This document shows positions 1-35,604 of a DNA stretch of 35,604 bases, one piece after another; position 1 is the stretch's first letter; every line of letters starts with the position of its first letter. The notes under the pieces are model-generated. The model was not told the origin of the DNA and did no database searches. It worked only from the letters and a program-made list of their open reading frames with translations. Position numbers and translations under genes: made by a program. Source of the stretch: Deltaproteobacteria bacterium PRO3 (GTDB lineage: Bacteria > UBA10199 > DSSB01); the NCBI GenBank assembly GCA_030263375.1, contig SZOV01000024.1, positions 1-35,604 of the forward strand, written 5' to 3'.

Positions 1-814
1 CTTCCGCGGCATCGGCATCGACTTGGTCGCGATGTGCGTCAACGACCTGCTCTGCATCGGCGCCGAACCCCTGTTCTTTTTGGATTACTACGCCTGCGGC
101 AAGCTGCAGGTGGACAAGGCGGTCCAGGTGATCGAGGGCATGACCGAGTCGCTGGCCTCGATCAATTGCGCGTTGATCGGCGGCGAGACCGCCGAGATGC
201 CGGGCGTCTACCAGGACGAAGAGTTCGACTTGGCGGGATTTTCCGTCGGGGTCGTCAACCGCCCCGACATCATCGACGGTTCCGGCATCGCCATCGGCAA
301 CAAGCTGGTCGGCCTGGCCTCCAGCGGCGTCCATTCCAACGGCTATTCCCTGGTGCGCAAGATCGTCGCCGACCGCGGGCTGGACCTGCGCAAGACCTAC
401 CCCGGTTTCTCGAGGCCCCTCGGCGAGGTCCTGCTCGAGCCGACGACGGTCTACGTCAACCCCATCCTGCAGCTGCGCAAGCAATTCCCCCTGCTCGGCA
501 TCGCGCACATCACCGGCGGCGGCCTGCTCGAGAACATCCCGCGGGTGCTGCCCGCGCAAAGCCGGGCCCTGATCCGGCGCCAAAGCTGGCCCCAGGTCCC
601 GATCTTCGATTTCCTGCAAGAGCAAGGCGCCGTGGAAAACCACGAGATGTACCGCGTCTTCAACTGCGGCATCGGCATGGTGGTCGTGGTCGCGGCAAAG
701 GACGCCGACGAAATCGTCAGCCGCCTCAACGCCGCCGGCCAACCGTCCTACGTGATCGGCGAAATCGTCGCCCGCGGCAAGCAGGACGAGGCGCAAGTCG
801 TCATTGAAGAATAA
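1..814 (+). CDS. purM: Phosphoribosylformylglycinamidine cyclo-ligase (AIR synthetase), 5' end outside window
   Basis: Catalyses ATP-dependent ring closure of formylglycinamidine ribonucleotide to aminoimidazole ribonucleotide in cytoplasmic purine synthesis. The reading frame is open from base 2 and runs 270 codons to a TAA. PurM is usually about 345 residues, so roughly 75 N-terminal residues lie upstream of the window. Visible family motifs are the stretch VAMCVNDLLCIGAEPLFFLD, the GGETAEMPG loop, the GLASSGVHSNGYSLVRK segment and ITGGGLLENIPR, all typical of PurM/AIRS. The gene is followed 45 bp later by purN on the same strand, the next but one pathway partner and a common pairing, so the two are probably co-transcribed. 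Nothing in the visible part looks damaged. Confidence 0.96.
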   Translation, partial: FRGIGIDLVAMCVNDLLCIGAEPLFFLDYYACGKLQVDKAVQVIEGMTESLASINCALIGGETAEMPGVYQDEEFDLAGFSVGVVNRPDIIDGSGIAIGNKLVGLASSGVHSNGYSLVRKIVADRGLDLRKTYPGFSRPLGEVLLEPTTVYVNPILQLRKQFPLLGIAHITGGGLLENIPRVLPAQSRALIRRQSWPQVPIFDFLQEQGAVENHEMYRVFNCGIGMVVVVAAKDADEIVSRLNAAGQPSYVIGEIVARGKQDEAQVVIEE

Positions 815-859
815 CACCGATTCAAGTATCGAATTTTTCCTTTAGGCACTTAGAAATAG

Positions 860-1462
860 ATGCCCCTCAAGCTCGCCATATTGATCTCCGGCCGCGGCAG
901 CAACATGCAGGCCATCCACCGCTCCATCCAGGAGGGATGCCTCGACGCGACGATCACCGCGGTGATCTCCGACCAGCCCGCAGCCCCCGGCCTCACCTAC
1001 GCCCAGGCCGAGGGGATATTGACCCACGTCGTCGAGAAACAAAAAGGCGAGGACCGCGAGGCCTTCGACCGGCGCCTGATCGCCAAGCTGGAGGAGGACC
1101 CGCCGCAGATCGTCGCGTTGGCGGGCTATATGCGGCTGCTCTCGCCCGCCTTCATCCGGCATTTTCATCAGCAGATCGTCAACATCCACCCTTCCCTGCT
1201 CCCCGCCTTTCCCGGCTTGCACGCCCAACGTCAGGCTTTGGAGGCGGGCGTGCGCTACTCGGGCTGCACGGTGCACTTCGTCGACGAGGGCTGCGACACG
1301 GGGCCGATCATCGACCAGCGCGTCGTGGCGGTCCTGCCGGAGGACACCGAGGAAACGCTTTCGGCACGGATCCTGGAGCAAGAGCACCAGCTGTATTCGG
1401 CCTGCCTCCAGCGGATCGCCGAGGGCAAAGTTAAGGTTGAAGGACGCAAGGTATTTTTGTAG
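860..1462 (+). CDS. purN: Phosphoribosylglycinamide formyltransferase (GAR transformylase)
   Basis: Transfers a formyl group from 10-formyl-tetrahydrofolate to glycinamide ribonucleotide, the third step of purine synthesis. The 200-residue length is normal for PurN. Residues 9-15 give the phosphate-binding SGRGSNM loop. The catalytic triad is present: Asn108 and His110 in NIHPSLLP, and Asp146 in the DEGCDTGPI loop. The folate-site segment LAGYMRLLSP is also intact. The ATG at 860 has only a weak ribosome-binding site, but the protein begins exactly as the family does (KLAILISGRGSN). It follows purM by 45 bp. The stop is the TAG of a TTTTTGTAGGGGG string, which resembles the ends of the family A repeats found elsewhere in the window, though no complete element starts there. 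Confidence 0.96.
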   Translation: MPLKLAILISGRGSNMQAIHRSIQEGCLDATITAVISDQPAAPGLTYAQAEGILTHVVEKQKGEDREAFDRRLIAKLEEDPPQIVALAGYMRLLSPAFIRHFHQQIVNIHPSLLPAFPGLHAQRQALEAGVRYSGCTVHFVDEGCDTGPIIDQRVVAVLPEDTEETLSARILEQEHQLYSACLQRIAEGKVKVEGRKVFL

Positions 1463-1505
1463 GGGGATTTTGTTTTAATCAGAGGTTGTGAACGCCGCGA
1501 CACCC

Positions 1506-1552
1506 GTAGGGGCCGTTCGCGCTTGTCCTCCGAAGGGGGGAACGGCCCCTAC
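1506..1552. repeat. Family A inverted repeat, copy A1
   Basis: A perfect 13-bp inverted repeat, GTAGGGGCCGTTC at 1506-1518 and its complement at 1540-1552, flanks a 21-bp centre. It lies in the 142-bp gap between purN and the outer-membrane protein gene. It shares the GTAGGGGC...GCCCCTAC ends with copies A2-A5 but has a different inner arm (CCGTTC instead of GAACC). It could form a hairpin in RNA. There is no following T-run, so it does not look like a simple intrinsic terminator. Confidence 0.7.
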
Positions 1553-1604
1553 AGCCTCCGCAAAGATGCCAACGTGATGCCCTGATTCCCTTGTAGGATG
1601 GCGC

Positions 1605-2180
1605 ATGAATAAAAGCCGAAACAAACTCCTCGCCTTCAGCCTGCTTTCCTGGATCTGCCTGCTCGCCGCCCCGACCGCCCAGGCCCGCGAAGGCTTCTCC
1701 GTCGGCGCCCAGGGCCTCGGCAATTTCTTCCTGACCAACAGCCGGCCCGACCTCAAGATCGGACCCGGCGGCGGACTCTTCTTCGACTACCGTTTCAACC
1801 AGCGCTGGAGCATCGAGACCGATATTTTTGTCTCCTTCCATGACGGCGGCGGGGCCTCGACGGGCGACAACGGCATGCTCTTGTTGGGCGTGCCGACGGT
1901 CGAGCTGAAATTCTACCCGCGGTCCCAAGAAGGCACCGTCGAGCCCTACCTCTTCGCGGGCTTAGGGATTTATGTCCTCACCGAGGGCGACATCAGCAAC
2001 AACAGCGGCGGGGTCGGGGTCGGAGGCAACCTCGGGGCCGGCGTGGATTTTTACGTGCTCGACCGGCTCTCGCTGGGGCTGGCCTTCAAGTTCCGCCCGA
2101 TCGCGCTGATACAGGGCGGCAACAATTCGGCCGCGCTGATCAACCTCGGCCTGGTCGGAAACTTCGCCTGGCACTTCTAA
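1605..2180 (+). CDS. Small outer-membrane beta-barrel protein
   Basis: A 191-residue protein with a clear Sec signal peptide (MNKSRNK, then a hydrophobic run, then an AQA cleavage box near residue 27). The mature part alternates polar and hydrophobic residues in amphipathic strands (for example RWSIETDIFVSFHD and TVELKFYPRS), with Gly/Asn-rich turns. It ends in an aromatic residue (NFAWHF), the usual signal for outer-membrane insertion by the BAM machinery. This fits an OmpA-like or OprF-like eight-stranded porin-fold family (OMP_b-brl type). No ligand or function can be assigned. The start is supported by an AGGATGG ribosome-binding site 5 nt upstream. It stands alone after purN, separated by repeat A1, and ends 56 bp before the oxidoreductase gene. 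Confidence 0.8.
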   Translation: MNKSRNKLLAFSLLSWICLLAAPTAQAREGFSVGAQGLGNFFLTNSRPDLKIGPGGGLFFDYRFNQRWSIETDIFVSFHDGGGASTGDNGMLLLGVPTVELKFYPRSQEGTVEPYLFAGLGIYVLTEGDISNNSGGVGVGGNLGAGVDFYVLDRLSLGLAFKFRPIALIQGGNNSAALINLGLVGNFAWHF

Positions 2181-2202
2181 CCAAGCGCTTTCCACGTAAT
2201 TC

Positions 2203-2236
2203 TTTACATTTCTCGCCTCGGTGCTAATACGAGGCC
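2203..2236 (+). promoter_or_regulatory. Possible promoter and start-site hairpin before the oxidoreductase gene
   Basis: The 56-bp gap holds TTTACA (2203-2208), a 16-bp spacer and TAATAC (2225-2230), a weak sigma-70-like pair that would put the transcript start near the ATG itself. It also holds a perfect 6-bp inverted repeat, GCCTCG (2215-2220) and CGAGGC (2230-2235), whose second arm contains the only ribosome-binding sequence (GAGG). The two readings are alternatives, and neither can be proved here. Confidence 0.25.
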
Positions 2237-3751
2237 ATGGCGGAGCAATACAGCGATATCCTTATCCTGGGTACGGATCTCGCGGGCTTGATTACGGGGG
2301 CCTTCCTGGCCAAGCGCGGCCTCGCCGTCACCGTCCTCAACTTCGATAAGGACGTCTCCCTCGAGAAGAAGAACATCCAGCCCAACCTGATCACGCACCT
2401 GGAGAGCCGCCTCTTCAAGAGCATCCTGGGCCGTCTCTCCATCCTCGACCACGAGCTGAACATCGTCTCGCGCCTCGAGGTGCCTTATCAGGCGGTCCTG
2501 CCGCGGCACCGCATCGACGTCTTCCGCGACCGGGAACGCCTTTACCGCGAGCTGCGGCGGGAGTTCCCCCAGGACTTCGAAAACGTGAAGGCCTTCTACG
2601 AGACAATGGACCACTTCGACGCCACGCTCGACGCCGAAAAGCTGCAGGAGCTGATCCTGCCCAAGGGCCTGCGCGCCCGCTGGCGCTTCAAAAAATTCGT
2701 CAAGACGACGGGCCTCGACCAGCGCGTCTCCGACCTGGTCGCGCGGCTGGGCGCCGACCGCGAGGTGCAGGCCTTCTTCGAGGGACAGCTCAAGCTGCTC
2801 TCCAAGACCCACAGCGAAAACCCCTTCACCTACCAGATCGCCAAGAGCCTCAGCAACGAGAACTGCGTCCTCTTCGAGGTAAAGGGCGGCATCGGCCATT
2901 TGAAGAAGCTCTTCCTCGACAAGATCGAGGCCTACAACGGGCGCGTGAAAAACGAAGCCCAGGTCGAAAAGGTCGAATTCGAAAAACGGCGGGTGAAGGG
3001 CGTACAGTTGGGCGGCTTCGAGGGAATGATCGGCTGCCGTTACGCCTTGTGGAACGACGAAATTCGCGGCCTGACCCAATTCCTTCCCAAGACTTGGCGC
3101 ACGCGGCGGCTGCGAGCTCGCATCGAGGGCGTCAAACCGCGCTTCTACCATTTCAGCATCCAATACCAGCTCGACCCCAACGTGATCCCGGTGGGGATGC
3201 GCGAAAACGTGATTTTGATCGGCGACCCCGAGGCCGAGTTGACCGGCACCGACTACCTGCACCTCAACGTCTACCACCCCGCGCAGAACGACCCCGACGG
3301 CCAGGCCTTCCTGACGGTGAGTTACCTGCTGGACGCCGAGCGCCTGCACGAGCCTTCGAGCTATTTCGACGAGATCCACGGTCGAATCGCGCAGTCCTTG
3401 AAGCGCCTCATGCCCTTCTCCGACGGCAGGATCCGCCTGCATTTCCCCTTGGAAGGCAAGGCGCCCGAGAGCAGCGAGACGCTGTTTTCGATGGAGAAAA
3501 GCGACTTCGAGATTTTCCGGGAGAACGCGACCGCCAATCCCATCTACGAGGTCCACCCCAAGGACTTCGGCGGCCTCTTCCCCTTGAGCCACCGCACGCC
3601 CTACAAAAACCTGCTCTTGACCAGCCCCGAACTGCTCGCCGCGCTGGGCTTCGAGGGCAAGTTTCTCCTCGGACTCAAGACCATCGACGAGATCTGGAGC
3701 GAGGTCGAGGTGGGGCGGAAGAAGGCGATCAAGCAGCGGAAGGTGGAATAA
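2237..3751 (+). CDS. FAD/NAD(P)-binding oxidoreductase, phytoene-desaturase-like
   Basis: A 504-residue protein whose N-terminus (residues 5-35) has the beta-alpha-beta fold of a FAD-binding Rossmann domain: DILILGTDLAGLITGAFLA, then KRGLAVTVLN. The glycine pattern is GTDLAG, so the second glycine of the canonical GxGxxG is replaced by Asp. The rest resembles the amine-oxidase/phytoene-desaturase superfamily only loosely: a helical substrate region, a GGIGHLKKLFLDKIEAYNGRV segment split around residues 215-235 as in FAD-dependent isomerases and desaturases, and a C-terminal FAD-site-like stretch. Substrate and pathway are not recognisable. No signal peptide or membrane helix is evident, so it is probably cytoplasmic or peripheral. 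It sits between an outer-membrane protein and a secreted protein, which gives no functional clue. Confidence 0.65.
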   Translation: MAEQYSDILILGTDLAGLITGAFLAKRGLAVTVLNFDKDVSLEKKNIQPNLITHLESRLFKSILGRLSILDHELNIVSRLEVPYQAVLPRHRIDVFRDRERLYRELRREFPQDFENVKAFYETMDHFDATLDAEKLQELILPKGLRARWRFKKFVKTTGLDQRVSDLVARLGADREVQAFFEGQLKLLSKTHSENPFTYQIAKSLSNENCVLFEVKGGIGHLKKLFLDKIEAYNGRVKNEAQVEKVEFEKRRVKGVQLGGFEGMIGCRYALWNDEIRGLTQFLPKTWRTRRLRARIEGVKPRFYHFSIQYQLDPNVIPVGMRENVILIGDPEAELTGTDYLHLNVYHPAQNDPDGQAFLTVSYLLDAERLHEPSSYFDEIHGRIAQSLKRLMPFSDGRIRLHFPLEGKAPESSETLFSMEKSDFEIFRENATANPIYEVHPKDFGGLFPLSHRTPYKNLLLTSPELLAALGFEGKFLLGLKTIDEIWSEVEVGRKKAIKQRKVE

Positions 3752-3755
3752 ATAT

Positions 3756-3784
3756 GAATTTTCTCAATCAAATTGAGAAAATTC
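3756..3784. repeat. Perfect 12-bp inverted repeat downstream of the oxidoreductase gene
   Basis: GAATTTTCTCAA (3756-3767) and its exact complement (3773-3784) enclose a 5-nt loop, starting 5 bp after the oxidoreductase stop codon. The stem is AT-rich and is not followed by a T-run. It may be a weak terminator or an operator for the next gene. It marks the start of an AT-rich stretch (3752-3860) that contrasts with the surrounding GC-rich DNA. Confidence 0.55.
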
Positions 3785-3803
3785 TCATTATGGAAAAATG
3801 CAT

Positions 3804-3809
3804 TATAAT
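3804..3809 (+). promoter_or_regulatory. Possible -10 box of the secreted-protein gene
   Basis: A perfect TATAAT at 3804-3809 lies 86 bp before the ATG at 3896, in AT-rich DNA. No good -35 hexamer is seen at the usual distance (TTCTCA at 3782-3787 is the nearest, with a 16-bp spacer). The inverted repeat at 3756-3784 overlaps this position and could be an operator. Confidence 0.3.
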
Positions 3810-3895
3810 CATTTCAGTAAGTTAACTTCACCGATCTCTGGCATACACATTGCTTGTTTTTAGCGGAGGGGACACCAAAACAAGGAGAAAAGTGT

Positions 3896-4528
3896 ATGCG
3901 ATTCAAGAGTATTGGTCTTGAGTGGGCTGTCACGGCGTTTCTTCTCGGTGTGGTTTCGGCTCATGCCGCGCCACCAGATCAGAAACAAAACATCTACAAT
4001 GTTTTTCAATCGGTTCAGACTCAAACCCAAACAAAACCAACCACCACTGTCAATCCCAACCTCTTGAACGCTACCCAACCGCTGACTCGCCTCCCAAAAT
4101 TCGTGCTTACGCCCCCGGCCTCGGTCTGCCTGTTCAACCCCGTAGATGCGCCGGACCGAACTCTAAGAACGATCTGCCGCAGCATTATGAAATGCATCGC
4201 GTTTCCGGGAGGACGCACGGTCACTCCTGAAATTCAAGAAGAATTGGCCGACACTTGCGTTCGGGATCTTGCGGAAGGCGAAGCGCGGCAGCTTTGGAAT
4301 AATCTCGGATACGAGCCGGAAAATACTTTCACGACCTCTCAAATGAGAGAAGAAATAACCTCCGGTCGGGCCACCGTCAACGTCACGGGCTTCTGCAATT
4401 GCATGAACTCGATCGCAAACCAAAGTTGCGAAACCATCGAAGGCCTCATCAGCACCCCTACCGATTATGCCAATTTCGAAAACTTGATCCCCGAGACACC
4501 CGATTGCGAATCGGTTTTCGGCCCATGA
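3896..4528 (+). CDS. Small cysteine-containing secreted protein, function unknown
   Basis: A 210-residue protein. The start is placed at the ATG at 3896 because AGGAG (3883-3887) lies 8 nt upstream and the protein then opens with a normal signal peptide (MRFKSIGLEW, hydrophobic core, cleavage after SAHA). An in-frame TTG at 3854 lacks these features. The mature part starts with a Gln/Thr/Asn/Pro-rich low-complexity stretch (QTQTQTKPTTT) and continues with a domain holding eight cysteines (VCLF, TICRS, MKCIA, DTCVR, FCNCMN, QSCET, PDCES), suggesting disulfides outside the cytoplasm. I do not recognise the family. Codon and base use are clearly less GC-rich than in the flanking genes, and the upstream DNA is AT-rich, so recent acquisition is possible. 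It ends tail-to-tail with the DUF456 gene, 10 bp away. Confidence 0.7.
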   Translation: MRFKSIGLEWAVTAFLLGVVSAHAAPPDQKQNIYNVFQSVQTQTQTKPTTTVNPNLLNATQPLTRLPKFVLTPPASVCLFNPVDAPDRTLRTICRSIMKCIAFPGGRTVTPEIQEELADTCVRDLAEGEARQLWNNLGYEPENTFTTSQMREEITSGRATVNVTGFCNCMNSIANQSCETIEGLISTPTDYANFENLIPETPDCESVFGP

Positions 4529-4538
4529 GCCATCAGGA

Positions 4539-5093
4539 TTAAAAAATCTTGAAGGTTAAATATATCCCCATCCCGAGCGCCAAGGCGGTCTTCAGGAAAG
4601 ACGCTACCATTTTGGTCGCCAGCACCGCCCCCGCGTTGACCAAGGCCTTGCCGAAATTCTTGAGCGTGACCCACTCATAGACGAAGGCCCCGACGAAGGC
4701 GCCGAGGAAGATGCCGATCAGCGCGCCGACCAGGAACACCGGCACCCCGACGACGGCGCCGATGATGCCGCCGATGAAGGCGCAGACGATCGCGCCGTTG
4801 CTGACCTTCAGCGGCTTGCTGCCGAGGGTGCCGACCAGGAACTCCATCAACTCGCCGAAGGCCGCCAGGCCGATCAATATCAGGTTCACGCCGATCGCGG
4901 AGCTCGCGCCGCCGTCGAAGGGGTAGATCAGCGAATAGAGCAGGCCGCCCCCCACGATCACCCAAGTGCCCGGCAGGCCCAGCGGGACCATCAGGACGCC
5001 CAGGACGATCGCCAGCAGGACGCCGCCCACCGTGCTGAGTCGCAGCAGGTCGCCCCAGGGGATTTGGTTCCAGAGATTTTTGAGGTATTGCAT
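4539..5093 (-). CDS. DUF456-family integral membrane protein
   Basis: A 184-residue, very hydrophobic protein with about four to six membrane helices. It matches the DUF456 pattern: an N-terminal helix followed by LGVLMVPLGLPGTWVIVGGG, a second block around GELMEFLVGTLGSKPLK, then glycine-rich helices (GGIIGAVVGVPVFLVGALIG, then LGAFVGAFVYE). DUF456 proteins are widespread inner-membrane proteins of unknown function. It is the last gene of the rpsP...rnhB run. Its ATG lies only 7 bp from the outer edge of repeat A2, which fills the whole gap to rnhB. The ribosome-binding site is poor (AAGG of CAAGGCCT), so translation may depend on the upstream gene or on the repeat structure. Confidence 0.85.
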   Translation of the reverse strand: MQYLKNLWNQIPWGDLLRLSTVGGVLLAIVLGVLMVPLGLPGTWVIVGGGLLYSLIYPFDGGASSAIGVNLILIGLAAFGELMEFLVGTLGSKPLKVSNGAIVCAFIGGIIGAVVGVPVFLVGALIGIFLGAFVGAFVYEWVTLKNFGKALVNAGAVLATKMVASFLKTALALGMGIYLTFKIF

Positions 5094-5100
5094 AGGCCTT

Positions 5101-5167
5101 GTAGGTGCGAACCTCGTGTTCGCCCTTCCCCTCCCTGCCCTGGGGTGAACACGAGGTTCGCCCCTAC
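5101..5167. repeat. Family A inverted repeat, copy A2
   Basis: Two 24-nt arms, 5101-5124 and 5144-5167, are complementary with two mismatches around a 19-bp centre. The inner arm reads CCTCGTG and pairs with CACGAGG, whereas A3 and A4 have CCTTGTG/CACAAGG, so a base pair has changed on both sides. The element fills the rnhB-DUF456 gap. Its terminal CTA (5164-5166) is the TAG stop codon of rnhB, and its other end lies 7 bp from the DUF456 start. Confidence 0.85.
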
Positions 5168-5769
5168 AAATATTCCTGCACCGGTGCGAAGGTCCGGCGA
5201 TGCAGCGGCGTCGCGCCGTGCGTCTTCAGCTCCCGCAGGTGTTGCGCCGTCCCGTAGCCCTTGTGCTGGGCGAAGCTGAAGCCGGGATAGTCCGCCTCCC
5301 GCTCCGCCATCCAGCGGTCGCGCGCCACCTTGGCGATCACGCTGGCCGCCGCGATCGAGGCGCAGCGGGCGTCGCCGGCCACGATCGCCCGCTGCGGCAG
5401 CTTTAGGTCGGTGACGCGATTTCCGTCGACCAGCAAAAGCTCTGGCTTCACGCCCAATCCCTCCACCGCCAGGCGCATGGCCTTCATCGAGGCCCAGAGG
5501 ATGTTCAGGCGGTCGACCTCCTCCACCGAGACCATCGCGACGCAGGAGGCGACCGCCTCGCGCAGGATCGCCTCGCTCAGCCGCTCGCGCACCGACGCCT
5601 TGAGTTTTTTGGAATCGTCCAGCTCGGAGAGCCGCAGCTCGCGCGGCAGGATCACCGCGGCGGCGAAGACCGGCCCGGCGATGCAGCCGCGCCCCACTTC
5701 GTCGACGCCGGCCAGCGTCGCGAAGCCCTCGGCGTAGAAAGGTTGTTCCTCGGCGTAGAGATCGGGCAT
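5164..5769 (-). CDS. rnhB: Ribonuclease HII
   Basis: Degrades the RNA strand of RNA-DNA hybrids and nicks at misincorporated ribonucleotides, in the cytoplasm with Mg2+ or Mn2+. At 201 residues it has normal length. Catalytic acids are visible: Asp23 and Glu24 in GVDEVGRGCIAGP, Asp115 in LLVDGN, and Asp133 in AGDARCASIAAASVIAKV. The gene follows rplS, as in many bacterial rpsP-rimM-trmD-rplS-rnhB clusters, after a 165-bp gap in which I see no gene. The last codons are GAA TAT TTG followed by a TAG that belongs to the terminal sequence of repeat A2. The protein end is therefore set by the repeat, although the catalytic core is complete. Confidence 0.95.
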   Translation of the reverse strand: MPDLYAEEQPFYAEGFATLAGVDEVGRGCIAGPVFAAAVILPRELRLSELDDSKKLKASVRERLSEAILREAVASCVAMVSVEEVDRLNILWASMKAMRLAVEGLGVKPELLLVDGNRVTDLKLPQRAIVAGDARCASIAAASVIAKVARDRWMAEREADYPGFSFAQHKGYGTAQHLRELKTHGATPLHRRTFAPVQEYL

Positions 5770-5934
5770 GGAAAGGCTCCGCAGAGGAAATACCTTTTCC
5801 GTCGCCGAGGGTCACTTGAAATTTTCAGAAGGTTCGTGGAATGCAGCACTCAAGGCCAGCTCACTCGCCGGGAGTCGCCTTCCAGGGGAAAAATCGCGCA
5901 TTCGAAATAACGTGGTTCGGTCGTAATCGGAAGA

Positions 5935-6342
5935 TCAGGAGGCCTCGCCCGTCGGGGCCGCTTCGGGGGCGGCAGCGGAAGCCGCAACTTCTTGGCCGCG
6001 GGTGTCCTCGGCGAAGATGCGCGCTTTTTTGCCGGAGCGCTCGCGGAGGTAATAGAGCTTGGCGCGCCGCACGCGGCCGACGGTGCCCAGCTCGATGCGG
6101 TCGATGAAGGGGGCGTGCAGCGGAAAGATCCTCTCGACGCCGATCCCGTAGCTGACCTTGCGGACGGTGAAGCTGGAGCGCAGCCCGCCGTTGTGCCGCG
6201 CGATCACGACGCCCTCGAAGAGCTGGATGCGCTCTTTGTCGCCCTCTTTCACCTTGCAGTAGACGCGCACCGTGTCGCCCACCTTGAATTGGGGGATGTC
6301 GCTGCGCAGTTGGGATTTTTCGAAATCGATCAGGGCGTGCAT
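5935..6342 (-). CDS. rplS: 50S ribosomal protein L19
   Basis: Structural protein of the large ribosomal subunit near the 30S-50S interface. The start is the ATG at 6342, giving 135 residues beginning [20 protein letters not shown]. It has an ideal AAGGAG 7 nt upstream that overlaps the stop codon of the preceding methyltransferase gene (TAAGGAG), implying translational coupling. Family motifs: [52 protein letters not shown] and [18 protein letters not shown]. The tail ([18 protein letters not shown]) is an Ala/Pro/Glu-rich extension beyond the usual end near residue 115. A longer in-frame open stretch upstream has no support. Confidence 0.97.
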
Positions 6343-6352
6343 GGGAAACTCC

Positions 6353-6925
6353 TTAAATCTGTAACAGTCGATCCAGCGTGATCGCGACCGCGGCCCGGAC
6401 CGGCAGGTGATTATACGACCCGTCTTCCTGGGAGCCAATCGGTTCCAGCATCACTTCGGCCTTGGCCAAAAGCTCTTCCGTCATCCCCCAGCCCGTCCCG
6501 AACAGCAACAGGTGCGGATCCTCGCTCTCTTGGAGCCGATTGCGAAAATCCTGATAAGTCGAGCGGTTAGGGCCGCGTTTGGCCGAGGTGCCGACGAGGC
6601 GTGCGGGACTACCAGTTTCATTTTGGATTGTCAAACAGGCATCCTCGAGGCTGGGCACCAGGGCGACCAGCTCGAAGGCCTCCTTGCGGGTCACGTTCAT
6701 CTCGGCCCCCACCCCGGTCAACCAGTGGTCCATGATCCGCTGGGCCAGCTTGCGCTGGCTCTCGACCGGACACACGATAAAATACTTAGTAATTCCATAG
6801 GTTTTACTGGTGCGAGCGATGTCGTGGATGTCGAAGGGGGTGATGGAGGTGCAGACCACGTCCTTGGCCTGGTTGTAGACCGGGTGGTGGATCAGGGCCA
6901 GATAGAGGGGGCCTTTGGGCTTCAT
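6353..6925 (-). CDS. SPOUT-class RNA methyltransferase (COG4752 / PF09936 type)
   Basis: A 190-residue protein of the family annotated as SAM-dependent RNA methyltransferase, found near trmD and rplS in Aquificae, Thermotogae and delta-type proteobacteria. Recognisable segments are [13 protein letters not shown] near the N-terminus, [19 protein letters not shown], and the C-terminal knot region [15 protein letters not shown] followed by [19 protein letters not shown], the cofactor-binding trefoil-knot end of SPOUT enzymes. The target nucleotide is not known to me. Its ATG overlaps the trmD stop (ATGA) and has AAGGAAG upstream. Its own stop overlaps the ribosome-binding site of rplS. It is thus tightly embedded in a translation-related operon, which supports an rRNA or tRNA target. 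Confidence 0.85.
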
Positions 6926-7659
6926 GGCTTCTTCCTTAAGGCGTCGATGTGGCGTCGGTCCGCCTCGCTCAGCTGGAGCTTTTCCAGCAGGTCGGGGCGC
7001 TTTTCCAGGGTGCGGCGCAGGGCCTCTTTCCGGCGCCAGGCCTGGATTTCGCCGTGATTCCCTTGCAGGAGGATCTCCGGGACGGAGCGCCCGCGAAAGA
7101 CCGGGGGCCGGGTGTAATGGGGATACTCCAAAAGCCCGTCGGAAAAGCTCTCTTCCCGCAGCGAGGCCTCCTTGCCGACCACCCCGGGTACGAGGCGGGT
7201 CAAGGCCTCGACCAGGGCCAGGGCCGGAAGCTCGCCCCCGCAGAGGACGAAGTCGCCCAGGGAGATCTCCTCGTCGACCCAGCCTTCGAGGATGCGTTCA
7301 TCGATGCCTTCGTATCTCCCGCAAATCAAAAGGATCTCGTCGTAAGCGGAGAGCTCGCGGACAACCGCTTGGTCCAGCTTGCGCCCCTGCGGGCTCAGGT
7401 AGATCACCCGGCCCCGGCGGTAGTCCTTCGAGATCGCCTCGATCGCCGCGGCCAGGGGCTCGGGCTTCATCACCATGCCCTCGCCGCCGCCGTAGACCTG
7501 GTCGTCGACGCGACGGTGCTTGTCGGTCGCATAGTCCCGCAATTGGTGCAGGTGAAATTGCACCAAGCCCTTTTCCGCGGCCTTGCCGAGCAGGGAGACC
7601 TGCAGGTAGGCCCGCAGGGCCTCGGGGAAGAGGGTTAGGATGTCGAAGCGTTGGGTCAT
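6922..7659 (-). CDS. trmD: tRNA (guanine-N1-)-methyltransferase TrmD
   Basis: Methylates G37 next to the anticodon of tRNAs reading CNN codons, preventing frameshifts. It is a SPOUT trefoil-knot enzyme. Taken from the ATG at 7659 it has 245 residues, as usual, beginning MTQRFDILTLFPEAL. An in-frame TTG five codons upstream would lie inside repeat A3 and is unlikely. Conserved segments: YGGGEGMVMKPEPL, LSPQGRKLDQ, LICGRYEGIDERI, the SAM-knot SLGDFVLCGGELPAL, and SFSDGLLEYPHYTRP with the catalytic Asp. No good ribosome-binding site precedes the ATG, which sits 6 bp from the edge of repeat A3. Translation may therefore be coupled or influenced by that structure. The stop overlaps the start of the next gene. 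Confidence 0.97.
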   Translation of the reverse strand: MTQRFDILTLFPEALRAYLQVSLLGKAAEKGLVQFHLHQLRDYATDKHRRVDDQVYGGGEGMVMKPEPLAAAIEAISKDYRRGRVIYLSPQGRKLDQAVVRELSAYDEILLICGRYEGIDERILEGWVDEEISLGDFVLCGGELPALALVEALTRLVPGVVGKEASLREESFSDGLLEYPHYTRPPVFRGRSVPEILLQGNHGEIQAWRRKEALRRTLEKRPDLLEKLQLSEADRRHIDALRKKP

Positions 7660-7665
7660 AGTCTT

Positions 7666-7772
7666 GTAGGGCAAACCTTGTGTTCGCCCCAGAGCACGGA
7701 CTTAGCTTTAAAACGGTTGTGGCAAATTTGTCAGCCGTTGCAAAGCGGGGCGAACACAAGGTTCGCCCCTAC
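7666..7772. repeat. Family A inverted repeat, copy A3, with internal hairpin
   Basis: Outer arms 7666-7690 and 7747-7772 are complementary apart from one missing base and one mismatch. The 56-bp centre holds its own inverted repeat, AACGGTTG (from about 7712) with CAGCCGTT, around a CAAATTTG palindrome. The element fills the rimM-trmD gap inside the operon. Its terminal CTA (7769-7771) is the TAG stop of rimM. Confidence 0.85.
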
Positions 7773-8284
7773 AGCAAGGCCTCCGCATAGGGTTTAAGCG
7801 CGACAAAACCTTCCTTGAGATTCGTGCTCTCCACAAATTCCGCGTGATACGGCACCATCGCCTCGCCGCCCGCCGCACGCTCGATCCGCATCACCTCGTG
7901 GTCGCCGACCTTCTGAAAACCGGCGATCACCCCCACCGCCGTCCCGTCGGCCGCCCGCACCTCCAGGCCCTCGAGGTCGCTCAAATAAACCTCGCCCCGC
8001 CGCGGCCGCGGCAGCTCGATCCGCGGCAGGCCCAAGACCTTTCCCCTGAGTTCCCGGGCGGTTTCGGGATTTTCATAACCCTTCAGCTTCAACAGCCAGT
8101 AGCGGCCGTGACGCTTGACCGATTCGATCTCCAGACGCCCCGACTCGTCCGCTTCGGGGACGAAATAACTCAATCGGGGATAAAGGTCGCTCTCGGGATT
8201 GAAAGAAAGAAAACGCACCTGGCCCTTGATCCCCCATTCTTGGAGGATCTTGCCGAGGCGGACGAACTTGCTTGGCGGAGACAT
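7769..8284 (-). CDS. rimM: 16S rRNA processing / 30S maturation factor RimM
   Basis: Assists assembly of the 30S subunit head by binding S19. At 171 residues it has normal length. The N-terminal barrel reads RLGKILQEWGIKGQVRFLSF. The C-terminal PRC-barrel domain includes RRGEVYLSDLEGLEVRAADG, then VGVIAGFQKVGDHEVMRIE and EAMVPYHAEFVESTNLKEGF, standard for the family. It lies 12 bp after rpsP, with the KH-domain gene (khpA) often found between them absent. The last codons GCC TTG CTG run into a TAG supplied by the terminal sequence of repeat A3, so the extreme C-terminus may have been reset by the repeat. Confidence 0.95.
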   Translation of the reverse strand: MSPPSKFVRLGKILQEWGIKGQVRFLSFNPESDLYPRLSYFVPEADESGRLEIESVKRHGRYWLLKLKGYENPETARELRGKVLGLPRIELPRPRRGEVYLSDLEGLEVRAADGTAVGVIAGFQKVGDHEVMRIERAAGGEAMVPYHAEFVESTNLKEGFVALKPYAEALL

Positions 8285-8296
8285 GACGGGGCGGTT

Positions 8297-8539
8297 TTAC
8301 GCCACCTTGTTCTTCTTGATCAACTGCCCGACGGTCTGGGAGGGCTGGGCGCCCTTGCCGATCCAGTGCAGGATGCGGTCGGTCTTGAGCACGACTTGGT
8401 TGGTCTTGGCCCGGGGATCGAAGGTCCCGACGATCTCGAGAAAGGCGCCGTTGCGGGGCGCCTCGGAGTCGGCGACGACGATGCGGTAGAAAGGCTTCTT
8501 TTTGGTGCCATGGCGGGCCATGCGGATCTTAACGGACAT
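8297..8539 (-). CDS. rpsP: 30S ribosomal protein S16
   Basis: Structural and assembly protein of the small ribosomal subunit. It has 80 residues and the signature start [20 protein letters not shown] followed by [20 protein letters not shown]. The C-terminal [12 protein letters not shown] is short and basic, as in many S16 proteins. The ATG has GAGGA 5 nt upstream. It is the first gene of the rpsP-rimM-trmD-methyltransferase-rplS-rnhB run. A TGGACA-17-TTAAAT promoter lies about 80-110 bp upstream. In many bacteria ffh directly precedes rpsP. Here a large divergently transcribed gene stands between them. Confidence 0.97.
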
Positions 8540-8618
8540 AAAATTCCTCTGTGAAAAGCGGCGGCTGGATTAACCCCCTTTGGGAGGGATTTCAAGCTAA
8601 TTCCGAAATCTTGGATTT

Positions 8619-8647
8619 ATTTAACAAGGCCATTGACTTTTTGTCCA
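8619..8647 (-). promoter_or_regulatory. Predicted sigma-70-type promoter for the rpsP operon
   Basis: On the - strand TGGACA (8642-8647) and TTAAAT (8619-8624) are separated by exactly 17 bp, 80 bp before the rpsP start. Five of six and four of six bases match the consensus. It overlaps the predicted divergent promoter on the + strand. Confidence 0.4.
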
Positions 8648-8659
8648 TCCTTATATAAC
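8633..8659 (+). promoter_or_regulatory. Predicted promoter for the DUF4215 repeat-protein gene
   Basis: TTGACT (8633-8638) and TATAAC (8654-8659) are separated by 15 bp, shorter than ideal. They would leave a leader of about 115 nt before the ATG at 8782. The leader contains GGAAA...TTTCC complementarity (about 8682-8716). I tested it by eye for c-di-GMP-I riboswitch motifs and found none. The site overlaps the opposing rpsP promoter. Confidence 0.3.
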
Positions 8660-8781
8660 TCGGCGCGTCAATATTCTCGGGTAGGGAAAAGTCCTAAGCG
8701 GAACGGGCCTTTCCGATATTTTCTCCGCAACAACCGAATCTCACTCCATCAAGCACCCCCACCGGGTAAGGAAGGTGTCTA

Positions 8782-11250
8782 ATGGCCAAGGTCGCTCCGA
8801 CTTGGTGTCGAATCTGTACACGTGTAACTGTTTTACTCTTCGTCCTATTGGGCATGGGGACCCTCGCCGGGGCCCTGCCGGAGGCCGCGGCCGCCACCCG
8901 CCAATGCTTCTGTCATAATTTCAACAACAATGCGGGCGAGATCTGCACCAGCAACCAAGCCATCATCGAGGGCCACGGCAATCACGTCGCGGACGGCGAC
9001 GACCTGCTGGGCAAATGCAACGGCTGCGGCAACGGCGTCCCCCAGGCAGGCGAGGAATGCGACGACGGCAACAACCAGGACGGCGACGGCTGCGACCAGA
9101 ATTGCCAGCTGGAATTTTGCGGCGACGGCGACGTCGATCCCTTTGAGGAGTGCGACGACGGGAATACGTCGAACAACGACGCCTGTCTCAACTCCTGCGC
9201 CGACGCCTCCTGCGGCGACGGCTTCGCCCAAACGGGCGTCGAAGAATGCGACGACGGAAATGCCGATCTCAGCGACGCCTGCCTGAACGACTGCACGGCA
9301 GCGGCCTGCGGCGACGGCATCCTTCGGGTTGGGGTCGAGGCCTGCGACGACGGGAACCAAGTGGACAATGACGGCTGCACCAACGGCTGCACCGTCGCCT
9401 CCTGCGGCGACGGCGTGGTCCAGGACGGAGCCGAGGAATGCGACGACGGCAACGCCGACAATACCGACGCCTGCCTCGATACCTGCATTTCGGCCGGCTG
9501 CGGCGACGGTTTTCTCCGCGCCGGCGTCGAGCAATGCGACGACGGTAACGCCGTCGAGACCGACGCCTGCCTTAATTCCTGCGTCCCGGCCTCCTGCGGC
9601 GACGGCGTGGTCCAGGCCGGCGTGGAAGCGTGCGACGATGGTAACACCTCCGACAACGACGCCTGCCTCAACGCCTGCCAATTCGCCGCCTGCGGCGACG
9701 GCATCGTCCAAACCGGCGTCGAGGCCTGCGACGACGGCAACGCCGACAACGGCGACGGCTGCCTGAACGATTGCTCCGCCGCGACCTGCGGCGACGGCGT
9801 CGTGCAGACCGGCGTCGAGCAATGTGACGACGGAAATACGGACGACGCCGACGACTGTCTCAACAACTGCCTGATCGCCTCCTGCGGGGACGGCGTCACC
9901 CAAGCCGGTGTCGAGGAATGCGACGACGGCAACGCCGACAATACGGACGACTGCCTCAACTCCTGCTTCGCGCCCTTCTGCGGCGACGGCTTCGTCCATA
10001 CGGGAGTGGAAACCTGCGACGACGGCAATCTGGACAATGGCGACGCATGCCTGACGGGTTGCGTGCCCGCCTCCTGCGGGGACGGCTTCGTCCAAACCGG
10101 CGTCGAGGCCTGTGACGACGGCAACCGTAACGAAGCGGACGCCTGTCTTAACAGCTGCGTCCCGGCCTCCTGCGGCGACGGCGTCGTTCAGACCGGCGTC
10201 GAGCAATGCGACGAGGGAGCCGCCAACAGCGACGCCCTTCCCGACGCCTGCCGCAGCAACTGCCTCAACCCCGGCTGCGGCGACGGTGTCACCGATGCCG
10301 GAGAGGCCTGCGACGATGGTAACCCGGACAACGGGGATGCATGCCTGAATTCCTGTCTGAACAACGTCTGCGGCGACGGCTTCGTCAACGTCGGTGTCGA
10401 GCAATGCGACGACGCCAACGCGGTGGATTCCGACGCCTGCCTCTCCACCTGCCGGGACGCGCGCTGCGGCGATGGCGTCCTGCACCAGGGCGTCGAGGCC
10501 TGCGACGACGCCAACGCGGACAACGCCGACGCCTGCCTGGACACTTGCGTCTCGGCCACTTGCGGCGACGGCACGGTCCAAGCCGGCGTCGAGGAATGCG
10601 ACGAGGGGCAAGCCAACAGCGACCTGACGCCCGACGCCTGCCGCGGCAATTGTCTCAGCGCCCGCTGCGGCGATGGCGTGAGCGATTCGGGCGAGGCCTG
10701 CGACGACGGCAACCAGGACAACGCCGACATCTGCCTCAACGCCTGCCTTCCGGCGACCTGCGGCGACGGCTTCGTCGAGGCCGGCGCCGAGGCCTGCGAC
10801 GACGGCAACCGAAATGACGCCGACGGCTGCACCAACGCCTGCAACCTCGCGCGCTGCGGCGACGGCATCGTTCAGGCCGGCGTCGAGCTCTGCGACGACG
10901 GCAACCAAAACGACGCCGACACCTGCGACAACGCCTGCGTCCCGACCTCCTGCGGCGACGGCGCGGTGCAGGCGGGCGAGCAATGCGACGGCGACGAGGC
11001 CCAGGCCTGCAACGGCTTGGGCTGCGCCCCGGACTGCCGCTGCGTAAACGCCGCCGAACCCCAAGAAGGCCCGACGCCGCCGGCGCCGGCCCCCTCCGGC
11101 CCGACCACCACCTTCCTGGAGGGCAGCGGTCCTCTCTCCTGCGCCTTGCGGGCGGGCGATGCATCGGCCCCCGCGACGGCCGGAAGCTGGCTCCTGATCC
11201 TAGCGGGATTGGCCTTAGGCGCGGTCCTGCGGCGCGGAGCCGCGCGATAG
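8782..11250 (+). CDS. Secreted DUF4215 cysteine-rich repeat protein with C-terminal sorting tail
   Basis: An 822-residue exported protein of unknown role. A signal peptide (hydrophobic core [15 protein letters not shown], cleavage near the AAAA at 35-38) is followed by a short cysteine-containing segment and then 21 tandem units from residue 82 to about 754. Each unit is about 32 residues of the form CGDGxxQxGVExCDDGNxxxxDxCLxxC, the Myxococcus cysteine-rich repeat. Each unit carries four cysteines and an acidic turn, so a rigid, disulfide-linked and possibly Ca2+-binding rod is likely. A Pro-rich linker ([10 protein letters not shown]) leads to a tail with SCAL, one hydrophobic helix ([15 protein letters not shown]) and RRGAAR. 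This tail architecture resembles MYXO-CTERM or related sorting signals, in which a Cys precedes a helix and Arg cluster. The ATG has AAGGAAGG 6 nt upstream. The gene runs opposite to ffh and rpsP on either side. Confidence 0.9.
9025..11043 (+). repeat. Tandem coding repeat, about 21 units of about 96 bp
   Basis: Each unit begins TGCGG(C/A)GACGG and encodes one DUF4215 repeat. Most are 93-96 bp, and two long units of about 104 bp encode CDEGxANSDxxPDAC. Units differ at many silent positions, so the array is not freshly amplified. A long-plus-short pair at 10171-10368 recurs at 10561-10758, both exactly 198 bp, showing a past higher-order duplication. Confidence 0.9.
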
Positions 11251-11275
11251 AATAGAAATAAGGGGAATTCTCAAG

Positions 11276-11304
11276 GGCCCGCGGGAAACCGCGGGCCTTT
11301 TTTT
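11276..11304 (+). terminator. Intrinsic terminator of the DUF4215 gene
   Basis: A perfect 9-bp GC stem, GGCCCGCGG (11276-11284) and CCGCGGGCC (11289-11297), with a GAAA tetraloop is followed by seven T residues (11298-11304). It starts 26 bp after the stop codon. There is no T-run on the opposite strand, so it acts for the + strand only. It ends 2 bp before the ffh stop codon. Confidence 0.92.
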
Positions 11305-11305
11305 C

Positions 11306-12637
<1,332 letters not shown>

Positions 12638-12652
12638 GCCTTTCTCCCGCTA

Positions 12653-13411
12653 TCAGACCACCAGGCGCTTGACCAGGCGCTTCACCGAAATCAGCATCAA
12701 AATCGCCGCCGCCGCCAGCATCCCGACCAAGGCCAGGGCGTCGAAGGCCCCAAAGCTCCCCGCGAAGAGGTGCCGCGCCACCCGGACGGGATAGGTCAGG
12801 GGCAGGAAATACGCCAGGGTCTTCACCCAGCCCGGCAGGTTGTCGAGCGGGAAAAAAGTTCCCGAAAACAAGAACATCGGGGAGATAACCAGGGTGAAAT
12901 AATAGGTGAAAAAATCATAGGAGCGCGCGATCGAGGTCATCACCATGCCCAGGCTGGCGAAGAGCAGCCCCGTGCAGCCCATGACGAGGGGCATCAGGGC
13001 CACCCAGGCTGAGGGGATGAGGTCGAAGACCGCGAGGACGAGGAAGATCACCGAGCTGGTGAGCGTCGCCTTGGTCGCCGCCCAGAGGATCTCCCCCACG
13101 ACGACGTCCGACATGGAGACCGGCGTCATGGCGATGGCGTTGAAGGTCTTTTGCACCTCCATGCGGGTGTAGGAGCTAAAGGTAGTCTCGAAGCTCGAGG
13201 CGTTCATCACGGTCGTGATCAGGATCGCGGGGGCGATGAACTCGGCATAGGTCATGCCGTTGAGATCGGGGACCAGTTTGCCCAGGCCGTAGCCCATGGC
13301 CAGCAGGTAGAGCAGCGGCTCGGCGAAATTTGCGGCGAGCGAGGCCATGAAATACTTCTGCCAGACGATGAAGTCGCGGCGCCAGACTTTGAAGATGCGG
13401 TAACTGAACAT
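12653..13411 (-). CDS. ABC-2 type transporter permease (NodJ/DrrB-like)
   Basis: An integral inner-membrane protein of about 252 residues with six predicted helices, the usual ABC-2 permease topology. Typical segments are SLAANFAEPLLYLLAMGYGLG, EFIAPAILITTVMNASSFE, the re-entrant family motif MEVQKTFNAIAMTPVSMSDVV, ILWAATKATLTSSVIFLVLA, and the C-terminal SGTFFPLDNLPGWVKTLAYF with LPLTYPVRVARHLFAGSFG. It pairs with the ATPase gene immediately upstream. The NodJ-type subgroup exports lipo-chitooligosaccharides, drugs or polysaccharides, and the substrate here cannot be told. I chose the ATG at 13411. A TTG at 13420 overlapping the ATPase stop codon is also possible. Confidence 0.88.
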   Translation of the reverse strand: MFSYRIFKVWRRDFIVWQKYFMASLAANFAEPLLYLLAMGYGLGKLVPDLNGMTYAEFIAPAILITTVMNASSFETTFSSYTRMEVQKTFNAIAMTPVSMSDVVVGEILWAATKATLTSSVIFLVLAVFDLIPSAWVALMPLVMGCTGLLFASLGMVMTSIARSYDFFTYYFTLVISPMFLFSGTFFPLDNLPGWVKTLAYFLPLTYPVRVARHLFAGSFGAFDALALVGMLAAAAILMLISVKRLVKRLVV

Positions 13412-13416
13412 GGCGA

Positions 13417-14367
13417 TCAATCTCGCAATTCTCTCCCCGCGAGCTTCAGGAAGACGTCCTCCAGCGAGGCCGCCCGCAGGTGAAAATCCAACTGTTGGAT
13501 CTCCGGGATCTTTTCCAAGAGCGTCCCGTTCTTCTCGCGGATCATCACGTACATCGTGTCGCCCACCACCTCGGTCTCGCGGTGCCGGGGCCCCGCGCCG
13601 GACTCGAGCGCGTCGATCTTGTCCTTCAAGGCCTTGAGCAAGCCGTTGGCGGCTCGGACCTCGAGGACCTCCCGGCCGACCACCTTTTGCACCAGCGCCG
13701 CGGGGCTCCCCTCGGTGAGGATCTTACCGTGGTCCATGATGACCAGCCGGTCGCAGAGTCGCTGGGCCTCCTCCATATAATGCGTTGTCAGGACCATCGT
13801 CACCCCGCTGGCCTTGAGCGCGCGCAGCTTGTCCCAGATCAGGTGCCGGGCCTGCGGGTCCAAGCCGGTGGTCGGTTCGTCCAAAATCAAAACCTCGGGC
13901 CGGTTGATCAGGGCGCGCGCGATCATCAGTCGGCGCTTCATCCCGCCCGAGAGCTTGTCGATCTTCTGGTCGCGCTTTTCCTGCAGGCTCAAGAACTGCA
14001 GCAATTCTTCGGCGCGGCGCTTGGCCTCGGCCTTCGGGATATCGAAGTAGCTCGCGTAGAGGAGGAGGTTTTGCAGAACACTCAGGTCGGGATCGAGGTT
14101 GTCCTCTTGAGAGACGACGCCCAAGTGCGCCTTGATCTCGCCCGGCTCGCGCATCACGTCGCGCCCCAGGACGGTCAAGCGGCCGGCGCTGACCGGGGAG
14201 AAGCAGTAGATCATGCGCATCGTCGAGGTCTTCCCCGCGCCGTTGGGACCGAGGAAGCCGAAGCACTCGCCGCGTGCGATCTGGAAGTTAATGCCGCGCA
14301 CCGCCTCGAAGGCGTTGAAGCTCTTGCGCAGGTCGCTGGCGGCGATGACGGGGGCGAACTTGTCCAT
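13417..14367 (-). CDS. ABC transporter ATP-binding protein (NodI/DrrA-like)
   Basis: A 316-residue ATPase that powers the ABC-2 permease encoded next. Visible motifs: Walker A GPNGAGKTST (from residue 40), Q-loop SQEDNLDPDLSV, signature LSGGMKRRLMIARAL, Walker B VLILDEPTTGLDPQ, and the H-loop LTTHYMEEAQ. The residues after about 215 form the C-terminal extension typical of the NodI/DrrA group (LTEGSPAALVQKVVG onward). The stop codon touches the start of the permease gene, so the two are translationally linked. No good ribosome-binding site precedes the ATG. Repeat A4 lies between this gene and the upstream M17-domain gene. Confidence 0.93.
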   Translation of the reverse strand: MDKFAPVIAASDLRKSFNAFEAVRGINFQIARGECFGFLGPNGAGKTSTMRMIYCFSPVSAGRLTVLGRDVMREPGEIKAHLGVVSQEDNLDPDLSVLQNLLLYASYFDIPKAEAKRRAEELLQFLSLQEKRDQKIDKLSGGMKRRLMIARALINRPEVLILDEPTTGLDPQARHLIWDKLRALKASGVTMVLTTHYMEEAQRLCDRLVIMDHGKILTEGSPAALVQKVVGREVLEVRAANGLLKALKDKIDALESGAGPRHRETEVVGDTMYVMIREKNGTLLEKIPEIQQLDFHLRAASLEDVFLKLAGRELRD

Positions 14368-14412
14368 GAAGGAGTGATTACTAGGACAAAATCTCGTCGG
14401 GAAGCAAGCGTC

Positions 14413-14481
14413 GTAGGGGCGAACCTTGTGTTCGCCCCCCTATGTACCAATGGCAAAGGCGATCCCAAGGTTCGCCCCTGC
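14413..14481. repeat. Family A inverted repeat, copy A4
   Basis: The left arm 14413-14438 is the consensus sequence. The right arm 14459-14481 is decayed (GCGATCCC where the consensus has GCGAACAC), but its outer AAGGTTCGCCCCTGC part still pairs. It lies in the 132-bp gap between the M17-domain gene and the ABC ATPase gene, 19 bp after the stop codon of the former. Confidence 0.8.
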
Positions 14482-14499
14482 AATAATAAACAGGAAAAT

Positions 14500-15018
14500 T
14501 CAGCGGTACTGCACCTGAACGTCGTAGGCGAAGTCCATATGCCGCCGGCGGGCATCGTCGACATATTCCCGCGGCTCGACCAGCGAGATATGGTAATCCT
14601 CGCTGCGCCCCGAGAGCATGGACATGAAGAGCCGCACGGAATTGCGCCACTCGAACATCCCCTTGGCGAGGTCGCTCAGCGAAAGGCAGAAAGAACGGTC
14701 CTTTTTCAGCAGCAGCTTGTCGAGGATCATCGAGACGAAGCGCGGCAGCTCTTGGTCTTGGATCTCCTGCTGCTTGCCCAGGCCCAGGACCATCAGCTCT
14801 TTGGCGGGCAACCGCCCGTGCAGGGGCATGAGGAGGGCCTCGCCCCGCTGGCCGTCGAAGCGTTCTTTGAGGATCAGCTCGGAGAGGGCGCCGTTCAGGC
14901 GCCAGTCGACCATCCCCGCCTGCCCCTTCAAGGGCCGGACGTCGGCATAGGCCAAGACCATGGAGAGGTGGTTTTCGACCTCGTCGATCGGGTCGCTGGT
15001 GATCTTGAGCTGGATCAT
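14500..15018 (-). CDS. Stand-alone peptidase M17 N-terminal (macro-like) domain protein
   Basis: A 172-residue protein resembling only the N-terminal domain of leucyl aminopeptidases (M17). Supporting segments are SELILKERFDGQRGEALLMP followed by GRLPAKELMVLGLGKQQEI, close to the FxGKxGE...LVGLG pattern of PepA N-domains, then helices with LPRFVSMILDKLLL. The metal-binding catalytic domain (NTDAEGRL, etc.) is absent and does not follow in any frame, so it cannot be a peptidase by itself. It might bind a ligand through its macro-like fold or act as a regulator; this is inference. It follows nusB by 61 bp, with half-repeat A5 in the gap. The ATG has AAGGAC upstream. Confidence 0.75.
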   Translation of the reverse strand: MIQLKITSDPIDEVENHLSMVLAYADVRPLKGQAGMVDWRLNGALSELILKERFDGQRGEALLMPLHGRLPAKELMVLGLGKQQEIQDQELPRFVSMILDKLLLKKDRSFCLSLSDLAKGMFEWRNSVRLFMSMLSGRSEDYHISLVEPREYVDDARRRHMDFAYDVQVQYR

Positions 15019-15057
15019 GGGCGCCGTCCTTCTCTGGTTAGGATCTACGGCAAACCG

Positions 15058-15083
15058 GGGGCGAACACAAGGTTCGCCCTTAC
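15058..15083. repeat. Family A half element, copy A5
   Basis: A single 26-nt arm of family A, GGGGCGAACACAAGG continuing to CCTTAC. The matching arm is missing or reduced to a faint CTACGGCAAACC at about 15045-15056. The TTA at 15080-15082 is the TAA stop codon of nusB, as in the TAG cases of A2 and A3 but with one base changed. Confidence 0.75.
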
Positions 15084-15526
15084 GTTTTTTTCAGTTCTTT
15101 GGCGATGTGGTCCAGGATTCCGTTGACGAAGGCCCCCGATTCTTCGGTGCCGTACTTCTTGGCGATCTCGATGGCCTCGTTGATCGTGACCGAGGCGGGG
15201 ATGTCCTGGCAATACAGCAATTCGAAGACCGCCATGCGCAGGATATTACGGTCGACCGAGGCCATGCGGGAGACCTTCCAGTGAGTGGAGTGCCCCTCGA
15301 TCAGCCGGTCGATCTCGTGGACGTTGTTGCTGACGCCCTCGGTGATCTGACGGGTGAAGTCCCGAACCTCCTCGAGGGTGGCCGGACTCAAGTCGCTGCC
15401 CTCGAGCAGCAGACAATAAGGGTCCTTCAGAAACCTCTCGGTGACTTCTTTCCCGGATTTGTGGGCCAGCTCGGTCTCATAGAGCAGCTGCAGCGAGACC
15501 TCGCGGGCCTTGCGTCGGTTACCCAT
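15080..15526 (-). CDS. nusB: Transcription antitermination factor NusB
   Basis: RNA-binding helical protein that with NusE (S10) forms the antitermination complex on rRNA leaders. At 148 residues it has normal length. It starts MGNRRKAREVSLQLLYETEL, the conserved arginine-rich BoxA-binding helix, and contains HWKVSRMASVDRNILRMAVFEL and PASVTINEAIEIAKKYGTEESGAFVNGILD split over two adjacent conserved blocks. Its start overlaps the end of ribH by 8 bp, the usual ribH-nusB coupling. The last residues KKT are followed by a TAA contributed by half-repeat A5. Confidence 0.97.
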   Translation of the reverse strand: MGNRRKAREVSLQLLYETELAHKSGKEVTERFLKDPYCLLLEGSDLSPATLEEVRDFTRQITEGVSNNVHEIDRLIEGHSTHWKVSRMASVDRNILRMAVFELLYCQDIPASVTINEAIEIAKKYGTEESGAFVNGILDHIAKELKKT

Positions 15527-15998
15527 GGTGAATCCGTTTCTTTAACAGGGCCATCTCGACGGCGGTCAAGGCGGCCTCCCGCCCCTTGTTATGGTCATCG
15601 TCGGCGGCCCGCGCAAGGGCCTGAGCCTCATTATCCGTCGTCAGGACCCCGAAGGCCATCGGGATCTGGGTCTCGAGCGTCGCCCGCATCAGGCCCTGGG
15701 TCACCCCTTCGCAGACGTAGTCGAAGTGGCTGGTGTCGCCCCGGATGACCACGCCCAGACAAACGACGGCGTCGGCCTTTCCGGTCTTGGCGAGTTGCTG
15801 GGCCAAAAGCGGCAGCTCGAAGGCCCCCGGGACGCGGTAGAGATCGATCTCGGTCTCGGGCAGGCCCATCTCTTGCAAGGCCAACAGCGCCCCCTTGAGC
15901 AGGCCGTCGGCGACCTTGGGGTTGTAGCGCGCGGCCACCACCGCCACGCGGAGGCCGCGGGCGTCGAGTTGCTTGGGGTTGAGTTCGGTCTTGCCCAT
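15519..15998 (-). CDS. ribH: 6,7-dimethyl-8-ribityllumazine synthase
   Basis: Condenses 5-amino-6-ribitylaminouracil with dihydroxybutanone phosphate, the penultimate step of riboflavin synthesis; the enzyme often forms 60-subunit capsids. It has 159 residues. Conserved parts are VAARYN near residue 21, the phosphate- and substrate-binding VPGAFELPLLAQQL, and CLGVVIRGDTSHFDYVCEGV with the catalytic His91. The C-terminal half carries PMAFGVLTTDNEAQALARA. It starts 6 bp after ribBA and overlaps nusB, in a continuous ribD-ribE-ribBA-ribH run. Confidence 0.97.
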   Translation of the reverse strand: MGKTELNPKQLDARGLRVAVVAARYNPKVADGLLKGALLALQEMGLPETEIDLYRVPGAFELPLLAQQLAKTGKADAVVCLGVVIRGDTSHFDYVCEGVTQGLMRATLETQIPMAFGVLTTDNEAQALARAADDDHNKGREAALTAVEMALLKKRIHHG

Positions 15999-16004
15999 TT
16001 CGCC

Positions 16005-17234
16005 CTATACCTTCTTTAACAGATGGCCCAGCTTGTCCTTCTTCGTCGTCAAATAATTCAGGTTGGAGCGGTTCGGCGCGATCTCGATCGGAACCCGTTC
16101 GACGATGCTCAGGCCGTAGCCCTCGAGACCGACGATCTTCTTCGGATTGTTCGTCATCAGTCGAATCTTGCCGACGCCCAACGAGACCAGGATCTGCGCG
16201 CCGATGCCGTAGTCGCGCAGGTCGGGCTTGAAACCCAGCTTCTCGTTGGCCTCGACGGTGTCGAGCCCGCTCTCCTGGAGCGTATAGGCCTTGATCTTGT
16301 TGGGCAGGCCGATGCCGCGCCCCTCCTGGCGGATATACAGGATCACGCCCTTCCCCGCCTCCTCGACCATCTCCATGGCCCGGTGCAGCTGGGCGCCGCA
16401 GTCGCAGCGCATCGAGCCGAAGGCGTCGCCCGTCAGGCACTCGGAATGTACCCGCACCAGGACCTCGTCCTCGGGGCCGATCTCGCCCTTCACCAGGGCG
16501 ACGTGGTGGTTCTTGTCGACGTCGTTCTCGTAGACCTTGATCTTGAAGCTGCCGAAGGCGGTGGGCAGCTCGGCCTCACTGGCCACCCGCACCAGGCTCT
16601 CTTTTTGCAACCGGTAGCGGACCAGGTCGGCGATGGAGACGATCTTGAGGCCGTGCTCCGCGGAGAATTTTTCGAGGTCGGGCATCCGGGCCATGGTGCC
16701 GTCCTCGTTCATGATCTCGCAGATCACCGCGGCGGGCTTCATGCCGGCCAGGCGGGCCAGGTCGACCGAGCCCTCGGTCTGTCCGGTGCGCACCAGGACG
16801 CCGCCGGTACGGGCGCGCAGCGGGAAGATATGCCCGGGCCGGGCCAGCTCTTCGGGTTTGCAGTCTTCCTTGATCGCGGTGAGGATGGTCACCGCGCGAT
16901 CGGCGGCGGAGATCCCGGTGGTGGTGCCGTTGCGCGCATCGATGGAGACCGTGAAGCCCGTCTCGTAGAGCGAGCTGTTGTCCTGGACCATCATCGGGAG
17001 GTTGAGCTGCTGGCACTTCTCCTCGGTGAGGGAGAGGCAGATCAGGCCCCGGGCGTACTTGGCCATGAAGTTGATGGCCTCGGGGGTGATGGCCTCGGCG
17101 GCCATGGCGATGTCGCCCTCGTTCTCCCGGTCTTCGTCGTCGACCAGGATGACCATCTTGCCGGCCTTATAGTCCTCGAGGGCGGCCTTGACCTTCTCGA
17201 AGCTGCGGTGAAATTCGAGGATATCGGTGCTCAT
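16005..17234 (-). CDS. ribBA: Bifunctional 3,4-dihydroxy-2-butanone-4-phosphate synthase / GTP cyclohydrolase II
   Basis: Provides both precursors of riboflavin: dihydroxybutanone phosphate from ribulose 5-phosphate (N-terminal half) and diaminoribosylamino-pyrimidinone phosphate from GTP (C-terminal half). In the 409 residues, the RibB part shows [11 protein letters not shown] (31-41) and [20 protein letters not shown] with the acidic and His ligands. The RibA part shows the zinc cysteines Cys266, Cys277 and Cys279 in [19 protein letters not shown], then RQEGRGIGL and [14 protein letters not shown]. Both active sites look complete. It lies 8 bp after ribE and 6 bp before ribH. No FMN riboswitch sequence is seen before the rib genes, so regulation by FMN is not evident. 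Confidence 0.97.
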
Positions 17235-17242
17235 AAAAATTC

Positions 17243-17857
17243 CTATCGGCGCTTGCCTCGAGCTTTAAACATTTTCTCAAGGTATTTCAAGAGGATATCC
17301 GCCTCGAGGTTCAGCGCCGCCCCCAGCGGTTTGTCGACCAGCGTGGTCTTCTCCTGGGTGTGGGGGATGATGCAAAGCGAAATGCGGTCTCCACGGACAG
17401 CATTGACCGTCAGGCTGATCCCGTCGACGGTCACAGAGCCCTTGTCCACCATGTAGGGGCGCAGGGCCTTCGGCACCTGGACCTCGAGCAACCAATAGGC
17501 GTCGGGCTTGGCCGCGACGAATTGCTTTTTCACCAGGCGTCCCACCCCGTCGACGTGGCCCTGGACGATGTGGCCACCCAGCCGGTCGCCCAGGCGCAGG
17601 GGGCGCTCGAGGTTGACTCGCTGCCCTTTTTTGAGCTGACCCAAGGTGGTGACCCGGAGGGTCTCGGGGGAGATGTCCGCGGAAAAGACCTTACCGCGCA
17701 GCCGCGTGGCGGTCAGGCAGCAGCCGTCGACCGCGATAGAGTCCCCGACCTTCGTCCCCTTCAAGCTAAAGGGACACTCGACCTCTAGTCTGGTATGAGT
17801 GCGAAACAAATCAATTTTTTTAACGGTACCACAACCTTCGACGATGCCGGTGAACAT
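17243..17857 (-). CDS. ribE: Riboflavin synthase, alpha chain
   Basis: Dismutates two 6,7-dimethyl-8-ribityllumazine molecules into riboflavin and the pyrimidine precursor. It has 204 residues with the characteristic start [12 protein letters not shown]. The two homologous barrels are visible: the first with [17 protein letters not shown], the second from about residue 97 with [13 protein letters not shown], then [18 protein letters not shown]. The C-terminal helix drives trimer formation. It starts 47 bp after ribD and ends 8 bp before ribBA, so the set is complete: ribD, ribE, ribBA, ribH. Confidence 0.96.
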
Positions 17858-17904
17858 AGGCTGCGCAGGCTAGCGGGCCGGCCGAGGGGAGTCAAGGGGA
17901 GGCC

Positions 17905-19014
17905 TCAGGCGAAGCGATAGGCGACCAACAAATCCTCCTCCAGCCACTCCACGGCGTAGCGTTTCAGCCCACCGGAGGGGATGCGGCTTAGGCCGAGCGC
18001 GGCGAAAAGCGGACGGGCGTCCGCGCCGAGGATCTTGGGGGCCTGGAAGAGCAAGAGCTCCTGGGCGCATTTTTGGCGGATAAAGTGGGTCCAGGTGGCG
18101 GCGCCGCCTTCGACTATGAGGCTTAGGACCGAGCGGCGACCCAACTCCTTTAGCAGGGCCTTCAGGCGGAAGCGCCCGTCGGCGCCGAGGGGGCAAACCA
18201 GGACCTTGGCGCCCCGGGCCTCGATCTCTCGCCGCCGTTGCGCGGAGGCCCGGCCCGGCGCCACGACGACCCAGCACTGCGAACCGCGGGGACCGCGGAG
18301 GACCTTGGCGCTGAGCGGAATCCGCCCGCGGGGGTCGAGGACGATACGGATCGGTTGCCGGGCCGACTTCGCATGGCGCGCGGTCAGCCGCGGGTCGTCC
18401 GCCAAGACGGTTCCGACGCCCACGAGGATGGCGTCGGCCTCGCCCCGCAAGCGGTGCACCCACTCCCGGGACGCCTTCCCGGTGATCCAGCGGGAACGGC
18501 CGTTGCCCAGGGCAATGCGGCCGTCGAGCGAGGCAGCGGCCTTAAGCAGCACCCAGGGCCGCCCCGTCCTCATCCAATGGTTGTAGAAGAGATTGACCTG
18601 CCGGCAGTCGGCCTCCAGGACGCCGACCTCCACTTGCAGGCCCGCCTTTCGCAGCTGCTGGGCGCCCTTCCCCGCCACCTGGGGATTGGGATCGAGGGTG
18701 CCGATCACCACTTTGCGAATGCCCGAGGCGAGGATCGCCCGGGTACAGGGCGGCGTGCGCTTGCCCTCGTGGCAGCAGGGCTCGAGGGTGACGTAGAGGG
18801 TGGCGCCCTTGAGATTTTTCACCCGGCGCATCGCCTCGATCTCGGCGTGCGGGAGGCCGGCGCGCCGGTGGTAGCCCTTGGCGAGGAGCTTACCGTCCTT
18901 GACCAAGACCGCGCCGACCATGGGATTGGGTGAGGTATGGCCGCGGGCTTTGACCGCCTCGTTCAGGGCCAGGCCCATCCAGTAGGCATCGTCTTTTTTG
19001 GAGGGGTTCGGCAC
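17905..19014 (-). CDS. ribD: Bifunctional diaminohydroxyphosphoribosylaminopyrimidine deaminase / uracil reductase
   Basis: Performs the second and third steps of riboflavin synthesis from the GTP branch. In the 369 residues, the N-terminal cytidine-deaminase-like domain has HAEIEAM (His56, Glu58) and PCCHEGKRTPPC (Cys80 and Cys90 of the zinc site). The C-terminal reductase domain has KAAASLDGRIA, GVGTVLADDPRLTAR and LIVEGGA. The start is a GTG at 19014, 1 bp after the nrdR stop codon (TAGGGTG), with an AGGA sequence inside the end of nrdR. Translation is therefore probably coupled to nrdR. Confidence 0.95.
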   Translation of the reverse strand: MPNPSKKDDAYWMGLALNEAVKARGHTSPNPMVGAVLVKDGKLLAKGYHRRAGLPHAEIEAMRRVKNLKGATLYVTLEPCCHEGKRTPPCTRAILASGIRKVVIGTLDPNPQVAGKGAQQLRKAGLQVEVGVLEADCRQVNLFYNHWMRTGRPWVLLKAAASLDGRIALGNGRSRWITGKASREWVHRLRGEADAILVGVGTVLADDPRLTARHAKSARQPIRIVLDPRGRIPLSAKVLRGPRGSQCWVVVAPGRASAQRRREIEARGAKVLVCPLGADGRFRLKALLKELGRRSVLSLIVEGGAATWTHFIRQKCAQELLLFQAPKILGADARPLFAALGLSRIPSGGLKRYAVEWLEEDLLVAYRFA

Positions 19015-19015
19015 C

Positions 19016-19471
19016 CTACGATTCCTTTTCGACCTTCTGGATCAGGTCGACGAACTCGCCGATGTCCTTGAAGGAGCGATAGACGCTCGCGAAGCGCACG
19101 TAGGCGACATCGTCCAGCTCTTTGAGCGCCTGCATGACCTGCTCGCCCACTCGGCTCGAAGGCACCTCGGCCTCGCCGGACTCCATGAGGGCGGCCTCGA
19201 TGTCGTTGGCGGTCTTCTCGATGGTCTCGACCGAGATCGGGCGCTTCTCGCAGGCCTTTTTCAGGCCGGTGATCACTTTGCCGCGGTCGTAGGGCTCGCG
19301 GCGGCCGTCTTTCTTCACCACCAAGGGCAGCATCTCCTCGACGCGCTCGTAGGTGGTGAAGCGCTTCTGGCAGACCTCGCACTCGCGGCGGCGGCGGATC
19401 ATCCCGCCGTCCTTGCTGACGCGCGAGTCGATGACCTTGCTCTCGGGATCTCCGCAAAAGGGACATTTCAT
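19016..19471 (-). CDS. nrdR: Transcriptional repressor NrdR
   Basis: ATP-cone regulator that represses ribonucleotide reductase genes by binding NrdR boxes. At 151 residues it has normal length. The zinc ribbon is formed by Cys3, Cys6, Cys31 and Cys34 ([17 protein letters not shown] and [16 protein letters not shown]). The ATP-cone domain follows from about residue 46 ([20 protein letters not shown] onward). The nrdR-ribD adjacency is common in proteobacteria. I see no ribonucleotide reductase gene in the window. The upstream gap to glyA is 55 bp. Confidence 0.97.
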
Positions 19472-19526
19472 GAGAGAGGCGTAGAGTGAAGGGTGAAAGG
19501 TGAAGAGCTGCTGGCTCTCGACGGCC

Positions 19527-20825
19527 CTACCGATTCACTCCCTGGTAAAGTGGGAATTTAAGGCAAAGCTCGCGAATCTCCCCCTGGATCTTCTTCTGCA
19601 GCGCCGCGTCGCCGGGCTTGGAGAGGGCTTGGTCGATCCAGCCGCCGATCAGCTCCATCTCGGCCTCTTTCATGCCCCGCGTGGTGAGCGCGGGCGTGCC
19701 GATGCGGACGCCGCTGGTGACCAGCGGACTTTGGTCGTCGAAGGGCACCGAATTTTTATTGGTCGTAATCCCCGCCTCTTCCAGCGCATGCTGGGCGTCT
19801 TTGCCGGTGAGCTTCTTGTTGCGCAGGTCGATCAGGATCAGGTGGTTGTCGGTGCCGCCGGAGATGATGTGGTAGTCCTTCGCCGTCAACGTCTTGGCCA
19901 GCGCTTGGGCGTTTTTTATGACCTGCTTGGCGTAGACTTCGAAGGCCGGCGACAGGGCCTCTTTGAAGGCCACCGCCTTGGCGGCGATGATGTGCATCAG
20001 CGGCCCGCCCTGGATGCCGGGGATGACCATCGAGTCGAGCAGCTCGCTCATCATCTTGGTGCGCCCCGACTTGGGGGCCACCTGGCCGAAGGGATTTTCG
20101 AAGTCTTTCCCCATCAGGATCAATCCGCCGCGCGGGCCGCGCAGGGTCTTGTGCGTGGTCGAGGTGACGACATGGCAGTGCGGCAGCGGGTCGTCGAGCA
20201 GCCTCTTGGCGATGAGCCCGGCCGGGTGCGCGATGTCGGCGAAGAGAAAGGCCCCGCAGGCGTCGGCGATCTCGCGGAACTTCTTGTAGTCGATGTTGCG
20301 CGAATAGGCCGAGGCTCCGACCGTGATCATCTTCGGCCTTTCCCGTTTCGCCTGGTCCATGCACTGGTCGTAATCGATGCGGCCGGTCTTCGGGTCGACG
20401 CCGTAGGCGACGAATTGGTAGAGCTGCCCGGAGAAATTGACCGGCGAGCCGTGCGTGAGGTGGCCGCCGTGGGAGAGGTTCATCCCCATCACCTTGTCGC
20501 CCGGCTTGAGGAAGGTGAAGTACACGGCCATGTTGGCCTGGGACCCGCTGTGCGGCTGCACGTTGGCGTACTCGGCGCCGAACAGCTTCTTGACCCGCTC
20601 CTGCGCGAGGGTCTCGGCGACGTCGACGAACTCGCAGCCTCCATAATAGCGGCGGCCGGGATAACCCTCGGCGTACTTGTTGGTCATTACCGAGCCGGCG
20701 GCCTCGAGCACGGCCCGGGAGACGAAGTTCTCGGAGGCGATCATCTCGAGCTTGTATTCTTGGCGGTCGAGCTCGCCCTGGATGGATTGGGCGATTTCGG
20801 GGTCGAATTCTTGGAGATAGGTCAC
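19527..20825 (-). CDS. glyA: Serine hydroxymethyltransferase
   Basis: PLP enzyme interconverting serine and glycine while charging tetrahydrofolate with a one-carbon unit, which feeds purine synthesis including PurN. The start is set at GTG 20825 (432 residues, [15 protein letters not shown]), because AGGAG lies 6 nt before it. An in-frame TTG seven codons upstream would place that site inside the coding region. Visible: [25 protein letters not shown], the pocket [26 protein letters not shown] and the PLP lysine (Lys226) in [14 protein letters not shown]. It starts 27 bp after rpiB. The stop codon sits in GGTAGGGCCGT, which vaguely resembles a family A end. Confidence 0.96.
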
Positions 20826-20852
20826 GGTTGGCTCCTGTGGGGGCAAAATCGC

Positions 20853-21302
20853 TTACTTGAAATTCTTATTCTCGATTTCGCCGATCTTTTCAAGGCGCCG
20901 TTCGTGGCGGCCGGCCTGGAACTTCGCGTCCAGCCAGGCTTGGACGGTGGCTTCGGCCTTGGGCTCGTCGAGCACCCGCCCGCCCAGGGCGATCACGTTG
21001 CTGTCGTTGTGCTCTTTGCTCATCTGGGCGGTGTAGGGGTCGGTGACGACCGCGGCGCGGATGCCCTTGAATTTATTGGCGGTGATGGCCATGCCGATGC
21101 CGGTGCCGCAGAGCAAAATGCCGCCGTCGGCTTGGCCCGCGGCCACCCGCTGCGCCACTTGGGCGGCGTAATCCGGGTAATCCACGGAATCTTCCGAGGT
21201 CACACCGAGGTCGACGTATTCAATTTTGCGGGAATCGAGCAGCCGAAGAATGGCTTTTTTCAGGTGGAAGCCGCCGTGATCGGAGGCGATGGCTAGTTTC
21301 AT
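20853..21302 (-). CDS. rpiB: Ribose-5-phosphate isomerase B
   Basis: Interconverts ribose 5-phosphate and ribulose 5-phosphate, the latter being the RibB substrate made into riboflavin downstream. It has 149 residues. Conserved parts: IASDHGGFHLKKAI, with His9 and neighbours binding phosphate, and GILLCGTGIGMAITANK, with catalytic Cys65 and the anion-hole GTGIG, then VVTDPYTAQMSKEHNDSNV. The ATG overlaps the acpP stop codon (ATGA), so the two genes are translationally coupled. The order rpiB-glyA-nrdR-rib is a frequent arrangement in delta-type proteobacteria, as I recall it. Confidence 0.96.
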   Translation of the reverse strand: MKLAIASDHGGFHLKKAILRLLDSRKIEYVDLGVTSEDSVDYPDYAAQVAQRVAAGQADGGILLCGTGIGMAITANKFKGIRAAVVTDPYTAQMSKEHNDSNVIALGGRVLDEPKAEATVQAWLDAKFQAGRHERRLEKIGEIENKNFK

Positions 21303-21541
21303 CAGCTTTCCTGCGTGCGACGTTTCACGTAGTCGATGACGTCTTTGACCGTGACGATCTTTTCGGCGTCTTCGTCGGGAATCTCCATTTCGAATTCTTC
21401 TTCCATCGCCATCACCAGCTCGACGATGTCGAGGGAGTCGGCACCGAGGTCGTCGAGCAGCGAGGCGCTGTCCGCGATCTCGTCTTCGTTGAGTCCCAGT
21501 TGCTCCGCGATGATCTGCTTGATCTTTTTGTCGGTGGACAT
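21302..21541 (-). CDS. acpP: Acyl carrier protein
   Basis: Small acidic carrier whose Ser36 (in [15 protein letters not shown]) receives 4'-phosphopantetheine and carries fatty-acyl intermediates. It has 79 residues from the ATG at 21541; a GTG immediately before it could add one residue. The sequence is a standard housekeeping AcpP ([16 protein letters not shown] and [17 protein letters not shown]). It is flanked by rpmF upstream (19 bp) and rpiB downstream (4-bp overlap). The plsX and fab genes that usually separate rpmF from acpP are not here. Confidence 0.95.
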
Positions 21542-21560
21542 CACATCCCCAAAAATTGGT

Positions 21561-21746
21561 TTAGAGATTCTCTTCGATCTTCAAGATATCGACGTTCTTG
21601 TAAAAGCCGCAGTGGATGCAAACCCGATGCGGGAGGCGCGGGGCGCCGCAACGCGGGCAACCGGCCACGTTGACGGCGGTCAGCTTGTGGGTGGCGCGGC
21701 GCATGTCCCGCCGGGATTTCGATTTTCTTCGCTTGGGTACTGGCAT
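21561..21746 (-). CDS. rpmF: 50S ribosomal protein L32
   Basis: Small zinc-ribbon protein of the large ribosomal subunit. It has 61 residues starting [20 protein letters not shown], with four zinc cysteines at positions 30, 33, 43 and 46 ([18 protein letters not shown]). It is the first gene of the run rpmF-acpP-rpiB-glyA-nrdR-rib-nusB. Upstream, on the - strand, TTGACA and TATAGT lie 60-80 bp before the ATG, but with a spacing shorter than optimal. Confidence 0.96.
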
Positions 21747-21784
21747 AAGGCCTCAGAAAAATTGAGTGAAAACGGCCTGCTAGG

Positions 21785-21810
21785 TACTATAGGGCTTCGA
21801 GGCTTGTCAA
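21785..21810 (-). promoter_or_regulatory. Possible promoter of the rpmF-acpP-rib run
   Basis: On the - strand a perfect TTGACA (21805-21810) is followed after only 14 bp by TATAGT (21785-21790), 39 bp before rpmF. The boxes are good but the spacing is short for sigma-70. If real, this would drive the long run down to nusB. Confidence 0.3.
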
Positions 21811-21846
21811 TTGGCATTATTTTTCGGCCCTTGGCTTTCCATCCCC

Positions 21847-21881
21847 ATTAATTACTTAAATAATTTCAATAAGTTAATTAT
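21847..21881. repeat. AT-rich inverted repeat at the end of nfi
   Basis: ATTAATTACTT (21847-21857) and AAGTTAATTA (21871-21880) are nearly complementary around a 13-nt AT-rich loop, overlapping the TAA stop codon of nfi. It may act as a weak terminator for nfi or simply reflect an AT-rich intergenic patch. Confidence 0.35.
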
Positions 21882-22555
21882 CCGGCTCGCTTGAGGCGCG
21901 ACACGTACAGATCGGCCTCCCGCGTCGGCTTCGGGAGGCGCCAACCCGCGTGGCATTCCAGGGTGAAGCGCAGGGCGCTGGCCAGGCCGATCCGGTGCCC
22001 GACGGAAATGAAGAGCGGCCGCACGCCGTCCTTGCTGCGGAAGATCGCGCCGACCTCCTCCCCACGATCGCGCAGAGGAGCGTGGCTGCCGCGCTTCGTC
22101 CCGGGCTCGCGGTATTCCCCGCAGAGCCGCGACTTCGCGCAGCCGATGGTCGGAACATCCAAGACGAGGCCCAAGTGGCTGGCGATGCCGAGGCGCCGGG
22201 GATGGGCGATCCCCTGCCCGTCGACGAAGACCAGGTCGGGGCGGCGACGCAGCTTGGCGAAGGCCTCGAGCAGGACGGGGATCTCGCGGAAGCTGAGCAG
22301 CCCGGGGACGTAGGGAAATTTCAGCGGAACGACGGCGTGGGCGCGCTCGATTTCCTTCAAGCCGGGGAATTCGAAGAGGATGACGCCGCCGTAGCCGAAC
22401 TTTTTATCGGCGGAGATCGCCATGTCGGCGCCGGCGACAGTGCGGACCTCGCCGAAGTCGTCGCGGGCGATCACTTGCGGGGCGAGTCGGCGTTGCAGCT
22501 CGACGGCCTGCTTGGGGCTTAGGTTCCAGTCATGGTGCGGAAGCTGCTTTGGCAT
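21878..22555 (-). CDS. nfi: Endonuclease V (deoxyinosine 3' endonuclease)
   Basis: Repair nuclease that nicks DNA near deoxyinosine and other deaminated bases. From the ATG at 22555, with AAGGA about 7 nt upstream, it has 225 residues. Catalytic acids are in place: Asp44 in VAGADMAIS, Glu91 in GLLSFREIPVLLEA, and Asp112 in FVDGQGIAHPRRLGIASHLGL (given here as one conserved block, 110-130). The C-terminal KSRLCGEY and SVGHRIGLASAL segments also match the family. An in-frame extension upstream translates repeat B1 and should be ignored. The gene lies 38 bp from B1 and convergent to nothing; it is downstream of sctV on the same strand. Confidence 0.95.
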   Translation of the reverse strand: MPKQLPHHDWNLSPKQAVELQRRLAPQVIARDDFGEVRTVAGADMAISADKKFGYGGVILFEFPGLKEIERAHAVVPLKFPYVPGLLSFREIPVLLEAFAKLRRRPDLVFVDGQGIAHPRRLGIASHLGLVLDVPTIGCAKSRLCGEYREPGTKRGSHAPLRDRGEEVGAIFRSKDGVRPLFISVGHRIGLASALRFTLECHAGWRLPKPTREADLYVSRLKRAG

Positions 22556-22593
22556 CGAAGTTTTTCCTTGGCGCGGCGGAAACCCATAAGGTG

Positions 22594-22777
22594 CGGCCCG
22601 GGACAGGAAAGAAGGTATCCCTTCCGGGCCCTGCGGAACTCGCATCTATTAGAATTGCCGTCTACCCCTCCGTGATCGTCCCAACTATTTCCTTATCCAC
22701 CAATTTTCCTCCCAATTAAGGTTGGCTCAGACAGTCCTCGGTCCCTCCAGGGATACCTTCTTTCCAGCACCGGGCCG
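22594..22777 (+). repeat. Family B element, copy B1 (184 bp)
   Basis: Ends are 29-bp inverted repeats, 22594-22622 and 22749-22777, with three mismatches. Both ends carry the copy-specific variants CGGCCCGG and GGAAAGAAGGTATCCC. Inside are a conserved left box (TTCCG-GGCCCTG-CGGAA hairpin then CTCGCAT), a 75-nt core, and a conserved right box (GGTTGGCTCAGACAG then TCCTCGGTCCCTCCAGGGA). Confidence 0.85.
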
Positions 22778-22837
22778 ATCTATTTGTAGTCATGATTTTT
22801 TCTCACGGGGTGGCTTAGAAAAAAAATACAAATAATT

Positions 22838-23023
22838 CGCCCCGGTGCAGGGGAAAAGGTGTCCCTGGAGGGACCGAGGACCTGTCTGAGCCATCCGTAA
22901 AGACTAGAAAGCGCATTTAAGTGATTCGACGCCTGGGATCACCCAAAAGGACGCGGTGGCAATTCCAATGGATGCGAGTTCCGCAGGGCCCGGAAGGGAC
23001 ACCTTTTCCCCTTCTCCGGGGCG
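22838..23023 (-). repeat. Family B element, copy B2 (186 bp), reverse orientation
   Basis: Read on the - strand it has the same order of boxes as B1 and B3. Its 29-bp ends differ at two positions and both carry GGGGAAAAGGTGTCCC. Its core of 76 nt is unlike those of B1 and B3 after the first 15 or so bases. The right box has one extra G (CAGACAGGTCC). Confidence 0.85.
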
Positions 23024-23086
23024 CACCTCCTAGTGAGGGCGGCAAGAAATCCCCCCTCCTCCGCCCCGCACGAAAAGGAGCGACGG

Positions 23087-25213
23087 TCAACCGCGCTGCA
23101 GCCCCACGCGGGCGATCGGCTGGATGCGCAGATTCTCGGAGAGCTCCTGATAGGAAAGAACGGAAAGCTGCGGAAACTCCAGCTCGATGATCTTGCGGAA
23201 GTAGCGCCGGATCTCCGCGGTGGTCAGGATCACCGGCGGCCGCGCGCCCGGCGGGAAGGGATGCGAGGCGATCTCCTTGCCAACGGCCTCGACGATCTCC
23301 TGCGTCGTCTCCGGCTCGAGGGCCAGGTAGTTGCCCTTCTCGGTGGTGCGGATGGCGTTGCGGACCATGTCTTCGATCTCGGGATCCAGCAAGTAGACCG
23401 CCATCGTGTTGGAATGCCCGGCGTACTTGTGCGTGATGTAGCGCTTCAAGCCCGCGCGGATGTGCTCGGTGAGCATCAGCGTGTTGCGCTCGACCTCCGC
23501 CCACTGCGCCAGGGTCGAGAAGATCGTTTTCAGGTCGCGGATCGCGATCTCTTCCTGGATCAGGCGCTGGAAGATCTCGGAGAGCTGCAAGACGGTGATG
23601 ACTTTGGGGACCAACTCTTTCACGAGCGCCGGGTGGCTCTTCTCGAGCTCGTTCAGGATGTTCTGGATCTCCTGCAAGCCCAAGAATTCGTGGGCGTGCT
23701 TGCGCAGGATATAGGAGAGGTGAAGGATCAGGTACTCCGCGATGTCCCACATCCGGAAACCCGCCTGCACCGCCACGTCCTTGAACTCCTCGTTGATCCA
23801 CGTCACGATCGACCCGTCGATCGGATGGATGGTCTCGGTGCCCTCGATGTTGAAGAGCGAGAGCTGCTCGAGCGGCTCGCCCACCAAAATGCAGCCGCGA
23901 TAGACGCGGCCCTTCGCCACCGGCACCTCGTTGATGTTGATGACGTAGCTCTCCGGCTCCATGTCGACGTTCTGCCCGCGGACCTGGATGCCCGGGAAGT
24001 TGACGCCCAGTTCGTAATACAGGCCGTGGCGCAGCAGCGGGATCAGTTCGTTGATGAAGCGCCCGCCGTCCTGGCTGTCGTCGACGAAGGGGATGATCGC
24101 CTCGCCCACCTCCAGCGAGATCGGCGCCGGCATGATGAAGGGCAGGACGTCGCCGTGCTTCTCGACCGCGCGCTTGACGACCTCTTCCTTGGGGACGTCC
24201 GCGATCTCCTGCGCCTCCTCGGTCTTGCCGCGCTTCAAGTAGTAGGCGGTGGCGCCGAGAGCCGCGGAGAGAATGAGGAAGGGAATCTTCGGCAGGCCGG
24301 GAACCAGGGCCAAAACCAGCAGCAGTCCCGAGACGATCAGGATGGCCTTGGGATAGGCGGTGACCTGGCCGACGATTTCCCGGCCCAAGTTCGATTCTTT
24401 GTTTTCGGAGGCGACGCGGGTGACGACCACGCCGGCCGCGATCGAGATGACCAGGGCCGGGATCATCGAGACGAGGCCGTCGCCGATCGACAGTAATGAG
24501 TAGGTCGTGATCGCGCGCCCCATCTCCATATCGCGGATCATGACGCCGATGATGAAACCGCCGATCAAGTTAATCAGCGTGATGATGATGCCCGCAATGG
24601 CGTCGCCCTTGACGAATTTCATCGCGCCGTCCATCGCGCCGTACATCTGGGATTCGCGCTGCAGGATCTCGCGGCGCTCCATGGCCTGCTCCATGTTGAT
24701 GATGCCGGCCCTGAGGTCGGCGTCGATCGACATCTGCTTTCCGGGCATGGCGTCCAGGGTGAAGCGCGCGCCGACTTCCGAGACGCGCTCGGCGCCCTTG
24801 GCGATGACGATGAAATTGACCAAGGTGATGATGAGGAAGATGACCATACCGACGACCATCGACTTCATCGAGGTACCGCCCAAGACGAAGGAACCGAAGG
24901 CCTCGATGACCTCGCCCGCATGGCCTTGCGAGAGGATCAGGCGCGTGGAGGAAATGTTCAGGGCGAGCCGAAAGATCGTGGTGATCAGGAGCAGGGTCGG
25001 GAAAGACGCGATCTTGAGGGCGTCGGAAATATACAGCGCGACTAAGAGGATCAGGATCCCGATGGTGATGTTGACCGTGAGCAAAATATCGATAAGCCAG
25101 GTCGGCAGCGGAATAATAATCATTCCGATGACTGCCACGACCAGAAGGGCCAGGACGACGTCGCTGTATTTTGCGATGATTTCGTTGAAATTGCCGAGCT
25201 TTAATTTTCCCAC
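23087..25213 (-). CDS. sctV: Type III secretion export apparatus protein SctV (FlhA/FHIPEP family)
   Basis: A 708-residue inner-membrane export-gate protein. The N-terminal half (about residues 15-330) has around eight membrane helices and the family core FRLALNISSTRLIL, then GARFTLDAMPGKQMSIDADL. The C-terminal half is the cytoplasmic nonamer-ring domain. I prefer SctV over flagellar FlhA because of QRESQMYGAMDGAMKFVKGD and, near the end, LTEHIRAGLKRYITHKYAG with VYLLDPEIEDMVRNAIRTTE, a pattern I know from injectisome proteins. The start is GTG with GAGG about 8 nt upstream. No other secretion or flagellar gene is in the window; neighbours are argJ and nfi. Either the apparatus genes are scattered or this is an orphan. 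A FlhA assignment cannot be fully excluded. Confidence 0.85.
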   Translation of the reverse strand: MGKLKLGNFNEIIAKYSDVVLALLVVAVIGMIIIPLPTWLIDILLTVNITIGILILLVALYISDALKIASFPTLLLITTIFRLALNISSTRLILSQGHAGEVIEAFGSFVLGGTSMKSMVVGMVIFLIITLVNFIVIAKGAERVSEVGARFTLDAMPGKQMSIDADLRAGIINMEQAMERREILQRESQMYGAMDGAMKFVKGDAIAGIIITLINLIGGFIIGVMIRDMEMGRAITTYSLLSIGDGLVSMIPALVISIAAGVVVTRVASENKESNLGREIVGQVTAYPKAILIVSGLLLVLALVPGLPKIPFLILSAALGATAYYLKRGKTEEAQEIADVPKEEVVKRAVEKHGDVLPFIMPAPISLEVGEAIIPFVDDSQDGGRFINELIPLLRHGLYYELGVNFPGIQVRGQNVDMEPESYVININEVPVAKGRVYRGCILVGEPLEQLSLFNIEGTETIHPIDGSIVTWINEEFKDVAVQAGFRMWDIAEYLILHLSYILRKHAHEFLGLQEIQNILNELEKSHPALVKELVPKVITVLQLSEIFQRLIQEEIAIRDLKTIFSTLAQWAEVERNTLMLTEHIRAGLKRYITHKYAGHSNTMAVYLLDPEIEDMVRNAIRTTEKGNYLALEPETTQEIVEAVGKEIASHPFPPGARPPVILTTAEIRRYFRKIIELEFPQLSVLSYQELSENLRIQPIARVGLQRG

Positions 25214-25255
25214 GTCAAGGACCTCTGTTTCGTCGAGGATCCCCGGGATCCCCGC

Positions 25256-26458
25256 TTAAGTACGGTATTCGGCGTTTATTTTGACATAGCCGTAGCCGAG
25301 ATCACTAGTCCAAACTTTGGCCTCTCCCCGCCCCCCGTTCAGCTCGACCAAGACCCGAAAAGACTTGCTTTTCATGATCTTATGGGCCCGGGCCTCGTTG
25401 GCGACGGGGGTGGGCAGGCCGCGGCGGACCAGGGGCACCGGGCCGTAGAAAATATCGACGCGGGATGGGTCGAAGGTTTCGCCCGAATACCCGACCGCCG
25501 CGAAAACCCGGCCCCAGTTGGGGTCCTGTCCGAAGAAGGAGGTCTTCACCAGAGGCGAGCGGGCGATGCTGTAGGCGATCTTTTTCGCGGAGCGGGCGGT
25601 CTTGGCGCCTCGCACCTGCACCTCGACAACCTTGGTGGCGCCCTCCCCGTCTTGGACCATCATCCAGGCGAGGTATTGGCAGACCTCGCGCAGGGCCTTC
25701 TCGAAGGCGCGCCAGGGGGCGCTACCGGGTTTGAGGGTCGGGATACCCGAGGCGCCGCTCGCCAGCAGGACGGCGGTGTCGTTGGTCGAGGTGTCGCCGT
25801 CCACCGAGATCGCGTTGAAGGTGTCTTCCACGGCCGCGCGGAAGGTCTTGCGCATCGCCCCGGCCGGCAGGTCGAGGTCGGTGAAGACGTAAGCCAGCAT
25901 GGTCGCCATGTGGGGCTCGATCATCCCGGCACCCTTGCCGAAGCCGGCAACGGTGAAGGGCCTGCCGCCGATCTTGCTGCGGACGACGTGCCACTTGGGA
26001 AAGGCGTCGGTGGTCATGATGGCACGGGCGGCGGCGGTGAAATTGTCGACCGAAAGACCCTGGACCGCCGCGGGCAGGGCCCGGCGGATCTTACCGACGT
26101 CTAACTGAATTCCGATCTTGCCGGTGGAGCTCACCAAGACCTCGTTTTTGGAAATCTTGAGGGCCTTGGCCGCTGCCGCGGCGGTGGCGAAGGCGTTTTT
26201 CAGGCCCTTGGGACCGGTGGCGGCGTTGGCGTTGCCCGAGTTGACGACGATGGCCCGCAGCTTGCCGCCTCGGATCGCCTTCTGTCCCTGTAAGACGGGG
26301 GCGGCCTTGAGTCGGTTGGTGGTGAAGACGGCGGTCGCCTTGGCGGGACGATCGGCGACGATCAGGGCCAGGTCGGGTTTCTTGGCCTGCTTGATGCCGG
26401 CAATGACGCCGGAGAATCTAAAACCGGGAATAGTGATGCTAGCGGAGTTTTTTTTCAT
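25256..26458 (-). CDS. argJ: Bifunctional ornithine acetyltransferase / N-acetylglutamate synthase ArgJ
   Basis: Moves the acetyl group from N-acetylornithine to glutamate, recycling it in arginine synthesis. The 400-residue precursor normally self-cleaves before a conserved threonine, here Thr186 in KGAGMIEPHMATMLAYV. Other conserved parts are VVNSGNANAATG, SSTGKIGIQLD, TTDAFPK and GQDPNWGRVFAAVGYSG. The start ATG at 26458 is 7 bp from the edge of repeat B3, which fills most of the gap to secA. Any promoter or leader of argJ must lie within or across that element. Whether the enzyme is bifunctional or only a transferase cannot be told from sequence alone. Confidence 0.96.
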   Translation of the reverse strand: MKKNSASITIPGFRFSGVIAGIKQAKKPDLALIVADRPAKATAVFTTNRLKAAPVLQGQKAIRGGKLRAIVVNSGNANAATGPKGLKNAFATAAAAAKALKISKNEVLVSSTGKIGIQLDVGKIRRALPAAVQGLSVDNFTAAARAIMTTDAFPKWHVVRSKIGGRPFTVAGFGKGAGMIEPHMATMLAYVFTDLDLPAGAMRKTFRAAVEDTFNAISVDGDTSTNDTAVLLASGASGIPTLKPGSAPWRAFEKALREVCQYLAWMMVQDGEGATKVVEVQVRGAKTARSAKKIAYSIARSPLVKTSFFGQDPNWGRVFAAVGYSGETFDPSRVDIFYGPVPLVRRGLPTPVANEARAHKIMKSKSFRVLVELNGGRGEAKVWTSDLGYGYVKINAEYRT

Positions 26459-26464
26459 AGGGAG

Positions 26465-26648
26465 CGCCCCGAAGCCGGAGAAAAGGTGTCCCTTCCGGGC
26501 CCTGCGGAACTCGCATTCAATTATAATTGACGTTTCAACCCATCAAAAAAGCAAACATAACCGATACTGCAATATCTTTCTCGACCTTAAGGTTGGCTCA
26601 GACAGTCCTCGGTCCCTCCAGGGACACCTTTTCTCCGGCCTCGGGGCG
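26465..26648 (+). repeat. Family B element, copy B3 (184 bp)
   Basis: Lies in the 264-bp secA-argJ gap, where no gene is seen. The ends, 26465-26493 and 26620-26648, are 29-bp inverted repeats with one mismatch, both carrying GCCGGAGAAAAGGTGTCCC. The left box, a 75-nt core that is AT-rich here, and the right box follow the same plan and spacing as B1. The right flank ATCTATT is shared with B1. No target-site duplication is evident. Confidence 0.85.
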
Positions 26649-26722
26649 ATCTATTAGAAGGATTATATACCCACGTCCTAGATCCTTGGGAAATCGAACG
26701 GACCCCCAATACCAAATTCTGC

Positions 26723-29458
<2,736 letters not shown>

Positions 29459-29523
29459 GGGATCCCCTTGCTATGTGAGGCGGGGCGGAAAGTCAAATAG
29501 TCTGGGGGAAATCGGAACGGCGG

Positions 29524-30474
29524 TTATTGGAAGATATATTTCATCGGGTCGGTGGGAATGCCGTCGACGTGCACCTCGTAGTGCAGGTGCGGCCCGGTGG
29601 AGGAACCGGTGTTGCCGACCGCGGAGATGCGGCTGCCGCGATCGACCTTGTCGCCCTCTTTCACGAAGAGCTCGGAATTGTGCCCGTAGAGGGTGCTGAT
29701 GCCGTAGCCGTGATCGATGATGACGGTGTTGCCGTAGCCGCCCTTGTAGCCGGCGTAGACGACGGTGCCCTCGGAGGGGGCGAAGACGGGACTGCCGATC
29801 GGCGAGGCGATGTCGATGCCCTTGTGCATCTTGACCGCGTCGCCCCAGGGCGAAAGACGGAAACCGAAGTTGGAGGTGACCCAACCCTGCACCGGCCACA
29901 GCGAGGGAGTGGAGGCCCAGAAGGAGATCTGGTCTTCGTTGGCCTCGTAGACCTCGTTGACCCTCTCCTCGAGGTTGACCGCGAATTCGGCCAGCTCGTC
30001 CAGCTTGAGAGTCATCTTCTCATAGAATTGCTCGTCGAATTTTCCAGCCCTCCAGTCGCGGGCCAGGTTGCGGGAAGAAAGCTTGGGCAGGTTGTTCACC
30101 CGGTTGAGAAACTCGCCCAAGTTTTCCTGCTCGGAGACCGGACCGACGCCCTTGTTGAGCTTGCCTGATTCGACGCCGATGGAGCCTTCCAGCTTTTCAG
30201 TGAATTTTTCGATGCGCTTGATCGTCCCCTCGAGGGCCCCGATCTTGGAAACCAGCTGGGCCTTCTCTTGCTCGAGCTGGGCGATGGTGCCGGCCTCGCC
30301 CTTCAGGTTTTTGGAGCGGTAATACAGGAAGCCCCAGGTCATGACCGAGGAGAAGACCAGGAAGAAGGCCAGGAGCCCCCCCAGCAGCCGGAGGCTGGTC
30401 TGGGAAAGGCTTAAGGTGCGGCTGCCGAAGCCGTCGTCGTCCAAAAGCACCAGATTGGTGGGTTTTCGGTTCAA
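29524..30474 (-). CDS. Membrane-anchored M23 (LytM-type) metallopeptidase
   Basis: A 316-residue protein predicted to cut or regulate cutting of peptidoglycan cross-links. Residues 29-50 form one membrane helix (LGGLLAFFLVFSSVMTWGFL), followed by a coiled coil (about 60-100, rich in Glu, Lys and Leu) and a linker. The C-terminal LytM domain (about 195-310) has all zinc and catalytic residues: His217 and Asp221 in MHKGID, His265 in LYGH, and His296/His298 in GPHLHYE. It should therefore be active, in the periplasm. The start is a TTG at 30474, supported by GAGGAAGG just upstream. It lies 65 bp before secA and probably shares its transcript. Confidence 0.9.
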   Translation of the reverse strand: MNRKPTNLVLLDDDGFGSRTLSLSQTSLRLLGGLLAFFLVFSSVMTWGFLYYRSKNLKGEAGTIAQLEQEKAQLVSKIGALEGTIKRIEKFTEKLEGSIGVESGKLNKGVGPVSEQENLGEFLNRVNNLPKLSSRNLARDWRAGKFDEQFYEKMTLKLDELAEFAVNLEERVNEVYEANEDQISFWASTPSLWPVQGWVTSNFGFRLSPWGDAVKMHKGIDIASPIGSPVFAPSEGTVVYAGYKGGYGNTVIIDHGYGISTLYGHNSELFVKEGDKVDRGSRISAVGNTGSSTGPHLHYEVHVDGIPTDPMKYIFQ

Positions 30475-30577
30475 AGGCCTTCCTCTATCCAGGTTTATTG
30501 CAGGACCACCGTATCATCGGCAGGTTTCACCGAAGGTGGTCTAAAAAATGGCTATGGCTTAAGTGGGGGGAACCGTA

Positions 30578-30601
30578 GCAGAGGGCTCTTTGGGGTGTCA
30601 A
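30578..30601 (-). promoter_or_regulatory. Possible promoter of the M23 peptidase-secA transcript
   Basis: On the - strand a perfect TTGACA (30596-30601) is followed by a GC-rich spacer of about 18 bp and TACGGT, a poor -10 box, roughly 105-125 bp before the peptidase start. The leader of about 100 bp shows nothing else I recognise. Confidence 0.28.
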
Positions 30602-30622
30602 GGCCTTTGGGGATGTAAAAAA

Positions 30623-31387
30623 CTAAGTAATTTCATCAACTTGTAAAATTATAACCGTGATGTTGTCGTCGCCGCCCCGGCTATTGGCCGAGTTGACCAG
30701 CTTCTCGCAGGCCTCCCGGATGTCGTATTTTTCGACCAATTCCTCGATTTCCCGGTCCTCGACGAGGTTGGAAAGGCCGTCCGAGCAGAGCAAGAGCTTG
30801 TCCCCGTGGCGGACCTCCTTGCAGACGATGTCGATATCGACCTCTTCCTGGTAGCCCACCGACCGGGTAATGATATTCTTGAGCTTATGGCCCCGGGCAT
30901 CGCTGGCGGAGATCATCCCGGCCTTGACCTGTTCGCTGACCAGGCTGTGGTCCTCGGTGATCTGCTCGATCTTGCCGTCCCGGATCAGATAGGCCCGGGA
31001 GTCCCCGACGTTCGCTATATATAGTCGGGGGGAGGCGAAAAGGGCCGCCACGGCGGTGGTCCCCATGCCCCGCAGATTCTCGTCGAAGAGGGCCTGGTCG
31101 TGGATGCGGCGCCCGGCCTCTTGAATGGCGTGCTTCAGCTGGTTGCCGGGATGGGAGTCGGCCTCGTTGACCCCGCGGATCTGGGTGGCGTCGGGGTCGA
31201 AGCGGAGCGAGCGAACCACCTCTTCGACGGTGGTCACCGCCAATTTGGAGGCGTATTCCCCTCCCAAATGCCCCCCCATGCCGTCGGCCACCATATATAG
31301 GCCCATGTCGTCGTTGATCAGGTAGCTGTCTTCGTTCTGCTGCCGCTTCATGCCGACGTTGGAGATGCCGTAAGATTCGATTTTCAT
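30623..31387 (-). CDS. PP2C-family serine/threonine protein phosphatase
   Basis: A 254-residue cytoplasmic Mn2+/Mg2+-dependent phosphatase of the Stp1/PrpC type. Metal-binding motifs are intact: RQQNEDSYL (Asp20), VADGMGGHLGGEYAS (Asp35), then NVGDSRAYLIRDGKIEQIT with EDHS, LLCSDGLSNLVED, and the final GGDDNITVI. PP2C proteins of this kind usually reverse phosphorylation by a Hanks-type kinase; none is encoded in the window. It has its own near-consensus promoter and stands alone, so it is probably a single-gene transcript. Confidence 0.93.
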   Translation of the reverse strand: MKIESYGISNVGMKRQQNEDSYLINDDMGLYMVADGMGGHLGGEYASKLAVTTVEEVVRSLRFDPDATQIRGVNEADSHPGNQLKHAIQEAGRRIHDQALFDENLRGMGTTAVAALFASPRLYIANVGDSRAYLIRDGKIEQITEDHSLVSEQVKAGMISASDARGHKLKNIITRSVGYQEEVDIDIVCKEVRHGDKLLLCSDGLSNLVEDREIEELVEKYDIREACEKLVNSANSRGGDDNITVIILQVDEIT

Positions 31388-31457
31388 GGGAAATAAACCC
31401 TAATCCGATCTTCAAAAATAAGCCCAGGTCGTCCGTCCAACGTAAACGAACGCGACG

Positions 31458-31486
31458 ATTATATGCAAGCCCCTATTTCATGGCAA
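31458..31486 (-). promoter_or_regulatory. Near-consensus sigma-70 promoter of the PP2C gene
   Basis: On the - strand TTGCCA (31481-31486), a 17-bp spacer and a perfect TATAAT (31458-31463), preceded by TTGCA, lie 71 bp before the ATG. It is the best promoter match in the window and implies a leader of about 60 nt. Confidence 0.7.
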
Positions 31487-31502
31487 ATGCTCAAAACCCA
31501 GG

Positions 31503-32843
31503 CTAGGCGCCGCCGATCGCCATTTCTTGGACCGCCAGAGTCGGGGCCCCGACCCCGCCGTGGGTGCGGTAGCGGGAACCGACGGCCCTAAGATCGGCCA
31601 ACATCTGGTGAAGGTTGCCGGCCAAGGCCAGCTTCTTGACGGCGCCGCGCTTTTCGCCGCCTTCGATCAAAAAACCCTGAATACCCACCGAGAAATCCCC
31701 CGTCACCGGGTTGGCCGCATGCACCCCGATGGCCTCGGTGACTAGGATGCCGGAGCCGATCTCGCGGAACAGGGCCTCGTCGGAGCGCTCGCCGGGCTCG
31801 AGGACGAGATTGGAATAGGAAATAAAGGGCGGACGCTGCAGGCCCCGGCGGACCAGGGAGGCATTGGCCTTCAGGCCGAGCTTCCGCGAGTAGAGGCGGT
31901 CGAGCAGGTAGTTGGAGACGACGCCCGCCTCCACCAGCGGCAAATCGCGGGAATCCTGGCCCTCGCCGTCGAAAGGACAGGAGGCGCTGCCCTCCGGCAG
32001 CAGGCCCGCGTCGCGGATGCAGAGCAGCGGTGCGTAGACCCTCTGCCCGAGCTTCCCCTCCAAAAAGCTGCGCTTCTTGAAGACCGCGTCCCCCTGGAAG
32101 GAGCCCGCCAAGACCTCGAGGAATTCCCCCGCCACCAAGGGATCGATCAAGACCGGCGCCCGACGGCTGGACGGCGTGGTGGCACCCAGATAGCTCAGGG
32201 CGAGTCGCGAGGCGGCCTCGCCGACCTTGCGCGGGTCGAGGCGCTCGAAGAAGGGCGAGCTGTCGAATTCGTAGCCGCTCTCGGCGCTCCCGTCGGCCTC
32301 GGCCACGGACATCACACCGATGCGGCAACGCGTCCGGCGGAAGGCGCGGTCGAGGCCGGCGGAATTCCGCAGCCGAACATCGAGCGTCTTTTCGTCGTAG
32401 GCGGCCGCCCGGACGTGCTTGACGCGGGGATCGACCGCCTTCGCGGCCGCCTCCAGGGCGAGGGCGAGCTCCCGCTTGCGCGCCTCCGGCACCGCGGCCA
32501 GGCCGGCGTCGAAATTGCGGAGCTCGGGTTCGGCGGTCGGAGGCGACGCCTCCGGCAGGGGTAGATCGGGCTCGGGATCCACCCAGGGCAGCGACGCGAC
32601 GACGCTGGCGCAGAGGTAGTCGAGCCCCGAGTCGCTCAAGTCGGTCGAATAGCCGAAGCCCTGCCGCCCCTCCCGGAAGACCCGCAGCGCCAGCCCCTCT
32701 TCCACCGCGCCCTGCGCGGACTCGATGGCGCCGTCCTTGGCCTCGAAGCGGCGCGACTCGACCCTCTCGAAATAGGCCTCGAAGTCGGCGATGCCTTCGC
32801 GCTTCAGCTTTCGTTCCAGGTTGGAAAAAAGATCCGGACGCAC
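31503..32843 (-). CDS. TldE/PmbA-like metallopeptidase-family protein
   Basis: A 446-residue protein of the TldD/TldE (PmbA) family. Length and the C-terminal sequence (IGSGILVTEAIGVHAANPVTG, then DFSVGIQGFLIEGG and LALAGNLHQMLADLRAVG) point to the TldE branch. The TldD zinc motif HExxxH is absent, so it is presumably the non-catalytic partner or a relative. In E. coli the TldD/TldE heterodimer degrades unfolded peptides and processes microcin B17 and CcdA. No tldD is visible next to it, so a partner must be elsewhere. The start is a GTG without a clear ribosome-binding site, 45 bp after the kinase gene, so the true start is uncertain by several codons. Confidence 0.85.
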   Translation of the reverse strand: MRPDLFSNLERKLKREGIADFEAYFERVESRRFEAKDGAIESAQGAVEEGLALRVFREGRQGFGYSTDLSDSGLDYLCASVVASLPWVDPEPDLPLPEASPPTAEPELRNFDAGLAAVPEARKRELALALEAAAKAVDPRVKHVRAAAYDEKTLDVRLRNSAGLDRAFRRTRCRIGVMSVAEADGSAESGYEFDSSPFFERLDPRKVGEAASRLALSYLGATTPSSRRAPVLIDPLVAGEFLEVLAGSFQGDAVFKKRSFLEGKLGQRVYAPLLCIRDAGLLPEGSASCPFDGEGQDSRDLPLVEAGVVSNYLLDRLYSRKLGLKANASLVRRGLQRPPFISYSNLVLEPGERSDEALFREIGSGILVTEAIGVHAANPVTGDFSVGIQGFLIEGGEKRGAVKKLALAGNLHQMLADLRAVGSRYRTHGGVGAPTLAVQEMAIGGA

Positions 32844-32888
32844 GTCCGGAATGCTATCCGATCCCCGACGCCCGCGAAACGAATATTT

Positions 32889-34163
32889 TCAAGGTTTCGC
32901 CGGCGGCAGCGGCAGGGTGAAGAGAAATTTGGAGCCGTGCCCCGGCTCGCTGCGCGCGGTGAGGGTCCCGCCGTGGCGGAGCACGATCTTCTCGCAGAGC
33001 GCGAGGCCGATCCCGCTGCCCTCGTACTCGCTGCGGCTGTGGAGGCGGGTAAAGGGCCGGAAAATCTGCTCGAGGTATTTTTCCTCGAAGCCGATCCCGT
33101 TGTCCTCGACCGAGATCTCGCAGAATTTTTCGGAGATCGCGCGGCCGGCGACGCGGAGAACCGGCGCGCGCCTCGGATCGCGGAACTTGAGGGCGTTGCC
33201 GAGGAGATTTTGGAAGAGCTGGCGCATCTGCGAGGCGTCGGCGAAGACCCGCGGCAAGGCGCCCGTCTCGAGGCGGCCGCCGCTCTCGGCGAAGCGCAGC
33301 TCGAGGTCTTTTCGAACCTCCGCTAAAACCTGGCTCAGCTCCAACTCCTCGAAGGGCTTGGCCTGCGTCGTCACGCGGGAGAATTGGAGCAGGTCGTCGA
33401 TCAATTCGCGCATCCGCTCCCCCGAGCGCTGGATCCTCCGCAGGTAGTCGAGGGCCTGCGGTTCGGCGCGGGCTCCCAGCAGCCGTTCGAGACGGTCGGC
33501 GAAGGCGATGATCAGGAGGATCGGCTCTTGAAGGTCGTGGGTCGCGACGTAGGCAAAACGCTCCAGCTCGCGGTTGGAGCGCTCCAGGGCGGCGGTCTTC
33601 TCTTGGAGGGCCTCCTCCGCCTTCCGGCGCTCTTCGGCGGCGAAGGCCAGGGAGACCATGTCGGCGATGGAGGAGGCGAAGTCCTGGTCCTCCAGCGACC
33701 AATCCCGCAGCGCGCCCACCTGCTCGTGGCAGACGATGCCGACGACCTTGCCGCCCAGGCGGATCGGCACATCCATCATCGAGAAGATCTGCTGGGGAAC
33801 CAGGTAGCCCTCGGTGAACTCGCGGGTGCGCGGGTCCCGGCGCGCGTCGGAGGCCGGCAGGATGCGGCTTTCTTCGAGAGCTTGAAAGTAGGCGGGGTAG
33901 TTTTTCGCCAATAGCTTCTGCCCGCATAAGTGGCGGTTTTCGCCCTGAAGATAGACGTCCTGGCAGACGATCTCGCTGCGGTCCTCGTTGAAGAGCCAGA
34001 TGCCGACGCGGGCCACCCCCAGCGTCTCGCTGTCGACCTCGGTGATGCGGCGCAGGGCGGTCTCGAGGTCGGCCGGCGGGGCCTTGGCCAGCTTGAGCAG
34101 TCCGGCCTGGTAGCGCAGGACGCGGGCGGTGCGCTCTTCGGCGGTTTCGACGAACCCGGACAT
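32889..34163 (-). CDS. GAF-domain sensor histidine kinase
   Basis: A 424-residue soluble kinase with no membrane helix. A GAF domain (about 15-175) has the typical ARVGIWLFNEDRSEIVC and VPIRLGGKVVGIVCHEQVG strands. A short coiled coil (176-200) leads to HisKA with the phosphorylated His209 in RFAYVATHDLQEPILLI, similar to phytochrome-type kinases. The HATPase domain has the N box LLGNALKFRD, G1 DNGIGFEEKY, F box IFRPF and G2 GSGIGLAL. The GAF domain has no evident bilin cysteine motif, and its ligand is unknown. No response regulator is encoded nearby, so it is an orphan kinase here. The ATG has GGAGGTAAGG just upstream. Confidence 0.9.
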   Translation of the reverse strand: MSGFVETAEERTARVLRYQAGLLKLAKAPPADLETALRRITEVDSETLGVARVGIWLFNEDRSEIVCQDVYLQGENRHLCGQKLLAKNYPAYFQALEESRILPASDARRDPRTREFTEGYLVPQQIFSMMDVPIRLGGKVVGIVCHEQVGALRDWSLEDQDFASSIADMVSLAFAAEERRKAEEALQEKTAALERSNRELERFAYVATHDLQEPILLIIAFADRLERLLGARAEPQALDYLRRIQRSGERMRELIDDLLQFSRVTTQAKPFEELELSQVLAEVRKDLELRFAESGGRLETGALPRVFADASQMRQLFQNLLGNALKFRDPRRAPVLRVAGRAISEKFCEISVEDNGIGFEEKYLEQIFRPFTRLHSRSEYEGSGIGLALCEKIVLRHGGTLTARSEPGHGSKFLFTLPLPPAKP

Positions 34164-34215
34164 ATCCTTACCTCCGCCCCGACTGTAGCAAAGAAAGGGG
34201 CGCGGCCGCCAGCGC

Positions 34216-35604
34216 TCAAGCGGCGGCGTTTTTCAGCAGCTCGCGGGCATGCTTGAGGGCCTGCGGGGTGACCTCGACCCCGGCGAGCATGCGGGCGATC
34301 TCGCGCTCGCGATCGTCCTTCTTGAGCAGACGGATCTCGGAAAAAGTGCGGCCGTCGCGCACCGACTTCTCGACGGTGTAATGGCGGGCGGCGCGACAGG
34401 CGATCTGCGGCAGGTGGGTGACGCAAAGCACCTGGGTCTTCGCGCCCAAAGCCTCGAGCTTGCGGCCGATCAGCTCGGCGACCTTGCCGCCGACGCCGGC
34501 ATCGACCTCGTCGAAGACGAAGCTGCCGATCTCCTCGGCGGGAAAGACGATTTCGTAGAAGGCCAAGAGCAGGCGGCTGAGCTCGCCGCCGGAGACGATC
34601 TCGGCGAAAGGGCGCGCCTCCTCGCCGGGATTGAAGGAGACGAGCAGGGTCAGTGCGTCGGCGCCATTCGGGCGGTACTCGGCGACCTCCTTGGCGGACT
34701 CGAGCAGGAATTGCAGTTGGGCGTGGGGAAGGGCCAGCTCTTGCAGCGACTGCAACAGCTTGGCGGCGAGCTTTTTGGCGGCGGCCTTGCGTTTGGCATG
34801 CAAGGCCGCGGCCGCCTCGCGCAGGGCGGCCTCAAGTTCGGCGCGGCGGGCCTCGGCGTCTTGCAAGACCCGGTCGAAGTTTTCCAGCTCACCGATCTGC
34901 CCCTGCAGGCGCTCGGCCAGGGCGACCAGGCCGGACTCGTCTTCGTGATATTTGCGCTTCAGGCCGGAGATCAGGGCCAGGCGGTCTTCGAGTCGGTCGA
35001 GCTCGGCGGGATCCTCCTCGAGCTTCTCGCCGTAGTCGGCGAGCAGGCGCCCGGCGGCCTCGACGGCGGCCGCGGCCTCGTCGAGGGCGCCCAGCAGCGG
35101 ATTAAGGCTCTCGTCCATATCGCGGGATTTTTCGGCCAGGTGCCGCGCTTTGCCCAATTGGTCGGAAACGGAGGCCTCGCCGTCGACCAGCAGCTGGCGC
35201 ATCTCGTAGTTTTGCATAGCGAGGGCAACGCGGTGCTTGAGTCGGGCCTTGACGGCCTCCAGTTCCTCTTCTTCGCCGGCGCGCAGCTCGGCCTTGGCGA
35301 GCTCGTCGCACTGGAAGCGCAGGAACTCCTCTTGCCGTCGGGTCTCTCGAACGCGCTCGTTCAGCTCGCGCCACTCGCGGTCGGCGGCCTGGTAGCGTGC
35401 GAAGACGTCGCGATAGCCCGCCGCCGCGCCCTCGTGGCCGCCGAAGCGGTCGAGCAACTCCAAAAGGAAATCCGGCTCGAGGAGCCGGTGCGCGGCGTGT
35501 TGCCGCACCAGGTGGACGAGCCTCTCCCCCAGGGCCTGGAGGGTCTTGAGCGTCACCGGCTCGTCGTTGATCAGGGCCCGCGAACGGCCCGAGGCGTTGA
35601 GGCT
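34216..35604 (-). CDS. recN: DNA repair protein RecN, N-terminal part outside window
   Basis: SMC-like ATPase that acts early in double-strand-break repair. The reading frame is open through the window edge: the last 16 codons read SLNASGRSRALINDEP before an internal GTG that is not the start. About 462 residues are present out of the usual 550-560; the Walker A region is missing because it lies beyond the edge. Visible are LVRQHAAHRLLEPDFLLELL (normally GQHxxQxLL), with Arg in place of the usual Gly, then a long coiled coil, the signature VSGGELSRLLLAF, Walker B FVFDEVDAGVGG and VLCVTHLPQIA. It ends 52 bp before the kinase gene. Confidence 0.95.
   Translation of the reverse strand, partial: SLNASGRSRALINDEPVTLKTLQALGERLVHLVRQHAAHRLLEPDFLLELLDRFGGHEGAAAGYRDVFARYQAADREWRELNERVRETRRQEEFLRFQCDELAKAELRAGEEEELEAVKARLKHRVALAMQNYEMRQLLVDGEASVSDQLGKARHLAEKSRDMDESLNPLLGALDEAAAAVEAAGRLLADYGEKLEEDPAELDRLEDRLALISGLKRKYHEDESGLVALAERLQGQIGELENFDRVLQDAEARRAELEAALREAAAALHAKRKAAAKKLAAKLLQSLQELALPHAQLQFLLESAKEVAEYRPNGADALTLLVSFNPGEEARPFAEIVSGGELSRLLLAFYEIVFPAEEIGSFVFDEVDAGVGGKVAELIGRKLEALGAKTQVLCVTHLPQIACRAARHYTVEKSVRDGRTFSEIRLLKKDDREREIARMLAGVEVTPQALKHARELLKNAAA

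Follow-up and report, generated by a model that had tools for sequence, protein, structure and literature searches.

Palindromic repeats with a conserved hairpin tip, probably MITE-like, in a deltaproteobacterial genome and across bacterial phyla

B1, B2 and B3, three repeats in a 35,604-nucleotide stretch of DNA from Deltaproteobacteria bacterium PRO3 (contig SZOV01000024.1, positions 1 to 35,604, referred to here at its full length as the window), are likely resident copies of a non-autonomous, palindromic mobile element resembling a miniature inverted-repeat transposable element (MITE). The initial annotation had proposed two readings, a structured RNA or a MITE, and had made no choice between them; of the two, the MITE gained direct evidence in relatives and the RNA nothing decisive. 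This evidence consists of 8-bp target duplications in two genomes (G086 and G067), empty sites, and ends shared with an IS4-family insertion sequence in G086, and from it we infer the mobility of the window's own copies. The elements are mobile in relatives and probably old and resident in the window.

Copies of the element in the window

The three copies lie where they had originally been placed. With the strand taken as the one reading GGACTGT...GAGTTCCGCAG, B1 lies at 22594–22777 (minus strand, 184 nt), B2 at 22838–23023 (plus strand, 186 nt, inverted with respect to B1) and B3 at 26465–26648 (minus strand, 184 nt), the last ending 7 bp ahead of the start codon of argJ. The left arm of B1 (22594–22631, 38 nt) is 82% complementary to its right arm (22740–22777), while the corresponding values are 84% for B2 (22838–22875 and 22986–23023) and 85% for B3 (26465–26502 and 26611–26648). 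Followed end to end, the inverted repeats span 38–41 nt and are 82–85% complementary within each copy; terminal inverted repeats are therefore present, and the outer limits of the elements are not sharp in the window's genome. The tips occupy 22632–22739 in B1 (minus strand), 22876–22985 in B2 (plus strand) and 26503–26610 in B3 (minus strand), and all three carry the same conserved boxes, GAGGACTGTCTGA and GAGTTCCGCA, separated by variable sequence; B2 has the GAGGACCTGTCTGA variant. B1 and B2 form a head-to-head pair (22589–23028) whose outer 71 nt are 86% complementary. As single strands, the three copies folded better than 200 of 200 shuffled sequences (z from −5.0 to −8.6).

The surrounding genes, which include those for endonuclease V and FlhA/FHIPEP as well as argJ and secA, are ordinary chromosomal genes that all point leftward. 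A TCTAATAGA or TATAAT-like motif is found a few nucleotides before the stem on the GGACTGT strand in most copies from the window's genus and in one G027 copy, with examples in the window just outside the arms (22779–22790 and 26650–26661); it may represent either a −10 box or a piece of the terminal repeat. Elsewhere in the window, an 822-aa open frame (8782–11250, plus strand) is made up mostly of 96-bp tandem units matching DUF4215 (PF13948), about 19 of them, at 9051–11017.

Architecture of the hairpin

Each copy is a long hairpin in which variable yet complementary arms flank a conserved, asymmetric tip with the consensus GA-GGAC-TGTYT-GA[helix]GA-GTTCC-GCA. Along the GGACTGT strand, which is the minus strand in B1 and B3, the variable outer arm is followed by a short loop and a helix of about 4–6 bp, after which GA stands opposite GCA and GGAC opposite GTTCC; next come the bulge TGTYT, GA opposite GA, and an apical helix whose connecting stretch ranges from 7 nt to about 100 nt. 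The initial annotation had reported additional boxes, TTCCG/CGGAA and GTCCCTCCAGGGAC, as a hairpin and a palindrome suggestive of several arms. The letters are present, but the boxes are two sides of one long stem rather than separate hairpins: across relatives, GGGACC pairs with the opposite box and changes jointly with it (for example GGTTTC/GAAACC), and GGAC pairs with GTTCC.

The tip is nearly identical across phyla, while the stem arms differ by family and keep their complementarity. Of 50 apical triloops, 40 followed GNA and none TNC; loops of the C(GNA)G type are unusually stable in DNA. The layout GGAC-TGTYT-GA-helix-GA-GTTCC, in which a bulge precedes tandem G-A on either strand and a helix closes the motif, resembles that of kink-turn-like motifs, from which the element differs in having a bulge of 5 nt in most copies rather than 3.

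Several variant forms were observed. In a second subfamily from the window's own genome (L064, L071, L074 and L057), the GA/GCA loop is replaced by a straight helix (GGCTTTTCC/GGAAAAGCC), with TGTCTGA and CGAGTTT retained. A half element on contig 63 of the same genome (L009, 1471–1575) has one arm and one box left, and the same-genus genome G002 has no element at all at this site. Three G086 copies (L409, L410 and L411) carry an insert of about 90 nt at the TGTYT bulge of the tip; all three have what looks to be the same insert between arms that differ.

Distribution across bacteria

A DNA search found more copies on other contigs of the window's own genome, making B1–B3 members of one dispersed family. 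With a covariance model based on 19 class copies, the count in that genome came to at least 14 places, three of them in the window. The initial annotation had made its proposal depend on further copies in related genomes, and these proved to be many: the same-genus genome G002 has orthologous and other copies, and a class-mate (G014) has 38.

In a species-level genome collection, the tip pattern GGACTGTYTGA-N8-38-GAGTTYCGCAG, derived from these copies, matched at least 120 stretches, with about four expected by chance according to our estimate. Among the matches listed, the carriers are labelled as at least 13 bacterial phyla and include Beta- and Gammaproteobacteria, Campylobacteraceae, Desulfobulbaceae, Myxococcota, Spirochaetes, Chloroflexi, Coriobacteriia, Lachnospiraceae, Bacteroidales, Omnitrophota, Endomicrobium, Gastranaerophilales and several Patescibacteria groups, although many are metagenome bins whose individual taxon labels may be wrong. 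Named carrier strains are Dechloromonas hankyongensis, Chitiniphilus shinanonensis, Litorivivens lipolytica, Niveibacterium sp. 24ML and Sulfuricella sp. T08. About 30 carrier genomes have between 1 and 75 copies each; 35 copies occur in one 0.8-Mb Patescibacteria assembly, and copy-rich carriers include G071 (35), G066 (20), G075 (15) and the Chitiniphilus isolate (15). The reversed tip pattern had no match in 29 carrier genomes.

Rfam 15 gave no match at the gathering score, and lax searches of it returned nothing credible. The longer tip sequences were absent from the full texts searched in the open literature, where the matches listed for short tip sequences look like chance primers. A repeat family this widespread is thus absent from both Rfam 15 and the open literature searched. 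A Dechloromonas pair used as query had no match in plasmid and phage collections, nor did a 75-nt composite of the tip in E. coli genomes, and viral contigs contained three matches to the tip pattern, one of which is a chance match inside a simple repeat.

Evidence for mobility

At several orthologous places in one or other of two sister-species genomes (G001 and G004), the flanking genes are kept around a short, hairpin-free spacer and the whole element is absent, indicating that the arms and the tip come or go as one unit. The idea that the core had jumped into pre-existing terminator arms was rejected, since the empty sites have no hairpin. The copies lie between genes arranged as convergent, divergent and co-directional pairs, in both orientations, with no clear orientation preference relative to the neighbouring genes and no orientation bias with GC skew. 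Host-maintained cis-acting hairpins such as transcription terminators would also be intergenic and fold very stably, but the variety of these gene arrangements, the orthologous gene pairs that do without the element in a sister species, and a conserved asymmetric tip that a terminator does not need make this explanation highly improbable.

Target duplications were seen in two relatives with recently expanded families. In the first, an uncultured eubacterium with 38 copies (G086), the alignment of the elements ends at GTTACTGTTCAYG...CRTGAACAGTAAC; identical 8-bp flanks were present in 7 of the 24 elements with both ends recognised, and 16 of the 24 had at least six of eight positions matching, while a control with swapped flanks gave a mean of 2.07 matches and none at 7 or more. 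In the second, a member of the Myxococcota with 75 copies (G067), identical 8-mers flank both ends of the element in three clear cases (CTATCTAG, CTAAATAG and CAAGCTAG). No target duplication beyond the chance or control rate was detected for copies of the window's genome or G014, which may simply be old.

The G086 termini (GTTACTGTTCAYG) also delimit other forms, some shorter and lacking the tip, others longer by about 90 nt. In this genome, contig breaks fall within a larger sequence that has the termini of the elements, and one contig starting inside it encodes an IS4-family transposase, of which only the C-terminal part is assembled. As read from these contigs, the terminal repeat in G086 is common to the element and an IS4-family insertion sequence. 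A 2.5-kb unit between two G086 termini was rejected as the autonomous element; it holds an unrelated 691-aa gene. The duplications and the shared ends point to transposition as DNA, with a DDE enzyme acting in trans.

Under the MITE reading, a transposase supplied in trans by an insertion sequence would move the elements and duplicate 8 bp of the target; this step has left traces in the two recently expanded relatives, with the IS4 family implicated in one, and we infer it for the window. After insertion, the arms would drift yet stay complementary, giving rise to families and copies with different stems and paired changes. The main force acting on the arms is probably arm-to-arm copying within the palindrome, whether by conversion or by template switching, combined with selection for the ability to fold, and the tip would probably be kept since some factor binds or needs the folded strand.

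As MITEs are, the elements are short, non-coding, intergenic and present in many copies with terminal inverted repeats, and in G086 they share with MITEs the 8-bp target duplications and termini in common with an insertion sequence. MITEs are normally defined, and recognised, by conserved ends, whereas here the ends vary by lineage, the centre is conserved from Betaproteobacteria to Patescibacteria, and the arms change together in resident copies. We counted this conserved middle with differing ends against the MITE reading, together with the absence of target duplications beyond chance in the window's genome and G014; nor was a transposase with matching ends identified in the window's genome. 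The conservation of the tip and the covariation across phyla are not explained by DDE transposition alone.

Paired changes and the RNA alternative

The two ends of one copy had been described as carrying that copy's own variants, and this was borne out by the 19 class copies, in which 22 of 28 stem pairs had changed on both sides, with 122 such cells compared with 32 in shuffles. Two-sided changes affected 18 of the 19 pairs of the outer helix, and sliding the partner by one column destroyed the signal. When one copy was taken from each of 99 genomes, the pairs adjoining GA/GCA and the first six apical pairs covaried well above shuffles. The excess covariation in the stem, on which the original proposal had been made to hinge, is therefore strong in both sets, but it does not prove an RNA, as a DNA palindrome gives the same signal: because the arms of a palindrome may be copied from each other, paired change cannot separate it from a selected RNA helix.

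A single folded strand should accept G-U pairs and reject A-C pairs on that strand, so we counted both, using only positions with two matched pairs on either side. This controlled count yielded 268 Watson–Crick, 2 G-U and 1 A-C pairs in the window's genus, G-U 39 versus A-C 23 with one copy per genome (p 0.056), G-U 20 versus A-C 6 in G067, and G-U 29 versus A-C 2 in G014, the last at only 6 and 2 distinct positions. The control removed most of the G-U excess of a first count (G-U 51 versus A-C 12), which we rejected as strong evidence for RNA, as it was inflated by wobble inherited in G014 and by misregistered positions. The strand bias in wobble pairs outside the window family is weak or inherited. 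In orthologous copies from the window's genome and its same-genus relative (G000 C53 and G002 C118), two stem pairs had changed on both sides and zero were broken. In their behaviour the stems are closer to DNA palindromes than to typical RNA helices, while the tip may function either as an RNA or as a hairpin of single-stranded DNA. For palindromic repeats in general, paired change can mimic RNA covariation, and the wobble-pair count by strand is a better witness.

The very strong covariation would nonetheless suit a structured non-coding RNA family transcribed from the GGACTGT strand, with a long stem, a kink-turn-like, protein-binding tip and paired changes selected in the RNA. In agreement with this, folding is usually more stable for the GGACTGT strand than for its complement, the TATAAT-like motif lies directly upstream of the stem in many copies from the window's genus, and G-U is commoner than A-C in G014 and G067. 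However, the window family has hardly any G-U pairs and the G014 bias comes from very few distinct positions; copies in either orientation are separated from genes by a few bases, too little in many cases to accommodate a promoter; Rfam has no match; and target duplications reveal movement as DNA in at least two families. We therefore regard an RNA family as unlikely, though conservation of the tip itself as a single strand of a fold leaves it some room.

More tentatively than the MITE reading itself, we propose as a possibility that the tip works as a functional module in its own right. Whether as folded RNA or as an extruded hairpin of single-stranded DNA, it would be read by a bacterial factor that is widely conserved, and otherwise unrelated MITEs in many phyla would carry it centrally because it aids their spread or tolerance. 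If so, it would be a structured element spanning phyla that has never been catalogued, and a tip with a job of this kind would be a shared bacterial signal missed by Rfam and the repeat surveys consulted. The family offers hundreds of natural variants for finding the factor that reads the tip.

Head-to-head pairs

Copies within about 300 bp of each other pointed away from each other in 16 of 16 independent pairs, counting orthologues once. Such close pairs were seen in proteobacteria, in one Parcubacteria genome and in the window's own genome, B1–B2 included, and inverted duplication is the only mechanism we can offer for them. REPs likewise favour head-to-head dimers (PMC3733652). This shared arrangement, the dispersed intergenic hairpins and the predominance of very stable GNA triloops over TNC would fit a REP-like (REP/REPIN) element, that is, folded single-stranded DNA whose mobility depends on a Y1 tyrosine transposase (RAYT) or on a different enzyme acting on single strands. 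REP/REPIN/BIME elements and the CGTC repeats of Di Nocera et al. are also dispersed intergenic palindromes, and the CGTC group, too, lacks a flanking transposase gene (PMC3733652). However, REP stems measure 5–13 bp and stand on a GTAG or CGTC foot (PMC3733652), whereas the stems of the element reach 20 bp or more, with no such foot on a short stem, a different and much larger conserved tip, and 8-bp target duplications, which point to a DDE enzyme. In addition, no Y1 domain was found in 7 of 28 carriers, including G071 (35 copies), G066 (20) and the Chitiniphilus isolate (15), a copy lay nearby at only 1 of 40 Y1 loci, and a bias with GC skew was absent, so that a REP-like origin appears improbable.

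A retro-element was also considered but gained no support: 7 of 18 carriers, among them G014 (38 copies), G071 (35) and G075 (15), yielded no match to the reverse transcriptase domain RVT_1. More widely spaced outward-pointing pairs, 0.9–1.25 kb apart, were observed in Gallionellales and relatives (L142, L145, L148 and L194), where they enclose one or two small, unrelated open frames, as if these were cargo.
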